A stretch of DNA of 64,000 nt from the NCBI GenBank assembly GCA_026702615.1, contig JAPPBY010000031.1:1-64000 (forward strand), in the 5' to 3' direction. Under the pieces are notes generated by a model, which was given only the letters and a program-made list of their open reading frames with translations, did not search any database and was not told where the DNA came from. Position numbers and translations under genes: made by a program. The stretch is from Chloroflexota bacterium. Lineage in GTDB: Bacteria; Chloroflexota; Dehalococcoidia; Tepidiformales; Tepidiformaceae. Positions 1 through 64,000 of the stretch are shown here, in pieces (the stretch's first letter is position 1; the number at the start of each line of letters is the position of its first letter).

Positions 1-688
1 GCTTCATCGCTGCCAGCTCCGCCTCCCCGATCAGGTGGCGCGTCTCCGGGTTGAGCGGCGTGTGTACGGACACGTAGTCCGAGCGCCCCAGCAGATCGTG
101 CAGCGATTCGACGCGCTCCACACCCTGGGCGCGGAACACGCCCTCGCCCAGGTACGGGTCGTACGCGATCACGTTCAGCCCGAACGCCTTCGCCCGCGGC
201 ACCACCGCCCGCGCGATGTTCCCCAGCGCGACCAGCCCCAGCGTCTCGCCGCCGATCGGCCCCATTGGCCCAAGCGGACCCGGTCGCCAGCTCCCGTCAC
301 GCACCGCCCGGTCGAGCATGGACAGCTTCTTCGCGCAGGCTAGCAACAGCAGCATCGTCTGGTTCGCGACCTCCGGCTGGCAGAAGTCCGGGAAGTGCGC
401 GACCACGATCCCGTGGTCCGTCGCCGCCGGGATGTCGAGCGTGTCCAGCCCCACCCCGTAGCGGATGATGAGCTTGCAGTTCGGCATCGACTCCACCACC
501 CGCCTCGTGATCTGCGCCGACGACACGAGAATCGCCTCCGCATCCTTCACGTTCGCGATCAGCTCGTCCTCGCTCGACGAGTTTGTCGCGACGAACCTCC
601 CCCCTCCCCCTTCGATGATGCTCTGCTCGATCTCGAACGAGATGTTTGGGCGCTTGTCGACATGGACAACCAGGTACGGTTCAGACAT
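1..688 (-). CDS. D-2-hydroxyacid dehydrogenase, NAD-binding (C-terminus outside window)
   Basis: Minus-strand frame open from ATG at 688 to the window edge, about 229 residues visible. It reads as the phosphoglycerate/glycerate dehydrogenase family, which oxidises or reduces D-2-hydroxy acids with NAD(P). Visible are the N-terminal substrate domain, the RYGVGLDTLDI block and the start of the Rossmann domain. The dinucleotide loop reads GLVALGNIAR, with Ala at two positions where the family usually has Gly. It ends in the VHTPLNPETRHLI block, so the catalytic Glu/His half lies outside. The start is supported by a TACGCT hexamer 7 nt upstream and no SD (leaderless pattern). Exact substrate unknown. 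Confidence 0.85.
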   Translation of the reverse strand, partial: MSEPYLVVHVDKRPNISFEIEQSIIEGGGGRFVATNSSSEDELIANVKDAEAILVSSAQITRRVVESMPNCKLIIRYGVGLDTLDIPAATDHGIVVAHFPDFCQPEVANQTMLLLLACAKKLSMLDRAVRDGSWRPGPLGPMGPIGGETLGLVALGNIARAVVPRAKAFGLNVIAYDPYLGEGVFRAQGVERVESLHDLLGRSDYVSVHTPLNPETRHLIGEAELAAMK

Positions 689-695
689 GCGCGAG

Positions 696-701
696 AGCGT
701 A
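696..701 (-). promoter_or_regulatory. -10-like hexamer TACGCT of a leaderless gene
   Basis: TACGCT on the minus strand lies 7 nt upstream of the ATG at 688. It fits TANNNT, and the expected transcription start falls on or next to the start codon. No clear -35 is seen. Confidence 0.4.
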
Positions 702-797
702 CAGATGCGGCCCCGACCGGGCCAGCGGCGGCCCCAACCAGCAATAGTGCGCTCGCGTATCATGCGGCGCTACGCATCACGCACCCGAGGAGCCACC

Positions 798-1586
798 ATG
801 ACGACAGCCGAGCAGACGTGGACCGAATCCACCACTGAGGTCGCGGGCCTCAGCATTCGCTACCTGCAGGGAGGGAGCGGTCCGGCTGCGGTCGTCCTCC
901 ACCACTCCACCGGGAACCTCGGCTGGATCCCCTTTTACGAAGCGCTCGCCCAGAACTTCACCGTCACCGTCCCCGACCTCCCCGGCTACGGTCAGTCCGA
1001 ACGCCCCGTCTGGGCCCGCGACGCGCGCGACATCGCCATCCTCATGAGTCGCTTCCTTGCGCAGGTCGCGCCCGACAGCCCCACCCTCATCGGTCTCGGC
1101 TTCGGTGGCTTCATTGCCGCCGAGCTCGCGGCCATCAATCAGGAGCGCATCGGCTCGCTCGTCCTCGTGGGCGCCGCCGGCCTCCAGCCCGAAGAGGGCG
1201 AGATCCTCGACCAGATGCTCGTCAGCTATGGCGAGTACGTGACCGCCGGGTTCCGAGACGAAGCCCACTTCCAGGAGATCTTCGGCGAAGAAGTCGCCCC
1301 GGAGGTCCGCGAGCTCTGGGACTTCAGCCGCGAGATGACCGCCCGCCTCAGCTGGAAGCCGTACATGTTCAACCGCCGCCTTGGCCCCGTGCTCGGCGAG
1401 GTACAGACGCCGGCGCTCGTGGTCGCGGGCAGCGAGGAGCAGGTCATCCCGCTCACGTGCGCTCGTCAGTACGCCGACGGCCTCGCCAACGCCACCCTCG
1501 AGATCGTCGAGGGCGCCGGCCACTACGTCGATTACGAGGAGCCCGAGGCGCTCGCCGCCCTGGTCGCCTCGCACGCGGGCGCCTAG
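798..1586 (+). CDS. alpha/beta-hydrolase fold protein lacking the nucleophile serine
   Basis: 262 residues, ATG at 798 chosen because of the SD-like GAGGAG just upstream; the open frame before it has no homologous character. The fold is clear: oxyanion-strand HHSTGN near 35-40, DLPGYGQSERP at 60-70, cap region, and the histidine loop GAGH with His242. The nucleophile elbow reads GLGFGG at 99-104, so the serine of G-x-S-x-G is Gly101, and the acid position reads GSEEQ rather than G-x-x-D. Normal Ser hydrolase chemistry is therefore unlikely; a cofactor-free lyase or isomerase role or a binding protein is possible. Stands alone between divergent and co-directional genes. Confidence 0.85.
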   Translation: MTTAEQTWTESTTEVAGLSIRYLQGGSGPAAVVLHHSTGNLGWIPFYEALAQNFTVTVPDLPGYGQSERPVWARDARDIAILMSRFLAQVAPDSPTLIGLGFGGFIAAELAAINQERIGSLVLVGAAGLQPEEGEILDQMLVSYGEYVTAGFRDEAHFQEIFGEEVAPEVRELWDFSREMTARLSWKPYMFNRRLGPVLGEVQTPALVVAGSEEQVIPLTCARQYADGLANATLEIVEGAGHYVDYEEPEALAALVASHAGA

Positions 1587-1701
1587 GGCGCGAAACGCCC
1601 CGGAGTCTCCCGCAGACTGCCTCGCCTCCGGTACAAAGGCGGTATGATGCCGCCAATTAGGTGCCGTCGCGCCCTGGAGCGCGTCGTCCCGGAGGCAACG
1701 C

Positions 1702-3009
1702 ATGTTCATCGGCTACTTCACCGAGAGGCCCTACCAGGATCAGGAGTCCGGCTACTTCGGCTCCACCGGCCGCGATATCGCCGACCTCGGGATCAGCAAC
1801 AGCGAGTACAACCCGAAGCTTGGCTCGGAGCTCTACAACCGCTACCTCGACGAGAAGGTCTACGCCGAGGAGATGGGTTTCGACGGCGTCATGCTCAACG
1901 AGCACCACAGCACGCCCTTCTGCATGGGCGGCGTGGTCAATGTCGAGGCCGCCATCCTCTCGCGCATCACCCAGCGCGTGAAGATCGTCATCCTCGGCAA
2001 CGTCCTCCCCATCTGGGACGACCCCCTCTGGCTCGCCGAGGAGCTGGCCGAGATTGACATGATCTCCCGTGGCCGCCTCGTTACCGGCTGGGTGCGTGGC
2101 ACCGGCCGCGAGAGCGTCGCCCACAACGCCCAGGCGCCCTTCAACTGGGAGCGCTTCCAGGAAGCGCACGACCTCGTCCTGGCCGCCTGGACCCGCCCGG
2201 GTCCCTTCCGCTGGGAAGGCGAGCACTACAACTACCGCTACGTGAATCCCTGGGCGAAGACCTACCAGCAGCCCCATCCCCAGATCTGGATTCCCGGCGT
2301 CATGAGCCGTAACACCGTCAAGTGGGCCGCCGAGCACCGCTACCCGTACGTCATGCTTGCCACCGAGCTGGAGCCCACCAAGAACTCCTACGACTACTAC
2401 GACCAGGTCGCCGAAGAGAACGGCTACGAAGCGCAGACCCAGCACCGCAGCTACCTCTTCAAGGTCCACGTCGATGAGACCGAAGAGCTCGCCGACCAGG
2501 CCGCCCGCAAGTATGTCGAAGGGCCCAGCAACCCCTTCCTCGAGGGCAACCAGGGAATCGTTCGCCCCTACCTCCAGAACCTCCCCGGCATGACCTCCCG
2601 CACGAACCTGCTGCCCACGGTGACGAGCTTCACGCAGTCCACCGCCCGCGGCCGCCAGGTTGCGCACGAGCAGGCCACCAAGGATGGCGATCAGGCTCCC
2701 GAGGACTACTCGAGCTACGAGTCGCAGAAGGAGCGCATGTCCATCATCACGGGCACGCCCAAGACCGTCATCCCGAAGATCCGCCACGTGCTCGAGTACC
2801 TGCGCCCCGGCAGCATCTTCTTCTGGGACGGCGACGGCGCGATGGACCACGACGACGCCATGCGCAGCCTCCGCCTCATGGGCGAGGAGATCATTCCCGC
2901 CACCCGCGAGATGGCCAAGGAGTTCGACCTCAAGGGTCCCTTCGAGGTCGATACCAAGACCAACGAGCCCATCGAGCAGGAAGAGGTCGTCGCCGCCGGC
3001 GGCTCCTGA
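1702..3009 (+). CDS. LLM-class flavin-dependent oxidoreductase (luciferase-like monooxygenase)
   Basis: 435 residues, SD GGAGG about 8 nt before ATG. A TIM-barrel bacterial-luciferase family protein using FMNH2 or F420H2. Typical are the N-terminal barrel strand MFIGYFTERP, the GFDGVMLNEHH block near 60, ILGNVLPIWDDP and the DMISRGRLVTGWVRGTGRES segment around 125-145. Long for the class (usually 300-380), similar to the longer alkanal monooxygenase-like members. Single-gene unit closed by a strong intrinsic terminator at 3033-3063. Substrate not predictable; members of this group attack recalcitrant organics. Confidence 0.9.
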   Translation: MFIGYFTERPYQDQESGYFGSTGRDIADLGISNSEYNPKLGSELYNRYLDEKVYAEEMGFDGVMLNEHHSTPFCMGGVVNVEAAILSRITQRVKIVILGNVLPIWDDPLWLAEELAEIDMISRGRLVTGWVRGTGRESVAHNAQAPFNWERFQEAHDLVLAAWTRPGPFRWEGEHYNYRYVNPWAKTYQQPHPQIWIPGVMSRNTVKWAAEHRYPYVMLATELEPTKNSYDYYDQVAEENGYEAQTQHRSYLFKVHVDETEELADQAARKYVEGPSNPFLEGNQGIVRPYLQNLPGMTSRTNLLPTVTSFTQSTARGRQVAHEQATKDGDQAPEDYSSYESQKERMSIITGTPKTVIPKIRHVLEYLRPGSIFFWDGDGAMDHDDAMRSLRLMGEEIIPATREMAKEFDLKGPFEVDTKTNEPIEQEEVVAAGGS

Positions 3010-3032
3010 CGCTCACCAGCCCGCACCGCCCG

Positions 3033-3063
3033 AAGGCGCCGCAGTCTCTGCGGCGCCTTTCTT
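3033..3063 (+). terminator. intrinsic terminator
   Basis: Perfect 12-bp stem (AAGGCGCCGCAG with its complement, 3033-3044 and 3048-3059), 3-nt loop TCT, then TCTT. It closes the monooxygenase unit and isolates the next promoter. Confidence 0.8.
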
Positions 3064-3072
3064 GTCCGCGTG

Positions 3073-3101
3073 TTGCCAAGAATGTAGCCTCGGTTTATAT
3101 T
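3073..3101 (+). promoter_or_regulatory. sigma70-type promoter of the SRPBCC-arsR operon
   Basis: TTGCCA at 3073-3078, 17-bp spacer, TATATT at 3096-3101. Predicted start near 3107-3109, giving a 22-24-nt leader with SD GGGAGGA. The stretch is strikingly AT-rich for this genome. Confidence 0.7.
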
Positions 3102-3116
3102 AGTGAATACTTAAAT
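3097..3116. promoter_or_regulatory. candidate ArsR operator
   Basis: Imperfect inverted repeat ATATTAGT-GAAT-ACTTAAAT (6 of 8 positions symmetric) overlapping the -10 box and start site of the SRPBCC-arsR promoter. ArsR-family repressors commonly bind such AT-rich dyads at their own promoters, so autoregulation is inferred. Confidence 0.5.
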
Positions 3117-3130
3117 CAGGGAGGAAGCAA

Positions 3131-3772
3131 ATGGAACTCGATGTCGCAGGCTATCTCGGCGCTGTCGATCGCTCCGTGTCGGAGGTGGAGGTCGAGGGGC
3201 AACCCGCCCGCGCAATCACCCTCGTCCGGAGCTTCGCCACGACCGTCGACGACCTGTGGGACGCCCTGACGAACGGCGAGCGCATCCCGCGCTGGTTCCT
3301 ACCGATCAGCGGCGAGCTCGCGCTCGGGGGGCGCTACCAATTCGAGGGGAACGCCGGCGGGGTGATCACGGAGTGTGACCGACCATCGCTCCTCGCCGCC
3401 ACATGGGAGTTCGGCGGCGACGTGAGCTGGGTCGAGGTGCGCCTCTCGGACGACGGGTCCGGTAGCGCGCGCCTCACGCTGACGCACACGATGCGCCTGT
3501 CCGACCAGTGGGAGACCTTCGGCCCGGGCGCCACCGGCGTCGGCTGGGAGGGAGGCCTTGTGGGACTCGCGCTCCATTTCGAGACGCCGGACGAGGTCAT
3601 CTCGGACGAAGCCGCCTTCACCGCCTCGGAAGAGGGCAAGGCGTTCTATGCAGGCAGCAGCGAGGCCTGGGGCGAGGCCGCCGTCGCATTTGGCGACGAC
3701 CCCGCCGCCGCCCGTGCCGCGGCCCAGCATACGAGCGCCTTCTACACGGGTGAGCCGGAAACGCCCGCCTGA
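3131..3772 (+). CDS. SRPBCC (AHSA1-like) domain protein
   Basis: 213 residues, SD GGGAGGA before ATG. START-like/AHSA1 fold: RSFATTVDDLWDALTNGERIPRW is split here as the typical N-terminal strand and helix with the PRWF block (residues 33-56), followed by LGGRYQFEGNAGG and a C-terminal amphipathic helix. AHSA1-type proteins bind hydrophobic ligands in a cavity. The stop overlaps the start of the ArsR gene by one base (TGATG), a common pairing in which the ArsR protein represses the pair. Ligand unknown. Confidence 0.85.
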   Translation: MELDVAGYLGAVDRSVSEVEVEGQPARAITLVRSFATTVDDLWDALTNGERIPRWFLPISGELALGGRYQFEGNAGGVITECDRPSLLAATWEFGGDVSWVEVRLSDDGSGSARLTLTHTMRLSDQWETFGPGATGVGWEGGLVGLALHFETPDEVISDEAAFTASEEGKAFYAGSSEAWGEAAVAFGDDPAAARAAAQHTSAFYTGEPETPA

Positions 3773-4098
3773 TGCACGCCTTCGACGTGCTCCGCGACCC
3801 CGTGCGGCGGCGCATCCTCGAGCTGCTCGCGGACGGGGAGCACGCCTCCGGGGAAGTCGCCGCAGTCATCGAGCGCGAGTTCGCCATCACCCAGGCGGCC
3901 GTGTCCCAGCACCTCAAGGTCCTGCGCGACAGCGGTTTCGCGACGGTGCGCCCCGACGGCGCCCGGCGCATCTACGCCGTCGATGCGGACCCGCTGCAGG
4001 ATGTCGATGCCTGGCTCGATCGCTTCCGGCGCTTCTGGGAGCCGAAGCTCGACGCACTTGAGACGGAGATCGCGAGGGGCCGGCGGAAGCGGACGTAG
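3772..4098 (+). CDS. ArsR/SmtB-family transcriptional regulator
   Basis: 108 residues, winged helix-turn-helix. N-terminal DVLRDPVRRRILELLADGE and the recognition segment ITQAAVSQHLKVLRDSGF (about 39-56) are canonical. There is no CxCxxC-type metal site, so it belongs to the non-metal group usually found with AHSA1/SRPBCC genes. Translation is coupled to the upstream gene by a TGATG overlap. It probably represses the promoter at 3073-3101 through the dyad at 3097-3116. Confidence 0.9.
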   Translation: MHAFDVLRDPVRRRILELLADGEHASGEVAAVIEREFAITQAAVSQHLKVLRDSGFATVRPDGARRIYAVDADPLQDVDAWLDRFRRFWEPKLDALETEIARGRRKRT

Positions 4099-4146
4099 CC
4101 TGCCCGCGACGCGCCCCTGCCTCGCTCCTGTGCGACCATTCCCCGC

Positions 4147-5793
4147 ATGACCGCTGAGGGCAGCTTCGATGCCGATGTTCTGGTCGTGGGCGGCGGACCC
4201 GCTGGCTCCGCCGCCGCCACCATGCTCGCCCGCAAGGGCTGGCGCGTTCGCCTGTATGAGCGCGACCGCTTCCCCCGCGAGCACGTCGGCGAGTCGCTCC
4301 TCCCTGCCTCCATGCCCGTCCTCGCCGAGCTCGGCGTCCTCCCTGCGATCGAGGCCGCCGGCTTCCTCCCCAAGTACGGCGCCACCATGGTCTGGGGCCG
4401 CGATCCCGACCCCTGGAGCTGGTCCTTCCGCGAATCGAACCCCCGCTACCCCCACGCCTTCCAGGTCGTCCGCTCGCAGTTCGACGAGATCCTTCTCCGC
4501 AACGCCGCTGCCTGCGGCGCCGACGTGCGCGAGGGATGGCGTGTCCTCGAAGCCGATGCCGGCCCCTCCGGCGCCACCCTGCGGGTGGAGGACGCCGAGG
4601 GTCGCCCGCAGACTGCCCGCGCCCGCTTCGTCGTCGATGCCAGCGGGCAGGCGGGGCTCATCGGCCGCACCCGCGGCCTGCGCGAGCCCGACCCCTTCTT
4701 CCGCAACCTGGCCGTCTACGGCTACTACTCGGGCGGTTCGCGCCTCCCCGAGCCCGATGCCAACAACATCCTCATCGAGTCCATCGAGGACGGGTGGCTC
4801 TGGGCCATCCCCCTCCACACCGGTCTCGTCAGCACGGGCGTCGTCGTCGACAGCACCGCCGGCCGCGAGCGCATCAGCGAGCTTGGCCCCGAGGCCTTCT
4901 TCCGTGAGCGCGTCGCCACCGGCCCCCACACCTCCGCCCTCCTCGCCGGCGCTACCCTGACGGGCTCCCCCAGTGTCGTGCGCGACTGGTCCTATTCCTC
5001 CAGCGAACTCGCTGGAGAGGGCTTCGTGCTCGCCGGCGACGCCGCCTGCTTCGTCGACCCGCTCTTCTCCTCGGGCGTGCACCTCGCCCTCTCCTCGGGT
5101 GTGCTCGCCGCCGCCTACGTCACCTCCGCGCTGAAGGACCCCGAACTGGGCAAGGCCGCCGCCGCTGTGTACGCCCAGCAGTACCGCCAGCAGTACGAGC
5201 ACTTCCGCGAGATGGCCCGCCTGTTCTATGGCAGTAACCGAACCGTCGACTCCTACTTCTGGGAGACCCGCCGCATCACGGGCGCCGACGACTCGACGCC
5301 CGCCCGCCTGGCCTTCGTCCGCGCCGTCGCCGGACAGCCCCCGGTCGGCTACGAACGTGCCGTCCTCGCCCACGGCGAAGCGCCCCGCAGCTTCACCGAG
5401 GCCGTGAGCGCCGTCGAACGCGGCCGCGAGGAGCGCGCCGCCGCTTTCGACGAGCGCTTCGGCGACGGCCTTCCCCGCCTCCTCTCCGCTATCCCCGCGC
5501 TTGTGCCGCAGGCTCGCCTCGAACGCAAGCCGGTTGTCGGTGAGGGCGAGTTCGCGTGGGGACAGGTCATCGTCACGCCCGAGCGCACGGAAGGCGCTCC
5601 CGTCAGCGACCTCGTCGCCCTTGTCCTTGCCCAGATCGACGGCCAGCGGACCATCGCCGACCTCTTCGACCGCCTCGGCGCCCACCTCCCCTCAGAGACG
5701 CTCGACCAGCTTCGGCCCGGCATCGTGCAGGCTCTCCGGCTGCTGTACGTCGAGGGTGTCATCGAGCGCTTCGAGGAAGGCGCCGGTTCATGA
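4147..5793 (+). CDS. flavin-dependent halogenase-like FAD protein with extra C-terminal domain
   Basis: 548 residues. Starts with the FAD-binding GGGPAGSAAA (15-24), then GESLLP (49-54) and AGDAACFVDP (about 296-305) as in the tryptophan halogenase/geranylgeranyl reductase superfamily. Two halogenase hallmarks are present: a Lys in PKYGA (Lys76), where halogenases have the lysine handling HOCl, and WLWAIP at 217-222, matching the W-x-W-x-I-P fingerprint that blocks monooxygenation. The last ~100 residues (IDGQRTIADLFDRLG and on) resemble a PqqD-like or winged-helix module, which is unusual for stand-alone halogenases. Overlaps the MOSC gene by ATGA. It could alternatively be a reductase; the fingerprint favours halogenation. 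Confidence 0.75.
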   Translation: MTAEGSFDADVLVVGGGPAGSAAATMLARKGWRVRLYERDRFPREHVGESLLPASMPVLAELGVLPAIEAAGFLPKYGATMVWGRDPDPWSWSFRESNPRYPHAFQVVRSQFDEILLRNAAACGADVREGWRVLEADAGPSGATLRVEDAEGRPQTARARFVVDASGQAGLIGRTRGLREPDPFFRNLAVYGYYSGGSRLPEPDANNILIESIEDGWLWAIPLHTGLVSTGVVVDSTAGRERISELGPEAFFRERVATGPHTSALLAGATLTGSPSVVRDWSYSSSELAGEGFVLAGDAACFVDPLFSSGVHLALSSGVLAAAYVTSALKDPELGKAAAAVYAQQYRQQYEHFREMARLFYGSNRTVDSYFWETRRITGADDSTPARLAFVRAVAGQPPVGYERAVLAHGEAPRSFTEAVSAVERGREERAAAFDERFGDGLPRLLSAIPALVPQARLERKPVVGEGEFAWGQVIVTPERTEGAPVSDLVALVLAQIDGQRTIADLFDRLGAHLPSETLDQLRPGIVQALRLLYVEGVIERFEEGAGS

Positions 5794-6335
5794 GTGAGCC
5801 CACGCACGGCCGCATCGTCCAGCTCAGCGCCTCCAACGGCGGTGTGCCCAAGCGCCCGCTCTCCGAGGCCACCGTCGATGCCAACGGCCTCACCGTCGAC
5901 CGCCAGGCCGACCGTCGCGCCCACGGCGGCCCCCGTCGCGCCCTCTGTCTCTTCGCCCTCGAGCGAATCGAAGCGCTTGCCGCCGAGGGCCACACTATCG
6001 CTCCCGGCGCCACGGGCGAAAACGTCACCACCGCCGGTATTGACTGGGATCGGGTCATCCCCGGCGCCCGCCTCCGCCTGGGCGAGGCCGTCCTCATCGA
6101 GGTCACCGGCTACACCGAACCCTGCTGGAAGAACGCCCAGTGGTTCCTCGACGGCGACTACTCGTGCATGGACCAGGAAGTGCGCCCCGGCTTCAGCCGC
6201 GTCTACGCCCGCGTCATCGAAGGCGGCGACCTCCGTCCGGGCGACATGGTCGAGCTTCTGGCCGGAACCGCCGCCGAACGCCTCGAGCGGACGCAGCCCA
6301 CCACCATCCGCTGGCGCCCGCCCTCCGGCGACTGA
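5790..6335 (+). CDS. MOSC domain protein
   Basis: 181 residues, ATG overlapping the halogenase stop (ATGA). MOSC domains (YiiM and molybdenum-cofactor sulfurase C-terminal type) carry a conserved Cys used in sulfur transfer or molybdenum binding; here it is Cys112 in TEPCWKN. Also visible are SNGGVPK near 15-21, the DRQ.D/HGG block and GATGENVT (73-80). It is a paralogue of the protein at 29781-30257, with about 25 extra C-terminal residues. The coupled position suggests co-expression with the halogenase-like gene; the functional link is unknown. Confidence 0.88.
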   Translation: MSEPTHGRIVQLSASNGGVPKRPLSEATVDANGLTVDRQADRRAHGGPRRALCLFALERIEALAAEGHTIAPGATGENVTTAGIDWDRVIPGARLRLGEAVLIEVTGYTEPCWKNAQWFLDGDYSCMDQEVRPGFSRVYARVIEGGDLRPGDMVELLAGTAAERLERTQPTTIRWRPPSGD

Positions 6336-6340
6336 AGAAG

Positions 6341-7213
6341 GTGCAGTCCCTCGCCGAGCGCATTGCCCGTGCGTTCCCCTTGATTGGGCGGGTCGAGCCG
6401 CTCCGCGAGCTCGGCTCCGGCGCCAGCGGCGACGTGGTCGAAACTGCGGAGGGCATTGTCGTCAAGGTCGCGCGTATCGCGGGCCCAACCGTTGCCTACG
6501 AGCCCGAGTGGCGAGCCCTTCCCGTCCTCGCCCCCCATCTCTCGGTCCCTGTCCCGCATCCTCGCTGGCGCTCCCTCGCGGGCGAGGTGTTCCCGCACGG
6601 AGCCCCCGCCTACGCCACGCTGCCCGGCCACCCACCCCGGGAGCAGGGCTCGGAGGGACTTGCCCGTGACCTCGGGAGCCTGCTCGCCGAGCTCCACGTG
6701 CTCCCCCGGTCTGTCGCTGCCGAGGCTGGCCTCCCCGAGTGGGAGCCCCGTGCCCGGTACCTCGAATTGCGTTTCGCGGTCATGCAGGACCTTGCCCACC
6801 GCCTCACCCCTGTGCAGCACCGCCGCATCGACACCTGGTGGGACGCCTTCGCCGGCGATCCCGCGTTCCCCGCGACCGACCGCACCATCTGCCACCACGA
6901 CGTCTGGCAGGACAACATCCTGGTGGACGAGCAAGGGCGCCTCGCTGCCGTCCTGGACTGGGAGCACGTCGATTGGAGCGACCCCGCCCACGACCTCGCC
7001 CCCCTGCTCCACTTCGGCGAGGTCTTCTTCGATACGGCTGTCTCGGCCTATCGGGAGGCTGGCGGTCGCTACGACGAGGACACCGCCTACCGCGTCGAAC
7101 GCTACTGGCCGGCCCGTGCCCTGGGAGGCCTCTCCTTCAGCCTCAGGCACGAGACCGAGGCCGAGGTGCTGGACCAGGTCCGAAAGGTGCGTGAGATTTT
7201 CTTCGGCCCCTGA
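6341..7213 (+). CDS. aminoglycoside phosphotransferase (APH)-family kinase
   Basis: 290 residues from GTG at 6341, five bases after the MOSC stop; no better start in frame. Kinase-like fold with the nucleotide-loop LGSGASGDVV, catalytic HHDVWQDN (H-D-x-x-x-x-N) around residue 186 and the DWEHVDWSDP metal-binding loop. Such enzymes phosphorylate hydroxyls of small molecules (aminoglycosides, choline, homoserine, sugars). No sign that this one gives antibiotic resistance. Last gene of the halogenase-MOSC-APH run. Confidence 0.88.
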   Translation: MQSLAERIARAFPLIGRVEPLRELGSGASGDVVETAEGIVVKVARIAGPTVAYEPEWRALPVLAPHLSVPVPHPRWRSLAGEVFPHGAPAYATLPGHPPREQGSEGLARDLGSLLAELHVLPRSVAAEAGLPEWEPRARYLELRFAVMQDLAHRLTPVQHRRIDTWWDAFAGDPAFPATDRTICHHDVWQDNILVDEQGRLAAVLDWEHVDWSDPAHDLAPLLHFGEVFFDTAVSAYREAGGRYDEDTAYRVERYWPARALGGLSFSLRHETEAEVLDQVRKVREIFFGP

Positions 7214-7266
7214 CCCTCTCCCCGCCGTTGACGATCTGGCCCTTGTGTGGCACAGTTACCCCTCGT

Positions 7267-7291
7267 ACTTAGTGTACTTCCGACACTAAGT
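7267..7291. promoter_or_regulatory. perfect palindrome before nadA, probable operator
   Basis: ACTTAGTGT (7267-7275), 7-nt spacer, ACACTAAGT (7283-7291): a perfect 9-7-9 dyad, 27 nt before the nadA ATG. Its AT-rich arms stand out. NAD-synthesis operons are often controlled by NAD- or nicotinate-sensing repressors, so a dedicated repressor site is inferred. No regulator gene lies nearby. Confidence 0.6.
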
Positions 7292-7318
7292 CCCGCCTCC
7301 CATCGAAGGGATCGTCCG

Positions 7319-8530
7319 ATGACCGCTACCGCCCCCTCCTCCGACCACGCGACCCTTCTCGAGCTGTACTCGGACCCCGACACCTGCCCCACCGATCGCC
7401 TTGAGCCCCTCCCCCTCGTCGAGGAGCCCGCGTTCGTCAGCTGGCAGCAGGACATCCCCCGCAGCTACCTCGGCCTTCCGCCTGAGGAGGTCGACCAGCG
7501 CATCCGCGCCGCCCGCGCCGCCCTGGGAGACCGCCTCGTCGTTCTCGGCCACCACTACCAGCGCGACGAGGTCATCCAGTACGCGGACTTCACCGGCGAC
7601 AGCTTCAAGCTCGCCCAGCACGCCGCCGACCAGCAGGGCATCGACTTTGTCCTCTTCTGCGGCGTCCACTTCATGGCCGAGTCTGCCGACATCCTCACCC
7701 CGCCCGAGGTTTCCGTGGTCCTCCCCAACATGGCCGCCGGCTGCTCCATGGCCGACATGGCCGACCCCGGCGATGTCTACGCCGCCTGGGATGAGATGAC
7801 CGCCGCCCTCGACCCCGCCACCCGCATCATCCCCATCACCTACATGAACAGCGCCGCCAGCCTTAAGGGCTTCGTCGGCAAGCGCGAGGGCATCGTCTGC
7901 ACCTCCAGCAACGCCCCCAAGACCTTCGAGTACGCCTTCGAGCGCGGAGAGAAAGTCCTCTTCTTCCCCGACCAGCACCTCGGCCGCAACACCGGCTACG
8001 AGATGGGCATCCCCCTCGAGGAGATGGTCACGTGGGACTGGCGCCTGCCCCTCGGCGGCAACACGCGGGAGCAGCTTGAGCGCGCCCGCGTCATCCTCTG
8101 GAAGGGCCACTGCAGCACCCACCAGCGCTTCTCCGTCGAGCAGATCGAGCAGGCGCGCGCCGAGCACTCCGACGTGAACGTCATCGTCCACCCCGAGTGC
8201 TCCTGGGAAGTCGTGCAGGCCGCCGACGCGAGCGGCTCGACCGAGCGCATCATCAAGGCCGTGAACGCCGCCCCGGCCGGCTCCACCTGGGGCGTCGGCA
8301 CCGAGATCAACCTCGTCAAGCGCCTCAATGACGAGAACCCGGACAAGAGCGTCTTCTGCCTCGATCCCGTCGTTTGCCCCTGCAGCACCATGTATCGCAT
8401 CCACCCCGCCTACCTCGCCTGGACCCTCGAGGGTCTCGTGCAGGGCCACGTCGTCAACCGCGTGAAGGTCGATGACGAGACGCGCGAGTGGTCGCTCGTC
8501 GCCCTCGAGCGGATGCTGGCCCTCCCGTAG
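7319..8530 (+). CDS. nadA: quinolinate synthase
   Basis: 403 residues from ATG at 7319, preceded by GAAGGGA. Quinolinate synthase condenses iminoaspartate with dihydroxyacetone phosphate to quinolinate in de novo NAD synthesis. Three cluster ligands are visible at the spacing of the long NadA type: Cys114 (FCGVHFMAE), Cys194 (VCTSSNAP) and Cys294 (HPECSW). GHHYQRDEV near 78 and the C-terminal CPCSTM are also typical. No nadB or nadC nearby; the gene stands alone behind the palindrome at 7267-7291. Confidence 0.97.
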   Translation: MTATAPSSDHATLLELYSDPDTCPTDRLEPLPLVEEPAFVSWQQDIPRSYLGLPPEEVDQRIRAARAALGDRLVVLGHHYQRDEVIQYADFTGDSFKLAQHAADQQGIDFVLFCGVHFMAESADILTPPEVSVVLPNMAAGCSMADMADPGDVYAAWDEMTAALDPATRIIPITYMNSAASLKGFVGKREGIVCTSSNAPKTFEYAFERGEKVLFFPDQHLGRNTGYEMGIPLEEMVTWDWRLPLGGNTREQLERARVILWKGHCSTHQRFSVEQIEQARAEHSDVNVIVHPECSWEVVQAADASGSTERIIKAVNAAPAGSTWGVGTEINLVKRLNDENPDKSVFCLDPVVCPCSTMYRIHPAYLAWTLEGLVQGHVVNRVKVDDETREWSLVALERMLALP

Positions 8531-8603
8531 TTCTCCTCCCCGGAGACCCCCCCTCCGTTCCTGTATCGTGAGCGGCGTTACTCCACCCGCTGGAGGAGTC
8601 GCA

Positions 8604-9968
8604 TTGAATGGCCGCATGCCACTCGCTTCGCGCCTCCTCTTCGCGTCCGGTTCGCTCGGCGGGAACGCCCTCGGTCGCACCCGAGACCTCTGGCTCCTCT
8701 ACTTCTATCTCGGCGATCAGGATGGCGACGTAGAGCGTCGCGGAGCGGCAATCGCCATTGGGGCCGCTCTCGTCGTTGGCCGTCTCATCGAAGCCTTCGA
8801 CGACCCGCTTATCGGCTACTGGAGCGATCGCACCCGCACCCGCCTTGGGAGGCGCATCCCCTTTGTCCTCGCGGCTACGCCTTTCATGGTCGTGTTCTTC
8901 GTCCTCTTCTGGATTCCACCGGATCCCGGCGAGACGTATCGAAACGTCTTCTACCTGTTCGCCATCTTCTGGGCCTTCAGCATCTTCTCCACGCTCTCGG
9001 GTGGGCCGTTTGAGTCCTTGCTGCCCGAGATCGCCCGGCGCGCCGAAGACCGGCTCAGCATCGTCGGGTGGCAGGTTGTCTTCGGCGTCGTAGGCACGGC
9101 CGTAGCCTTCGTCCTCAGCAGCTTCCTGATCGACACGGTCGGCTTTGTGAGCATGGCCATCGTGATCGCCGTCATCGCCCTCGTCTCGCGCTACGTCGGG
9201 CTCTCGGGAGCCTGGAGGCGCTCGGTCGAGGTCTCGAAGGAGGTCTACGCCGAGGACAAGGCTGTCGAGCGCCTCTCCATCTGGAAGTCCATCACGACCT
9301 GCCTTCGAAACGATCAGTTCGTCGTCTTCCTGCCCTCGTTCATCCTCTATAGCGTTGGCATCCAGATCATCACCGGGGCCCTGCCCTTCTATGCCGAGGC
9401 GATCCTCGGCCAGGACGAGCCAGGCCAGATGGTGATGATGATTTCCGTGTCGGCACTTGGGGGGCTTGTCCTGGTCCTCCCATTCGCCGTTGTGTTCGCT
9501 CGTCGACGCTCCAAGCGTCAGGTCTATGGCTGGGGGATGCTCTTTGCGGGCATCTACTTCCCCCTCTTCGCTGCCGCCGGTTCAATCCCCGGCATCCCCG
9601 AGGTGCCTCAGGCCCTTGTCTATGCGGTCTTCATCGGCATTGCGCTCGCCCCGGTGCAGACGTTCCCCAATGCCCTCATCGCGGATATCACCGACTACGA
9701 CACGTTACGGACGGGCGAACGTCGGGAAGCCACCTTCTACGCCACGCAGCAAACCCTGGAGAAGATCGCCGGCTCCGCCGGTCAGGGGATCCTGACCCTC
9801 TTGCTGCTGATCGGCTCCACCACCTCGAATCCACTCGGCATCTACCTGATTGGACCGGTCGCCGGCGTGCTCGCCTTCATCGGATACGTTGTCTTCCGAC
9901 GCTACTGGCTCCCGGACAATGTCACCGAGGAGTCCGTCGCCGCCGCGTCCGCCGCCCGCCAGTCCTGA
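8604..9968 (+). CDS. MFS transporter of the GPH (MelB-like) family
   Basis: 454 residues. The TTG at 8604 sits 5 nt after a perfect SD (GGAGGAG), so it is preferred to the ATG at 8616. About 12 hydrophobic segments. The family signature DDPLIGYWSDRTRTRLGRR after TM2 marks the glycoside-pentoside-hexuronide:cation symporter family; a second motif NALIADITDYDTLRTGERRE occurs late in the protein. Substrate unknown; many bacterial GPH proteins move sugars or conjugates with Na+ or H+. Monocistronic. Confidence 0.88.
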   Translation: MNGRMPLASRLLFASGSLGGNALGRTRDLWLLYFYLGDQDGDVERRGAAIAIGAALVVGRLIEAFDDPLIGYWSDRTRTRLGRRIPFVLAATPFMVVFFVLFWIPPDPGETYRNVFYLFAIFWAFSIFSTLSGGPFESLLPEIARRAEDRLSIVGWQVVFGVVGTAVAFVLSSFLIDTVGFVSMAIVIAVIALVSRYVGLSGAWRRSVEVSKEVYAEDKAVERLSIWKSITTCLRNDQFVVFLPSFILYSVGIQIITGALPFYAEAILGQDEPGQMVMMISVSALGGLVLVLPFAVVFARRRSKRQVYGWGMLFAGIYFPLFAAAGSIPGIPEVPQALVYAVFIGIALAPVQTFPNALIADITDYDTLRTGERREATFYATQQTLEKIAGSAGQGILTLLLLIGSTTSNPLGIYLIGPVAGVLAFIGYVVFRRYWLPDNVTEESVAAASAARQS

Positions 9969-9979
9969 GCGGCCCCGCC

Positions 9980-11230
9980 CTACTCCGCGTCCCCCGACAG
10001 CTCCGCGAACACGCGCTCGTTGTCCTCCCCCAGCAGGGGCGCCCGACGCCGGATCCGCCACGGCGACCCGAGCAGCTGGTACGGCGCTCCCGGATACGTC
10101 ACCGTCCGCTCCAGCTCCGGGTGCTCCACCTCCACCGGGAACCCGCGCTCGATGAAGTGCGGATCCTCCAGCACCTCCTCGGGCGAGTAGATGATCCCGA
10201 TCTGGAACCCCCGCTCCTGCCCGCCCGTGAAGAACTCGTACGCCGTCAGCCGCTCCGCCAGGAAGTTCATCGCCGCGCGCCCCGCCCCGAAGATCGCCAT
10301 CAGCTCCTCATCCTGCTGCAGCATCGACATGTCGAAGCGTTTGCGCCGCATCCCCTCCTCCAGCAGCGGGAACTCCAGGCACTCCTCCGCCAGACCCGCC
10401 GTCCGGAGCCACTCGCAGACCGCTCCGAACGCCTCCGGCCGCCTCGGCGGGATGCCTGTGTTCACGTGCCGGCCGTCCTTGCACAGCACCTGCGACGGCA
10501 TCGACGGGTTCACCCCCGCATGCCGCCCCGTTTGCCGCTGCACCGTCTCCTGCGCGACGAGCCAGGTGTACGTGCCCGCCTCCGTGGTCACGTTTGCCGC
10601 CGCGTGCGCGTTCACGTCGATGTGCTGCCCCCGCCCCGACTCGTCCCGGTACAGCAGTGCAACCAGCGCCGACATCACCGCGAAGTGGCTCGCCGTGTGG
10701 TACCCCTGGTTCCCCCCGCCCCGCACCGGCGGTATCGAGTGGTCGTCGTAGCCGCAGTTCCAGACGGGGCCGCCCCCCGCGAGGATCGTCAGGTCCGTCG
10801 ATGCCTCGTCCTCCCGCGGCATCCCCCGCCCGAACGGGCTCAGCGTGACCATGATCAGGCCCGGGTTCGTCTCCCGCAGCGACTCGTACTCCAGGTCCGC
10901 CCCAGCATCCCCGCTCTGCAGGAGGATGTCCGCGCGGTCGACCAGCGCCCGCAGCTGCTCCCGATCCGCCGCCTCCCCGAGGTCGAGCGTGACCCCCGCC
11001 TTGCTCGTGTTGTAGTGCCAGAAGTAGAGGCTGCGCTCCGGACCCGGCTCGTCGTCGACGAACGGCGGGTAGGTGCGCGTCCGGTCCCCGTCCGGCGGCT
11101 CCACCTTGACCACCTCCGCCCCCATGTCCGCGAGCAGCTTCCCCGCGAACATCCCCAGCTCGTCGCACAGCTCGACGACCCGCAGCCCCTCCAGCGCCCC
11201 CGGCCCCTGCGGCATCCCCGGGTCCGTCAC
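9980..11230 (-). CDS. family III CoA-transferase (CaiB/BaiF), catalytic Asp replaced by Tyr
   Basis: 416 residues from GTG at 11230, overlapping the upstream stop (GTGA). N-terminal LRVVELCDELGMFAGKLLADMGAEV is the family fold (shown here as start, helix and LLADMGAEV). Family III enzymes move CoA between carboxylic acids through an Asp aspartyl-CoA intermediate. Aligning the helix before YRDESGRGQ with its partner puts Tyr177 where the catalytic Asp should be. It is therefore probably the non-catalytic half of a heteromer with the product of 11227-12462. Confidence 0.88.
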   Translation of the reverse strand: MTDPGMPQGPGALEGLRVVELCDELGMFAGKLLADMGAEVVKVEPPDGDRTRTYPPFVDDEPGPERSLYFWHYNTSKAGVTLDLGEAADREQLRALVDRADILLQSGDAGADLEYESLRETNPGLIMVTLSPFGRGMPREDEASTDLTILAGGGPVWNCGYDDHSIPPVRGGGNQGYHTASHFAVMSALVALLYRDESGRGQHIDVNAHAAANVTTEAGTYTWLVAQETVQRQTGRHAGVNPSMPSQVLCKDGRHVNTGIPPRRPEAFGAVCEWLRTAGLAEECLEFPLLEEGMRRKRFDMSMLQQDEELMAIFGAGRAAMNFLAERLTAYEFFTGGQERGFQIGIIYSPEEVLEDPHFIERGFPVEVEHPELERTVTYPGAPYQLLGSPWRIRRRAPLLGEDNERVFAELSGDAE

Positions 11231-12462
11231 AGCACGCCCTCCTCCGTCAACGACGCGATCTCGTCCGCGCTCAGCCCCAGCAGCCCCCCGAACACCTCCT
11301 CGTTGTGCTCCCCGAGGCACGGCCCGCCCCGCTCCATCCGCCAGTCCGTCTCCGAGAAGTGCACCGGTAGCCCGTCGACTCGCACGTCTCCCATGTCGCG
11401 GTGCTTCACCGTGGGCCACAGCCCCCACGCCTCCGTGTTCGGGTCCTGGTCGATGCGCTCCTGCGGACGCTGCACCGCCGTCGCCGGGATCCCTGCCCCC
11501 TGCAGCAGTGCCGCCACCTCGAAGTTCCCCCGCGCCCGCGTCCACCCCGCGACCAGCTCGTCGAGCGCGTCCTCCGCCACCAGCCGCCCCCGCAGGTCCG
11601 AGAAGGGTCCCTCCTGCGTCCACGCCTCCCCTGTCACCTCCCCGAACGCCTCCCAGTCGCGCTCATCGCGGCAGGAGAGGGCCACCCAGGTGTCCTCCTC
11701 CCGCGAGGGGTAGATGCCGTGCGGCGCCATCGCCGGGAACTGGCTGCGGTTGCTGTTCGGACTGCCCTGCCGCCGCAGCGGCCGCCCGTTCACTGTGTAG
11801 TCGAGCATCGCCGGCCCGGTCAGGCTCGCGCCCGCTTCCGTGCAGCCCAGGTCGACCCACTGCCCCTCGCCCGTCCGGTTCCGGTGGCGAAGGGCCATCA
11901 GGATCGCGATCGCCATGTAGTAGGCGCCCGTGTGGTCCATGTACGAGTAGCCCCAACCAGCCGGTGGCTGATCCGGCAGCCCCGAGCTGAACGTCAGCCC
12001 CGAAACGGCCTGCACGATCGGCCCCCACGTCTTGAAGTCCCGGTAGGGCCCCCGGTGCCCGAACCCGCAGTTCGAGACGTAGATGATGTCCTCGCGGATC
12101 GCCTGCAGCTCCTCGTAGCCGAAGCCCCACCGCTCCATCACCCCCGCCGAGAAGTTCTCCGCCACCACGTCCGAGACCGCCACCAGCTGCCGAAGCAGCT
12201 CCTTCCCGCGATCCGTGCGCAGGTTCAGCGTGACTCCCAGCTTCTCGACGTTGTGGTTGTTGAAGGGTCCGCCGAACTCGACCCCGCGACGCTCGTCTAC
12301 GTAGGGCGGCATCCCCCGCAGGATGTCCCAGCGCCCCTGGTTGACCGGATCCTCGATGCGGATGACCTGCGCCCCGAAGGCCGCCAGGAAGCGGGTCGCC
12401 CCTGCCCCCGCCAGCTGCCCGGTGAAGTCGCAGATACGCAGATGCGAGAGTGCCTGCGCCAT
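11227..12462 (-). CDS. family III CoA-transferase (CaiB/BaiF), catalytic subunit
   Basis: 411 residues, ATG with SD GGAGGA. Shows LRICDFTGQLAGAGATRFLA, VTLNLRTDRGKE, AENFSAGVMERWGFGYEEL and the catalytic helix with Asp176 in SYMDHTGAYY followed by RTGEGQWV. First gene of a two-gene unit with the Asp-less paralogue. Paired class III CoA-transferases are known for activating aromatic or branched acids; the substrate here is unknown. Transcription probably starts from the TATGCT box at 12481-12486. Confidence 0.9.
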   Translation of the reverse strand: MAQALSHLRICDFTGQLAGAGATRFLAAFGAQVIRIEDPVNQGRWDILRGMPPYVDERRGVEFGGPFNNHNVEKLGVTLNLRTDRGKELLRQLVAVSDVVAENFSAGVMERWGFGYEELQAIREDIIYVSNCGFGHRGPYRDFKTWGPIVQAVSGLTFSSGLPDQPPAGWGYSYMDHTGAYYMAIAILMALRHRNRTGEGQWVDLGCTEAGASLTGPAMLDYTVNGRPLRRQGSPNSNRSQFPAMAPHGIYPSREEDTWVALSCRDERDWEAFGEVTGEAWTQEGPFSDLRGRLVAEDALDELVAGWTRARGNFEVAALLQGAGIPATAVQRPQERIDQDPNTEAWGLWPTVKHRDMGDVRVDGLPVHFSETDWRMERGGPCLGEHNEEVFGGLLGLSADEIASLTEEGVL

Positions 12463-12465
12463 GGA

Positions 12466-12490
12466 TCCTCCAGCCGCGGGAGCATACCCG
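12466..12490 (-). promoter_or_regulatory. -10/leader element, copy A
   Basis: Minus-strand TATGCT (12486-12481) between GCGGG and CCCGC arms, then CTGGAGGA acting as SD 4 nt before the ATG at 12462. The same block recurs at 13378-13402 before the ion-channel gene. Confidence 0.5.
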
Positions 12491-12521
12491 CGCCCGTCGC
12501 GGGCCGCACTCCCTGCGGGCG

Positions 12522-13337
12522 TCAGCGTTCGGGGGCGTCCTCGGCTCGAGAGAGCCGCCGTTCGAGCCTGCTGAGCGACTCCCGCGCCGCCCGTAGCTCT
12601 TCGACCAGCTCATCCGTGGTTGGCACCTGCTCCAGCTGCCGGAGCCGCTCCTGTTTCGCCTCGTCCAGGTTGTTGATGACGACGGCGATAAACAGGTTGA
12701 TGGTCACGAACGAGCCCAGCACCACGTAGCTGACGAAATAGATCCACGCGAACGAGTTCAGCTCCATCGCCACGTACATGATGTCGGTCCAGTCCTCCAG
12801 CGTGACGACCCGGAAGAGCGAGAGCAGCGAGATCCCCAGGTTGTCCCAGTGCTCCGGGTCGTGCTCGTGGAACAGCTCGTAGCCGACGATCGCGTAGATG
12901 TAGGACAGCACGCTCATCACGGCCACGATGTGCAGCATCCCCGGGATCGAGCGCACCAGCGTTGTCACGATGAGCCGTAGCTCCGGCACGGCCGAGACCA
13001 GCCGCAGCAAGCGCATCAACCGTGCCAGCCGGGCAACGACTGCGAAGGTGCCTACCGCGGGAATGAGGGAGAGGACGATGATCGTGAAGTCGAAGACGTT
13101 CCAGTTGTCGCGGAAGTAGCGTTCCGACCGCGGCGCCAGCGCCAGCATCTTGAGCGCCGCCTCGACGATGAAAATCGCGATCGTGGTCCAGTGGCCCGCG
13201 TTGAGCCAGGCCGAGTACCCCTCCTTGATGCTGGGGATCGTCTCCACGCCCAGCAGTACCCCGTTCCCGAGGATCAGGCCGATGATGAAGTACTCGAACT
13301 GGCTCGATCCCGTGATGCGCCCGGCGAGCTTCACCAT
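12522..13337 (-). CDS. bacterial voltage-gated cation channel (BacNav/BacCav type)
   Basis: 271 residues. Six-TM single-repeat channel: S1 15-35, S2 48-67, S3 81-97, S4 with Arg103, 106, 109 and 112 every third residue, S5 133-153, pore 168-186, S6 196-222, and a charged C-terminal coiled coil (225-268) that tetramerises such channels. The filter reads TLEDWTD (179-185). Characterised Na+ channels such as NavAb have TLESWSM; the engineered Ca2+-selective CavAb has TLDDWSD. Here the +1 and +4 acidic residues of CavAb occur naturally, so Ca2+ permeation is plausible. Separate from the K+ channel gene by 90 nt with its own promoter-like element. Confidence 0.92.
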   Translation of the reverse strand: MVKLAGRITGSSQFEYFIIGLILGNGVLLGVETIPSIKEGYSAWLNAGHWTTIAIFIVEAALKMLALAPRSERYFRDNWNVFDFTIIVLSLIPAVGTFAVVARLARLMRLLRLVSAVPELRLIVTTLVRSIPGMLHIVAVMSVLSYIYAIVGYELFHEHDPEHWDNLGISLLSLFRVVTLEDWTDIMYVAMELNSFAWIYFVSYVVLGSFVTINLFIAVVINNLDEAKQERLRQLEQVPTTDELVEELRAARESLSRLERRLSRAEDAPER

Positions 13338-13377
13338 GTTTCGCTAGCCTCCGCCGCCCCGAAGCGCCTCAAATCGG

Positions 13378-13402
13378 TCCTCCAGCGGCGGGAGCATACC
13401 CC
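13378..13402 (-). promoter_or_regulatory. -10/leader element, copy B
   Basis: Minus-strand TATGCT (13398-13393) with CCCGC and CTGGAGGA after it, nearly identical to copy A at 12466-12490. Here the real start is 40 nt further on with its own SD (GGAGG), so the leader SD of this copy looks vestigial. Confidence 0.45.
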
Positions 13403-13427
13403 GCGAGTGGCAAGAGCCGCACTCGCC

Positions 13428-14171
13428 TCAGCGAGCGTACCGGCGCGCCCGAAGCTGACGCTGCCTGATCCTCAGGTCCCGGAGTGTAGGTGCGCGCGCT
13501 GGCTGCCGCGGTTCTCTCACCATCAGTGTTGCAACAGACGCGGTCGTGACCGAGAGCGCCGCGATCCCAAAGATCATCAGGAAGCTCGCTACCCCCCGCC
13601 CAACCGGCGTCACCGGCGCGTAGTCGCCGTAGCCCACCGTCGTCAACGTAACGAGCGCCCACCACACCGAGTCGCCGAGGGAAGTGATCTCGCTCTCCGA
13701 GTGGTTGTGTTCGGCGGCGAAGACGAGACTTCCCCCGCCCACCACCGCGACCAGCAGGCAGGCGACCACGAACGCGGTACCCCGTCGCAGGAAGAATGAC
13801 CGGATGATGCGGGTATTCAGCCCAAGCACTGCGGCGAGTCGCAGGAGCGCAAGCAGTCGCACGAGTCGCAGTGGCCGCAGGAAGGGGAGCACGACCATCG
13901 CCACCTCAAAGGGATGGGTCCGCACGTACCGCCACCGGTCGGGCGCGACGAGCAGCTTTGTCCCAAAGGCCACCGTGAAGGCTCCCCAGATGCAGTAGTC
14001 AGCGATCAGGAACCAGCGATCGGCCTGCTCGGACACATCCGTCGTCAGCGGTAGCAGGAGCAGGGGGACCATCAGCAAGGCCAGCGCCAGCAGGGGAAAC
14101 TCCGTCGCCCGCTCGATTCGCGTGAGGCGTTCCTCGCTCCTTTCCACTCGGAACCGCTCTCGCACCGTCAT
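13428..14171 (-). CDS. voltage-gated-like K+ channel
   Basis: 247 residues; ATG at 14171 overlaps the stop of the upstream selenoprotein gene (ATGA). Six hydrophobic segments; S4-like helix around 96-112 with Arg99, 102, 105 and 111; pore helix then TTVGYGD (177-183), the K+ selectivity filter; last TM 194-216; Arg-rich C-terminus. Belongs to the Kv/ion_trans_2 group. The translational coupling to a peroxiredoxin-like gene suggests redox-linked membrane physiology, which is inference. Confidence 0.92.
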   Translation of the reverse strand: MTVRERFRVERSEERLTRIERATEFPLLALALLMVPLLLLPLTTDVSEQADRWFLIADYCIWGAFTVAFGTKLLVAPDRWRYVRTHPFEVAMVVLPFLRPLRLVRLLALLRLAAVLGLNTRIIRSFFLRRGTAFVVACLLVAVVGGGSLVFAAEHNHSESEITSLGDSVWWALVTLTTVGYGDYAPVTPVGRGVASFLMIFGIAALSVTTASVATLMVREPRQPARAPTLRDLRIRQRQLRARRYAR

Positions 14172-14821
14172 GACGACAGCTCCCTGACCGCCGCCACGAT
14201 GTCCTGCGGTTCCATCCGGTACCGGTAGTCCGACAGGCAGTGCCGCGAGCGGATCGCCCCAGCCATGTCGATGACGAACGTCGCCGGCACCGGCAGCCTC
14301 CACTCCGTCGCCGGGTTGCGGTCCGGGAATCCCAGACCCCGATAGGCCGCCTTCAGCCGCTCCGGCAGTTCGAAGCTGAGGCCGTACGCGTCCATCACCG
14401 CGCCGTCGCTGTCCGTCAGGATCGGGATGTCCGTCTCGACGTTCGCGAGCAGCCTGCGCGCGTTCTCCTCCGTCTCAGGGCCGACGAAGAACAGCGTCGC
14501 TCCCAGGTCGCGAAGCTCGTCATGTCGTCGCTGCAGACCCTGCAGCTCGATGTTGCAGAACGGTCACCACTCGCCCCGGTAGAACGAGACGACCGCCGGC
14601 CCCTGTGCGAGCACCTCGCTCAGGCTGGCCGTGCGGTCGTGCGTCACGTCGTGGAGCTCGAAGTCCGGCGCCTGCGCGCCCACGTCGAGCGCCCGTCCGA
14701 TCGTCGCCGCTTCGATCTCCGCGATGGCCGCCTCCACCGTCTCCATCAGCTGCGGCGCTCGCTCGGCGAAGCCGTCGCGCAACACCTTCAGTTCGTCGTC
14801 AAGGAGCCTGTCCTCTGCCAT
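14168..14821 (-). CDS. peroxiredoxin-like (AhpC/TSA) selenoprotein with in-frame UGA (Sec86)
   Basis: One reading frame of 218 codons interrupted only by TGA at 14566-14564. Residues before it end FYRGEW and those after it begin PFCNIELQGL, so the UGA replaces the first Cys of the family motif FYRG-x-W-C-P-Y/F-C-N, giving a U-x-x-C redox motif. Everything downstream is intact: DLGATLFFVGPE, IPILTDSDG, PVPATFVIDMAGAIRS, DYRYRMEP. A hairpin with a GGU loop follows 24 nt after the UGA. These proteins reduce peroxides or act as thiol oxidoreductases in the cytoplasm. SD GGGAGGG precedes ATG 14821. The alternative, a nonsense mutation, is less likely because substitution is exactly at the redox Cys. 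No sel genes are in the window. Confidence 0.88.
14530..14546 (-). promoter_or_regulatory. SECIS-like hairpin
   Basis: Minus strand: GCTGCAG, loop GGT, CTGCAGC, a perfect 7-bp stem with a three-base GGU apical loop, starting 17 nt and looping 24 nt after the UGA. Bacterial SECIS elements bound by SelB sit in this range and need an exposed G/U-containing apical loop. A short lower helix (TCG/CGA) can extend it. The element is within the coding region, as in known bacterial selenoprotein genes. Confidence 0.75.
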
Positions 14822-14874
14822 GTCACCACCCTCCCGCCGGGCATTCTACGAACGCGAGCCGCGCCCGCCTCCGC

Positions 14875-14880
14875 TATCCT
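14875..14880 (+). promoter_or_regulatory. -10-like hexamer TATCCT of a leaderless gene
   Basis: TATCCT ends 7 nt before the GTG at 14888; no SD is present between them. Confidence 0.4.
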
Positions 14881-14887
14881 GCGCGTC

Positions 14888-15715
14888 GTGCAGACCGACC
14901 TCCTCCTCATGCCCTTCGGCGCCACCTACCCCCAGATGCGCGACGCCGCCGTCGTGGCCGAGGACGCCGGCTTCGATGGCATCTGGACCTGGGACCATCT
15001 CCGGGACGCCGACTACAACAGCGGCCGTGTCCCCGAGGCGCTCGTCACCCTCACCGGCATCGCCGAGGCGACGTCCCGCGTCATGCTCGGCACCCTCGTG
15101 CTCAACGTCGCGAACCGCCACCCCGGGCTCCTCGCCAACATGGCCGCCACCCTCCAGGAGGTGAGCGGCAACCGCTTCATCCTCGGGCTCGGCGCCGGTG
15201 GCGGCCCTACCCTCCCCTACGCCCCCGAGCAGACGATGCTTGGCCGCCCCGTGCCTCCCGACCGCGTCCGCGCCGCCCAGGTCGCCGAGGCCTCCCAGGT
15301 CCTGCGACACCTCTGGTCGGGCGAGCGGACCACCTTCGACGGCGAGCAATTCCAGCTCCGCGCGGCCCATGGCTTCAACCGCCCCGAGGTCCCTCCGCCA
15401 ATCGTCGTCGGTGGCTGGGGACCGCGCATGGCCGGCATCGCCGGCCGCCATGCCGACGGCTTCAACACGCAGGCCGGCCACCCCCAGCTCACCGCCTTCG
15501 CCGAAATCGCCCGCCGCGAGCACGCTGCCTCCGGCCGCAACCCCGACGACTTCCTCCTGACCGTTTTCGCCGGCCTCAGCGAGCCCTACGTCCGCGCCGA
15601 CGGCTCCGCCCGCGCCGCCCTCGAGCAGAAGGGCGTCGACCGCCTCATCCTCCTCACCACTCCGCCCTACTACCTCGAAGAGATCCGCGAAGCCGGCCGC
15701 ATGCTGGCTACCTAG
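14888..15715 (+). CDS. LLM-class (F420/FMN-dependent) oxidoreductase
   Basis: 275 residues from GTG 14888, supported by the TATCCT box 7 nt upstream. Luciferase-like barrel: AGFDGIWTWDHL near 30, MLGTLVLNVANRHPG, NRFILGLGAGGG near 100, PPIVVGGWGPRM and HADGFNT. Length and motifs fit the F420-dependent subgroup. Divergent from the selenoprotein gene; 66 nt separate the two starts. Confidence 0.88.
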   Translation: MQTDLLLMPFGATYPQMRDAAVVAEDAGFDGIWTWDHLRDADYNSGRVPEALVTLTGIAEATSRVMLGTLVLNVANRHPGLLANMAATLQEVSGNRFILGLGAGGGPTLPYAPEQTMLGRPVPPDRVRAAQVAEASQVLRHLWSGERTTFDGEQFQLRAAHGFNRPEVPPPIVVGGWGPRMAGIAGRHADGFNTQAGHPQLTAFAEIARREHAASGRNPDDFLLTVFAGLSEPYVRADGSARAALEQKGVDRLILLTTPPYYLEEIREAGRMLAT

Positions 15716-15718
15716 GAC

Positions 15719-16918
15719 TCACTGCTGGCAGTGCTTCGCGATCAGCGATTCTTGTGTCTCGGTGAGCTTGATGACGATGTCCTTTCGGTCCCGTTCCCCA
15801 TCCATAAACGGATTGGGGCCTCTCACTCCCCTCCCGAAGAGTCCGTCCACGTCGGCTACGAAGCCGTCGGCGCCCTGTTCTCCCGCATGGACGTAGTCGA
15901 GGACGCCGTCCTCGCGAGGGCACTGAATCCAGACCCCTAGCGTGTACCCACTCCCGGGTGCTGTGAACTCGAAGGCCCCCTCCCGGTCGGTCTCGCCTCT
16001 CCCTGCAGTCCACGCTGTACCTTCTATCCGCACCAGTGCGAACACATGCACTCCCTCGATGGGCACACTGTCTTCGCTCAGAATGGTCCCCCCCACGTGC
16101 CACTCGAAGGGTGGCGCCACAACCCTTCGATATGCGTCAAACGAGCTCCGAAACACTCCAAGAGGCATGCCGAAGGCTGATTCAAAGGCAGTCCGATGCC
16201 CGCCCAGATGGAAGAACTCCATCACCGCCTCCGCTCCTCGCCCTTCTGCCAGCCAATCTATCGCCAGGAAGCCAACACCGTAGGGGTCGTCCTCGACGCG
16301 CCCAGCGCCAGCAGCCCACGACAGGCGCAGCCCCTCACGTATGCCATCGAGTGAGATCCGGCCCAGCGCATCGATGACGAGCGCCTGCGCGTACTCGGCA
16401 GAGCCCTCCACTGTCCATCCCAGTTCTCCCTGACGCCATGAGAGGACGTCCCCTGCCTCGTACTGGAGGATGTGGAAGTACTCGTGTGCTAGGGGTCCTC
16501 CGAGGGACCGAGTTCCGTCCTCGCACCCCCTCAGTATCAGGAAAACGGCCCCCCTTGATGCGCGCCCACCGCAGGTGAATCCGATCTTCCCTGCATTGAA
16601 CTCAGCCAGTTGCTCGTTGAGCGCGTCCAGGTCTGTGCTCGCGTACACGGTGAAGTCAGACGTCACCGCCCCGAAGTGCTCGGCCAACACCACCTGCGCG
16701 GCCCTCAACTCCCGCCTGATCGACCCCTGCTCCTCGACCGTCAGGTCGCCCAGAAACACGAACTCAGCTTCCGGTATCCCCAGCTCCGCCCAGCGCTCCT
16801 CCCACGGGTCCGTTTCGCTCGACCCGAAAGCCAGGACCAACCCAAGCACGAACCCGAACACGAGCGCACTCCCCAGGAACGCCAAGCTCGCAGCTTCGGT
16901 GCGGCTCAGTGCACCCAC
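15719..16918 (-). CDS. membrane-anchored HExxH zinc metallopeptidase-like protein
   Basis: About 399 residues from GTG 16918; GTG codons at 16927 and 16939 are alternatives, but the latter lies inside a 7-bp repeat array. One N-terminal TM (about 10-31), then an extracytoplasmic domain with AHEYFHILQYE (HExxH at 145-149) and VEGSAEY (171-176), whose Glu can be the third zinc ligand as in gluzincins. The C-terminal third (about 265-360) looks like a carboxypeptidase-regulatory-like beta-sandwich. Base composition is less GC-extreme than its neighbours. Substrate unknown. The stop is 3 nt from the stop of the convergent monooxygenase gene. Confidence 0.7.
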   Translation of the reverse strand: MGALSRTEAASLAFLGSALVFGFVLGLVLAFGSSETDPWEERWAELGIPEAEFVFLGDLTVEEQGSIRRELRAAQVVLAEHFGAVTSDFTVYASTDLDALNEQLAEFNAGKIGFTCGGRASRGAVFLILRGCEDGTRSLGGPLAHEYFHILQYEAGDVLSWRQGELGWTVEGSAEYAQALVIDALGRISLDGIREGLRLSWAAGAGRVEDDPYGVGFLAIDWLAEGRGAEAVMEFFHLGGHRTAFESAFGMPLGVFRSSFDAYRRVVAPPFEWHVGGTILSEDSVPIEGVHVFALVRIEGTAWTAGRGETDREGAFEFTAPGSGYTLGVWIQCPREDGVLDYVHAGEQGADGFVADVDGLFGRGVRGPNPFMDGERDRKDIVIKLTETQESLIAKHCQQ

Positions 16919-16932
16919 TCCCGCCACCCTAC

Positions 16933-16960
16933 CGACCACCGATCACCGGCCACCGACCAC
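16933..16960. repeat. heptad repeat array R1
   Basis: Four tandem heptamers CGACCAC, CGATCAC, CGGCCAC, CGACCAC, consensus CGRYCAC. It ends exactly at the stop codon of the cyclase gene that ends at 16961. Confidence 0.85.
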
Positions 16961-17896
16961 CTAGAAGATCGCCAGCGGGTTCAGGGGTGAGGCCGTGCCC
17001 CCCTCCAGACGCAGCGGCGCCAGGACGAACAGGAACTCGTACCGCCCACGTTCCCGGCAGGCCGCCACCAGCCCCTCCAGGTTCATATTGTCGATCAGGT
17101 GCACGCCCATGTTCGCGATCGCGACGCTGTGGAGTGGCATCGCCCACCCGTCGATGCCGCTCGGGAGCGCATCCGTCACCCCGTCGCAGCCGTGCACCGC
17201 CACGTCGCGTTCGCGAAGCCACGGCAGGCAGCCTGCATCCAGGCCGGCCAGCCCGTCGAACGGAGCCATGGCGCCCCGCGACTCCTTCCGCCGGTCCCGG
17301 CCGGTGTAGGTCAGCAGGATGTCGCCGGTCTCGACCCGCATTCCCTGCCGCTCCTCCGCCGCCTCCAGCTCCGCGCTGGTGATGCGCTCGCCCGGCTCCA
17401 GGAACTCCGCATCCCGCACCGTCGGGACGTCGAGCAGCACGCCACGGCTCACGATGCCCTCGGCCCCCGCCATGATGCTGTCCTTCTTCGCCCCATCCGT
17501 CCGCACTTCGTCCTTGCTGTAGCCGTTGTAGATCTTGCCGTCGTAGAAGATGTGGCAGAGCGCGTCGAGGTGCGTCGTAGCCATCCCGTGGGGTGCGATG
17601 CCGATGTAGTCCGCAGCGAACGCGAAACCGCCATCCGCGCTCGCCTGGTCCCCACCGCTGATCATGTAGTGCTGGACCGGATGCGGGTTCTCGGCCGACG
17701 GCGTCACGGGCAGCGGCCGCGCGCAGCTCACCGAGAAGCCCTCCTGCGCCAGCGCCACCGCCTGCGCGCGCTTCGCATCCGTGATCAGGTTCAGTGCGCC
17801 CCGCTCGTCGTCGTCCCCCCAGCGTCCCCAGTTCCGCAGGTCCAGCGCCATTTGCGCGAGTTCGTCGGAAGTCGGTGTTCGCGCTGCATCCGTCAT
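16961..17896 (-). CDS. cyclase family protein (kynurenine formamidase-like)
   Basis: 311 residues from ATG 17896; an open frame before it is not homologous to the paralogue. The PF04199 fold binds metal through a His-rich loop; here HGMATTHLDALCH (about 117-129) matches the H-G-T-H-x-D-x-x-x-H type. N-terminal NWGRWGDDDERGALN is typical of the large cyclase subgroup acting on ring amides, lactones or formamides. It is a tandem duplicate of 18014-18946, most of the chain being identical, and the 5' leader and 3' heptad array are duplicated too. Confidence 0.88.
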   Translation of the reverse strand: MTDAARTPTSDELAQMALDLRNWGRWGDDDERGALNLITDAKRAQAVALAQEGFSVSCARPLPVTPSAENPHPVQHYMISGGDQASADGGFAFAADYIGIAPHGMATTHLDALCHIFYDGKIYNGYSKDEVRTDGAKKDSIMAGAEGIVSRGVLLDVPTVRDAEFLEPGERITSAELEAAEERQGMRVETGDILLTYTGRDRRKESRGAMAPFDGLAGLDAGCLPWLRERDVAVHGCDGVTDALPSGIDGWAMPLHSVAIANMGVHLIDNMNLEGLVAACRERGRYEFLFVLAPLRLEGGTASPLNPLAIF

Positions 17897-17979
17897 CGCC
17901 GTCGCCCCCCGCGGCGCGCGGCATCGGTGGCGCGCCGCTGGCCGCGATGATACGTCCATGCACGCTGCCTGAGCGGCGC

Positions 17980-18014
17980 CGATCACCGACCATCGATCAC
18001 TGGCCACCGACCAC
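17980..18014. repeat. heptad repeat array R2
   Basis: Five tandem heptamers CGATCAC, CGACCAT, CGATCAC, TGGCCAC, CGACCAC. It abuts the stop codon of the second cyclase gene, as R1 does for the first. Confidence 0.85.
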
Positions 18015-18946
18015 TAGAAGATAGCCAGTGGGTTGACCGGAGAGGCCGTCCCTCCCTCCAGCCGCAGCGGCGCCAGCGAGAACAGGAACTCGTAGCGGTC
18101 TCGCTCCCGACAGGCCGCCACCAGTCGCTCGATCGACACGTTGTCGATCAGGTGCACGCCCATGTTCGCAATCAGCACCTGGTGCATCGGCATCGGCCAC
18201 TCGTCGATGCCGCTCGGCGTCGCGTCCGTGATGCCGTCACAGCCGACCACCGCCACGTCCCGTTCGCGAAGCCACGGCAGGCAGCTCGCGTCGAGCCCCG
18301 CCAGCCCGTCCCACGGCGCCCCCAGCCCCCTCGCCTCCGTCCGCGGCTCCCGGCCCGTGGCCACGAGCAGGATGTCGCCCGGCTCCACCCTCACCCCCTC
18401 CCGCTCCTCCGCCTCCTCCAGGTCCGCCACGGTGATGCGCTCGGCCGGCTCCAGCCACTCCACCCCCCGCACGGCCGGGATGTCGAGCAGCACCCCCCGG
18501 CTCACGATGCCGTCCGCCCCCGCCATGATGCTGTCCTTGTGTGCGCCGTCCGTCCGCACCTCGTCCTTGCTGTAGCCGTTGTAGATCTTCCCCTCGTAGA
18601 ACATGTGGCAGAGCGCGTCGAGGTGCGTCGTCGCCGGTCCGTGGGGCGCGATCGAGAAGGAGTCGAGGCAGAACGCGAAGCGCGTCTCCGGGTCCACCTG
18701 GTCCCCGCCCACGATCATGTAGTGCTGGGCCGATCTCGCTTCCAGCCCCCGCGAGACGGGCAACTCGTTCCCGCAGCTCACCGAGAGCCCCTCCTGCACG
18801 AGCGCCGCCGCCTGCGCGCGTTTCTCGGCCGTGATCAGGTTGAGCGCGCCCCGCTCGTCGTCATCCCCCCAGCGCCCCCAGTTCCGCAGCTCAACCGCCA
18901 TCCGTATGAGTTCGTCCGAGGTCGGTGTGTCCGTTGCGTCCGTCAT
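18014..18946 (-). CDS. cyclase family protein, tandem paralogue
   Basis: 310 residues from ATG 18946. Same fold and metal loop as its neighbour (HGPATTHLDALCH), same N-terminal NWGRWGDDDERGALNL and C-terminal PLRLEGGTASP.NPLAIF pattern. A TATCAT box about 50 nt before the start lies in a leader that is itself duplicated upstream of the other copy. Divergent from the carboxylase gene at 19072. The two enzymes may have divided substrates. Confidence 0.88.
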   Translation of the reverse strand: MTDATDTPTSDELIRMAVELRNWGRWGDDDERGALNLITAEKRAQAAALVQEGLSVSCGNELPVSRGLEARSAQHYMIVGGDQVDPETRFAFCLDSFSIAPHGPATTHLDALCHMFYEGKIYNGYSKDEVRTDGAHKDSIMAGADGIVSRGVLLDIPAVRGVEWLEPAERITVADLEEAEEREGVRVEPGDILLVATGREPRTEARGLGAPWDGLAGLDASCLPWLRERDVAVVGCDGITDATPSGIDEWPMPMHQVLIANMGVHLIDNVSIERLVAACRERDRYEFLFSLAPLRLEGGTASPVNPLAIF

Positions 18947-19071
18947 CGCCGTCGCCCCCCGTGGCGCGTGATCGATTGCCGCGCCGCTGGCTGCCGATGA
19001 TAAGCGCCGCCCCTGCGCCTCACGCTGGTAGGATCGGCCCTCGCTGGAAAGCCGTCCCGGAGGAACGCATC

Positions 19072-22000
19072 GTGCCCATCGAGAACCTGCTCGTCGCAAA
19101 CCGTGGCGAGATCGCCATCCGCATCATGCGAGCGGCCGGCGAGCTCGGCATCCGCACGGTCGCCGTGCATTCCGAGGACGACGCTCGCAACCTCCACACC
19201 CGCAAGGCCGATGCCGTCCGCCCCCTCGAGGGTCGTGGTGTCGCTCCCTACCTCGACATCGACCAGCTCGTCGCCGCCGCCCGCCGCGCCAACTGCGACG
19301 CCGTCCACCCCGGCTACGGCTTCCTCGCCGAGAGTCCCGCTTTCGCCCGCGCCTGCGAGGAAGCCGGCCTGACCTTCGTCGGCCCCGCTCCCGGGACGCT
19401 CGACCTGTTCGGGGCGAAGACGCAGGCCCGCGCCCTCGCCGACGCCAACGATGTCCCGGTCGTCCCCGGCCTCTCGCACGCTGTCACCGTCGAGGAGGCG
19501 CGCGCCTTCTTCGACGACCTGCCGGATGGGGCCGGCATGCTGATCAAGGCCGTCGCCGGAGGCGGCGGGCGCGGCATGCGCACCATCTCCGAGGCCTCCG
19601 AGATCGACGCCGCCTTCGAGCGCTGCGCCTCCGAGGCCGGACAGGCCTTCGGCGACCCCAGTCTCTACGTCGAGCGCTGGATCCCGCGCGCCCGCCACGT
19701 GGAGGTGCAGATCGCCGGCGATGCGGGCGGCGCCGTCACCCACTTCGGCGAACGCGACTGCAGCGTCCAGCGCCGCCACCAGAAGATCATCGAGATCGCC
19801 CCCGCCCCCGCCCTCCACCCCGACCTGCGTGACCGCATCACCGCCGCCGCCGTGCGCCTCGCGAAGGCCAGCGGCTACCGCAACCTCGGCACCTTCGAGT
19901 TCATCGTCGCAACCGATGAGGACGGCGAGGCGGGCGAATTCTGGTTCATCGAGACGAACGCCCGCCTCCAGGTGGAGCACACCGTCACCGAGGAAGTGAC
20001 CGGCGTCGACCTCGTGCAGCTCCAGCTCCGTCTCGCTGCCGGCGAGTCGCTCGCCGACCTCGGCCTCTCGCAGCAGGACGCGCCCTCCCCGCGCGGCTTC
20101 GCCGTGCAGGCGCGCGTCAACATGGAGACGATGGCCGCCGACGGGTCCACCCGCCCCTCCGGCGGAGCGCTGACTGCTTTCGACATCCCCTCCGGCCCCG
20201 GCGTCCGCACCGACACCTTCGGCTACGCCGGCTACCGCACGAGCCCCAGCTTCGACTCGCTCCTCGCCAAGGTCGTCGGCTACTCCCCCTCCCCCAGCCT
20301 CGCCGATGCAATCCGCCGCACCTCCCGTGCCCTCGCCGACTTCCGCATCGAGGGGGTCGCCACGAACGTGGACCTGCTCCAGACCATCCTCGCCCACCCC
20401 GACCTCGCCGCCGGCCGCGTCTATACCCGCTTCGTCGACGACCACGTGGCCGCCCTTGTCGATCCCATCAACGCCACCCATCCCCGGCGCTTCTTCGAGC
20501 GCCCTGCCGCCTCCTCACCCGCTGCCACCGGTCAGGCCGGCGTCATCGTCGACCAGAGCGATCCCCTCGCCGTGCTCGTCCACGGCAAGGAAGGCGCCCC
20601 TGGCGCCGCCACAGCCCCCGAGCCCGAGCTCGAAATCCTCCCCGCGGTCGACGTGCCCGAGGGCGTCCACGCCGTCCTCGCGCCCCTGCAGGGAACCATC
20701 GTGACGATCGATGTCGCCGAGGGCGACACCGTCCGCGAGGGCCAGCTGCTCCTCGTCATGAACGCCATGAAGATGGAGCACGAGGTCCACGCCCGCGCCA
20801 GTGGAACCATCCGCGAGGTCACCGTCGCCGCCGGCGACACCATCTACGAGGGCCACGCCGTCATCCTCATCGACGAGGGCCACGTCGAGGATGCCGGCGA
20901 GGACGCCTCCGAGGAGCTCGACCTCGACTTCGTCCGCCCCGACCTCGCCGAGGTCCACGAGCGCCACGCCGCCACCCTCGACGAGAACCGCCCCGACGCC
21001 GTCGCCCGCCGCCGCCGCACGAAGCAGCGCACCGCCCGGGAGAACGTTGACGACCTCTGCGACCCGGGCACCTTCGTCGAGCACGGCTCCCTCGCCCTCA
21101 CCCCCGGCACCGGCCTCCCCCTTGAGGAGGTCGTCCGCCGCTTCCCCACCGACGGCATGATCACCGGCGTCGGTTCCGTCAACGGCGAACACTTCGACGA
21201 CGAGGACGCGCGCTGCGTCGTGCTCGCCTACGACTACACGGTGCTCGCGGGCACGCAAGGCGCCGTCAACCACCCCAAGACCGACCGCATGCTCGAGCTC
21301 GCCGGCAAGTGGCGCCGGCCTGTCGTCTTCTTCACCGAGGGTGGCGGCGGGCGCGCCGGCACCGGTGGCCGCCGCGAAGGCGGCCAGGCCGCCGCCGAAG
21401 CGCCGACCATCGGCGGCTACCGTCCCCTCGATACCCCCACCTTCGCGACCATGGCCAAGCTCAGCGGCCTCGTGCCCCTCGTCGGCATCACCTCGGGGCG
21501 CTGCTTCGCCGGCAACGCCGTGCTCCTCGGCTGCTGCGACATCATCATCGCCACCGCCAACTCCAACATCGGTCTCGGAGGCCCCGCCATGGTCGAAGGC
21601 GGCGGCCTCGGTGTCTTCACCCCCGAGGAAATCGGCCCCATGGATGTGCAGGTCCCCAACGGCGTCGTCGACATCGCCGTCGAGGACGAGGAGGAAGCGG
21701 TCCGCGCCGCCCGGCAGTACCTCTCCTACTTCCAGGGCCCTATCGACGAGTGGGAATGCGCCGATCAGCGCATGCTCCGCACCCTCGTACCCGAAAACCG
21801 CCTCCGCGCGTACAGCGTGCACGACATCATCGAGACGATGGCCGATACCGGCTCCGTTCTCGAGCTGCGCCCCCACTTCGGGATCGGCATGGTCACCTCG
21901 CTCATCCGTATCGAGGGTCGGCCCATCGGCGTTATCGCCAACAACGCGACCCATCTCGGTGGCGCCGTCGATAGCGATGGCTCCGACAAGGGCGCGCGCT

Positions 22001-22524
22001 TCATGCAGCTCTGCGACGCCTTCGACATCCCCATCCTCTTCCTCGTCGATACCCCCGGCATGATGGTCGGCCCCGAGGTGGAGAAGACTGCCCTCGCGCG
22101 CCACTCCGCCCGTCTCTTCGTCACCGGCGCCAACCTCACCGTCCCCCACGTCGCCATCTTCATCCGCAAGGGCTACGGCCTCGGCGCCCAGGCCATGGTC
22201 GGCGGGAACACGAAGGAACCCTTCTTCGCCGCCGCCTGGCCCACGGGTGAGTTCGGCGGCATGGGCCTTGAGGGGCAGGTCAAGCTCGGCTATCGCAACG
22301 AGCTCGCCGCCATCGAAGACCCCGAGGAGCGCATGGCTCGCTACCAGGACCTCGTCGACCGTGCCTACGAACGCGGCAAGGCCCTCAACCAGGGCGTAGC
22401 CTTTGGTATCGACGACGTCATCGATCCCATGGACTCCCGTGCCTGGATCAGCAGCGCCCTGCGTTCCGTGCCGCCCCCGCCCCCGCGCGAGGGCAAGAAG
22501 CGCCAGAACATCGACACCTGGTAG
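19072..22524 (+). CDS. single-chain biotin-dependent acyl-CoA carboxylase (BC-BCCP-CT fusion)
   Basis: 1150 residues from GTG 19072 with SD GGAGG 8 nt upstream. Biotin carboxylase (1-450): ENLLVANRGEIAIRIMRA, HPGYGFLAES, the glycine-rich AGGGGRGM and FIETNARLQVEHTVTE. Biotin carrier (about 530-600) with AMKM and biotinyl Lys567. Carboxyltransferase (about 625-1140) with beta and alpha halves: TEGGGGRAGTG, GNAVLLGCCDIIIATA, DTPGMMVGPE, GYGLGAQAM. This order matches single-chain long-chain acyl-CoA carboxylases, which carboxylate acetyl- to long-chain acyl-CoA; the exact substrate is not predictable. Monocistronic. Confidence 0.93.
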   Translation: MPIENLLVANRGEIAIRIMRAAGELGIRTVAVHSEDDARNLHTRKADAVRPLEGRGVAPYLDIDQLVAAARRANCDAVHPGYGFLAESPAFARACEEAGLTFVGPAPGTLDLFGAKTQARALADANDVPVVPGLSHAVTVEEARAFFDDLPDGAGMLIKAVAGGGGRGMRTISEASEIDAAFERCASEAGQAFGDPSLYVERWIPRARHVEVQIAGDAGGAVTHFGERDCSVQRRHQKIIEIAPAPALHPDLRDRITAAAVRLAKASGYRNLGTFEFIVATDEDGEAGEFWFIETNARLQVEHTVTEEVTGVDLVQLQLRLAAGESLADLGLSQQDAPSPRGFAVQARVNMETMAADGSTRPSGGALTAFDIPSGPGVRTDTFGYAGYRTSPSFDSLLAKVVGYSPSPSLADAIRRTSRALADFRIEGVATNVDLLQTILAHPDLAAGRVYTRFVDDHVAALVDPINATHPRRFFERPAASSPAATGQAGVIVDQSDPLAVLVHGKEGAPGAATAPEPELEILPAVDVPEGVHAVLAPLQGTIVTIDVAEGDTVREGQLLLVMNAMKMEHEVHARASGTIREVTVAAGDTIYEGHAVILIDEGHVEDAGEDASEELDLDFVRPDLAEVHERHAATLDENRPDAVARRRRTKQRTARENVDDLCDPGTFVEHGSLALTPGTGLPLEEVVRRFPTDGMITGVGSVNGEHFDDEDARCVVLAYDYTVLAGTQGAVNHPKTDRMLELAGKWRRPVVFFTEGGGGRAGTGGRREGGQAAAEAPTIGGYRPLDTPTFATMAKLSGLVPLVGITSGRCFAGNAVLLGCCDIIIATANSNIGLGGPAMVEGGGLGVFTPEEIGPMDVQVPNGVVDIAVEDEEEAVRAARQYLSYFQGPIDEWECADQRMLRTLVPENRLRAYSVHDIIETMADTGSVLELRPHFGIGMVTSLIRIEGRPIGVIANNATHLGGAVDSDGSDKGARFMQLCDAFDIPILFLVDTPGMMVGPEVEKTALARHSARLFVTGANLTVPHVAIFIRKGYGLGAQAMVGGNTKEPFFAAAWPTGEFGGMGLEGQVKLGYRNELAAIEDPEERMARYQDLVDRAYERGKALNQGVAFGIDDVIDPMDSRAWISSALRSVPPPPPREGKKRQNIDTW

Positions 22525-22530
22525 GCCGCG

Positions 22531-23268
22531 CTACTCCGCCCCCTCGATGCCGAGTGCCTCCGCCAGCCCCGCGACCGGATTCGCGGCTTCGTCCACCGCG
22601 TTCTCGATCGACCGCTGCCAGAATGCTGCGACCGGCTCCAGCTCCTCCGCGTTGAACCGCCGCTCACGCATCGTGAATGAGTCTCGCGCGTAGGCCACCG
22701 CGTCCACTGGCGGCCCAACATCGGTCGAGCTCGCCGTCGTCGAGTTGAAAGACAGCAGCCCTACCCGCAGCGCCTTCTCCAGCGAGGCCTCGTGCCGCAG
22801 CGTCCGGTCCAGGATGGGCTTCCCGTAGCGCGTGTCGCCGATGATGACGTACGGCGTTCCCTTCGAGACCTCCACCCAGTTCCCCTGCGGGTAGAGCAGG
22901 TACAGGTGCGGCGAGTCGTCCTCCGCAAGTTGGCCCCCAACGATGCAGTGCAGGTCGAACCACAGCCCCGCCTTGATGAGCCAGTCGTTGTCCTCCTCGT
23001 GGACCCGCCGGATCTCCTCCGCCAGCGCGTTCACCGCCTGGTAGGCGCGCCCGAGGTTCGCCCCGTTGTTCTGGAGCCGCTCCTCGAAATACGTGATCGC
23101 CTTGTCCCGCACCGAACGCAACCCGCTCGTGAGCACGAACATCGCGTGCTGCTCGCCCTGGTGCACCGCGATCTTCTTTGCCGTCGAAACCTCGGACCCG
23201 CTCGTGATGCGCGTGTCCGCGATTGCGACGAGCCCGCTCTCGCACTTGATGCCCAGGCAGAACGTCAT
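22531..23268 (-). CDS. Anbu (proteasome-like) peptidase
   Basis: 245 residues from ATG 23268. Begins M-TFCLGIKCESGLVAIADTR, so Met removal would expose Thr2, the nucleophile position of Ntn hydrolases; SGLVAIADTRIT and SVSTAKKI-like strands follow the proteasome beta-subunit pattern. Anbu assembles into open helical or ring oligomers and is typically encoded with an alpha-E protein and a circularly permuted ATP-grasp protein, as here. The gene follows the alpha-E stop after 1 nt. Its physiological substrate is unknown in any organism I know of. Confidence 0.9.
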   Translation of the reverse strand: MTFCLGIKCESGLVAIADTRITSGSEVSTAKKIAVHQGEQHAMFVLTSGLRSVRDKAITYFEERLQNNGANLGRAYQAVNALAEEIRRVHEEDNDWLIKAGLWFDLHCIVGGQLAEDDSPHLYLLYPQGNWVEVSKGTPYVIIGDTRYGKPILDRTLRHEASLEKALRVGLLSFNSTTASSTDVGPPVDAVAYARDSFTMRERRFNAEELEPVAAFWQRSIENAVDEAANPVAGLAEALGIEGAE

Positions 23269-23269
23269 C

Positions 23270-24238
23270 TCAGTCCTCGACGAGCCGCACCTGCGCCACC
23301 CGGCCCGGCTCCGCGCGGAAGATATCCTCCGTGATGGCCCGGTCAACCTCGATCAACCGCCCCTGGAACTCGTCGATGAATTCGTGCAGCCCTTCGTCGA
23401 CGACCTGCTCGACATCCGACGCCCCCAGGTCCAGGTTCAGCAGCGCGATTCTCCGTTCCGCGCCTGCCCGCCGCCGCTTGGGCGCCTCCGCCGTCGCCTG
23501 CTGGTAGTGCCGCGCGAGCGCCTGCACCGAGAACGCGAGGCTGCGGGGGAACTCCACTGAGAAGATGAGGAGTTGCGCCACCAGCATGCCGTCGACCTCG
23601 CTGTAGCCCAGCCGCCGGTACGCCTCCCGCGCCGAGGCCGACCGCAGCACCGCCACCCACTGGAACCGGTCGAACGCTCCCCCGACCGAATCGTCTCCGG
23701 GCAGCAGGATGTGGTACTTCGCATCCACGATGCGGCTCGTCATGTCCGCGCGCTCCAGGTACATCCCGCAGCGGAACCACTCCCGCCCCTCGTCCCGCAG
23801 CACCGTGTTGTCGTAGAGCCCCAGGATCGTCTGCGTGCGCCGCTGCGTTTCCGTGCACAGCTCGTGGACGTCGCCCGCTCCGAACTGCTTCCGGCGCGAG
23901 AGGAACAGGTAGAGCGCGTTGATCTCCTCCCACACCTCCCGCGAGATGTGCTCCCGGAGACCCCGCGCCAGCTCCCGCGCCCGCACGAACGTCGACCGCA
24001 GCGACCCCGGGTTGAGCGGTGAAAACAGCAGGAACTCCGAGTGCGTCAGCTCCGGCGATTCCAGCAGCGCCTCCCAGTACAGCTCGTTCGAGGCCGTCGT
24101 GCTCACGAGGCTGTGCCAGACCTCCTGCCCCCCCTCCAGCGACACCTCGTGCTCCACATGCGCCATCCGCGCGATGTTCTCCGTGCGCTCCAGGTAGCGC
24201 CCCAGCCAGTACAGGTTTTCGGCCACGCGGCTCAGCAT
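23270..24238 (-). CDS. alpha-E domain protein (DUF403)
   Basis: 322 residues, all-helical. MLSRVAENLYWLGRYLERTENIARM at the start is diagnostic for the alpha-E family (written here as its N-terminal SRVAENLYWLGRYLERTEN block). ATGA overlap with the ATP-grasp gene upstream. In Anbu clusters this protein accompanies ATP-grasp enzymes and is thought to be part of a peptide ligase or tagging module. Confidence 0.9.
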   Translation of the reverse strand: MLSRVAENLYWLGRYLERTENIARMAHVEHEVSLEGGQEVWHSLVSTTASNELYWEALLESPELTHSEFLLFSPLNPGSLRSTFVRARELARGLREHISREVWEEINALYLFLSRRKQFGAGDVHELCTETQRRTQTILGLYDNTVLRDEGREWFRCGMYLERADMTSRIVDAKYHILLPGDDSVGGAFDRFQWVAVLRSASAREAYRRLGYSEVDGMLVAQLLIFSVEFPRSLAFSVQALARHYQQATAEAPKRRRAGAERRIALLNLDLGASDVEQVVDEGLHEFIDEFQGRLIEVDRAITEDIFRAEPGRVAQVRLVED

Positions 24239-25695
24239 CAGTCAGGCTCCTCGTTCAGAACCCACGTGTCCTTGCTGCCCCCGCCCTGCGAGGAGTTCAC
24301 CACGTAGGACCCCTCTCTGAGCGCTACTCGGGTCAGACCTCCCGGGATCACCCAGGTCTCCTCCCCGGAGAGGACGAAGGGGCGCAGGTCTGCTCGCCGC
24401 GGCTTGAGCCGGTCCTCGTCGAACGTCGGGATCGTGCTGAAGTGCAGAAGCGGCTGCGCGATCCAGTTGCGCGGCTCCGCCTCCATCTGGTCAAGCGTTG
24501 ATTGCAGCTCCTCCTCTGTGGCCTGCTCTCCGATGAGCACGCCGTACCCGCCCGACTCGTTCGCAGGCTTCAACACCAGTTCCCGCGCGTGAGCCTTGAT
24601 GTAGTCCCGCTCCGACGGGATAAGCGCCGAGAACGTCTCGACGTTCTGCAGGATCGGGTCTTCATCGAGGTAGAAGCGGATGATCTCGGGTACCCAGCGG
24701 TAGACCACCTTGTCGTCCGCCACGCCCGCTCCCGGCGCGTTCGCCAGCGTCACGTTCCCCGCCAGGTAGGCCCGCATCAGGCCCGGCACGCCCAGCAGCG
24801 AATCGGCCCGGTACACGAGTGGGTCCAGGAAGTCGTCATCGATGCGCCGGTAAACCACATCGACCTGCTCCAGCCCCGTCGTGGAGCGCAGGTAGACGCA
24901 GTCGTCGTCGCCCACGGTCAGGTCCGTACCCTCCACGAGTGGGATGCCCATCTGCTGGCTCAGGAACGAGTGCTCGAAGTACGCCGAGTTGTAGATACCC
25001 GGCGTCAGCAGCACTGCCCGGGGCGTATCACTCCCCTCGGGACCCACCGAAAGCAGTGTCGCCAGAAGCTGGTTTGGATAGTCCGTCACCGCCTGCACGC
25101 CCCATCGAGGGAACAGGTCGGGAACCACGCGCAGCATCACCGTCCGGTTTTCGAGTACGTACGAAACGCCCGAGGGAGTCCGCAGGTTGTCCTCCAGCAC
25201 CACGAACTCGCCGCTCTCGGCGCGCACGAGGTCGCACCCGGCGACATGTGCGTACACCCCGAGCGGCGGTTTGAACCCTTCCATCTCCGGCCGGTAGCCC
25301 GGCGAGCTCAGCACGATCTCCTCCGGGACGACCTTCTCCTTGAGGATGCGTTGCTCGCCATACAGGTCGCTCAGGAACAGGTTGAGCGCCCTCAGCCGCT
25401 GCTTCAGGCCGGCGTCCACGCCCTTCCACTCTTCCGCTCCCACGATCCGCGGGATCAGCGAGAACGGAAAGATGCGCTCCGTCCCTTCCTCGTCGGAGTA
25501 GACATTGAAGGTGATGCCCGCGCTCAGCAGCGCGAGATCGGCCCGAGCCTTCCGCTGCTCGTACTCCTCCAGCGACCAGCCCCCGAGGGCTTCCGCCAGC
25601 TCCCGGTAATCCGGACGCAGCGTCCCCTGCGCGTCGACCATCTCGTCGTCGGGCGCGTTCGCCGCGTAGCCGTCGAGCAGTTCTCCCTCAAGCAT
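24238..25695 (-). CDS. circularly permuted type 2 ATP-grasp protein
   Basis: 485 residues from ATG 25695 (a GTG lies one codon earlier); a TAGAGT box 6 nt before this ATG supports it. Motifs: FPFSLIPRIV, GVYAHVAGCDLVR, VLEDNLRTPSGVSYVLENR, the central VLKPANESGGYGV and WIAQPLLHFSTIP near the end. ATP-grasp enzymes form carboxylate-amine bonds via acyl phosphates. First gene of the operon ATP-grasp, alpha-E, Anbu. The transglutaminase-like gene seen in many Anbu clusters is absent. Confidence 0.92.
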   Translation of the reverse strand: MLEGELLDGYAANAPDDEMVDAQGTLRPDYRELAEALGGWSLEEYEQRKARADLALLSAGITFNVYSDEEGTERIFPFSLIPRIVGAEEWKGVDAGLKQRLRALNLFLSDLYGEQRILKEKVVPEEIVLSSPGYRPEMEGFKPPLGVYAHVAGCDLVRAESGEFVVLEDNLRTPSGVSYVLENRTVMLRVVPDLFPRWGVQAVTDYPNQLLATLLSVGPEGSDTPRAVLLTPGIYNSAYFEHSFLSQQMGIPLVEGTDLTVGDDDCVYLRSTTGLEQVDVVYRRIDDDFLDPLVYRADSLLGVPGLMRAYLAGNVTLANAPGAGVADDKVVYRWVPEIIRFYLDEDPILQNVETFSALIPSERDYIKAHARELVLKPANESGGYGVLIGEQATEEELQSTLDQMEAEPRNWIAQPLLHFSTIPTFDEDRLKPRRADLRPFVLSGEETWVIPGGLTRVALREGSYVVNSSQGGGSKDTWVLNEEPD

Positions 25696-25701
25696 CACAA
25701 C

Positions 25702-25707
25702 ACTCTA
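25702..25707 (-). promoter_or_regulatory. -10-like hexamer TAGAGT of the Anbu operon
   Basis: TAGAGT on the minus strand, 6 nt before ATG 25695, no SD between: leaderless pattern. It faces the TAAAGT box of the divergent gene 64 bp away. Confidence 0.45.
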
Positions 25708-25771
25708 TGGCCGCTAGGTTACATGACCGTTTCCACCGGCCGCGCGTCTGGCGAGCCTCCCGGAGGGCCCG

Positions 25772-25777
25772 TAAAGT
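25772..25777 (+). promoter_or_regulatory. -10-like hexamer TAAAGT of a leaderless gene
   Basis: TAAAGT lies 6 nt before the ATG at 25784, with no SD between them. Confidence 0.45.
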
Positions 25778-25783
25778 CGCCCC

Positions 25784-27211
25784 ATGCCAGTCGTCCGCGG
25801 CGCCCCCGGAGCGGCCCAGCGCTTCGAGTTCGATGTCGTCGTCGTCGGTGGCGGCATTGCCGGACTCTCCGCCGCCCTCAGCGCCACCGAGGCGGGCGCC
25901 CGCACTGTCCTCGTCGAAAAAGCCCCGCTGCCCGAGCGTGGCGGCAACACCCGCTTCGCCGACGCCCAGATGCGCTTCCCCCACGAGCCCGACGAGTACG
26001 GCCAGCGCGCCTACACCGCCGACGAGATGTTCGATGACCTCATGCGCATCTCCAGCGGCCGCGCTAACCCGGAGCTCATCCGCACCCTCTGTGACCGCGC
26101 CGCCGGCACCATCGAGTGGCTCACTGAGTACGGCGTGGAGTGGGAGGAGGGCTACCCCCACACGGCCGGCTACCGCCGCATGCCGAAGTCCGGCGGCCAG
26201 GGCCTTGTCGACTTGCTCTACCGCCGCCTTGAGGGCCTGAACGTGCCCGTCAGCTACCAGACCGCCGCCAGCGACCTCATCCTCGACCCCGACGGCTCCG
26301 TGTCGGGCGTGCGCTGCACCTCTCCCGACGGCATAACCGACATCGAGGCGGCGGGTGGCGTCATCCTCGCCTGCGGCGGCTTCCAGGCGAACGTCGAGAT
26401 GCGCGTCCGCTACCTCGGTCGCTTCGCCGATTCGCTCATCCTCCGTGGCTCCCGCTACAACACCGGCGAGGGGCTCACCATGGCCCTCGCCGCCGGCGCC
26501 GCCCCCGCCGGCCAGTGGGGCGACTACCACTCCGCCGTCCTTGATGCCCGCTCGCCCGCCGTCGAGTGCGGCGTTACCGCCCTCTACAACTACCAGATGG
26601 GCATCTTCGTCGACTCACGCGGCCAGCGCTTCATCGACGAGGGCGAGGACTTCCGTGACCACACCTACGTGAAGTTCAGCAAACGCATCATCGAGGAGGC
26701 AGGCGGTCGTGCCTGGTGCCTCTTCGACCAGCGCGCCTACCAGCGCGAAGAGTTCGCCCGCGCCTGGCGCCCGGTCGGCCCACCCTTCGAGGCGGAAACC
26801 CTCACCGACCTCGCGCGCGATATCGGCCTTCCCGGCGAGGACCTGCTGGAGACGGTGGCCGCCTACAACGCCGCCGTCATCGACGGCGACTACGACCTCG
26901 ACCGGCTCGACGGCAAGGGAACACGCGGCATCACGCCTCCCAAGAGCAACTGGGCCCTGCCGCTCGACTCCCCGCCCTATCTCGCCATCCCCGTTACGGG
27001 TGGCATCACCTTTACCTTCGGCGGCCTCGGCTGCGATGCTCGCGCCCGCGTCCGCCACACCGCCGGCCACGACATCCCCGGCCTCTACGCCGCGGGCGAG
27101 CCCATGGGCGAGTTCTTCTACGACAACTACCCCGGCGCCAGCTCCGTCATCCGCGGAGCCGTCTTCGGACGCATTGCCGGCCGGGAGGCCGCCGCGCGCG
27201 CGTCAGGCTAG
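25784..27211 (+). CDS. FAD-dependent dehydrogenase, tricarballylate dehydrogenase/fumarate reductase-like
   Basis: 475 residues. FAD-binding VVVVGGGIAGLSAALSA (18-34), EKAPLPERGGNTRFADAQ (typical of TcuA: GGNT/SR), the capping domain, and C-terminal GGLGCDARARV with AAGEPMGEFFYDNYPGASS. This subgroup of the succinate dehydrogenase/fumarate reductase flavoproteins oxidises tricarballylate-like acids or reduces enoates. No TcuB or TcuC partner beside it. Its TAG stop overlaps the TAG of the convergent ABM gene within CTAG. Confidence 0.88.
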   Translation: MPVVRGAPGAAQRFEFDVVVVGGGIAGLSAALSATEAGARTVLVEKAPLPERGGNTRFADAQMRFPHEPDEYGQRAYTADEMFDDLMRISSGRANPELIRTLCDRAAGTIEWLTEYGVEWEEGYPHTAGYRRMPKSGGQGLVDLLYRRLEGLNVPVSYQTAASDLILDPDGSVSGVRCTSPDGITDIEAAGGVILACGGFQANVEMRVRYLGRFADSLILRGSRYNTGEGLTMALAAGAAPAGQWGDYHSAVLDARSPAVECGVTALYNYQMGIFVDSRGQRFIDEGEDFRDHTYVKFSKRIIEEAGGRAWCLFDQRAYQREEFARAWRPVGPPFEAETLTDLARDIGLPGEDLLETVAAYNAAVIDGDYDLDRLDGKGTRGITPPKSNWALPLDSPPYLAIPVTGGITFTFGGLGCDARARVRHTAGHDIPGLYAAGEPMGEFFYDNYPGASSVIRGAVFGRIAGREAAARASG

Positions 27212-27492
27212 AACCGTTCGAGCTCGTCCGGGACCGGCGCCTCCGCCAGACACTCCATGATCTGGCCCGAGGCGCCCGTGTGGTAGTCCGCCGTCGAGTA
27301 CCGCTGGAACGCCTGCTCGTCGTCGAACGACAGGAACAGGACGTACGTCAGCGGATCCTCGACGCCACGGCGGTACTCGAAGATGCTCTCCGGCTCGTTC
27401 TCTGCCACGTCACGCACCAGCTGCGACGTCAGCCGCTCGAACTCCGCCTGCTTGTCGGGGGCGACCTTCAGGCGCCATAGCGTCGTCGGCAC
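27208..27492 (-). CDS. ABM-type (YgiN-like) small monooxygenase domain protein
   Basis: 94 residues, a single ferredoxin-like alpha/beta domain: TLWRLKVAPDKQAEFERLTSQ, FEYRRGVEDPLTYVLFLSF, then QAFQRYSTADYH, the usual ABM layout (x-E-x-Y...W/F...F..H). Such dimeric proteins oxidise aromatic substrates without cofactors or act as accessory proteins. Third in the minus-strand run thiolase, DUF35, ABM, 3 nt after the DUF35 stop. Confidence 0.75.
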   Translation of the reverse strand: MPTTLWRLKVAPDKQAEFERLTSQLVRDVAENEPESIFEYRRGVEDPLTYVLFLSFDDEQAFQRYSTADYHTGASGQIMECLAEAPVPDELERF

Positions 27493-27495
27493 GGG

Positions 27496-27924
27496 CTAGT
27501 CCTCCTCGATCGGGCGGAACACGGGAATCGGGTAGTCCCCCTCTTCCTGCTCCTCGAACTCCACGCGCACGCGCTGCCCGATCTGAATGTCCGTCGTCGG
27601 GTCGTCGACCCCCACGACGCTGCTCATCATGCGGAAACCCTCATCGAGGTCCACATAGGCCACCGAGTACGCGCCCAGGTCGATGAAGCCCGGCATCCGG
27701 TTCTGCCGTACAACGGAGAACGTGTAGACCGTGCCCTCGCCCTTCGAGACGTGCCAGTCAAGGTCATCCGACCCGCAGTCGGGGCAGTGATGTCGCGGGT
27801 AGAACACCACCGGGTCGCCGCAGTCCTCGTTACAGCGCTGGTAGCGCAGTTCGCCCTGCTGTGCCCCCTCCCAGAATGGCTCCGTGTGGGGCTCGGGGAA
27901 TCGCGGTTGTGGTCGCTTCGCCAT
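27496..27924 (-). CDS. OB-fold/zinc-ribbon acyl-CoA-associated protein (DUF35)
   Basis: 142 residues. N-terminal helix PFWEGAQQGELRYQRC, rubredoxin-like zinc ribbon with CNEDCG and HCPDCG (Cys31/35 and Cys48/51 region), then an OB-fold starting GTVYTFSVV. DUF35 proteins bind thiolase-like partners, as in ChsH2-Ltp2 steroid side-chain aldolase and BbsA-BbsB. It lies 4 nt downstream of the thiolase-like gene, its obvious partner. Confidence 0.92.
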   Translation of the reverse strand: MAKRPQPRFPEPHTEPFWEGAQQGELRYQRCNEDCGDPVVFYPRHHCPDCGSDDLDWHVSKGEGTVYTFSVVRQNRMPGFIDLGAYSVAYVDLDEGFRMMSSVVGVDDPTTDIQIGQRVRVEFEEQEEGDYPIPVFRPIEED

Positions 27925-27928
27925 CGTT

Positions 27929-29113
27929 CTAGTCCTTTGCCAGAATCACGGTGCCGCCGGTATGGGTACCGCCCAGCAATCCGCCGTTTCCATGCGCTAC
28001 GGCCAGCTTCGCGTCTGGCACCTGCGAGGTTGATTCGCCCCGCAACTGCCGCGCGCCCTCCAGCAGGAGGAAGATGCCGCGCATGCCCGGGTGGTTCGAG
28101 GAGAGCCCGCCGCCGTCCGTGTTGAGCGCCGGTCCCTCGCCGCTGTCGAACGCCAGCCGTCCGCCCTCCACGTAGGCGCCTATCTCGCCCTTGGGGCAGA
28201 ACCCGAGGTCTTCCAGGCAGACCGCCACGGTGATCGTGAACGAGTCGTAGATCATCGCGATGTCGATCTCGTCCGGCGAAACGCCGGCCTCGCCGAACGC
28301 GATCGGCCCGCTCTGCGCGCCCGCGCTCGTCGTGATGTCGCCGCCGTTCTCGCGGTACTTGGTGGCTTCGCCCGCGCCGATCAGCCAGACCGGTGGCTTC
28401 TTGCAGTTCCGCGCCACCTCGGCCGAGGCGATGATGACCGCCCCGCCACCGTCGCTGATCATGCAGCACTCCAGCAGGTGCAGCGGATCCGCCACGATTC
28501 GCGAATCCAGCACGTCCTGCGGCGTGATCTCGTTCACGCCCACGAACTGCAGGTCCGTCATCGCCTTCACGGCCTCGGGATTCCGCATCGCGTGGTGGCG
28601 TGTCGCCACCGAGATGCCTGCGAACTGCTCGTCCGTCGTGCCGTACTCGAACATGTGGCGCTGCTTCACCATCGCGTAGTTCGCGATCAGCGTCGCGCCG
28701 TACGGGGTCTCCATGTTCGTCGCCCAGGTAGCCGGACCGCCCCGCCCCCCCGTCCCGATTGCGACACGGTTCGAGGCCGAGGTCGAGCCGTAGCTCAGGA
28801 CCGCCACGTTGCACTTGCCCGCGGCGATGTCACGCATCGCGTGCGCCGCCTGGAACTCGTACGAGGAGCCGCCGACCTGCGTCGTGTCGAGCACCGTCGG
28901 ACGCAGACCCAGGTAGGCTGCCAGCTGCAGGCCGCCCCCCGCTTCCCCGTCCTGTGCGTCGTAGATCGCGTCGATGTCGCTCCACTTCAGCCCGGCGTCG
29001 TCCAGTGCCGCGCGGATCGAATCAACCTTCACGTTCATCGCCGAAACACCCGGAGCTACCCGCAGGGGGTACTCGTGGATGCCGACGATGGCCGCTTGCC
29101 GCTCTTGCGCCAT
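27929..29113 (-). CDS. thiolase-like protein without the acyl-binding Cys (Ltp2/SCP-x type)
   Basis: 394 residues, SD GGAGGA. Thiolase fold with ALDDAGLKWSDIDAIYD, the TTQVGGSSYEFQAAHA helix where true thiolases have the nucleophile Cys (here GGSS, 81-84), and C-terminal HGNGGLLGGTHTGGTVIL. Loss of Cys together with a DUF35 partner is the signature of thiolase-like aldolases such as Ltp2-ChsH2, which cleave beta-hydroxyacyl-CoA side chains, or of BbsB-type enzymes. First gene of the three-gene unit with DUF35 and ABM. Confidence 0.88.
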   Translation of the reverse strand: MAQERQAAIVGIHEYPLRVAPGVSAMNVKVDSIRAALDDAGLKWSDIDAIYDAQDGEAGGGLQLAAYLGLRPTVLDTTQVGGSSYEFQAAHAMRDIAAGKCNVAVLSYGSTSASNRVAIGTGGRGGPATWATNMETPYGATLIANYAMVKQRHMFEYGTTDEQFAGISVATRHHAMRNPEAVKAMTDLQFVGVNEITPQDVLDSRIVADPLHLLECCMISDGGGAVIIASAEVARNCKKPPVWLIGAGEATKYRENGGDITTSAGAQSGPIAFGEAGVSPDEIDIAMIYDSFTITVAVCLEDLGFCPKGEIGAYVEGGRLAFDSGEGPALNTDGGGLSSNHPGMRGIFLLLEGARQLRGESTSQVPDAKLAVAHGNGGLLGGTHTGGTVILAKD

Positions 29114-29184
29114 CGTTCCTCCTCGGATCGCGGTTGCGGTGGGGTTTTTCCTGCCGCCGTTTGCGCCGTTACCCGCGCGTCCCG

Positions 29185-29190
29185 TACGGT
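29185..29190 (+). promoter_or_regulatory. -10-like hexamer TACGGT of a leaderless gene
   Basis: TACGGT lies 6 nt before the GTG at 29197; no SD. Confidence 0.35.
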
Positions 29191-29196
29191 TCGCGC

Positions 29197-29784
29197 GTGC
29201 GCGTCGCGCTCCTCGCCGATACCCATCTCCCCTCGCTCATTCGTCAACTCGATGAGCTCGGAACAGGGCCGGGCGAGCTGCTCGCGACAGCGGACCTGAT
29301 TCTACACGCAGGCGATGTCACCGCACCGAGCGTCCTCGACTGGTGCGAGGCCTTCGCCCCCGTGCTCGTCGCCCAGGGCAACAACGACATCTTTGAGGAC
29401 CCTCGCCTCGCCCACCGCCAGATGCTCGACCTCGAAGGCTGGCGACTCGGCATGACCCACGAGCTCCGTCCCGAGTCCCGCCCCATCCCGGTCCTCCTTG
29501 AGGAGGGCCTGGGAGGCGAGCAGGTCGACGTGCTCATCGCCGGCGATACCCACGTCGAACGCCTCGAGTTCCGCAGCGACGTCCTTTTCGTGAACCCCGG
29601 CAGCCCTACCCTCCCCCATCACAAGGAGTACCGGCTGGGAACCGCCGCTATCCTCGATATCGAGCGTGACCGCATCCGGGCCGAGGTCCACCTCCTCGGC
29701 CAGACCGAGGGTCGCCCCAATCCCTGCACCGGGAGCGTGCTCGAAATCGCGCGCGAAAACGGGCGTGTGAGCGTGGTCGCATGA
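29197..29784 (+). CDS. YfcE/MJ0936-type metallophosphoesterase
   Basis: 195 residues from GTG 29197. Calcineurin-like metal motifs in order: LLADTHL (D-x-H), ILHAGDVT (G-D), QGNNDIF (G-N-N/H-D), IAGDTHV (G-D/H-T-H) and NPGSPTLPH. Di-metal phosphodiesterase acting on an unknown small substrate. ATGA overlap with the MOSC gene downstream indicates coupled translation. Confidence 0.92.
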   Translation: MRVALLADTHLPSLIRQLDELGTGPGELLATADLILHAGDVTAPSVLDWCEAFAPVLVAQGNNDIFEDPRLAHRQMLDLEGWRLGMTHELRPESRPIPVLLEEGLGGEQVDVLIAGDTHVERLEFRSDVLFVNPGSPTLPHHKEYRLGTAAILDIERDRIRAEVHLLGQTEGRPNPCTGSVLEIARENGRVSVVA

Positions 29785-30257
29785 CGAGCGCGGCGACCAT
29801 CACCCACATCAACGTCTCGAACGGCGGCGTGCCCAAGCTCCCCATCGAGCGCGCCGTCATCGGAGTGCTCGGCGTCGAGGGCGACCGCCAGGCCAGCACC
29901 GAGTTCCACGGCGGCCCCGAGCGCGCCCTCTGCCTCTTCTCCCTCGAACGCATCGAGGCCCTGCAGGCCGAGGGTCACCCCATCGGTCCCGGAGGCGCCG
30001 GCGAGAACATCACCATCACCGGCCTCGACTGGGATGCCGTCGGCCCGGGAACGCAGATGCGCCTCGGCGACGCCGTCCTCATCGAGATCACCCGCTACAC
30101 CGCCCCCTGCAACAAGATCCAGGCCAACTTCTCCGACGGCGACTTCAACCGCATCAATCAGAAGACCCACCCCGGCTGGAGCCGCGCCTACGCCCGCGTC
30201 CTTGAGGGCGGCCCCCTCCTCCCCGGCGACCCCGTCGAGCTCCTTCCCGGGAGCTAG
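29781..30257 (+). CDS. MOSC domain protein
   Basis: 158 residues, coupled to the phosphoesterase by ATGA. Same layout as the MOSC protein at 5790-6335: ISNGGVPK-like VSNGGVPKLP (12-21), FHGGPERALCLFSLE, GGAGENITI and Cys110 in TAPCNKI as candidate sulfur or molybdenum ligand. The stop TAG overlaps the stop of the convergent acetyltransferase gene in CTAG. Confidence 0.9.
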   Translation: MTSAATITHINVSNGGVPKLPIERAVIGVLGVEGDRQASTEFHGGPERALCLFSLERIEALQAEGHPIGPGGAGENITITGLDWDAVGPGTQMRLGDAVLIEITRYTAPCNKIQANFSDGDFNRINQKTHPGWSRAYARVLEGGPLLPGDPVELLPGS

Positions 30258-31081
30258 CCTCCCCGGCTAAACCACGACGGCGGCACCGCCACCGGGAGCA
30301 TCCAGAAGTCCTCCGCCAGGATTCGCTCCAGCTCGCTCGCCGAGCCGATCGCGTGGCGTTCCATCTTCCCCTCGCGCGTCGTCATCAGCAGCCCCCGCGC
30401 CGCCGTGATCCGCCCCCCGCCCTCAAGCGGACGCGTCACGATCCACCCCTTCGTGAACTGCGACTTCGCCGAGGTCGTGTGGAACGCCAGCATCGGCAGG
30501 AACCCTTCCGCCGTCGTCGGCGCCGAGCGAAAGTGGTAGACCACCTCCCGCTCCGCCGCCTCGCTCTCGCGGTACTCCACCTGCCACGCCTTCGCCGAGG
30601 ACGCACGCCCCTCCGCCGCCGGCTCTCCGTCCTCGCGACGTACGACGCGATAGGCCCCGCCCCGCTCCTGAGGCGTCCAGCTGCCGTCCCATGGTAGCGG
30701 CTGCTGGAACGTCTCCCCGTTCCCCACATCCGCGATCCAGTCCTTGTCTCCGAGAGCCACCCGCAGCGTCATGTGGTCGAAGGGCGGCCCGAAGCCCCCC
30801 TCCCGCCGCCGCATCTGCCCCTCCATCACGTCCACCTCGAAGCCGAGCCCGCGCAGCGCCGCCCCCAGTAGCAGGTTCAGCTCGTAGCAGAAGCCGCCCC
30901 GCTGCCGAGCCACCATCTTTTGCACCAGGTGGCGGGTCGAGAACGAGTACGACCGCCCTAGGTGGATATCGAGGTTCTCGAACGGGATGGAGAAGTGGTG
31001 CGCCCGGTGGACCGCGCGTAAACCGTACTCGTCCGCGGCAGGACGCCCGTCCAGGCCGATTCGGTGCAGGTACGCGTCCAG
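30254..31081 (-). CDS. arylamine N-acetyltransferase with no ATG/GTG/TTG start
   Basis: The NAT catalytic triad is complete: Cys in RGGFCYELN, His in FDHMTL, Asp in WIADVGNGE. NAT moves acetyl from acetyl-CoA to arylamines. The conserved N-terminus LDAYLHRIGLDG and HFSIPFENLDIHLG is encoded in frame, yet no ATG, GTG or TTG lies between it and the upstream in-frame TGA near 31152. I place the start at CTG 31081 (after GGGGGCGA), with CTG codons at 31117 and 31120 as alternatives. The first ordinary start, GTG 30925, would remove about 52 conserved residues. CTG initiation, a sequence error or recent decay are all possible. Confidence 0.75.
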   Translation of the reverse strand: MDAYLHRIGLDGRPAADEYGLRAVHRAHHFSIPFENLDIHLGRSYSFSTRHLVQKMVARQRGGFCYELNLLLGAALRGLGFEVDVMEGQMRRREGGFGPPFDHMTLRVALGDKDWIADVGNGETFQQPLPWDGSWTPQERGGAYRVVRREDGEPAAEGRASSAKAWQVEYRESEAAEREVVYHFRSAPTTAEGFLPMLAFHTTSAKSQFTKGWIVTRPLEGGGRITAARGLLMTTREGKMERHAIGSASELERILAEDFWMLPVAVPPSWFSRGG

Positions 31082-31163
31082 CGAGTCGCCCCCAAGGGCC
31101 TCAGCCTGTTGCTGCAGCAGGTTGCCAGCCCCCGGTTCGGATGGCGATCATGCTCCGAGCGCG

Positions 31164-31187
31164 GCGGGCGGTTGTCAAACCGCCCGC
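31164..31187. promoter_or_regulatory. perfect inverted repeat in a divergent intergenic region
   Basis: GCGGGCGGTT, spacer GTCA, AACCGCCCGC: perfect 10-bp arms, between the acetyltransferase and the hydrolase, ending 25 nt before ATG 31213. No T-run follows on either strand, so an operator or mRNA hairpin is more likely than a terminator. Confidence 0.45.
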
Positions 31188-31212
31188 ACTCACCGCGAAC
31201 GGCGGCATACGC

Positions 31213-32037
31213 ATGACCACCGACCAGTTCTCCGAGATCAACGGCTTCGAGCTCCGCTACCGCCTCTACGGCAGCGACGACGCTCCCCTCGCCATCATCG
31301 GCCACGGGATCTTCGCCTCCCTCGACCAGTACGCGGACCGCCCCGAGGCCCTCGACGTGCTCGCCGGTCGCTACCGCATCCTCCTCTACGACGCCCGCGG
31401 CCACGGCGAGTCCGAGGGTCCCGAGGACCCCGACGGGTACTCCTGGCAGCAGCTCGGCGAAGAGATGCTCGCCCTCGCCGCCCTTGCCGGGGAAGAGCGC
31501 CCGATCCTCGGTGGCGCCTCCATGAGCGCCAACGCCTCCCTCTGGTGCGCCCTCGAGCGTCCCGAGGCGGTGCGCGCACTCGTGCTGATCGCGCCCCCGC
31601 CCCTCGGTCCGCGAGAGCTGCGGGAGGAGTCCGAGACTCAGGCCCTCCAGATGCTCGCCACCCTCGCCACCGCCGTCGAGTCCTTCGGCCTCTCCGGCAC
31701 CGCCGACATGGCCGCCAACATGCCCGCCTTCACCGCAGCCGCCGGCGAGGGGGGCACGGAGATCCTGCGCTCCCAGAACCCCCGCACCATCGTCCCCATC
31801 ATCCGTGGCCTTCACGAACACACCCCCCGCGCCGCCGCCGAGTACGCTGCCATCAAGGCGCCCGTCGCCGTCTTCGCCCACCCCGACGACGCCCTCCACC
31901 CCCTCCGCTCCGCCAACCTCCTCGCGGAGCACATCCCCGATTGCCGCCTCCACGTCGGTCCCGAGCGCGACTACTGGCAGAACCACCCTGAGGAGCTCGC
32001 CCGCGAGATCATCGCCTTCCTCGACGACGCCCTCTGA
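31213..32037 (+). CDS. alpha/beta hydrolase
   Basis: 274 residues from ATG 31213. Oxyanion loop IGHGIFAS, DARGHGES (residues 60-68), nucleophile elbow GGASMSAN with Ser103-104 region (G-x-S-x-S, last Gly changed) and PVAVFAHPDDALHP for the acid Asp. The usual C-terminal His loop reads HVGPERDYWQNHPEE, so the catalytic His is not obvious. Close to 3-oxoadipate enol-lactonase or haloperoxidase-type hydrolases; activity uncertain. Confidence 0.82.
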   Translation: MTTDQFSEINGFELRYRLYGSDDAPLAIIGHGIFASLDQYADRPEALDVLAGRYRILLYDARGHGESEGPEDPDGYSWQQLGEEMLALAALAGEERPILGGASMSANASLWCALERPEAVRALVLIAPPPLGPRELREESETQALQMLATLATAVESFGLSGTADMAANMPAFTAAAGEGGTEILRSQNPRTIVPIIRGLHEHTPRAAAEYAAIKAPVAVFAHPDDALHPLRSANLLAEHIPDCRLHVGPERDYWQNHPEELAREIIAFLDDAL

Positions 32038-32099
32038 GCACCCGCTCCCTTCGGTGCCGCTATCATCCTCGCCGCGACCCAACGACGAGGAGAAGCCCC

Positions 32100-32681
32100 A
32101 TGACCGTTTTCGACGAACCCATCGCCCACCACCTCGGCTGGGCCGTCTACGACGCCGACGTCACCGCTGCCCGCTACGAGCAGATGCTCGGCGCCAAGTT
32201 CAAGCTCCAGCCCATCTACGAGCTTCAGGACATCTACAACCGACCCGCCAAGCTCAAGGTCTACTACGGCGCCTTCGCCGGCATCGCGATCGAGATCATC
32301 GAGCCCTTCGAGGGCGAGACGCCCCACGCCACCTTCCTCCGTGAACACGGTGAGGGCATCCAGCACCTTGGCATCTGGGTGCCGGACGTGAAGAAGGCGA
32401 CCGCGGAGATGCTCGCCAAGGGCGCCCGTCTCACCTGGGTCTACTCCCAGGAGGACCACGACCCCGAGGCCGCCCGCGCCGCCGCCCAGCTCACCGTCGC
32501 CTCACCGTACGAGGAGCTCATGGAAGCCGTCCCCGCGAACGGCCTCAGCTACCTCGACATCAAGGAAGGCGGCACGACGATCGAGCTCCTCGGCCCCTTC
32601 GTCCACGACGTCATCTACCGAGGCGGCCCCCTCGAGGGCATGGAGGAGTGGATCCAGGCCTTCCCACCCCTGGACGACTAG
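32100..32681 (+). CDS. VOC (glyoxalase-like) family protein
   Basis: 193 residues, SD GAGGAGAAG. Paired beta-alpha-beta-beta-beta modules: HHLGWAVYDADVTAARYEQML (N-terminal strand and helix), YYGAFAGIAIEIIEPFEG, then GIQHLGIWVPDVKKA and GTTIELLGPF. His, Glu-type metal positions (HLG, IEIIEP, IQHLG) fit a metal-dependent isomerase or epimerase such as the methylmalonyl-CoA epimerase-like group. Paralogue of 36362-37015. Followed 3 nt later by the convergent PPOX gene. Confidence 0.85.
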   Translation: MTVFDEPIAHHLGWAVYDADVTAARYEQMLGAKFKLQPIYELQDIYNRPAKLKVYYGAFAGIAIEIIEPFEGETPHATFLREHGEGIQHLGIWVPDVKKATAEMLAKGARLTWVYSQEDHDPEAARAAAQLTVASPYEELMEAVPANGLSYLDIKEGGTTIELLGPFVHDVIYRGGPLEGMEEWIQAFPPLDD

Positions 32682-32684
32682 CGC

Positions 32685-33281
32685 CTACCTCGCGTCCGGG
32701 TCCAGACCCCGCTCCTCCCGGGCGGCGCGCATGCGCGCACCGTCCGAGCTCAGGCGCGGGCCCATCTCCTCGCGAGGCAACTCGCCCCGGACCATCCGGT
32801 CCGCTTTCGTCCCGTTGAACGTGATCCACTTCTCCGGAGTCACCTCGATCACGATCCGCAGCGGGGAGTCCAGCCGCTCGACGAAGGAGGCAACCGCGGC
32901 CTCGTCGTCGCCCATCGCCTTCCCTGCCAGCGCGGGGTAGAACCAGTCCTTCGTCTCCCGGTCCTCGTGCACCACCGCGCGACCCTTCGCCGTCACCGCC
33001 CCGCGCTGCTCGAAGTTGAACGCCACCATCGCGCTCACCGACACCGAGACCCGCGGGTCGCGCTTGATCGCCGATACCCGGTGCCGGTTCGCCGTGCAGG
33101 TGATCCAGAACTTCCCGTCCTTCCAGAAGAACTGGTGCAGAACGCCCACCGGCCAGCCGTCCTGCGTGCCCCACATCAGAACGCATTCGCGTGCGTCATT
33201 CAGCAGCTCGTCGATCTCCTCGTCGCTGAAGGGAAAGATCGAAACGACCTCGTGGTCCTTCATCACCTCTGGCTCTGGCAT
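32685..33281 (-). CDS. pyridoxamine 5'-phosphate oxidase-like (FMN/F420-binding) protein
   Basis: 198 residues from ATG 33281. Split beta-barrel: ECVLMWGTQDGWPVGVLHQFF, FWITCTANRHRVSAIKRDPRV and VSVSVSAM are the standard PPOX-like flavin-binding strands. C-terminal IEVTPEKWITFNGTK resembles F420-dependent reductases of this fold. Probably reduces or oxidises a small molecule with FMN or F420. Transcribed divergently from the MFS gene; a TATCAT box lies about 58 nt before its start. Confidence 0.82.
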   Translation of the reverse strand: MPEPEVMKDHEVVSIFPFSDEEIDELLNDARECVLMWGTQDGWPVGVLHQFFWKDGKFWITCTANRHRVSAIKRDPRVSVSVSAMVAFNFEQRGAVTAKGRAVVHEDRETKDWFYPALAGKAMGDDEAAVASFVERLDSPLRIVIEVTPEKWITFNGTKADRMVRGELPREEMGPRLSSDGARMRAAREERGLDPDAR

Positions 33282-33413
33282 GTCCGTCTCCTCGTCCGAT
33301 CTGGCGGGAGGCGCCGACGGCCTCCGGCGGCTCGCGATGATACCCGCCCACACCCGCCCCCGCCCCGCACTCCCCTATAGTGACCCCGGCCCGCGGGGCT
33401 GGAGGGAGCGCTG

Positions 33414-34742
33414 GTGGCTGAAACGTCGGCCTCCCCCGACACCCCGGCCCCCCTCGGCCTGGGCGACACCTTCCGCGCCGCCGGCGATTCCTTCCGGGAC
33501 TCCGGCTTTGCCCGCTACTTCTGGAGCAACGCCCTCCTCTTCACCGGGCAGGGGCTCATCCTGTTGGGCGCCCAGTGGCTGCTGACCGACCTCACGGGCT
33601 CGCGCACCATCCTCGGCCTCATGGGCGCGATCCACGCCGTCATCGTCATCGTTCTGTCCCCTCTGGCCGGTGTTATTGCCGACCGCGCCGCTCGGCGCGA
33701 CCTCTTGATCGCGGGTCGCATCGGCCTCGCCGGCGTTGGCATCGGCATGGGGATCATCGTCGCCGCTGGCGCTGCCCAGGTCTGGATCGTCCTGGTCGCC
33801 GTCGGCTTCGAGGCGGTATTCCTCGGTCTCAGTCAGCCCGCTACCCAGAGCTATGTGTACGACCTCGTCGGTCCCCGCCGCCTGCCCAACGCCATCGCCC
33901 TCATCGCGTTGTCGACCGGTGTCCTCGGGGTGGCTGGCCCCAGCCTCGGCGGACCCCTCCTCGCCGCGGTAGGTGCGCAGGCCACCTACCTCATTGGCGG
34001 GGCCGGCTTCGTGGTCGGCGCTCTCCTCCTGCTCGCCATCCCCATCAAGGGGAGGACCGAGGCCGCCGTCGCGACCTCGGTCTCCTTCTTCTCCGACGTG
34101 GTCGAAACCGTCCGCCACCTTCGCCGCGACACCCTCCTTATCTGGGTGCTCATGCCGGCGACCTTCATCACTATCTTCGCCGGCGCCATCCTCATCATGC
34201 GGCCGGTGTTCGCCAGGGATGTCCTCGAGGTCGGCGCGGGGGGATTCGGCTGGCTCAGCGCGGCCTTCGGCTTCGGCAACCTCTTCGGCTCGATCGTCGT
34301 CATCCTTCTCGGCGACCGCCTCAAGCTGAAAGGGCTCACGCTGCTCATCGCCCCCCTCGACTGGTGCGGCTGCATGATCGTCTACGCCATCTCCCCCTGG
34401 TTTGCGCTCACCCTCGGCGTCGAGTTCGTGATGGGCATCAGCTCCCCCTTCTGGCAGGTCGCCATGATGACCATCCTTCAGATCCGTGTGCCCGCCGAGC
34501 TCCGCAGCCGCGTCCTCGCTGTCTACTTCATGGTCCTCCAGTTCATGCAGCTCAACTGGGTCTACTCGGGCGCCATCGCCGATGTGATCGGGGACCGCGA
34601 AGCGCTCTTCATCATGGGCGCTATCCCCTTCGGACTCCTCCTCCTCATGTTCTCCGTCCGTCCCCTCGTCACCCTTGGCAGCGACAGCAATCCCCTCGTG
34701 ACCTGGACCCCGCCCGCGGACGAACCGCCCGACCGCTCCTGA
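33414..34742 (+). CDS. MFS transporter (MFS_3, enterobactin exporter-like)
   Basis: 442 residues from GTG 33414 with GGAGGGAG upstream. Twelve hydrophobic segments; loop 2-3 reads GVIADRAARRDLLI (the G-x-x-x-D-R-x-x-R/K-R motif). Internal gene-duplication pattern typical of MFS efflux proteins. A TATAGT box at 33376-33381 precedes it. Substrate unknown; probably drug or metabolite efflux. Confidence 0.9.
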   Translation: MAETSASPDTPAPLGLGDTFRAAGDSFRDSGFARYFWSNALLFTGQGLILLGAQWLLTDLTGSRTILGLMGAIHAVIVIVLSPLAGVIADRAARRDLLIAGRIGLAGVGIGMGIIVAAGAAQVWIVLVAVGFEAVFLGLSQPATQSYVYDLVGPRRLPNAIALIALSTGVLGVAGPSLGGPLLAAVGAQATYLIGGAGFVVGALLLLAIPIKGRTEAAVATSVSFFSDVVETVRHLRRDTLLIWVLMPATFITIFAGAILIMRPVFARDVLEVGAGGFGWLSAAFGFGNLFGSIVVILLGDRLKLKGLTLLIAPLDWCGCMIVYAISPWFALTLGVEFVMGISSPFWQVAMMTILQIRVPAELRSRVLAVYFMVLQFMQLNWVYSGAIADVIGDREALFIMGAIPFGLLLLMFSVRPLVTLGSDSNPLVTWTPPADEPPDRS

Positions 34743-34758
34743 CGCTGCCCGCTTCTGG

Positions 34759-34764
34759 CAGAAT
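34759..34764 (+). promoter_or_regulatory. -10-like hexamer CAGAAT of a leaderless gene
   Basis: CAGAAT ends 6 nt before ATG 34771; no SD. A weaker match to TANNNT than the others. Confidence 0.3.
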
Positions 34765-34770
34765 CGCCCC

Positions 34771-35487
34771 ATGACCGTTTCCGATGTCCGTGCCCTCACC
34801 TTCGATGTTTTCGGCACCGTCGTCGACTGGCGCAGTACCGTCACCCGCGAGCTCGCCGCCACCCTCGGTGAAGGCAAGGGCCTTGAGGCCGACTGGGAGG
34901 CTCTCGCCGCCCGCTGGCGCTTCGAGGGCTACGTGGGCGGCATTGGCGCCGTCCGCAGCGGCGAGCGCCCCTTCACGACCGCCGACGCCCTCCACCGCGA
35001 GAAGCTCGACGAGATCCTGGCCGAACTCGGCAACCCCCTCGATGAAGACGAGGCCGCGGAGCTGAACCGCGTCTGGCACCGCCTCGACCCCTGGCCCGAC
35101 TCCGTCGGCGGCCTGGGCCGGCTGCGCAAGCGCTTCGTCGTCTCCACCCTCTCGAACGGGAACTTCGCCCTGCTCGTCAACATGGCGAAGCACTCCGGCC
35201 TTCCCTGGGACGGTTTCCTGAGCGCCGACCTCCTCGGCCACTTCAAGAGCGACCCCGAGACCTACCTCTCCGCCGCCCGCGCCCTCTCGCTTGAACCCGA
35301 ACAGGTGATGATGGTCGCAGCCCACAAGGCCGACCTCGACGCCGCGGCAGGCTGCGGCCTGCACACCGCCTTCGTCCCCCGGCCGAACGAGATGCCCGCG
35401 GGCAGGCCCATGGACCTCGCGTTCGAAGACCGCTTCGACTTCAACGCCAGCGACTTCCACGACCTCGCGACGCAGCTCGGCTGCTGA
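34771..35487 (+). CDS. HAD-type 2-haloacid dehalogenase-like hydrolase
   Basis: 238 residues. HAD motifs in order: FDVFGTVVDW (Asp12 nucleophile), STLSNGN (Thr/Ser), FKSDPETY (Lys) and MVAAHKADLDAA (acidic pair). FDxFGTVVDWR and SNGN are the signature of type II L-2-haloacid dehalogenases, which swap halide for hydroxyl with inversion. The window also has a halogenase-like gene, but far away. Dehalogenase activity is likely but related phosphatases look similar. Confidence 0.88.
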   Translation: MTVSDVRALTFDVFGTVVDWRSTVTRELAATLGEGKGLEADWEALAARWRFEGYVGGIGAVRSGERPFTTADALHREKLDEILAELGNPLDEDEAAELNRVWHRLDPWPDSVGGLGRLRKRFVVSTLSNGNFALLVNMAKHSGLPWDGFLSADLLGHFKSDPETYLSAARALSLEPEQVMMVAAHKADLDAAAGCGLHTAFVPRPNEMPAGRPMDLAFEDRFDFNASDFHDLATQLGC

Positions 35488-35504
35488 ACACCACGCCCCC
35501 GCGC

Positions 35505-35544
35505 AGGCGGAAGCGAGGACCGTCACGTGTCCCCGCTCCCGCCT
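35505..35544. terminator. bidirectional hairpin between convergent genes
   Basis: Stem of AGGCGG, AGCG and GGAC pairing with GTCC, CGCT and CCGCCT, broken by two symmetric A-C mismatches, loop of 8 nt. It lies between the dehalogenase stop and the SnoaL-like stop. No T-run, so its termination strength is uncertain. Confidence 0.5.
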
Positions 35545-35561
35545 CCCAGGCCTGTGGCGGA

Positions 35562-36224
35562 CTAGCCTTCCGCCTCTGCCGCCCCGTGTTCGCGCAGCTC
35601 CCACGACGCAAGCCGGAGGTCCATGTCGTAGATCTGCCAGCCGATCTCGGGCACGTAGCGCACCTTGTCGAAGTAGGTGCCCCGGTAGATACCGATGTTG
35701 CCTCCGGGCGAGAACTCGTGCAGCGCGTTCAGGTAGCTCTGCATCGTGGCCCCGCCGCCACAACCCTCGTCGTCGGGCATCTCGTCGATGGTCACCAACT
35801 GCGTCCCCAGCATGTGCTGCGTGGCTGAAAAGGCGCCCAGTGCGGCCGCGACCTTGTCGGCCCAGTCGTCGGGTCCCACTCCGGTGAGCGCTCCGCCGGA
35901 GGCCGAGATGGTGGCGTCCTCCGTGAAGATGCGCCGGTAGATATTGCGCGCCATGAAGTGCTTGATCTCGGTCGAGAGAGGCTCGTCGCCTCCGAAGTGA
36001 TCGTGGTCCTTGCCGGCGCCGAGCAGGTCCGTCGCCTTCCCGTACATCCGGCGCAGCTCGGAGATCTGCGCCTTCGCGACGACTTCCTCGATTGCTGATG
36101 TTGATGCTGCTTTGCTGGTTCCCGTGGAGGCGATGAGCGCCGCCGAGCCTGCGGCCAGCGTCGCCCCTCCCACCATCAGTTGTCGTCTCGAAATAGACCT
36201 TCCGCGTTTCCGTGCCGAGAGCAT
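35562..36224 (-). CDS. Tat-exported SnoaL-like protein
   Basis: 220 residues from ATG 36224, 7 nt after SD GGAGG. Tat signal: SISRRQLMVGGATLAAGSAAL (twin Arg at about 12-13, then a hydrophobic stretch; quoted to 20 residues or fewer here as SRRQLMVGG plus TLAAGSAAL). Mature part is an NTF2/SnoaL-like cone with ISELRRMYGKATD, NIYRRIFTEDATIS and YRGTYFDKVRYVP. Members are polyketide cyclases, dehydratases or hydroxynitrile-type enzymes. Export to the outside suggests a cofactor-bearing or folded secreted enzyme. Strong promoter at 36252-36280. Confidence 0.85.
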   Translation of the reverse strand: MLSARKRGRSISRRQLMVGGATLAAGSAALIASTGTSKAASTSAIEEVVAKAQISELRRMYGKATDLLGAGKDHDHFGGDEPLSTEIKHFMARNIYRRIFTEDATISASGGALTGVGPDDWADKVAAALGAFSATQHMLGTQLVTIDEMPDDEGCGGGATMQSYLNALHEFSPGGNIGIYRGTYFDKVRYVPEIGWQIYDMDLRLASWELREHGAAEAEG

Positions 36225-36251
36225 TCGAACCCCTCCTTCTGGGTTGTGGCG

Positions 36252-36280
36252 AACATAGCTACCTGTCATAACCGCGTCAA
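36252..36280 (-). promoter_or_regulatory. sigma70-type promoter of the Tat-exported protein gene
   Basis: Minus strand TTGACG (36280-36275), 17-bp spacer, TATGTT (36257-36252). Predicted start near 36245, giving a 21-nt leader containing the SD. Confidence 0.7.
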
Positions 36281-36361
36281 CGAACCCGCCGGTACTGGCC
36301 CTTTTCGTGCCCGGAAGCGGGCGTTAGGCTGCGCCGCCCAGACCCCTCCCGGAGGTGACCC

Positions 36362-37015
36362 ATGACCGTCAAGCGAGATACCCCTGTCGCCCACCACGTG
36401 GGCTTCGTTGCCCGCGACGCCGAGAAGATGGCCCGCGCCTACGAGCGTCTCCTCGACGCCAAATTCGATCTGCTCGACCCGCTCCCCGTTCACAACCTCT
36501 ACGATGAGCAGGCCACCATCCGCGTTGCCTACGGCGCCTTCGCCAACCTCGTCGTCGAGATCATCGAGCCCATGGATGGCCACCTCCCCCACCACGACTT
36601 CCTCGACAAGTACGGCGAGGGCATTCAGCACATCGGCTTCCAGGTCGATGACCCCGCTGCCTGGACCGGACGCCTCGCCGAGGCAGGGGCGCGCATCGAG
36701 TGGATCGTCGACGACACCAACCACCTCTCCATCGGCTACCTCACGCCCGACTCCACCAACGAGGAGATGGTCAAGCGGGTTACGCCCGACTGTCTCTCCT
36801 ACCTTGATGCGGGTATCGGCAACGTCGCGATCGAGTTCATGGGGCCGCAGATCCAGGGCCGCATGCTCAATCGCTGGGATGGCCCCCTCGGCGAGACCAA
36901 AACCACCGTCCCCACCGACCCTTCCCGCGGTGGCGTGCCCTCCGAGCATCCGCTCATCGGCGAGCTCATCACCACCACTCCGCCGAACTGGTTCACCGGC
37001 GAACGCCGCGGCTGA
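36362..37015 (+). CDS. VOC (glyoxalase-like) family protein
   Basis: 217 residues, SD GGAGGTG 5 nt before ATG. Layout as in 32100-32681: AHHVGFVARDAEKMARAYERL, YGAFANLVVEIIEPMDGH, GIQHIGFQVDDP and NVAIEFMGPQI. His and Glu of the metal site are present (HHVG, EIIEP, IQHIG, EFMG). Probably metal-dependent isomerase, epimerase or dioxygenase of the VOC fold. Followed by a convergent VOC gene after 9 nt. Confidence 0.86.
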   Translation: MTVKRDTPVAHHVGFVARDAEKMARAYERLLDAKFDLLDPLPVHNLYDEQATIRVAYGAFANLVVEIIEPMDGHLPHHDFLDKYGEGIQHIGFQVDDPAAWTGRLAEAGARIEWIVDDTNHLSIGYLTPDSTNEEMVKRVTPDCLSYLDAGIGNVAIEFMGPQIQGRMLNRWDGPLGETKTTVPTDPSRGGVPSEHPLIGELITTTPPNWFTGERRG

Positions 37016-37024
37016 TAGTCTCCC

Positions 37025-37849
37025 TCAGGAGGCGGACTGGTCGTACAGCTCGATGAACTCGCCGGTCGGGCCGATGATCTGCGAGAACCCGGCCTCGTTC
37101 GGCGGGAAGAACCACGTGCCCAGCCCGCTCGACTCCACCCGCTCCGCCACCGCCTCAAGGTCCGCGTGCAGCAGCCGGAAGTGGTTGGAGCCCAGATAGC
37201 GCTTCCCCGCATCCGCTGGCGCCACCGGTGTGCCTTCCTCGATCACTAGCTCGACCCGTCCGCCGCCGCCCTCCAGCGCCCAGCGCTCGTCCCCCGTCCC
37301 CTGCGTCGAGAGCGACTTGATCCGGTAGCCGAGCACGTTCTTGAAGAACCGCCACGCCGTCGCAAACCCGCTCCGCGCGTAATGCACGTACACGAACGGC
37401 TCGCCCCGCGTCAGCACGTACCGCTGGCTGTCGACCGTGAAGGACACGCCGTCCTCCTCCGGGCATGGCGCCGCCTCCGACCAGGCCAGCTCCGGCGCCG
37501 CCTGGCGCATCGCCTGGTACGCCGCTTCCGGGTCGTCCGTCGCGATCCCGATCGTCAGGTCGCCCTGCGCGGGGCTATCCCCGGGCCGATCGAGCCGCGT
37601 CGCGTCCGCCGTCAACTCCACCAGGTCGATCTGCTGCCGCGTCGCCGGGTTCTCGATGAACCACGTCCGGATTTCGTCGCCCAGGGTCGGCGCGATCATC
37701 TGGCCCACGGCGTCCCCCGGCTCGTTCCGGTAGTTCCGGGGCTCCGTGGCGCTCCCCTCGATCTGCGTGAAGCCGATCGCCGCGACTGCAGCCGTCATCG
37801 CCTCCAGGTTGCTGACCGTGACGCCGTGGTGCGCCTGCGTCTCGCCCAT
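37025..37849 (-). CDS. two-domain VOC family protein
   Basis: 274 residues. N-terminal module AHHGVTVSNLEAMTAAVAAIGF, C-terminal half with SGFATAWRFFKNVLGYRI and GSNHFRLLHADLEAVAERV, ending TGEFIELYDQ. Resembles glyoxalase/bleomycin-resistance proteins with duplicated modules. Downstream partner of the SDR gene (9-nt gap), same strand, so probably one operon SDR-VOC. Confidence 0.82.
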   Translation of the reverse strand: MGETQAHHGVTVSNLEAMTAAVAAIGFTQIEGSATEPRNYRNEPGDAVGQMIAPTLGDEIRTWFIENPATRQQIDLVELTADATRLDRPGDSPAQGDLTIGIATDDPEAAYQAMRQAAPELAWSEAAPCPEEDGVSFTVDSQRYVLTRGEPFVYVHYARSGFATAWRFFKNVLGYRIKSLSTQGTGDERWALEGGGGRVELVIEEGTPVAPADAGKRYLGSNHFRLLHADLEAVAERVESSGLGTWFFPPNEAGFSQIIGPTGEFIELYDQSAS

Positions 37850-37858
37850 CGGTGCGTC

Positions 37859-38638
37859 CTAGCCCTCCGGCGCCAGCGCCGCGATCTCGCGCAACGCCTG
37901 CTCGCGCGGGGTTCCGGAAGCGGCGAACAGGAGCAGCTCGCCCGTCGGGCCATCCGGACCGTGCGCCAGCACGTTCAGCGCGCCCTGCGCGATGTCCGCC
38001 GGCATGATCTCTGCCGGGCTCTCGTGCGTCGCCCGGAACATCGGCGAATCCGTCGCGCCCATGCAGAGCGCGTTGACGCGGATGTTGTGCGGCTTCAGCT
38101 CGACCGCCCACGTTTCCGTCAGCCGCGCCTGCGCGAACTTGGCCGCGTCGTAGCCGGTTGCCGCCGCCAGGCCCGTGATCAGGTGCCCCTCGTGCACGTG
38201 CTCGGTAATGACGTTCAGGATGTTGCCCCCGCCCGCCGCCCGCATCGAGGGCACCGCCGCCAGCGCGCAGTAGTAGCTCCCCAGCGTGCAGATGTCCATC
38301 GAGTCCTCGAATCCCTTCGCCTGCGACTCGTAGGAGCCCGACGTGAGCGCCGTGTCGACCCAGATTGCGGCGTTGTTCACGAGGATGTCGATCCGCCCGA
38401 AGCGCTGCACGACGCTGTTCATCGCCCGCCGTACTTGCTCCTTGCTCGCCACGTCGCAGTCGACGGCGAGCCCGTCCTGCCCGGTGGCTCGTACCTGCCG
38501 GATCGTCTCTTGGTTGCTCAGCGAGTCGATGTCGAGCGACGCAACGTTCGCCCCCTGTTCCGCGAAGGCGACGGCGAACCCCCGCCCGATCCCCTCGGCC
38601 CCGCCTGTGACGACCGCCACCTGTCCTTCGAGTTGCAT
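37859..38638 (-). CDS. short-chain dehydrogenase/reductase
   Basis: 259 residues, SD AAGGGGG. NAD(P)-binding TGGAEGIG (11-18), NNAAIW (about 87-92), YDAAK active-site Tyr and Lys near 158-162. The serine position in the preceding strand reads NVITEH, Thr instead of Ser-Ser, so catalysis may differ. Asp at the end of strand 2 (SLDIDS) suggests NAD rather than NADP. First gene of the SDR-VOC unit. Confidence 0.88.
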   Translation of the reverse strand: MQLEGQVAVVTGGAEGIGRGFAVAFAEQGANVASLDIDSLSNQETIRQVRATGQDGLAVDCDVASKEQVRRAMNSVVQRFGRIDILVNNAAIWVDTALTSGSYESQAKGFEDSMDICTLGSYYCALAAVPSMRAAGGGNILNVITEHVHEGHLITGLAAATGYDAAKFAQARLTETWAVELKPHNIRVNALCMGATDSPMFRATHESPAEIMPADIAQGALNVLAHGPDGPTGELLLFAASGTPREQALREIAALAPEG

Positions 38639-38720
38639 GACATGACCCCCTTGCTTCAGTTCGAGTGAGCGAGCCGATTCTGAGTGATGCGCCCTCGCTT
38701 TGCCAGCACGCCCGCCCCGC

Positions 38721-38726
38721 TAGAAT
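38721..38726 (+). promoter_or_regulatory. -10-like hexamer TAGAAT of a leaderless gene
   Basis: TAGAAT ends 6 nt before ATG 38733 and no SD is present; the best of the leaderless-type boxes. Confidence 0.5.
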
Positions 38727-38732
38727 CGTCGC

Positions 38733-40088
38733 ATGCCAGCCACCGAGCCCGACTTCGACGGCGCCCGCCTCTTCGATGCCGACCCGCAGGTGCTCGCCGA
38801 CCCCCACCCCTTCTACGAGGCTGCCCGCGATCGCGGGCCCATCGTGCGCGAGCCCCACTACGGCGTCTTCGTCGTCACCCGCTACGACGACATCCTCGAG
38901 ATATCGCAGCGCACCGACGACTTTTCCGCGGCCGTCTCCGCCTACGGTCCCTGGGCCGTCGATGTGCTCCCTCAGCGCCCGGAGGGCTGTCCTTTCGGCG
39001 AGGCCGATGTGACCGACGAGCTCGAGACGTGGCGCGAGGAAACGCCCTTCGGCTTCATCCCCGTGCTCACCGCCGATCCACCTCGTCACACCGACCTGCG
39101 CTCCGTCGCCAACCGCCTCTTCACCGCCTCCCGCCAGCAGGAGATCGAGCCCCGCCTCCGGGAGATGGCCGAAGAGATGGCGGACGAGTTCGCCCCCCAT
39201 GGCGAAGTCGAGTTCGTCTCGCAGTTCTCCTCGCTCTACCCCTTCTTCGTCATCACCGAGCTCTTCGGCATCCCCCGCGAGGAGCAGGACCGCCTGCGCG
39301 AGCAGTTCCGCGCCCGCAGCGCCGCCGGCGCCACATCGCGCCCGGAGCAGGGCGACAACAGCGCCATGCGCGAAGGCATCCGCAACGCGCGCGCCCCCGG
39401 CGCTGCCCCCACTGACTCCCTCACCCCCAACGACCGTCAGTTCCTGGACTACATGCGCGACCGCCGCGCCCACCCCCAGAGCGACATCCTCACGCAGATT
39501 GCAACCGCCCGCTTCCGCGACGGCACGCTCCCCGAGCTTGAGGAGCTTGTCGAGGTCTCCAGCGTCGTCTACGGCGCGGGGAACGGCACGACCACCGACC
39601 TGCTCACGAATGCCATGCAGCTCCTCGCCGAGCAGCCCGACCTCCAGGACCGCCTGCGCGAGGAGTCGGCCGAGATACCCGCCTTCATCGACGAGGTGCT
39701 CCGCTTCGCCTCCCCTGTGCAGGGCCTCTTCCGCTACGCCAAGCGCGACGCCGTCGTCGATGGCGTCGAGATTCCCGCCGGCTCCGTCGTCTGGCTCGTG
39801 TACGCGGCCGCCAACCGCGACCCCGAGCGCTTCGAGGAGCCCGCCGCATTCGACCCCCAGCGCGAGAACGCCCGCCACAGCGTCGCCTTCGGCCACGGAC
39901 CCCATTTCTGCCCCGGCCAGCCCCTCGCCCGTCTCGAAGGCCGCCTCGCCTTCGAGACGCTTCTCGCGCGCATGGGCGACATCCGTATCGACGCCGGGAA
40001 GTTCGAGCCCCGCTGGCCGGCCTGGTACGTGGTACGCGGCCTCGAGTCCCTGCCCCTCACCTTCACCCCTCTCCAGCTCCAGCCATGA
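38733..40088 (+). CDS. cytochrome P450
   Basis: 451 residues. I-helix VYGAGNGTTTDLL (A-G-x-x-T-T), EVLR of the E-x-x-R motif, and heme loop FGHGPHFCPGQPLARLE with Cys393. An 80-residue segment after the I-helix entrance is typical of soluble class I bacterial P450s. No ferredoxin gene adjacent. ATGA overlap with the methyltransferase gene suggests oxidation and methylation of the same molecule; the aldo/keto reductase follows. Confidence 0.93.
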   Translation: MPATEPDFDGARLFDADPQVLADPHPFYEAARDRGPIVREPHYGVFVVTRYDDILEISQRTDDFSAAVSAYGPWAVDVLPQRPEGCPFGEADVTDELETWREETPFGFIPVLTADPPRHTDLRSVANRLFTASRQQEIEPRLREMAEEMADEFAPHGEVEFVSQFSSLYPFFVITELFGIPREEQDRLREQFRARSAAGATSRPEQGDNSAMREGIRNARAPGAAPTDSLTPNDRQFLDYMRDRRAHPQSDILTQIATARFRDGTLPELEELVEVSSVVYGAGNGTTTDLLTNAMQLLAEQPDLQDRLREESAEIPAFIDEVLRFASPVQGLFRYAKRDAVVDGVEIPAGSVVWLVYAAANRDPERFEEPAAFDPQRENARHSVAFGHGPHFCPGQPLARLEGRLAFETLLARMGDIRIDAGKFEPRWPAWYVVRGLESLPLTFTPLQLQP

Positions 40089-40906
40089 CCAGCGAAACCT
40101 GGTTCGAGGCGAACCGCCGCAACTGGGACGAGCGCGTCCCCATCCACCGCCGCTCCGCCTTTTACGACGTCCCCGGCTTCCTGGCTGGAGGCAGCCCGCT
40201 CGAGCCCGGCGAGACCGAAGAAGTCGGTGACGTTGCCGGCAAGTCGCTCCTCCACCTCCAGTGCCACTTCGGAATGGACACCCTCTCCTGGGCCCGCCTT
40301 GGCGCCACGGTGACCGGCCTCGACTTCTCCCCTCCCGCCATCGCCGCCGCCCGCGAGCTCGCCGCCGAAACCGGCATCGACGCCGAGTTCGTCGAGGCCA
40401 ACGTGTACGACGCCCCCGACGCCCTCGCCGGCCGCACCTTCGACATCGTCTACACGAGCCGTGGCGTCCTCGTCTGGCTCCCCGACCTCCCCCGCTGGGC
40501 CGCGACCGTGGCGAGCCTGCTCAAGACCGGCGGCGTCCTCTACCTCCGCGAGGGCCACCCCTTCGGCCACGTCTTCGACGACGAGGCCGAGAGCGGCCTT
40601 TCCCTGCGCTACCCCTACTTCCACGGTCCCGAGCCCGACCGCTGGGACGACCCCGGCACCTACGCCGACGTCACCGCCGAGACCACCGAGAACGAGACCT
40701 ACGAGTGGTCGCACACCATGGGCTCGATCGTCACGGCCATCGCCGAAGCGGGCCTCGTCATCGAGTTCCTGCACGAATTCGACCACCTCTGTTGGCAGCA
40801 GCTCCCCTGGATGGAGCCCGGTCCGGAACCCGGCACATGGGTCCTCCCCGGCGAACGCGAAAGCATCCCCCTCATGTACTCGCTCCGCGCCCGCAAACCG
40901 TCCTGA
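40085..40906 (+). CDS. class I SAM-dependent methyltransferase
   Basis: 273 residues, coupled to the P450 (ATGA). Rossmann-like SAM site: KSLLHLQCHFGMDTLSWARLG (motif I, here L-Q-C-H-F-G-M rather than G-x-G-x-G), VTGLDFSPPAI (acidic loop), and FDIVYTSRGVLVWLPDL. This CHFGMD variant is common in a broad bacterial group of uncharacterised methyltransferases. Substrate unknown. Confidence 0.88.
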   Translation: MTSETWFEANRRNWDERVPIHRRSAFYDVPGFLAGGSPLEPGETEEVGDVAGKSLLHLQCHFGMDTLSWARLGATVTGLDFSPPAIAAARELAAETGIDAEFVEANVYDAPDALAGRTFDIVYTSRGVLVWLPDLPRWAATVASLLKTGGVLYLREGHPFGHVFDDEAESGLSLRYPYFHGPEPDRWDDPGTYADVTAETTENETYEWSHTMGSIVTAIAEAGLVIEFLHEFDHLCWQQLPWMEPGPEPGTWVLPGERESIPLMYSLRARKPS

Positions 40907-40917
40907 CGCCGGCCCGC

Positions 40918-40923
40918 TATCAT
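40918..40923 (+). promoter_or_regulatory. -10-like hexamer TATCAT of a leaderless gene
   Basis: TATCAT ends 7 nt before GTG 40931, with no SD between. Confidence 0.45.
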
Positions 40924-40930
40924 CCCCGCC

Positions 40931-41878
40931 GTGAAAGCCACCGATACCCGCCAGATCGGCCGCACCTCCCTGAGCGTCACCTGCCTCGGCCTGGGTGGCG
41001 TGTTCCTTGCGCGCGACGCACCGCGGTCTGAGGCGGAAGCGCTCATCGACCGCGCCTACCAGACCGGCGTTCGCTACTTCGACACAGCCCCGATGTACGG
41101 CCTCGGCGAAAGCGAGCGCCGCTACAACGGCCCTCTCTCCCGCCTCGAACGCTCCGGCTTCGTCCTCTCGACGAAGGTCGGGCGTCTCCTCCAGGAGGAC
41201 GTCGGCGGCTCCGAACCCTGGCACTTCGACTTCACCCGCGAAGGCGTCCTGCGCTCCTTTGAGACCAGCCTCCAGCGCCTCGGCCTCGACCGCGTCGACA
41301 TCCTCCTCGTGCACGACCCAGATGACCACGCCGACCAGGCCATCAGCGAGGCCTTCCCCGCCCTCATCGAGCTTCGCGAGCAGGGCCTCGTGGGAGCGAT
41401 CGGAGCCGGTATGAACCAGTGGGAGCTGGAGCTGCGTTTCGCTCGCGAACTGCCTCTCGACTGCTTCCTGCTCGCTGGGCGCTACACCCTCCTCGAGCAG
41501 ACCGCCCTCGACGAGTTCCTTCCCCACTGCGAGGCGAACGGCATCAGCGTCATCGCCGGCGGGCCCTACAACAGCGGCATCCTCGCGTCCGACCTCGACG
41601 ACGCCGCCCGCTACAACTACGCAACTGCGCCCCCCGAGATGCTCGCCCGCGCCCGCGCTATCAAGGCCGTCTGCGACCGCCACGGCGTGCCGCTGAAGGC
41701 CGCCGCCCTCCAGTTCATCCTCGCCCACCCCGCCGTCGCCGCCGTCATCCCCGGCGCCGCCTCCGTGGCCGAGGTCGAGGAGAACGCGCGCATGATAGAG
41801 GCGCCCATCCCCGCCGCCCTCTGGTCCGAGCTGAAGGACGCGGGCCTCCTCCACCCCGCTGCCCCCGTCCCCGCCTGA
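40931..41878 (+). CDS. aldo/keto reductase
   Basis: 315 residues from GTG 40931. TIM-barrel NADPH-dependent reductase: IGRTSLSVTCLGLGG, FDTAPMYGLGESER (Asp and Tyr of the catalytic tetrad), LVHDPDDH (His position), then the C-terminal cofactor loop IPGAASVAEVEENA. Resembles the D-threo-aldose 1-dehydrogenase/L-fucose dehydrogenase subgroup. It lies just downstream of P450 and methyltransferase but has its own start box. Confidence 0.9.
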   Translation: MKATDTRQIGRTSLSVTCLGLGGVFLARDAPRSEAEALIDRAYQTGVRYFDTAPMYGLGESERRYNGPLSRLERSGFVLSTKVGRLLQEDVGGSEPWHFDFTREGVLRSFETSLQRLGLDRVDILLVHDPDDHADQAISEAFPALIELREQGLVGAIGAGMNQWELELRFARELPLDCFLLAGRYTLLEQTALDEFLPHCEANGISVIAGGPYNSGILASDLDDAARYNYATAPPEMLARARAIKAVCDRHGVPLKAAALQFILAHPAVAAVIPGAASVAEVEENARMIEAPIPAALWSELKDAGLLHPAAPVPA

Positions 41879-41920
41879 CCCCGCCGCCCGCGTACGATGC
41901 GGCGGGGAGGCGAGCCACTG

Positions 41921-43645
41921 ATGTCACCGACCGTCTCGCGCGTCCTCGTCGAGAAGAACATCCCCATTCCCCTCCGCGACGGCGTTGTCACCTACGCCGA
42001 CATCTTCCGCCCCGCCGACGGCGACCCCGCCCCCGGCATCATCACGCGCACACCCTACGACAAGGAGGTGTTCGCGGCGGCCGCCCTCCCCATCATGCCC
42101 TCCGCCCTCAAGCTCGCCGAGCGCGGCTACGCCGTCGCCGTGCAGGACGTGCGTGGCCGCTTCTCCTCCGAGGGCGAGTTCAACCCCTTCGTGAATGAGG
42201 CCGACGACGGCTACGACTCCGTCGAGTGGCTCGCCGCCCAGCCCTGGTGCGATGGCGGCGTCGCCATCTACGGACCCTCCTACGTCGGCGCGACAACCCT
42301 GCTGGCGGCGAAGGCGAAGCCGCCCTCCCTCAAGTGCGCCATCCCCATCATCACCGCCGACGATTACTACGACGGCTGGACCTACCAGGGCGGCGCCTTC
42401 CAGCTCGGTTTCGCGACGTTCTGGGGCCTCGGCCTCGCCGCCGCCCTGGCCCTGGGTCGCGACCGCGGCCTCGACCCCGCCCACCTCGCCGCCGCCGGCC
42501 AGGCCCTCCTCGAACCGCACGAGACCGCCCGGACGAGGCCGCTCGCCGCTATGCCCGGCCTCTCTCAGCCGGCCCTCGCCCCCTGGTGGCCCGACTGGAT
42601 CGGACACGACAGCCGCGACGAGTACTGGGAGGCCCTCCGTCACTCCGACGACTACTCCCGCTACGAGATCCCGATGTACCACGTCGGCGGTTGGTTCGAC
42701 ATCTTCGGCATCGGCACCGTCCGCAATTTCCGCGGCATGAGCGCCGCCTCCCCGACCGGCCACCACCTCCTCATGGGTCCCTGGTCCCATGCCTACTACG
42801 ACCGCTACCTCGGCGAGCGCGACTTCGGCCCCACCGCCGCCGCCGCCATGTCCGGCGCCGTCCTCGACTACAACCGCTTCCTCGACCGGCACCTGAAGGG
42901 TGTCGAAACCGACCTGTCCGCTGTCCGCTACTTCCTCATGGGGGCGAACGAGTGGCGAAAAGCGGACCAGTGGCCGCCTGCCGAGGCCGAGACCGCGACC
43001 TGGTATCTCCACAGTGGCGGCAACGCCAACAGCGCGCGTGGGGACGGCGCCCTCTCCACAACCCTTCCCGCCAGCGACGAGATTCCCGACCGCTACTTCT
43101 ACGACCCCCTCCGCCCAGTCCCAAGCGAGGGTGGCCCCACTCTCCACTCCGCCATCGGCCTCCCCGGCCCCCGCGACCAGTCGCGCATCGAGGCGCGCGA
43201 CGACGTGCTCTGCTACACCAGCGAGACGCTCGACAGCCCCGTCGTCGTCGCCGGCCCGGTCAAGGTTGTCCTCTGGACCGTTACCGACGCCCCCGACACC
43301 GACTTCACCGCCAAGCTCGTCGATGTCCAGCCCGACGGCACGCCTGTCTCCGTCTGCGACGGCATCATCCGTGCGCGCTTCCGCGACTCGCTTAGCGAGC
43401 CCGCCCCGATCCCCGAGGGAGAGCCCGTCCGCTACGAGATCGACCTTGCCAGCACCGCCATCTCGTTCGGACCGGGCCACCGCATCCGTCTCGAGGTCTC
43501 GTCCTCGAACTTTCCCCGCTTCGATGCCAACCCCAACACCGGCGGCCCCCTCGCCACCGAGACCGAGATATGGCCCGCCCTCCAGTACGTCCTCCACGAC
43601 GAAGGTCACCCCTCCGCCCTGGAGCTCTGCGTTCTCCCCGAATAG
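41921..43645 (+). CDS. CocE/NonD-family hydrolase (peptidase S15 fold)
   Basis: 574 residues from ATG 41921 (SD GGGAGGCGA upstream). X-Pro dipeptidyl-peptidase/cocaine-esterase family: IPLRDGVVTYADIFRP, QDVRGRFSSEGEF, nucleophile elbow IYGPSYVGAT, and a C-terminal jelly-roll domain (about 370-570) starting after the catalytic Asp/His region with GPWSHAYYDR. Hydrolyses esters or amides. Paralogue of 52597-54333. Its stop is 13 nt from the convergent operon end. Confidence 0.9.
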   Translation: MSPTVSRVLVEKNIPIPLRDGVVTYADIFRPADGDPAPGIITRTPYDKEVFAAAALPIMPSALKLAERGYAVAVQDVRGRFSSEGEFNPFVNEADDGYDSVEWLAAQPWCDGGVAIYGPSYVGATTLLAAKAKPPSLKCAIPIITADDYYDGWTYQGGAFQLGFATFWGLGLAAALALGRDRGLDPAHLAAAGQALLEPHETARTRPLAAMPGLSQPALAPWWPDWIGHDSRDEYWEALRHSDDYSRYEIPMYHVGGWFDIFGIGTVRNFRGMSAASPTGHHLLMGPWSHAYYDRYLGERDFGPTAAAAMSGAVLDYNRFLDRHLKGVETDLSAVRYFLMGANEWRKADQWPPAEAETATWYLHSGGNANSARGDGALSTTLPASDEIPDRYFYDPLRPVPSEGGPTLHSAIGLPGPRDQSRIEARDDVLCYTSETLDSPVVVAGPVKVVLWTVTDAPDTDFTAKLVDVQPDGTPVSVCDGIIRARFRDSLSEPAPIPEGEPVRYEIDLASTAISFGPGHRIRLEVSSSNFPRFDANPNTGGPLATETEIWPALQYVLHDEGHPSALELCVLPE

Positions 43646-43658
43646 GACAGGGGTTCCT

Positions 43659-44378
43659 CTACGTGGCTCCGAGCTCCCGGACGAGCTGCGTGAGCAGCTC
43701 CGGGTACAACGACCGCGCCGGCCACACGAACCCATCCTCCTCGCTCGCCTCCCCCTGCCCGTCCACCGCCAGCTCCGGGCTGTCCTCCGGGAAAGGCCAC
43801 GCGAAGACCGGCCGCACCCCCGCCTCCCTTAGCCACCCGTCCACCAGTTCCCCGAGGCGGACGCGCTGCTCCCCCACCGCCCGACTCGAGGCCGCCAGCC
43901 CCGCCGCCTCGTCCCCGAACAGACGCGCCAGGTCCGCCCCGTCGCCCGGCTCCCCCGCCCGTAACGCCCGCCCCACCCGGAGCGCCGTGGCCAGATTCCC
44001 CGCCATCGACCGCCACGCGCCCACCGGTTCCTGGTAGATGCGAAGCGGCACCGTCCATCCCTCGGTCAGCGATCGACGCGGGAAGAGGTCGTCCGCGTTC
44101 TCTCCGCTGCGCGGCGCGGAGGCGTCGATTACGCCCGGCAGGCCGTGTGTCGCCGAGATGCCGAGCACGCCGAAACGCCGCACGAACCGCGTGAACTCGG
44201 CCAGTGGAGCCTCCTCCAGCGACAGGAACGCTTCAAGGCACCCCTCCGGCGCTTCCCCCCGCGCAAACCCGTAGTCGACGTTGCCCGGCCCCCGCACCCG
44301 CCAGAAGACCCACTCTCCGTCCCCGCCTTCGCGCACGGCGACATCCAGAGGGACCGCCAGCGTCCTCGGGTAGGTCAC
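43659..44378 (-). CDS. unknown protein resembling the helical part of CGNR/ABATE-type proteins, no zinc finger
   Basis: 239 residues from GTG 44378 overlapping the SRPBCC stop (GTGA). Helical C-terminal half with EPVGAWRSMAGNLATALRV and SLYPELLTQLVREL. Those helices look like proteins that normally go on to a CxxCG zinc finger; here the chain stops right before it. This assignment is tentative and I do not know a function. Last gene of the minus-strand operon that begins with a CoA-transferase at 47731. Confidence 0.65.
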   Translation of the reverse strand: MTYPRTLAVPLDVAVREGGDGEWVFWRVRGPGNVDYGFARGEAPEGCLEAFLSLEEAPLAEFTRFVRRFGVLGISATHGLPGVIDASAPRSGENADDLFPRRSLTEGWTVPLRIYQEPVGAWRSMAGNLATALRVGRALRAGEPGDGADLARLFGDEAAGLAASSRAVGEQRVRLGELVDGWLREAGVRPVFAWPFPEDSPELAVDGQGEASEEDGFVWPARSLYPELLTQLVRELGAT

Positions 44379-44860
44379 CTCTGTGTGGCCGCGAGGTGGG
44401 CCGCGAACCGCTCGAACGTCTGCCGCACCCCCGCCTCCATCCCCCACGCCATGGCCCCGTCCCGCGACTCCCTGACCGGGTGCAGCACGACCGACGTCAT
44501 CCGCGTCCCCGCGCCCTCCACCTCGAAGGTTACGGTCACCGTCGTCTCGAAGTCGGGCATCCCCGCAAAGATCTCCGTGTTGACCATGCGCGAACCGGGC
44601 TCAATCTCCTGGTAGACGCCGTAGAGAGTCGTCTCCTCCCCCGATTCGTCCCGCGTCCCGTACCTCCAGGAGCCACCCACGCGGAAATCCTGCTCCGCCA
44701 CGATCAGCTCGTGCCCCTCCGGGCCGTACCAGTTCCCCATTCCCGAGGTGTCGTTCCACGCCTCGAACACCCGCTCGGGCGGTGCGTCGAAGCTGAACGC
44801 CATCACGATTTCGCGCTCCCCGCGCCCTTCGAACAGGTAGTTCCCGTCAGTTGACGTCAT
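44375..44860 (-). CDS. SRPBCC (AHSA1-like) domain protein
   Basis: 161 residues. EIVMAFSFDAPPERVFEAWND, GNWYGPEGHEL and GGSWRYGTRDESGEE are the AHSA1 fold pattern, ending with a long helix REFMEAG-type (SRDGAMAWGMEAGVRQTFERF region). Overlaps both neighbours (ATGA with the ICL/PEPM gene, GTGA with the unknown gene), so it is translated as part of the operon. Unlike the first SRPBCC gene, it has no ArsR partner. Confidence 0.85.
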   Translation of the reverse strand: MTSTDGNYLFEGRGEREIVMAFSFDAPPERVFEAWNDTSGMGNWYGPEGHELIVAEQDFRVGGSWRYGTRDESGEETTLYGVYQEIEPGSRMVNTEIFAGMPDFETTVTVTFEVEGAGTRMTSVVLHPVRESRDGAMAWGMEAGVRQTFERFAAHLAATQR

Positions 44861-45717
44861 CCCGCTGCTCCCTTCTCCGTCGTGCGCTCCTCGATGGCGT
44901 ACCAGTCATCCATGCCAGCCGCGTGCTTGATCGCCTCGTAGCCGGCCGCGATGGCGCCCTCGTCCTCGCCGCTCGCGCCTTCCTCAAGGAAGTGTCGCGA
45001 CGCTTCTCGTGCGGCCAGCCAGCCCGCCACCTGCCCCGTGAACGGGTCGATGACCAGTGGCCACCCCAGCGCTCCCCACTCCGCCCGCGTGCGGCTCCCG
45101 AACGAGGCCATCGCCGCCAGTGGTGCGTCGATCGCCGTCACCGCGTCTTGCCATTGCTCGGGTGTGTCCGGACGCAGCATCACGAGGTCCGCCCCGGCCG
45201 CCCGGTACGCCCGCCCCCGCTTCACCGCCGCCTCGTACGACTCGTTCCGCACCGCCCCCGTGCGCGCGATGATGAGGAAGTCGGGGTCGCGCCGCGCCGC
45301 CACAGCCACCTCCAGCTTCCCCACCATCTCCTCCAGCGACACGAGGTGCTCGACCCCCTTGTGGTGATGCGCCCGCTTCGGCGCTACCTGGTCCTCCAGC
45401 TCGATCGCCGCCGCCCCCGTCGCCTCGATTTCCGCCACCGTCCGGCTCGTATGGACGGCGTCGCCGAACCCCACGCCCCCGTCGACGATCAGCGCGATGC
45501 CCGACCTCGCCGTGATCCGTCGCGCCGTCTCCGCCATCTCCGTCACGGTTAGCAGCGCCTCCGAGACCGCAAGCTGGAAACCAAGGGCCCCACCGCTCAG
45601 GTACGCCGCCCCGTATCCCTGCGCTTCCAGCGTGCGCGCCGTCAGTGGGTCCAGGCAGACCGGAGCGAACACGGGCGCGCTCGTCTCAAGCAGCTCCCGC
45701 AGGCGCCGCTGCGCCAC
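44857..45717 (-). CDS. isocitrate lyase/PEP mutase (ICL/PEPM) family enzyme
   Basis: 286 residues from GTG 45717. Barrel motifs: LYLSGGALGF-like AAYLSGGALG, VDGGVGFGDA with metal-binding Asp, and ELEDQVAPKRAHHHKG. True isocitrate lyases have KKCGH in that last loop; the Cys is replaced here, so an oxaloacetate decarboxylase, carboxyvinyl-carboxyphosphonate mutase-like or methylisocitrate-lyase-like activity is more likely. Forms a C-C bond-cleaving step in the operon with enoyl-CoA hydratase and CoA-transferase. Confidence 0.88.
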   Translation of the reverse strand: MAQRRLRELLETSAPVFAPVCLDPLTARTLEAQGYGAAYLSGGALGFQLAVSEALLTVTEMAETARRITARSGIALIVDGGVGFGDAVHTSRTVAEIEATGAAAIELEDQVAPKRAHHHKGVEHLVSLEEMVGKLEVAVAARRDPDFLIIARTGAVRNESYEAAVKRGRAYRAAGADLVMLRPDTPEQWQDAVTAIDAPLAAMASFGSRTRAEWGALGWPLVIDPFTGQVAGWLAAREASRHFLEEGASGEDEGAIAAGYEAIKHAAGMDDWYAIEERTTEKGAAG

Positions 45718-45721
45718 CCCG

Positions 45722-46516
45722 CTACTGTCCCCGGAACGTGGGCCGGCGCTTCTCCATGAATGCTCGCCGCCCCTCGATGTAGTCCTCGCTGGCGAAGCAC
45801 GCCTCGACCATCTGCTCGATGGTAGCGAGGTCTCGCTCATCCGGATCCTTCGTCGCCTCCACGATCGAGGCCCGCAGCAGGTCCACCGTCAGCGGCGCGT
45901 TCTCCGCGATCGCGTCCGCGATGCGGGTCACCGTCGGCTCCAGCGCCTCCACCGGCACGACCCGGTTCACGAGCCCCCAGCGCAGCGCGTCCTCGGCCGG
46001 AAAGCGCCCGCCCGTGAACAGGATCTCTCGCGCCGCCGTCGCCCCAACCGTCTGCACCAGCTTCTGCGTGCCCCCGAACCCGTACCCCAGCCCCAGGCGC
46101 GCCGCCGGAATTCCGAACTGCGCGTCCTCTGCCGCCACGCGGATGTCCGCCTGCAGCGCCGTCAGCAGGCCTCCGCCCATGCAGAATCCGCGGATCATGG
46201 CGATCAGCGGCTTCCCCAGCTCCCCGTACGCCCGGTTCGCCGCTGCGCCGACGCGATCGAACTCCGCGATCGACTCCGGGTCCGAACGCCGCTTCTCGAA
46301 CTCGGAGATGTCCGCCCCCGAGACAAACGCCTTGTCGCCCGAACCCGTCATCACGACCACCCGGATCTCCGGGTCGTCCCGGAAGTGGTGCAGGATTACG
46401 GGGATCGCCTCCTGCATCTCCCTTCCCAGGGCGTTCCGCCGGGCCGGATTGTTGAAGATCATCCAGCCAACGCCGCCCTCCTTGCGGGCGATCATCTTGT
46501 CCGTTTTCAGTTCCAT
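45722..46516 (-). CDS. enoyl-CoA hydratase/isomerase
   Basis: 264 residues, SD GGAGAG. Crotonase fold: NNPARRNALGREM, FVSGADISEF (oxyanion-hole backbone), MIRGFCMGGGLLTALQADIRVAAEDAQFG (oxyanion-hole helix and beta strand; Gly-rich CMGGG), FGIPAARLGLGYGFGGTQKL. Family hydrates enoyl-CoA or isomerises or cleaves C-C bonds; the Glu at position about 135 expected in hydratases is not obvious in GYGFGGTQ, so hydratase activity is not certain. Second gene of the operon. Confidence 0.9.
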   Translation of the reverse strand: MELKTDKMIARKEGGVGWMIFNNPARRNALGREMQEAIPVILHHFRDDPEIRVVVMTGSGDKAFVSGADISEFEKRRSDPESIAEFDRVGAAANRAYGELGKPLIAMIRGFCMGGGLLTALQADIRVAAEDAQFGIPAARLGLGYGFGGTQKLVQTVGATAAREILFTGGRFPAEDALRWGLVNRVVPVEALEPTVTRIADAIAENAPLTVDLLRASIVEATKDPDERDLATIEQMVEACFASEDYIEGRRAFMEKRRPTFRGQ

Positions 46517-46540
46517 GCAGTCTCTCCGTATTGGTCGCGC

Positions 46541-47731
46541 CTAGATGACGCCGTTCTCGCGCAGCTCCCGGATGGCGTCGCCGTCCAGCCCGAGACTGCC
46601 CAGGATTTCATCGGTGTGCTCGCCAAGCTCCGGCGTCGCCCGGTGGCTCGGTGGCTGTGGCGTTCTGGCGAGGTTGATCGCCTGCCCCACCACATGCGTG
46701 TCGCCCAGCTGCGGACGAGGCATCGGCCGCGCGATGCCCAGCGCCCGCACCTGCGGGTCCGCGAACGTCGCGTCGATCGTGTTGATGGGCCCGCAGGGAA
46801 CCCCGGCCTCGTTGAGCACCGCGATCCACTCCTCGCTCGTGCGGGAGGGCGTCACCTCCGAGATGCGTGCGTTCAACGCTTTCCGGTTCTTCGAGCGCAG
46901 CTCGTTGTCCGCGTAGTCCGGGTCGTCGAGGAGTTCCGTCAGCCCCAGCGTCTGGCAGAGGCGCTGCCAGAGGATGCCTCCCGAGGCCGCGATGTTGATG
47001 TGCCCGTCTGCCGTCGGGAAGACGCCCGTGGGGATGCTCGTCGGGTGGTCGTTCCCCGCCTGCGGCGCCACCTCCTCCGAGATCAGCCACCGCGCCGCCT
47101 GGAAGTCCAGCATCTGGATCTGCGCCTCCAGGAGCGACGTGTGCACCCACTGCCCCTCGCCCGACCGTTCCCGTTCAAACAGCGCCAGCAGGATCCCCTG
47201 TGCCAGCAGCATCCCCGCCGTCAGGTCCGCAATCGGGATCCCCACGCGCACCGGCCCCTGCCCCGGCAGCCCAGTGATCGACATCAGCCCGCCCAGCCCC
47301 TGCGCGATCTGGTCCACCCCCGGACGGTCGCGGTACGGCCCCGACTGCCCGAACCCGCTGATGCTCCCGTACACGATGCGCGGGTTCACCTCGCGCACCG
47401 CTTCGTAGTCGATCCCCAGCCGGTGCTTCACCCCAGGCCGGTAGTTCTCGACGATCACATCGACGTCTTTCGCGAGCCGCATGAAGATGTCGTGGCCCGC
47501 CTCCGTCTTCAGGTTCAGGGTCAGGCTGCGCTTGTTGCGATGCAGGTTCTGGAAGTCGAACCCGTGCCGCTCCCCCGTGATCCCGTCCCCGCCGCCCGGC
47601 AGCGGCGGCAGCTCGATCTTGATCACGTCCGCGCCCCAGTCGGCCAGCTGACGGGCGCACGTCGGCCCCGCCCTCGCCCGCGTCAGGTCGAGCGCGCGAA
47701 TCCCTTCGAGCGGCAGGCCGGATGTGCCCAC
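46541..47731 (-). CDS. family III CoA-transferase (CaiB/BaiF)
   Basis: 396 residues from GTG 47731, SD GGAGG 4 nt upstream; an upstream ATG at 47785 is an alternative. Begins GLPLEGIRALDLTRARAGP. Complete catalytic helix with Asp in GIPIADLTAGML followed by RSGEGQWVHTSLLE. Moves CoA onto a carboxylate. Head of the operon CoA-transferase, enoyl-CoA hydratase, ICL/PEPM, SRPBCC, unknown; the set reads as acid activation, hydration and C-C cleavage. Divergent from the CMD gene. Confidence 0.9.
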   Translation of the reverse strand: MGTSGLPLEGIRALDLTRARAGPTCARQLADWGADVIKIELPPLPGGGDGITGERHGFDFQNLHRNKRSLTLNLKTEAGHDIFMRLAKDVDVIVENYRPGVKHRLGIDYEAVREVNPRIVYGSISGFGQSGPYRDRPGVDQIAQGLGGLMSITGLPGQGPVRVGIPIADLTAGMLLAQGILLALFERERSGEGQWVHTSLLEAQIQMLDFQAARWLISEEVAPQAGNDHPTSIPTGVFPTADGHINIAASGGILWQRLCQTLGLTELLDDPDYADNELRSKNRKALNARISEVTPSRTSEEWIAVLNEAGVPCGPINTIDATFADPQVRALGIARPMPRPQLGDTHVVGQAINLARTPQPPSHRATPELGEHTDEILGSLGLDGDAIRELRENGVI

Positions 47732-47836
47732 GACGCCTCCGGCGTCGATCCTACGCGCGACCGGCCCCCTTGTGCCGCTGGACATCACGCGAGCAATCCC
47801 GTCTGCTTGCGCCACCACCAACCGCAGGAGCAACCC

Positions 47837-48394
47837 ATGCGCCTCCCCACCCTCGACGAACAGACCCTGAACGCCGACCAGTCCGCCGTGGTCGATGCCA
47901 TCCGCAGCGGCCCCCGCGGCCCCCGCGCCGGCGCCACTACCGGACCGTTCGGCGTCTGGCTCTACAGCCCGGACTTCGCGAACCCCGCCCAGGAGCTCGG
48001 TGCCCACTGCCGCTTTGGCGCCGCCCTCCCCCGTGACGTCTCCGAGTTCGCCATCATCCTCACGGCGAAGCGTTGGCGCGCCCAGTTCGAGTTCTGGGCG
48101 CACGCCCGCATCGCCATCGAGGAGGGCATCCCCGAGTCCGTCGTCGAAGCCGTCCGCACGGGCGCGCCGCTTCAGCTCGATCGCCCCGACCTCGCCCTCG
48201 TCCACCGCCTCGTGACCGAGTACTTCGAGACCAGCCGTGTGTCTGCCGACACCTTCCAGGAAGCGCTCGCCACCTTCGGCGAGACTGGCCTCGTCGACCT
48301 CGTGGGCACGGTCGGCTACTACGGCCTCGTTTCCGCCACGCTCAACGTCTTCGAGGTCGAGCTGCCCCCCGGCGTGGAGGAGCCCCTGGCCTAG
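47837..48394 (+). CDS. carboxymuconolactone decarboxylase (CMD) family protein
   Basis: 185 residues, SD CAGGAG. All-helical CMD fold with the RWRAQFEFWAHARIAIEEG core helix and AVRTGAP loop. The redox CxxC of AhpD-type members is absent (W-x-H in its place), so peroxidase activity is unlikely and a decarboxylase or lactonase-type role fits. Convergent with the LLM gene (10-nt gap). Confidence 0.88.
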   Translation: MRLPTLDEQTLNADQSAVVDAIRSGPRGPRAGATTGPFGVWLYSPDFANPAQELGAHCRFGAALPRDVSEFAIILTAKRWRAQFEFWAHARIAIEEGIPESVVEAVRTGAPLQLDRPDLALVHRLVTEYFETSRVSADTFQEALATFGETGLVDLVGTVGYYGLVSATLNVFEVELPPGVEEPLA

Positions 48395-48403
48395 GGCGCT
48401 CCC

Positions 48404-49237
48404 CTACAGCCGGTCGAGCGCCGCTCGCGCTCCGTGCAGCGCTTCGAGGTGGCCGGCCGTGTCGAGTCCCACGCCGAGCGTGCGCAGGCACAGGTGCGTG
48501 ACCTCCGTCTCGCGCCACGCCTCCACCTCCGACAGCCACTCCGCTTCCGACTTCCCGACGATCTGCACCGCGCTCTCCGACCCGATCGCCTCCGGATCCC
48601 GCCCCGCCGCTTCCGCCTCCGCCGATACGGCCTCGCGCACGGCCCCGTACGCCTCCGGCGCCATCAGCGCGAACCACCCGTCCGCCATCCGCCCGATCCG
48701 GCGCAGCACGGACGCCCCCGGCTCCCTCGCCCCGCCGATCCAGATTGGGATCGGCTGCTGAACCGGCAGTGGGTTGATCCGCTCCCCGGCCAGTCGGTCC
48801 CAGCGCCCTTCGAACGTCACCGCCTCCTCTGTCCACAGCCGCCGCAGGATCTCGATCTGCTCGTCGCAGCGCCTCCCGCGCGTGTGGAAATCCTGTCCGA
48901 ACGCCGCATAGTCCTCGGCGCGCGCTCCCACCCCAACCCCGAACCGCAGCCGCCCGCCGCTCAGCCGGTCGATCTCGGCCGCCTGCTTCGCCACCACCAC
49001 CGTCTGCCGCGTGGGCAGCACGATCACCGACGGCACCAGCTCGATCGACGAGGTGTGCGCCGCCACCCAGGCCAGCAGCGTGAGCGGCTCGTGCACGTGG
49101 TCGACTCCCACCGCCGCCACCCGGTCGGGCACGCGCAGGTGCGTGAAGCCGAGCTCCTCCGCTTCGCGCGCGAACTGCGCCATCGCCTCGTGGTCGTCTT
49201 GCAGGTCCCTCACGGGAATCGAGATGCCGATCTTCAT
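48404..49237 (-). CDS. LLM-class F420-dependent oxidoreductase
   Basis: 277 residues, SD AAGGGG. IGISIPVRDLQDD start, ELGFTHLRVPDRV near 31, LVPSVIVLPTRQTVVVAKQAAEIDRLSGGRLRFGVGVG (barrel core; key GGRLRFGVGVG near 90-100), PIPIWIGGAREPG. Size and motifs fit the F420-dependent TIGR03619-like group. Third luciferase-like enzyme of the window. Confidence 0.9.
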   Translation of the reverse strand: MKIGISIPVRDLQDDHEAMAQFAREAEELGFTHLRVPDRVAAVGVDHVHEPLTLLAWVAAHTSSIELVPSVIVLPTRQTVVVAKQAAEIDRLSGGRLRFGVGVGARAEDYAAFGQDFHTRGRRCDEQIEILRRLWTEEAVTFEGRWDRLAGERINPLPVQQPIPIWIGGAREPGASVLRRIGRMADGWFALMAPEAYGAVREAVSAEAEAAGRDPEAIGSESAVQIVGKSEAEWLSEVEAWRETEVTHLCLRTLGVGLDTAGHLEALHGARAALDRL

Positions 49238-49323
49238 GCTGTTTCCCCTTCGCCCGTTACCAGGCCGCCCCCTTTCGCGGGAACTCCGCTGGGGGCGTCT
49301 CGCTTTGTATAGACTCCCCTCCG

Positions 49324-49689
49324 GTGCGTAAAGCCATGCCCCTACTCAAGGGCCTTGCGATCGTCCTGCTCGTCTTGGCTGAAGCCTTCTGGATCGTCGT
49401 CCTCTGCATCGCCGTGTTCGGGAATGGGGCCACCCTCTTCGACCTCAAGTGGTGGGCAGTCCTGCTCACTGTGGTGAGCATCTTCGTCTTCTGGTACCTC
49501 GTATTCGCTCTGATCCGGACCCTGTGGCGCTGGGCGCGCTACCCCAATGGCTTCCCTGACGGCGAGGACCCGAATGAGCCTACAGATCGAAATCGATTTC
49601 GAGATGCTGGAGGCCCCGAACCCCGCCCCGACCCGGTGGCGGGAAGGCGATCCCCTCGTTCGGGACGTCCGCCAGTCGCGGGTTCTTGA
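49324..49689 (+). CDS. small two-TM membrane protein of unknown function
   Basis: 121 residues from GTG 49324; ATG 49336 is an alternative. Two hydrophobic segments (about 9-32 and 42-64), then RTLWRWARYPNGFPDGED and a charged tail. No known family recognised. The last ~36 codons (49580-49689) overlap the 3' end of the convergent P450 gene, so the true protein may be mainly the N-terminal 85 residues. A TATAGA box lies at 49308-49313. Confidence 0.55.
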   Translation: MRKAMPLLKGLAIVLLVLAEAFWIVVLCIAVFGNGATLFDLKWWAVLLTVVSIFVFWYLVFALIRTLWRWARYPNGFPDGEDPNEPTDRNRFRDAGGPEPRPDPVAGRRSPRSGRPPVAGS

Positions 49690-50899
49690 GCCGGTCCAGC
49701 AGGATGCGGGACGAGACGACCGATTCCTGCCGCGCCAGCGCGTACCCCATGCAGAAGTGCGTCTCCTGCCCGAACCCAAGGTGGCTCGCGACCCCGTCCT
49801 GCCAATACCCCGTCCGCAGTTCCTTCCCGAAGTACAGGTCGTCCCGGAAGATGTTGAAGGATTCGGGGTCCTTGAAGATGCGCTCGTCGCGGTTCCCCGA
49901 CCCAAGCCCCAGCCACGCCGTCGCCCCTACCGGCAGCACGCGCCCGTGGATTTCCACCTCCACCTTCGCCCGTCGCCGCTGCCAGTGGTTCGACCCATCG
50001 AACCGAAGCATCTCCGTGAACACACGGTCCATCAGCTCTGGATCGTCGTGAACCGCCTCGTACTGCTCGTAGTTGTGCAGCAGGTTCCACCACATCGCGT
50101 CGATCGCCTTGTGTGTCGTGTCGCCCCCGCCGACCAGAAGCAGCGCCACGTACCCGCGCATCTGGTCGCGCGTCATCTTCGCGCCGTCCTTCTCCGCGTG
50201 GCAGAAAACGGACAGCAGGTCGTCGCGGGGCTCCGCGATGCGCTCGTCGAACAGGGGGTCCAGGTACGCGAAAAGCTCGTCTCGCGCCGCGACTCCCCGG
50301 CGGAAGTGCGCCCGCCCATAGCCGTTCCCGGCGAAGAGCCGGTCGTAGACGGCTTCGAAGTAGTCGTTGTCCTCCTCGGGGAGCCCCAGCATCCCCGCGA
50401 TCACCCGGATCGGGAAGCGCTCGCTGAACTGCGACACCAGCTCCACCTGTCCCCCGGCCCTCAGCCCCGCCTTCTGGTCCGCCCGTGCCTTCTCCATGAA
50501 GTCGTCGATGATCTTCGTCGCGATTCGCTCGATCAGGGGCACCCGCTTCTCCAGCCGCTTCCCCACGAACTCCCCCGCCACGATGCCCCGCAGCCAGATG
50601 TAGTCCTGCCCCTCCCCCAGGTCGTTCAGCGTGAACCCCATCGTCGAGTCCGAGCCGAACTTGTGCTTTCCGTGCGGGTCGTAGGTCGCCCGCGTGAACC
50701 GCTCGTTGTCCTTGTAGATCGCCCAGATGTCCTCATACCGCGAGATGATCCAGCGGTTCTGGAACTTGTCCTGGTAGGCCGGCTCGTACTCGCGCAGCCG
50801 CTTGTAGATGGGAAACGGGTCGATCCGGAACTCGTCCGTGACGAACTCGCCCGGTTCGATCAGGCTGGGGTCGGCTGTTAGCTGTTGGCTACTGGCCAC
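49580..50899 (-). CDS. cytochrome P450
   Basis: 439 residues from GTG 50899 (GGAG 9 nt upstream). I-helix LLVGGGDTTHKAI, E-x-x-R in EMLR, heme loop GFGQETHFCMGYALARQ with Cys383. Resembles CYP125/CYP142-like or other soluble actinobacterial-type P450s only in general layout. The first ~8 codons lie within heptad array R3, so the N-terminus VASSQQLTAD is encoded by repeat DNA. Upstream on the same strand lies the GMC oxidoreductase gene. The 3' end overlaps the small membrane-protein gene by 110 nt. Confidence 0.92.
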   Translation of the reverse strand: MASSQQLTADPSLIEPGEFVTDEFRIDPFPIYKRLREYEPAYQDKFQNRWIISRYEDIWAIYKDNERFTRATYDPHGKHKFGSDSTMGFTLNDLGEGQDYIWLRGIVAGEFVGKRLEKRVPLIERIATKIIDDFMEKARADQKAGLRAGGQVELVSQFSERFPIRVIAGMLGLPEEDNDYFEAVYDRLFAGNGYGRAHFRRGVAARDELFAYLDPLFDERIAEPRDDLLSVFCHAEKDGAKMTRDQMRGYVALLLVGGGDTTHKAIDAMWWNLLHNYEQYEAVHDDPELMDRVFTEMLRFDGSNHWQRRRAKVEVEIHGRVLPVGATAWLGLGSGNRDERIFKDPESFNIFRDDLYFGKELRTGYWQDGVASHLGFGQETHFCMGYALARQESVVSSRILLDRLKNPRLADVPNEGIAFPPPGRGGVRGLQHLEIDFDL

Positions 50900-50901
50900 T
50901 T
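50874..50901. repeat. heptad repeat array R3, extending into the P450 start
   Basis: Four heptamers GCTGTTA, GCTGTTG, GCTACTG, GCCACTT. It overlaps the first codons of the P450 gene and is an imperfect inverted partner of R4 at 50950-50977. Confidence 0.8.
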
Positions 50902-50933
50902 GGGGGCTCCGCGCCGAATGGTACTCCAGCGCC

Positions 50934-50949
50934 CCGCCCCTCGGGGCGG
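50934..50949. repeat. GC-rich hairpin between arrays R3 and R4
   Basis: CCGCCCC, loop TC, GGGGCGG: perfect 7-bp stem located midway between the two inverted heptad arrays. Confidence 0.6.
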
Positions 50950-50977
50950 ACCAACAGCCAGGAGCCAATAGCCGACA
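50950..50977. repeat. heptad repeat array R4
   Basis: Four heptamers ACCAACA, GCCAGGA, GCCAATA, GCCGACA. Followed immediately by a GC hairpin and the stop codon of the GMC oxidoreductase gene. Confidence 0.8.
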
Positions 50978-50980
50978 GCC

Positions 50981-50995
50981 GCGCGCGAAGCGCGC
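50981..50995. terminator. GC hairpin at the GMC gene stop
   Basis: GCGCGC, loop GAA, GCGCGC, directly beside the stop codon of the minus-strand GMC gene. Same arrangement as at 54729-54745. No T-run, so termination is not assured. Confidence 0.4.
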
Positions 50996-52506
50996 TAGCG
51001 TTCGCTGCGAATCAGCTCCGCCACCCGCTCCCCGATCATGATGCACGTCAGGTTCGTGTTCGCCCGCACGATCTCCGGCATGATCGACGCGTCCACCACC
51101 CGCAGCCCCTCGACCCCGTGCACCCGGCACTGCGCGTCCACCACAGCCCCCGGGTCGCTTGCCGGACCCATCTTCGCCGTCCCCACCGGGTGGAAGTTGT
51201 GCGACCCGTTCGCCCGCACGTACGCATCGAGCGCGTCGTTGTCCGCCAGCACATCCGCCGAGGGCGTCTCCAGTCCCTCCGCGTACTGCGCGATCGCCGG
51301 GTGCTCCCCCATTCGCTGCGAGAGCTGCAGCCCCTCCCGCAGCCGGCGGACATCGTCGCCGTCCTCGTCCGAGAAGAAGTTCAGCTCGATCCGCGGTTGT
51401 GCGCGGTAGTCGGCGCTCTCGAAGTGGAGCCGTCCGCGGGACTTCGGTCGCTGCAGGATCACCAGCAGCGCGAAGTTCCCTTCCCGTCCCGGGAAGTGGT
51501 TCACCATGTAGATCTGCATGTCGTTCGTCTCGCCGCCGCTGGCCGTGTAACGCAACATCGCCTGCACGGGCGGGTCCGGCATCACCGACACCCCCGGTTT
51601 CGACCGCCACACCACCGAGCAGAGCGGGTGGTCGATCAGGTTGCGACCCACCCCCGGCAGCTCCCGCACGAGCGTCGCTCCCACCGCCTCCACGTCCTCC
51701 CGCGCCCCGATCCCCGACCGCACCAGGATCGGCGGCGACATGATCGCCCCCGCGGACAGAACCACGTTTAGCCCGCGAACAGTCTGCAGCTCGCCGTCCG
51801 AGTCAACCTCCACCCCTGTCACTCGCCCGTCCTCGACAAGCACCCGGTTCACGAGGCAGCCGCCCCGGATCGTCAGGTTCAACCGGTGCCGGATGGGCTC
51901 CAGGTACGCCATCGCGGTCGAGATGCGCGTGTCGACGTTGCGGTTCTGCGCCATCGGGCTGATGCCCGTCGCCTCCGGGTCGTTGAAGTCCTCCGCGTAG
52001 GGGAAGCCGAACTCCTGGCACACATCGATGAACGCCTGCCCCGGCCGTCGCATCTCGTCCGGACGCCAGCGCACGATCGGCAGCGGCCCGCTCTTCCCAT
52101 GGAAGTCTCCGGAGGCGTCCAGGTCGTTCTCGAGCCTCCGGAAGAAGGGCAGGCAGTCCTCCCACGACCAGCCCTCGTTCCCCAGCGCTGCCCATTCGTC
52201 GAAGTCCTCAGGCGTGCCCCGGATCGCGAGCGTGCCGTTCACCGCCGACGAGCCGCCCATCACCCGCCCACGCGGGTAGTAGACCTCCCGGTCCGGTGTC
52301 GCGTTCGCCGTGAAGCCCCAGTCGTGGTCGACCACCGACACGCGGTGGGCGTAGCGCAGGTCGTGGGGAGTCGTGTCCGTTGTGGCGTAGTCGGGCCCCG
52401 CCTCCAGCAGCAGCACCGACCGGTCCGCGTCCTCGCTCAGGCGCGCCGCCAGCGCCGCCCCCGACGACCCCGCCCCCACCACGATGTAGTCGTAGACCGT
52501 GCTCAC
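50995..52506 (-). CDS. GMC-family FAD oxidoreductase (choline/alcohol dehydrogenase-like)
   Basis: 503 residues from GTG 52506, with TATGCT 8 nt upstream. FAD-binding DYIVVGAGSSGAALAARLSE (6-25), GGSSAVNGTLAIRG (GMC signature 1 area, about 83-96), LSAGAIMSPPILVRSGIG (signature 2), and C-terminal SHNFHPVGTAKMG with the active-site His and PEIVRANTNLTCIMIGERVA. Oxidises primary alcohols, electron acceptor unknown. Upstream of the P450 on the same strand with repeats between. Confidence 0.93.
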   Translation of the reverse strand: MSTVYDYIVVGAGSSGAALAARLSEDADRSVLLLEAGPDYATTDTTPHDLRYAHRVSVVDHDWGFTANATPDREVYYPRGRVMGGSSAVNGTLAIRGTPEDFDEWAALGNEGWSWEDCLPFFRRLENDLDASGDFHGKSGPLPIVRWRPDEMRRPGQAFIDVCQEFGFPYAEDFNDPEATGISPMAQNRNVDTRISTAMAYLEPIRHRLNLTIRGGCLVNRVLVEDGRVTGVEVDSDGELQTVRGLNVVLSAGAIMSPPILVRSGIGAREDVEAVGATLVRELPGVGRNLIDHPLCSVVWRSKPGVSVMPDPPVQAMLRYTASGGETNDMQIYMVNHFPGREGNFALLVILQRPKSRGRLHFESADYRAQPRIELNFFSDEDGDDVRRLREGLQLSQRMGEHPAIAQYAEGLETPSADVLADNDALDAYVRANGSHNFHPVGTAKMGPASDPGAVVDAQCRVHGVEGLRVVDASIMPEIVRANTNLTCIMIGERVAELIRSER

Positions 52507-52514
52507 GGCGCGCA

Positions 52515-52520
52515 AGCATA
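52515..52520 (-). promoter_or_regulatory. -10-like hexamer TATGCT before the GMC gene
   Basis: TATGCT lies 8 nt before GTG 52506; it matches the TATGCT boxes at 12481-12486 and 13393-13398. No SD seen. Confidence 0.4.
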
Positions 52521-52596
52521 CCGGCCTGATTGACAAGGGCGAGGACGCCGCTGACCATGCCGCCCACCAGCCCCCCGAACCCGAGAGAGGTGCCTC

Positions 52597-54333
52597 ATGG
52601 CCGACCGAATCGAAGGCGTGACCGTCGACGAGAACGTGATGATCCCGATGCGCGACGGCGTCAGCCTCCAGGCCGATGTCTATCGCCCCTCCGGCCCCGG
52701 CAAGTTCCCCACGCTCGTCTCCCGCACCCCTTACGGACGCACGGCCCTTGGCCCCCTCGTCATGGCCGACTTCTGGACCGCCCACGGCTACGCGGTCGTC
52801 ACCCAGGACACACGGGCCCGCTTTGGCTCCGAGGGCGACGTGTACGAGCCCCACGTCAACGAGGCCCTCGACGGCTACGACACCATCGAGTGGGCCGCCG
52901 CCCAGCCCTGGTCGACCGGCTCCGTCGGCACCTACGGCCAGTCCTACCTGGCCGCCGTCCAGTACATGGTTGCGGGTGAATCGCCGCCCTCACTGAAGGC
53001 GCAGATGCCCGTCTCCGGCTCCACCGACTTCAAGCAGAGCTGGATCTACCACAGCGGCGGCGCCTTCGAGCACGGCTGGATGGCCGCCTACGCCACCTCC
53101 AAGGCGCGCGACACCGCCCGTCGCCTCGGCCTCGACCCCGACCTCCCCGACTTCGAGTCCGAGCTCGCCCAGGCAGACGGCTTCCGCCCCCTCCTCGACC
53201 ACTCCGCCCGCGAGATGCCCATGACCGCCTGGGCCGACCGCCTTTCGACGATAGCGCCCTACTTCGCCGACTACCTCGCCAACCCCGACGACGGCCCCCA
53301 CTGGTGGAACATCAACCTCCGCCGGCGCTTCCACGAGGTCAACCAGCCGATGTACCACGTCGGCTCCTGGTACGACATCTTCGAGGAGGGCGCCCTCGAG
53401 GGGTACAGCGGCATCACCGCCCGCGGCGGCGAGAACGCCCGCCCCAACCAGAAGCTGCTGATGGGCCCCTGGGGCCACATCGGCTACACCGTGCCCACCA
53501 CCGGCGGCTGCGGCGATCTCGACTTCGGCCCGAACGCCGCCATCGAGCTCAAGGATGAGCAGCTCCGCTGGTTCGATTACTGGCTCAAGGGTGAGGACAC
53601 CGGAATCATGGACGACCCCCCGGTCCGCATCTTCGTGATGGGCGACAACGTCTGGCGCGAGGAGAACGAGTGGCCCCTCGCCCGTACCGTCTACACGCCC
53701 TGGTACCTGCACAGCGACGGGGGCGCCAATACCCTCAATGGCGATGGCGCCCTTAGCCCGGACGCCCCCGGCAACGAGCGCCCCGACACGTTCGTCTACG
53801 ACCCCGACGACCCCGTCCCCACGCTCGGCGGCAACAACCTCATCACGCCTCCAGGCGTCTTCGACCAGACTCCCGCCGAACAGCGCGGCGATGTCCTCTG
53901 CTACACCAGCGAGCCCCTCGCCGAGGAGCTTGAGGTCACCGGTCCCATCTCCGTCACCCTCTGGGCGACGAGCGGCGCCATCGACACCGACTTCACCGCC
54001 AAGCTCTGCGACGTGCGCCCCGATGGCTACGTCCAGAACCTCCAGGACGGCATCATCCGCGCCCGCTACCGCAACTCCCTGCTCGAGCAGGAGCTGATGA
54101 CCCCCGGCCAGTCCTACGAGTTCACCATCGACCTCTGGGCTACGAGCCACGTCTTCAAGCCCGGCCACCGCATCCGCGTCGACATCAGTTCCTCGAACTT
54201 TCCCCACTTCGACCGCAACCCCAACACTGGCAACCCCATCCACACCGAGACGGAGCTGGTCCCTGCCCAGCAGACCGTCTTCCACGACGTCAACCGCCCC
54301 TCCTGCATCACCCTCCCCGTCATCCCGCGCTGA
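52597..54333 (+). CDS. CocE/NonD-family hydrolase (peptidase S15 fold)
   Basis: 578 residues, SD GAGAGAGG. VMIPMRDGVSLQADVYRP, QDTRARFGSEGDV, nucleophile elbow TYGQSYLAAV, GPWGHIGYTV for the histidine region, then the jelly-roll C-terminal domain (about 375-575). Paralogue of 41921-43645 with the same domain order. Followed by heptad array R5 and a hairpin at 54402-54431. Confidence 0.91.
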   Translation: MADRIEGVTVDENVMIPMRDGVSLQADVYRPSGPGKFPTLVSRTPYGRTALGPLVMADFWTAHGYAVVTQDTRARFGSEGDVYEPHVNEALDGYDTIEWAAAQPWSTGSVGTYGQSYLAAVQYMVAGESPPSLKAQMPVSGSTDFKQSWIYHSGGAFEHGWMAAYATSKARDTARRLGLDPDLPDFESELAQADGFRPLLDHSAREMPMTAWADRLSTIAPYFADYLANPDDGPHWWNINLRRRFHEVNQPMYHVGSWYDIFEEGALEGYSGITARGGENARPNQKLLMGPWGHIGYTVPTTGGCGDLDFGPNAAIELKDEQLRWFDYWLKGEDTGIMDDPPVRIFVMGDNVWREENEWPLARTVYTPWYLHSDGGANTLNGDGALSPDAPGNERPDTFVYDPDDPVPTLGGNNLITPPGVFDQTPAEQRGDVLCYTSEPLAEELEVTGPISVTLWATSGAIDTDFTAKLCDVRPDGYVQNLQDGIIRARYRNSLLEQELMTPGQSYEFTIDLWATSHVFKPGHRIRVDISSSNFPHFDRNPNTGNPIHTETELVPAQQTVFHDVNRPSCITLPVIPR

Positions 54334-54361
54334 CGCGCTCGGGGGGAGTGGCGCGGGGGAC

Positions 54362-54396
54362 CGACCACCGATCACCAACCACCGACCACCAGCCAC
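54362..54396. repeat. heptad repeat array R5
   Basis: Five heptamers CGACCAC, CGATCAC, CAACCAC, CGACCAC, CAGCCAC, closely matching R1 and R2 although 36 kb away. Lies between the CocE gene and the hairpin at 54402. Confidence 0.85.
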
Positions 54397-54401
54397 ACGA
54401 A

Positions 54402-54431
54402 AAAGCGCTCCACCCGAGAGTGGAGCGCTTT
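54402..54431. terminator. intrinsic terminator (strong on minus strand)
   Basis: Perfect 12-bp stem AAAGCGCTCCAC, 6-nt loop, GTGGAGCGCTTT. On the minus strand it is followed by five T (54404-54400). It ends the candidate RNA at 54402-54631 and could also end the plus-strand CocE unit. Confidence 0.75.
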
Positions 54432-54631
54432 CCGCTGGAGGTAGTTTCCCGGAGCCGGCGCGCCTCGGTTGCCCTTGGCCCACCTTCCCGTCCGTCTCCC
54501 CCGAAGGGGCTCCGTCCGGTCTCCGCTCACCCCGCCTCCAACGCAAACGAGGTTACCCGCGCGGATTTCGGCCTGTAAACCCCCTCCGCGCGTTCCTTGA
54601 CGAACCCTTCATCAAGGCCCGTGACGTTATA
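54402..54631 (-). ncRNA. candidate structured small RNA of unknown family
   Basis: A 215-nt gap without a credible gene between two matching 12-bp hairpins. On the minus strand it has an extended -10 (TG, C, TATAAC at 54634-54626), predicted start near 54619 and a terminator at 54402-54431, so a transcript of about 215 nt. Foldable parts: CCTTGATGAA with TTCGTCAAGG (54595-54617, 10 bp with one G-U), CGCGCGGA with TCCGCGCG (54558-54592, 8 bp) and CCCC-TTCG-GGGG (54498-54509). It does not match RNase P, tmRNA, SRP RNA or riboswitches that I can recognise. Expression is unknown. Confidence 0.5.
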
Positions 54632-54646
54632 GCAACCGCCCACAGA

Positions 54647-54676
54647 AGAGCGCCCCACCTGGGAGTGGGGCGCTCT
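54647..54676. terminator. intrinsic terminator-like hairpin
   Basis: Perfect 12-bp stem AGAGCGCCCCAC, 6-nt loop, GTGGGGCGCTCT, sister of the hairpin at 54402-54431. It would end the minus-strand acyl-CoA dehydrogenase-like gene; the plus strand has TCTTCTC after it. Confidence 0.65.
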
Positions 54677-54702
54677 CTTCTCGATGGCCAAAGACCCACC
54701 GG

Positions 54703-54728
54703 GAGCCAACAGCCAGGGGCCAACAGCC
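54703..54728. repeat. heptad repeat array R6
   Basis: Heptamers GAGCCAA, CAGCCAG, GGGCCAA, CAGCC. Followed directly by a GC hairpin and then the stop codon of the gene ending at 54746. Confidence 0.8.
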
Positions 54729-54745
54729 GCGCGCCTCCGGCGCGC
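54729..54745. terminator. GC hairpin at the acyl-CoA dehydrogenase-like stop
   Basis: GCGCGCC, loop TCC, GGCGCGC, touching the stop codon at 54746-54748. Same order (heptads, hairpin, stop) as at 50950-50997. Confidence 0.4.
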
Positions 54746-55978
54746 CTAGCCCCGCCGCACCTCCGCGTACTGCGCCGGAATCTCTTCGCCGAGCCACGAC
54801 TTGCCCATGACTCCGTAGTGGCGCCAGCTCACGCCGCCGTGCGCTGCCGCCTGGTGGGCGTCGCGCAGCTTGCGCTCCAGCGGATGCTCCATGCGCGCCG
54901 CTGTCGTGCCCCCCAGATTGTGAATCCGGTCGACGACCAGCCGTGAGGCCTGCGCTGCATGGGTCGATGCGAGCAGTCCCAGCCGCAGGAGCGGCCACTC
55001 CGGCACCGACCGGCCGCCGTCAAGCGGCCCCAGGTTCGCCTCGATGTCCTCCTGCGACTCCATCACGAACGCCCGCGCCGCCCGCAGCGTCGCCTCGCAC
55101 TCGGCTATCCCGATGTACGCCTCGGGCTGGTCCTTCAGCGTCGAGCCCGACATCCACGGGGTCTTCACCATCGCCAGATCCACCAGTTCGTCGATTGCGC
55201 CCCGCGCAATCCCCAGCGCCACCGCTGCCTTGTTATAGGGAACCTGCGAGGGGTTCCGGTAGGTCGGGTTCTCCCAGTGCTCCGTCGAGTCGAGCGCGTT
55301 CTGCGGCAGCATGTGCTTCGGGGGCACGTACTGGTTGACGATGCGCACGTCGTGGCTGCCGGAGCCCCGCAGTCCCGCCATGTTCCAGGTGTCGACGGGC
55401 ACGAACTCGCCCTTCGGCACCATGAAGGAAGCGTCCGCCATCTCGCCCGTGTCCTCATCGACGATCTCCGCCGCGGGGTTCAGGACGAGATTCCAGGTCG
55501 CGTTGAAGCAGCCGCTCGCGAAGGCGCCCTGGTAAGTCGTGCGCCAGCCGTCTCCCTCCCGCTTCGCCGTTCGGCCGGGAAACTCGCCGTTCGGCGTGCC
55601 CAGGCCCGAGCACACCAGGTAGTACCAGTCGTCGCAGATCTCGTGGGCGAAGTCCGGCTCCATCTGCCGCAGCACCAGCGCGTTGATCTCCGAGTTGATC
55701 TGGACGCACCAGCCGATCGAGCCGTCGATCGCGCAGGTCTCCTCGATCGCCTCGATCTGGCCCCGCGCCGTCATGTCCTCGCCGCCGAGCTCCTTCGGCA
55801 GCGTGTGCCGGTAGAGACCTGCGTCCGCCATCGTCTTGGAGACCCAGTCCGGCAGACGCCGAAGCTGCTGCGCCTCGTCTCCGCCCGCTGCCAGCTCCTC
55901 CTTGATGTTCGCGATGCGCTCAGACATCGGCGTCTTCTGGAGCTCCGTACTCTTGTCAATGATTTCCTGTCGTACCAT
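54746..55978 (-). CDS. acyl-CoA dehydrogenase/flavin monooxygenase-fold protein
   Basis: 410 residues from ATG 55978 (GGGGAG 10 nt upstream; an ATG at 55987 is too close to it). All-helical N-terminus with PDWVSKTMADAGLYRHTLPKELGG, beta domain with GAFASGCFNATWNLVLNP and MVPKGEFVPVDTWNMAGLRGSGSHDV, and C-terminal four-helix bundle. The type 2 C-terminal form and the GSGSxDV block match HsaA/HpaB-like flavin monooxygenases that use FMNH2 from a partner, more than true acyl-CoA dehydrogenases. No reductase nearby. Confidence 0.88.
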   Translation of the reverse strand: MVRQEIIDKSTELQKTPMSERIANIKEELAAGGDEAQQLRRLPDWVSKTMADAGLYRHTLPKELGGEDMTARGQIEAIEETCAIDGSIGWCVQINSEINALVLRQMEPDFAHEICDDWYYLVCSGLGTPNGEFPGRTAKREGDGWRTTYQGAFASGCFNATWNLVLNPAAEIVDEDTGEMADASFMVPKGEFVPVDTWNMAGLRGSGSHDVRIVNQYVPPKHMLPQNALDSTEHWENPTYRNPSQVPYNKAAVALGIARGAIDELVDLAMVKTPWMSGSTLKDQPEAYIGIAECEATLRAARAFVMESQEDIEANLGPLDGGRSVPEWPLLRLGLLASTHAAQASRLVVDRIHNLGGTTAARMEHPLERKLRDAHQAAAHGGVSWRHYGVMGKSWLGEEIPAQYAEVRRG

Positions 55979-56055
55979 GATCCGCATTCTCCCCGTAGGA
56001 TTTCGCGCACGCGATACTACCGAATCTCGACGGTCAACACCGCAAGGAGCTCCGA

Positions 56056-56499
56056 ATGTCCGACGTCAAGCCCGTTCCCGACGACTACACCGCCATCACC
56101 CCCTACCTCGTTGCCGAGGACGCCCCGCGCCTCCTCGACTTCCTTGCGAACGGTTTTGGCGCGGTCGAGCGAATGCGTCTCCCCATGCCCGATGGCTCGA
56201 TCGCCCATGCCGAGGTCGAGATCGGCGGAGCCCCCATCATGCTCGGCTCGGCCAGCCCCCCTGACTTCCCGCCCCTGGCGGCCCAGATCCACCTCTACGT
56301 CGAAGACGTCGACGCCGTCTATGCCCAGGCCGTGAGCGCCGGCGCCACCCCCGTCGCCGAGCCCGAGGACCAGTTCTACGGCGACCGCATCGCCCGCGTC
56401 CTCGACACCGCCGGCAACCACTGGTCCATCGCCACCCACATCGCCGACGTCAGCGCCGACGAAATGGCGCAGATCATGGAGTCCATGGGCGAGGGCTAG
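56056..56499 (+). CDS. VOC family protein (PhnB-like)
   Basis: 147 residues, SD AAGGAG. TAITPYLVAEDAPRLLDFLANGFGA, HAEVEIGGAPIMLGSA, HLYVEDVDAVYAQAVSAGA, then GDRIARVLDTAGNHWSIATH: the single-chain two-module layout of PhnB/DUF1428-like glyoxalase-fold proteins. Its TAG stop is the first triplet of heptad array R7. Confidence 0.88.
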   Translation: MSDVKPVPDDYTAITPYLVAEDAPRLLDFLANGFGAVERMRLPMPDGSIAHAEVEIGGAPIMLGSASPPDFPPLAAQIHLYVEDVDAVYAQAVSAGATPVAEPEDQFYGDRIARVLDTAGNHWSIATHIADVSADEMAQIMESMGEG

Positions 56500-56552
56500 T
56501 GGTTGGTGGCTAGTGACTAGTGGCTGGTGATTGGTGGTTAGCAGTTGGCTAG
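56497..56552. repeat. heptad repeat array R7
   Basis: TAGTGGT, TGGTGGC, TAGTGAC, TAGTGGC, TGGTGAT, TGGTGGT, TAGCAGT, TGGCTAG: eight heptads of TRGTGRY type. It starts on the stop codon of the VOC gene. Confidence 0.9.
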
Positions 56553-56586
56553 CCTCAGTCTGCACGTCCGCCTCCTCATCCCCCAA

Positions 56587-56612
56587 GAGCCAACAGCCAA
56601 CGGCCAACAGCC
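56587..56612. repeat. heptad repeat array R8a
   Basis: GAGCCAA, CAGCCAA, CGGCCAA, CAGCC: the same type as R6, lying between R7 and R8b. Confidence 0.85.
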
Positions 56613-56625
56613 CCGTATACTCCCC

Positions 56626-56653
56626 AGCCACTAACCACCAACCACTAGCCACC
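56626..56653. repeat. heptad repeat array R8b
   Basis: AGCCACT, AACCACC, AACCACT, AGCCACC. Nearly the reverse complement of R7, so the two can pair over about 28 nt. It ends 2 nt before the SD of the next gene. Confidence 0.85.
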
Positions 56654-56664
56654 AAGGAGCCCCC

Positions 56665-57765
56665 ATGCCCCCCCTACGAGTCGGCCTTATCGGCAGCGGC
56701 GGCATCTCTCGCGCCCACATGCCTGCCTTCCTCGAGCACCGCGACGAGGTCGAGCTCGTTGCCGTCTGTGACATCCGCGAGGAGGCCGCGCAGGCCTATG
56801 CCGCCGACGCCGGCGTCGACCCCGGCTCCGTCTACACCAACACCGCCGACCTCCTTGCCCGCGACGACATCGAGGCCGTCGACATCGCCACCATCCACGA
56901 GGCGCATGCCAGCAACGCCATCGAGGCCGCGAAGGCGGGCAAGCACGTCCTCCTCGAGAAGCCGATGGCCTGCTCGGTCCAGGAAGCACGCGACATCGTC
57001 AACGCCTGCGACGACGCGGGCGTCACTTTCATGGTCGCGCAGATGCTGCGCTATCTCCCCCACTACCAGAACGTGAAGCGCATCATTGAGGCCGGCGAGC
57101 TCGGCGACATCTGGGCCTGCCGCGCCGACAGCTGGTTCGGCGCCGCCCTCCCCGGCAGCATGACAAGCATGAACCGAGGGGACTGGTGGGGCTTCGACGG
57201 CAAGAAGAACGGCGGCGGCAGCGTGATGATGGTCAGCACCCACCAGGTCGACCTGATCCGCTATTTCGTCGGCAACGTCGTGCGCATCACCGCCCGCACC
57301 TGGGGCGACCACCCCCTCATGAAGAACGGCGCCGAGGACCGCGCCGTCGCCACCTTCGAGTTCGACAACGGCGCCATGGGCACGCTCCTCTCCAGCTACA
57401 GCGCGCGGACGCCCTGGATGTACCAGTCCCTCATCCTCGGCACGAAGGGCACCATCTACACCACGCCGGACCTCGAAGGGAACGTGGTCGATCAGCACCA
57501 CGCCCCCGCCCGCATCGCCTCCGAGGCGCGCGAGACCCAGCCAGGGCACAACGGCGTCCACGCCTTCGCCGAGGTCGGACCCGACATGGAGGGCCTCGTC
57601 GGCGACAACCCCTTCACCAACGAGATCGTCCACTTCGCCCGCTGCATCCGCGAGGGCAAGGAACCCATCAGCAGCGGCCACGACAACCTCAACACCATGG
57701 AAGCCGTCCACGGCATCTACGCCGCCTCCGAGGCCGGCCACACCATCGAGGTCGCCGACCTGTAG
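56665..57765 (+). CDS. Gfo/Idh/MocA-family oxidoreductase
   Basis: 366 residues, SD AAGGAG. N-terminal Rossmann domain VGLIGSGGISRAHMPAFLEH, AVCDIREEAA, catalytic-lysine loop LLEKPMACS and C-terminal GFO alpha/beta domain with GGGSVMMVSTHQVDLIRYF (catalytic His in VSTHQVD). Oxidises or reduces sugars, inositols or related compounds with NAD(P). Monocistronic; the leader contains R7-R8b. Confidence 0.92.
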   Translation: MPPLRVGLIGSGGISRAHMPAFLEHRDEVELVAVCDIREEAAQAYAADAGVDPGSVYTNTADLLARDDIEAVDIATIHEAHASNAIEAAKAGKHVLLEKPMACSVQEARDIVNACDDAGVTFMVAQMLRYLPHYQNVKRIIEAGELGDIWACRADSWFGAALPGSMTSMNRGDWWGFDGKKNGGGSVMMVSTHQVDLIRYFVGNVVRITARTWGDHPLMKNGAEDRAVATFEFDNGAMGTLLSSYSARTPWMYQSLILGTKGTIYTTPDLEGNVVDQHHAPARIASEARETQPGHNGVHAFAEVGPDMEGLVGDNPFTNEIVHFARCIREGKEPISSGHDNLNTMEAVHGIYAASEAGHTIEVADL

Positions 57766-57774
57766 CGACCGCCG

Positions 57775-59943
57775 CTACCCCGCTTCCACGCCCTCCAGCT
57801 TCCGGATGTTTACCGGTAGCGAGGTCATGCGCGGCATCCCGTAGATCGGGTCGAAGTCCTCGTCGAAGCTGACGAGCTTGTTGGTGTTGCTGCCCCAGGT
57901 GCGGAAGGTGTTCTCCTCCCGCTCGACGCTGTCACCCCACGAGTGCGCCATCGAGATGACGCCCGAGGGCACCGTGTCGTCGGACTCGACCACCCCCCGG
58001 ATGGCGCCGTGCTTCGACGCGATCTCGACGATGTCCCCCGCCTCCAGCCCCAGCGCCCGCAGGTCGAACGGCGAGAGGAAGGCCGGGTTGTAGCTGTACT
58101 TCTCCATCAGCTCGGGGATCTGCTGCCCCATGCCGTTGAAGACCTGCCGCATCCGCCGCGTGATCAGCCGGTGCGAGTACTCCTCCCCCGGCTCCAGCGC
58201 CGCCCCGCCCGTGAGCGGCTCGCCGCGCACGTCGCGCAGGTCCTCCATCATCCGCCCGAACCCGACGTTCAGGCGTGCGTCCTTCCCTGGCTCGCGCGCC
58301 TCCACGCGGATGCTCGCGTCGGGGTAGAGCCGCCCGCCCGGCGTCCCCTTGATCTCCTCGAAGGGGATGCGCGAGCCCTCCATCATCACGTCGAACATCT
58401 CGTCCGAGGTCAGCTTCCTGTCGATGTCGAGCGGCTTCCCGCGGAACGTCATCGGCGTCCGCATCCGGTGCGCGAGCCCCCAGAAGAGCTCCCATTCCTG
58501 GATCACGTCGAAGTCCGGCTCAGTGAGCGCCGGGGTGTAGTGCGCGTAGGGAACCGTGTAACCGCCGTGCCCGTACGTCTCCGCTACCGCCTCCGGCAGC
58601 ATCGTCACGTCGGGACGTTCCAGCGAGAGTTTGCAGGCAACCACGTAGTGCGAGAGCTTCGCCGTCGCCGACATCCGCCAGTCGATCGTGACCAGCAGCT
58701 CCAGATTCTTGAACGCCTCCACCACGCGGTCGTGGTTGGGGATGCTCACCGCCGGGTCGCCCGCCATCACGAACAGCGCCCGCACCTGCTCCGGCCCCGG
58801 CGTCAGGATCTCGTCCGCGAGCACGTTCGCCGGGAACTGGCCGTCGTTGTGCTTCAGCCCGCGGAAGCGGCTCTCCAGTGCGGTGTCCTTCGGCAGGAGC
58901 GGATCGAGCTCCTCCGTCTGCGCGCGCCAGGTGCGGCCCGGCAGCAGCACGTACGGGTTCGGAACCTCCTCGCCTTCCCGCAGCCAGCGCCCCGTGATGG
59001 TGTTCAGCGCCAGCACCAGGTACTCGTGCAGTGTGCCCCGAGGCTGCATGTCGAGCCCTGTGCCCGAGGTCACGCGCCCCCGCTGGCCCGCCGCGAAGGT
59101 GCGCGCCGCCTCCTGCATCAGCGCCGCAGGCACGTTCGTGCGCTCCTCCACGTAGTCCGGCGTGAAGTCGGCCACCGTTTCGCGCAGCTCTTCGAAGCCC
59201 TGCACGTTCGCCTGCACGAAGTCCGCGTCGTACAGCCCCTCCTCGATGATCGTCCGGATGATCCCCGCCAGCAGCGTCGCGTCCTCGCCCGGCTTAACCT
59301 GCAGGTGGATGTCCGACCGCTTTGCGCATTCGGTCTTGCGCGGGTCGATCACGATCAACTTCAGACCCCCCTTGCGCGCGTCGTTGATCCGCTTCCACGG
59401 GTTCTGGTGGGGAATCCCGCCCCACATCGAGATGACCGGGTTCGCCCCGATCAGCATCCAGGTATCGGCGTTTTCGAACGGGTGCGCCCCTGCGTCCCAC
59501 TTCCCGTGCATCGACTGCGCGACGGGCTTCGCTTCCTGGTCGATGGTCGCCCCGCTGTAGAACGAAGGCGACCCGATCGCCCGCAGCCAGTCGCCGCTGA
59601 TGCTCAGCGACATGAGCGCGCCGCCCGCCCCGCCCCACAGCGCCACCGCCCGCGGCCCCCGCTCCTCGATGATTGCGGTCAGCTTCGCCGCGATCTCGTC
59701 CAGTGCCTGCTCGCTCCCGATAGCCTCGAAGGTTCCGTCTGGACGCCTTCGCTGCGTCGAGCGGATGCGGTCGGGGTGGTTGTGCTGGTCGTCCAGGTGG
59801 CGACCCTTGATGCAGGTGTACCCGCCGTAGATGGGGTCCGAGGCATCGCCCCGCACCTCCACCGCGCGGTTGTCCTCGATGTCGACCTCGATCGCGCAAT
59901 ACGCGTGGCAGAACCGGCAGAACGACTTCTTCGTCTCGATCAC
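57775..59943 (-). CDS. molybdopterin oxidoreductase with N-terminal [4Fe-4S] (DMSO reductase family)
   Basis: 722 residues from GTG 59943 (SD GGGAGG 7 nt upstream). [4Fe-4S] ligands Cys9, 12, 16 and 44 (CRFCHAYC then YTC) with x2, x3, x27 spacing. Mo/W-bisPGD domains: GRHLDDQHNHPDRI, PVISMWGGIPHQNP, IVIDPRKTEC, RVTSGTGLDMQP and C-terminal MoCo-binding barrel DIVEIASKHGAIRGVVE. No Fe-S, membrane or cytochrome partner gene nearby, so electron transfer partners are elsewhere. Function could be acetylene hydratase- or oxidoreductase-like; unclear. Confidence 0.9.
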   Translation of the reverse strand: MIETKKSFCRFCHAYCAIEVDIEDNRAVEVRGDASDPIYGGYTCIKGRHLDDQHNHPDRIRSTQRRRPDGTFEAIGSEQALDEIAAKLTAIIEERGPRAVALWGGAGGALMSLSISGDWLRAIGSPSFYSGATIDQEAKPVAQSMHGKWDAGAHPFENADTWMLIGANPVISMWGGIPHQNPWKRINDARKGGLKLIVIDPRKTECAKRSDIHLQVKPGEDATLLAGIIRTIIEEGLYDADFVQANVQGFEELRETVADFTPDYVEERTNVPAALMQEAARTFAAGQRGRVTSGTGLDMQPRGTLHEYLVLALNTITGRWLREGEEVPNPYVLLPGRTWRAQTEELDPLLPKDTALESRFRGLKHNDGQFPANVLADEILTPGPEQVRALFVMAGDPAVSIPNHDRVVEAFKNLELLVTIDWRMSATAKLSHYVVACKLSLERPDVTMLPEAVAETYGHGGYTVPYAHYTPALTEPDFDVIQEWELFWGLAHRMRTPMTFRGKPLDIDRKLTSDEMFDVMMEGSRIPFEEIKGTPGGRLYPDASIRVEAREPGKDARLNVGFGRMMEDLRDVRGEPLTGGAALEPGEEYSHRLITRRMRQVFNGMGQQIPELMEKYSYNPAFLSPFDLRALGLEAGDIVEIASKHGAIRGVVESDDTVPSGVISMAHSWGDSVEREENTFRTWGSNTNKLVSFDEDFDPIYGMPRMTSLPVNIRKLEGVEAG

Positions 59944-60025
59944 GGCAGGACCTCCCGCGGGAACCTCGCGGCGGTCAGCGCTCGCCGCGCCCCGTTGCCG
60001 CCATCCTACCGCTCCGGAGCGGCCC

Positions 60026-62527
60026 TCAGGACGATTCCTCTCCCTCGTCGAAGCGCCGGTGCGTGTCCTCGATGGCGACATCGAGGTCGTCCCACAGCCG
60101 TTCCACCATCGAGCGCAGCCGCATGTTCTGGTAGGCGCCCCAGACGGTCATCGCGGGCGGCACAACGAGGATGGAGACGATCAGCGCGTACGCGATCGTG
60201 ATCGCCGCCGTGATGCCGAACTCTGCGAACGACTGCAGCGGCGAGAACGTCAGCACCGCGAACCCGAGCGCTGTCGTCAGCGCCGAGCCCAGCAGCGCCG
60301 AGCCTGTCGTCGCCAGCGTCCGGATGGCCGCCTTCTCCGGGTTGCGCAGCCTCGAGAACTCCTCCCGGTAGCGGTGGATGACATGGATCGTGTAGTCCAC
60401 CCCGATGCCGATCGAGAGCGCCGTGATGATCGAGGTGACAATCGTGTAGGGGATGCCCAGCAGCGCCATCGTGCCCAGCACCCAGATCAGCACCAGCACG
60501 ATCGGCGCCACCGCGATGAACGCCAGCGCCGGCTGCCGCAGCGTCACCCAGAAGAAGATGATCAGGATTCCGAGCGCCGCCGCGATCGTCGTCGCGATCG
60601 CCTCCGTCTGCCGGTCCCTGATCTCATCCGCCACCGCCAGCGTGATGATGTCCTGCGAGGTGGCCGTGATGTCGTCGTCGCCGCCGTACCAGAGCCCGCG
60701 AATGTCGTCGTGCATCCCCTTTGTCTCGTGCGGATCGCCCGAGAAGGCTCGGAACTGGATCAGTGCAGTATCGGTCCCGTCGGGGTTGTTCACGAGCACA
60801 TGCCGCAGCCCCACGGGATCGCGTTCCCCCAGTGCGTCGAGGAAGCGCTGAATGAGCGCTGAATCGAGGTGAAGCCCCGCCGTCGCCTCGTTGAAGAGCT
60901 GCTCGAGCTCCGGGTCGTAGCGGAGATCGCCCTCCCCGTCGTTCGTGATCCAGTCGTCGGTGAGAACCGCTAGTGACGCCTCCACGCGCCCCTCCGCTGC
61001 CCGCGGGCGCGTTCGCTCATCCTTGAACGCCTCCGTGAAGTCAAAGAGGTTCTGGATCGTGCGCGTGTCGGAGATTTCGGCCTGCACAAGGACGCTCACG
61101 ACCTCCGTGGAGCCGCCCACGGCCTCGTCCAGCGTGTTCAGGTCCTCCAGCGCGTGGCCGTCGCGGGGGAGGATGTCGCGCACGCTGAAGTTCGTCGTGA
61201 GGTCCGTCGTCGCGAAGCCGAACCCGATCGACGCCACCGCCACGAAGGCGATGTAGGGCGCGGGCCGGCGTGAGATCGAGGCTCCCAGCCGCTCCGCCAG
61301 CTGCTCGATGCCGGGGAGTGCGTTGGCGATCGGGCGAACCGGGGGCAGCGTCCCCCGTGCCTCCCGCCGCCGGTCGATGATCGTCCGTACCGCGGGAATG
61401 AGCGTGAGCATCACGATCAGGCTCAGGCCCACCCCCATCCCGGCCACCACCCCGAAGTCCCCGATCGCCCCGATGGGGGAGATCAGGTTCGTCAGGAAGC
61501 TCACGATCGTCGTGGCCGCGGCCAGCGTCAGGGGAATGACCACGTTGCGCAGCCCCAAGCGGACCGCGTTCGCCACTGGTTCCCCCGCAATGCGCTGCTC
61601 GCGGTAGTGCGAGACCGCCTGGATCGAGTAATCCACCGTGAGGCTGATGAGGATGAGCGGCACCATCGAGGTGAGCGCGTTCGGCGGCCCGATCGCCCCG
61701 AACCCATCCGGTCCCAGCCAGCCCTCCCCCCCCACTGTCCAGAGCACCGCCAGGATCAGGCCCGCCACCGTCAGCAGCAGATCGGAGAGGGTGCGCATGA
61801 AGAGGAGCGTGAGCAGCGCGACGACCAGGAGGGCGATGCCCATCACCGGCAGCATCCGCGAGCCCGTTGCCTCCCGAACCTCCTCCTCGATCACCGGGAC
61901 CGACAGGCTCCGCACCTGTAGCGGACCCTCGGCCTCCTGCGTCAAGTCCTCGATGCGGAGCTGGGCATCGTCGCTCGCGTCGTCGTCGGTCTCGAGCACG
62001 CGCACCATCGCCACCCCGATCGCTGTCCCGTCCGCGTCGGTGCCCGTCAGCGCATCGAGCGTTGCGTACAGCTGCGCCGCTTCGGGCGTCGTCCGGAGGT
62101 ACTCGACCGTCGCGTCGATCTGCGCCTGCGGCACCGAAGCGAAGTCGTCCGTTTCCAGCAGGAACGCCATCACCTGCGTGGGCGCGAGAATCGGGTTGGT
62201 GGGCGGCAGCAGGCTGCCCACCTGCGGGTCGGCCGCGATCCGCCCAAGCAGGGCGTGCATCTGTGCCAGTGCGTCGGGCGTCAGCGTCTCCCCGCGGAAG
62301 ACCAGGGTGACCAGGTTCACGTCCGCGGAGTCGCCGAAGAGCTCGTCGATCTGCGCCATCGCCCGGGCGACGTCGCTGTCCTGGGGCAGGAATGCCTCGT
62401 TCTCCGCCTGTGGCGCCCGCTGCCCAATCCCCGCCACCAGCAGAACCGTCACGACGGCGAGGACGGCGAGCGTGATCCAGGGCCGCGCCGTCACCGCCCG
62501 GCTGACCAGGTCCAGCAACTTACCCAT
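60026..62527 (-). CDS. MmpL/RND-type transporter
   Basis: 833 residues, about 12 TM helices in two repeats, each preceded by a large extracytoplasmic loop (about 40-225 and 430-610). TM4-type GIALLVVALLTLLF, DYSIQAVSHYRE (first half) and ISIGIGVDYTIHVIHRY (second half) carry the charged Asp residues used in proton flow. C-terminal cytoplasmic tail. Similar to hopanoid transporter HpnN or MmpL; substrate unknown. Tandem paralogue of the next gene. Confidence 0.9.
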   Translation of the reverse strand: MGKLLDLVSRAVTARPWITLAVLAVVTVLLVAGIGQRAPQAENEAFLPQDSDVARAMAQIDELFGDSADVNLVTLVFRGETLTPDALAQMHALLGRIAADPQVGSLLPPTNPILAPTQVMAFLLETDDFASVPQAQIDATVEYLRTTPEAAQLYATLDALTGTDADGTAIGVAMVRVLETDDDASDDAQLRIEDLTQEAEGPLQVRSLSVPVIEEEVREATGSRMLPVMGIALLVVALLTLLFMRTLSDLLLTVAGLILAVLWTVGGEGWLGPDGFGAIGPPNALTSMVPLILISLTVDYSIQAVSHYREQRIAGEPVANAVRLGLRNVVIPLTLAAATTIVSFLTNLISPIGAIGDFGVVAGMGVGLSLIVMLTLIPAVRTIIDRRREARGTLPPVRPIANALPGIEQLAERLGASISRRPAPYIAFVAVASIGFGFATTDLTTNFSVRDILPRDGHALEDLNTLDEAVGGSTEVVSVLVQAEISDTRTIQNLFDFTEAFKDERTRPRAAEGRVEASLAVLTDDWITNDGEGDLRYDPELEQLFNEATAGLHLDSALIQRFLDALGERDPVGLRHVLVNNPDGTDTALIQFRAFSGDPHETKGMHDDIRGLWYGGDDDITATSQDIITLAVADEIRDRQTEAIATTIAAALGILIIFFWVTLRQPALAFIAVAPIVLVLIWVLGTMALLGIPYTIVTSIITALSIGIGVDYTIHVIHRYREEFSRLRNPEKAAIRTLATTGSALLGSALTTALGFAVLTFSPLQSFAEFGITAAITIAYALIVSILVVPPAMTVWGAYQNMRLRSMVERLWDDLDVAIEDTHRRFDEGEESS

Positions 62528-62584
62528 AGGGCGCCATTCTCACGATGCCCGAAGAGCGCGGCAACTCTGATGCCGTGAGCCCGC

Positions 62585-64000
62585 CTACGACTCCTCCCCG
62601 AGCTCCGTGCGCGCCCGTTCGACCGCGTGTCGCAGTCGCAAATTCTGGTACGCCCCCCACACGATCATCGCCGGCGGCACCACCAGCACCGCCGCCACGA
62701 GCGCGTACGCGATGGTGATCGCCGTGACGACTCCGAACTGCTGGAACGGCGTCAGCGGCGAGAACACCAGTACGCCGAACCCGAGGGCCGTTGTCAGCGC
62801 CGACCCGATCAGCGCCGAACCGGTCGTCGCAAGCGTCCGGCTCGCTGCCGCCTCGGGGTCGCGCAGGTGCGCGAACTCCTCCTTGTAGCGGTGGATGACG
62901 TGGATCGTGTAGTCCACCCCGATTCCGATGGAGAGCGCCGTGATCAGCGCCGTCACCACGTTGTAGGGAATGCCCAGCAGCGCCATCGTCCCCAGCACCC
63001 AGACCAACACCAGCACGATCGGACCGACGGCGATGAACCCCAGCGCCGGCTGCCCCTGCGTTACCCAGAAGAAGATCGTCAGGATCACCAGCGCTGCCCC
63101 GATCGTCGTCACGATCGCTTCCGTCTGGCTCTCCGTGATGACCTCGACGATCTCGAGGCTGATGATGCTCCCGGAGGTTGCGGTGAACTCGTCCTCGCCG
63201 CCGAACCAGAGCCCGTTGATGTCCTCCAGCATGGCCGCCGTCCGCTTCTGATCCCCCGCCAGCGCCCGGAACTGGATCAGGAGCGAGTCCGCCCCCTCCG
63301 GGTTGTTCACCAGCACCCGCGCGACCGCTTCCGTATCGAGCTCCTCCAGCCGGTCGAGAAACGTCTGCGCCACGTCCGGATCGACCCGCACCCCCGCCGA
63401 CCCCTCCTCGAAGAGCGTTGCCAGCTCCGGGTCGTACCTGTCGCCGGGAGCGCCGCTGTCCGTAATCCAGTCGAGCACGAGCAGCCCTACCGACCCCTGC
63501 ACGTCCCCGACCACGCCCACGGGTCGACGCAGGTCGTCCTGGAAGGCGTCCGTGAAGTCGAGCAGGTTGAGGATCGTGCGCGCCTGCGTCACCTCAGCCT
63601 CGATCAGCACGTTTACGGCTTCCGTCGAGCCCCCGAAGGCAGCGTCGAGCGTCTCCAGGTCCGTCATCCCGTCGCCGCCCGAGGGCAGGAAGTCGCGCGT
63701 GTCGAAGGTCGAGTCGATGCGCGTGGCCGCAAGCCCGAGCAGCACGGTCACCACCGCCATTAGCCCGAGGTAGGGCGCGGGTCGTCTGGCCAGCTCCCGC
63801 CCGAGCGCCTCCACTGCCCCGCCCACGCCCGGCAGCGCGTTCGAGATCGGGCGCGGAGGCGGCAAGCCCCCCTTCGCTTCCCGGCGCCGGTCGAGGAGTG
63901 CCCGCCCCGCCGGGACCAGCGTCAGCATCACGATCAACCCGAACGCCACCCCCAGCCCCGCCGTGATGCCAAAGTCGCCGTTCGCCGGGATGGGCGAGGC
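62585..64000 (-). CDS. MmpL/RND-type transporter, tandem paralogue (N-terminus outside window)
   Basis: C-terminal 471 residues visible; the frame runs through the window edge. Second-half architecture is very close to the preceding gene: RTLATTGSALIGSALTTALGFGVLVF, DYTIHVIHRYKEEF, PRPISNALPGVGG loop and AYALVAAVLVVPPAMIVWGAYQNLRLR. The sister genes are separated by 57 nt on the same strand, so a tandem duplication. The visible part starts at PANGDFGITAG in a TM segment. Confidence 0.88.
   Translation of the reverse strand, partial: ASPIPANGDFGITAGLGVAFGLIVMLTLVPAGRALLDRRREAKGGLPPPRPISNALPGVGGAVEALGRELARRPAPYLGLMAVVTVLLGLAATRIDSTFDTRDFLPSGGDGMTDLETLDAAFGGSTEAVNVLIEAEVTQARTILNLLDFTDAFQDDLRRPVGVVGDVQGSVGLLVLDWITDSGAPGDRYDPELATLFEEGSAGVRVDPDVAQTFLDRLEELDTEAVARVLVNNPEGADSLLIQFRALAGDQKRTAAMLEDINGLWFGGEDEFTATSGSIISLEIVEVITESQTEAIVTTIGAALVILTIFFWVTQGQPALGFIAVGPIVLVLVWVLGTMALLGIPYNVVTALITALSIGIGVDYTIHVIHRYKEEFAHLRDPEAAASRTLATTGSALIGSALTTALGFGVLVFSPLTPFQQFGVVTAITIAYALVAAVLVVPPAMIVWGAYQNLRLRHAVERARTELGEES

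Follow-up and report, generated by a model that had tools for sequence, protein, structure and literature searches.

A stop codon appears to break a gene on the minus strand of the window, as we call the whole 64,000-nucleotide stretch of Chloroflexota DNA analysed here. Judged from its sequence and that of its homologues, this gene almost certainly specifies a complete redox enzyme in which the UGA stands for selenocysteine (Sec). We hold with high confidence that a single peroxiredoxin-fold selenoprotein would be made from it, in which UGA 86 is decoded as Sec by means of SelB and a hairpin and in which Sec86 and Cys89 form the redox pair. Since mechanical ORF calling cuts the gene at its active site, a redox enzyme would be missed in uncultured Chloroflexota, and with it a part of a selenoproteome comprising at least five UGA genes.

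Reading frame, codon 86 and gene neighbourhood

The frame comprises 217 codons and a TGA stop, and its sole internal TGA is codon 86 (Table 1). The preliminary description had reported this single internal TGA between FYRGEW and PFCNIELQ, and both its coordinates and its flanks were reproduced. A Shine-Dalgarno-like GGGAGG is located a few bases 5' of the ATG. The Pfam domain AhpC-TSA (PF00578) spans the TGA (residues 47–192, 86.9 bits versus a cutoff of 26), and because of this match and because the frame with its TGA is kept in genomes of the same genus as well as of other families, it goes beyond chance. Other frames of the window that combine a UGA with a nearby Cys codon were scanned and none was convincing by eye.

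Table 1: Position of the putative selenoprotein gene, its elements and its neighbours in the window.
Feature	Position	Strand	Details
Putative Prx-like selenoprotein CDS	14168..14821	(-)	ATG 14821-14819, TGA stop 14170-14168; 217 aa, predicted Sec = residue 86
In-frame UGA, predicted Sec codon 86 of U-P-F-C motif	14564..14566	(-)	codon comparison, 44 homologues
Cys89 codon TGC, Cys of U-x-x-C pair	14555..14557	(-)	invariant alignment column C89
Predicted bacterial SECIS hairpin	14530..14546	(-)	stem 14546-14540 / 14536-14530, GGU loop 14539-14537
Ion-channel gene, 3' neighbour	13428..14171	(-)	PF07885, 64.5 bits
Single-domain Ion_trans channel	12522-13337	(-)	176.7 bits; adjoins PF07885 channel gene

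To compare codon 86 we combined a class-wide search (393 genomes) with a phylum-wide search (400 genomes), which gave 44 usable homologues. The codon is TGA in 13 of them and TGC or TGT in the other 31 (18 and 13, respectively), and no other codon is present. Unrelated residues at this position had been named beforehand as an argument against a selenoprotein, and only Cys or TGA was found. The TGA genes belong to six genomes of the same genus, including the genome of the window, and to seven genomes of three other families, so that four families are represented, and their proteins share 32–95% identity with the window protein. The same TGA is present in four named Chloroflexi/Dehalococcoidia MAGs, which are most likely identical to four of the genus members. 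The selA gene was found in 12 of the 13 TGA genomes, the remaining one being a draft of 84% completeness, and was absent from five of the 20 Cys genomes tested. Three of nine genomes from the same genus have selA and no full-length copy of the selenoprotein gene, which is therefore either dispensable or sometimes missed in drafts.

Mapping the Sec/Cys label on the gene tree requires four changes, and well-supported branches force three of these. The Cys form of genome G339 (L037) groups with a Sec gene (support 97/91) on a long branch, and no selA is detectable in this 88% complete genome. Both the grouping and the missing selA fit a reversion from Sec to Cys, the long branch notwithstanding. 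Genome G140 (L040) holds a Sec copy as well as a Cys copy, and the Cys homologues of L037 and L040 are located near or inside the Sec clade.

Purifying selection persists downstream of the UGA. Between genes of the same genus dN/dS is 0.10–0.34 downstream and, similarly, 0.15–0.27 upstream of it, whereas in the two shifted frames the downstream values are above 1, showing that the frame past the UGA is translated or was until very recently. Disrupted frames around the TGA had been named beforehand as speaking against a selenoprotein, and the downstream frame is intact and under this selection.

The ATG of the adjacent ion-channel gene overlaps the stop of the selenoprotein gene (ATGA) and the two are probably co-transcribed, while a luciferase-like monooxygenase gene lies upstream in divergent orientation. 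This order of selenoprotein, channels and luciferase-like gene is kept in the five other loci of the genus that were examined and was not found in the examined loci outside the genus, and the link to the channels is thus probably non-functional for the selenoprotein family overall. In G224 (L030) the channels and the luciferase-like neighbour are approximately 94% identical to those of the window and the selenoprotein only 76%, suggesting local recombination or uneven rates.

The hairpin and the selenocysteine machinery

Published bacterial SECIS (bSECIS) elements are modelled with a loop of 3–9 nt, a stem of 4–16 bp, a G in the first two loop positions, a distance of 16–37 nt from the UGA and an MFE of at most −7.5 kcal/mol (PMC13188914). 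The hairpin of the window, GCTGCAG-GGT-CTGCAGC, agrees with all these constraints (PMC13188914) as it has a 7-bp stem, a 3-nt GGU loop and −9.8 kcal/mol, with 17 nt from the UGA to the stem and 24 nt to the loop. Stem, loop and spacing are exactly as given in the preliminary description. For the homologues we searched the range 15–36 nt past codon 86 for contiguous stems of 4 bp or more that close a loop of 3–8 nt, again with a G in its first two positions, and scored the best one. No TGA gene lacked a qualifying hairpin (13 of 13, mean −9.4 kcal/mol), in contrast to the Cys homologues, where the mean is −1.4 kcal/mol and 18 of 31 have none. The stems vary by lineage and the GG or GU of the loop stays: besides GCTGCAG/GGT we found GCTGCAG/GTT or GTC, GCTGCA/AGGTG, ACCTTGA/GGT in another register and a 10-bp ATTTGGAGCT/GGA. 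Judging from this pattern, we take the differing stems of the TGA genes to serve one purpose.

Against a null of synonymous recoding the window gene has a single-gene P of 0.20, whereas the f59 genes reach 0.04–0.06 and the most distant gene 0.0045. The window hairpin is not significant here because the favoured codons for L-Q-G-L-Q (CTGCAG...CTGCAG) tend to give a hairpin, and as it proves little alone, it is the contrast between Sec and Cys homologues that carries the weight. Among the six genes of the genus, seven of eight degenerate codons for invariant residues are identical in the hairpin region versus 30 of 73 in the rest of the downstream part (Fisher P = 0.015, a rough guide for related sequences). 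RNAalifold on the six relatives found no compensatory pairs, in a weak test with two of the six slices offset in the alignment, and folding of the whole region was unremarkable (z −1.12). An Rfam search of the gene gave neither a SECIS nor any other credible RNA match, as expected, since to our knowledge bSECIS elements have no sequence consensus.

The genome of the window (38 contigs, 95% complete) contains the complete machinery for Sec insertion. We detected a tRNA-Sec (71.1 bits), also called as tRNA-Sec with a TCA anticodon by ARAGORN, and selA (515.9 bits), selB (298.7 bits) and selD (347.4 bits), each above its curated cutoff. A genome lacking selA, selB, selC and selD had been named as a finding that would speak against Sec, and the whole set is present. 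A TGA is also found in the frame of selD itself, at the U of GCGGUASK (context LTDLTGCGGUASKAGPEAL). According to the mechanism that we propose, the ribosome would read UGA 86 as Sec via tRNA-Sec(UCA), which SelB would bring while attached to the GGU-loop hairpin immediately 3' of this UGA.

Two further loci were noted in the same genome, whose selenoproteome list consists of matches from family searches. A Sec peroxiredoxin of the canonical type with an in-frame TGA in an AFTGGUTSEM motif (TxxU) is encoded by L078 (G000:C26:112557-112928, minus strand). At L079 (G000:C27:112045-113495, minus strand) two genes for ResA-like proteins lie in tandem, their products having ASWUGC motifs (WAxxUGC). 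One of these proteins was scanned and scored 268 bits with NF041054 WAxxUGC_long versus a cutoff of 300; they are probably selenoproteins as well.

Other explanations for the in-frame UGA

A single base change turns TGC or TGT into TGA, and the gene is missing from some genomes of the genus, as might be expected for a pseudogene whose Cys codon was lost and which is now decaying. This is very improbable, as the TGA is kept in 13 species from four families over a deep divergence (down to ~32% identity), the downstream dN/dS is as low as 0.10–0.34 and neither a second stop nor a frameshift is present. The same closeness to a Cys codon, together with the draft state of the genome, would also suit a sequencing or assembly error at codon 86, which we regard as still more improbable than decay because the same TGA is found in other assemblies of related species.

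That ordinary suppression, or an altered code, places Trp or Cys at the UGA deserves slightly more credit than decay but is very unlikely too. UGA-Trp codes exist in other organisms and nothing in favour of such decoding was found here: the window gene's own stop is TGA, the genome has a full Sec system, the residue in the homologues is Cys and never Trp, and the hairpin accompanies TGA genes and not Cys genes. Two short proteins, an N-terminal product of 85 residues and a C-terminal one made by re-initiation, would agree with the mechanical call of an 85-aa ORF ending at the UGA. The cut would however fall at the active-site helix of the peroxiredoxin fold, which starts at residue 87, and the Cys homologues run as single proteins across codon 86, making this as improbable as the decaying gene.

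Fold, active-site motif and relation to known selenoproteins

The AlphaFold model of the putative selenoprotein, built with an alignment of 16 sequences, reached a pLDDT of 92.5 and a pTM of 0.90. It resembles peroxiredoxins (Z ~21), with AhpE from M. tuberculosis (Z 21.4, rmsd 1.5 over 152 residues) and others being matched, and ResA-type thiol:disulfide oxidoreductases are matched too, by Foldseek and by sequence. Residue 86 is located directly before the active-site helix. In the alignment with the genome's own TGGU peroxiredoxin, a canonical Sec-peroxiredoxin (TxxU) of the same fold with a peroxidatic Sec, Sec86 is located on the Thr and Cys89 on the Sec of this paralogue, and Sec86 would therefore stand where a thioredoxin-like CxxC has its nucleophile. 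The canonical peroxiredoxin motif PxxxTxxC/U is not found, its Thr position being the Sec of UxxC. The UGA had been described as replacing the redox Cys; its place in UxxC holds, but the Cys that it replaces is of the thioredoxin type, the first one of CxxC, and aligns with the Thr of TxxC/U. Thus the enzyme, not being a canonical Sec-peroxiredoxin by its motif, is better called a Prx-like UxxC thiol oxidoreductase. TxxU and UxxC proteins of one fold in one genome, together with orthologues that have Sec in one sister genome and Cys in another, offer a compact system for studying the advantage that Sec brings at either motif position.

We infer that the gene is expressed, with Sec inserted, and that its product is probably cytosolic. 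The Sec86-Pro-Phe-Cys89 pair would alternate between the reduced selenol/thiol and a selenenylsulfide, which is the likely oxidised intermediate. In this cycle the pair would reduce a peroxide or disulfide substrate and be restored by a thiol reductant.

The cataloguing of Prx-like UxxC selenoproteins goes back to 2006–2008 (PMC1794560, PMC2398784). The kinds listed include a 'Prx-like thiol:disulfide oxidoreductase' (PF00578, UxxC/UxxU) and 'Prx-like 1' (PF00578, UxxC), the latter with 225 selenoproteins in the GOS data (PMC13188914, PMC1794560, PMC2398784), and a PF00578 domain with UxxC defines the Prx-like thiol:disulfide oxidoreductase selenoprotein (PMC13188914, PMC2398784). The window protein has both, as have the 'Prx-like 1' proteins of the GOS survey, and in either case Cys homologues outnumber the Sec forms (PMC1794560, PMC2398784, PMC13188914 Table 1). 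We therefore assign the window gene, matched by domain and motif as described, to this known kind as a new addition. Set against that description, it is distinguished by the signature FYRGxWUP(F/Y)CN and an N-terminal helical extension. None of the NCBIfam models reaches its cutoff with the window protein, the best match being the SelL-related redox protein NF040769 with 42.4 bits, far under its cutoff of 120.

A further relative is the peroxiredoxin-like family cd02970, of which the catalogued Sec form is UxxS (PMC13188914) in contrast to the UxxC of the window protein. Plasmid-borne Cys homologues of the window protein are annotated as 'peroxiredoxin-like family protein', in line with a likeness to this family. 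The signature FYRGxWCPYC is presumably typical of cd02970. It is conceivable, although we consider it somewhat less probable than the opposite, that the TGA genes represent an uncatalogued Dehalococcoidia subfamily of the FYRGxWCPYC group, a UxxC type whose Sec takes the place of the peroxiredoxin Thr and which has a TGGU peroxiredoxin alongside, and from which G339 may have reverted to Cys with loss of selA.
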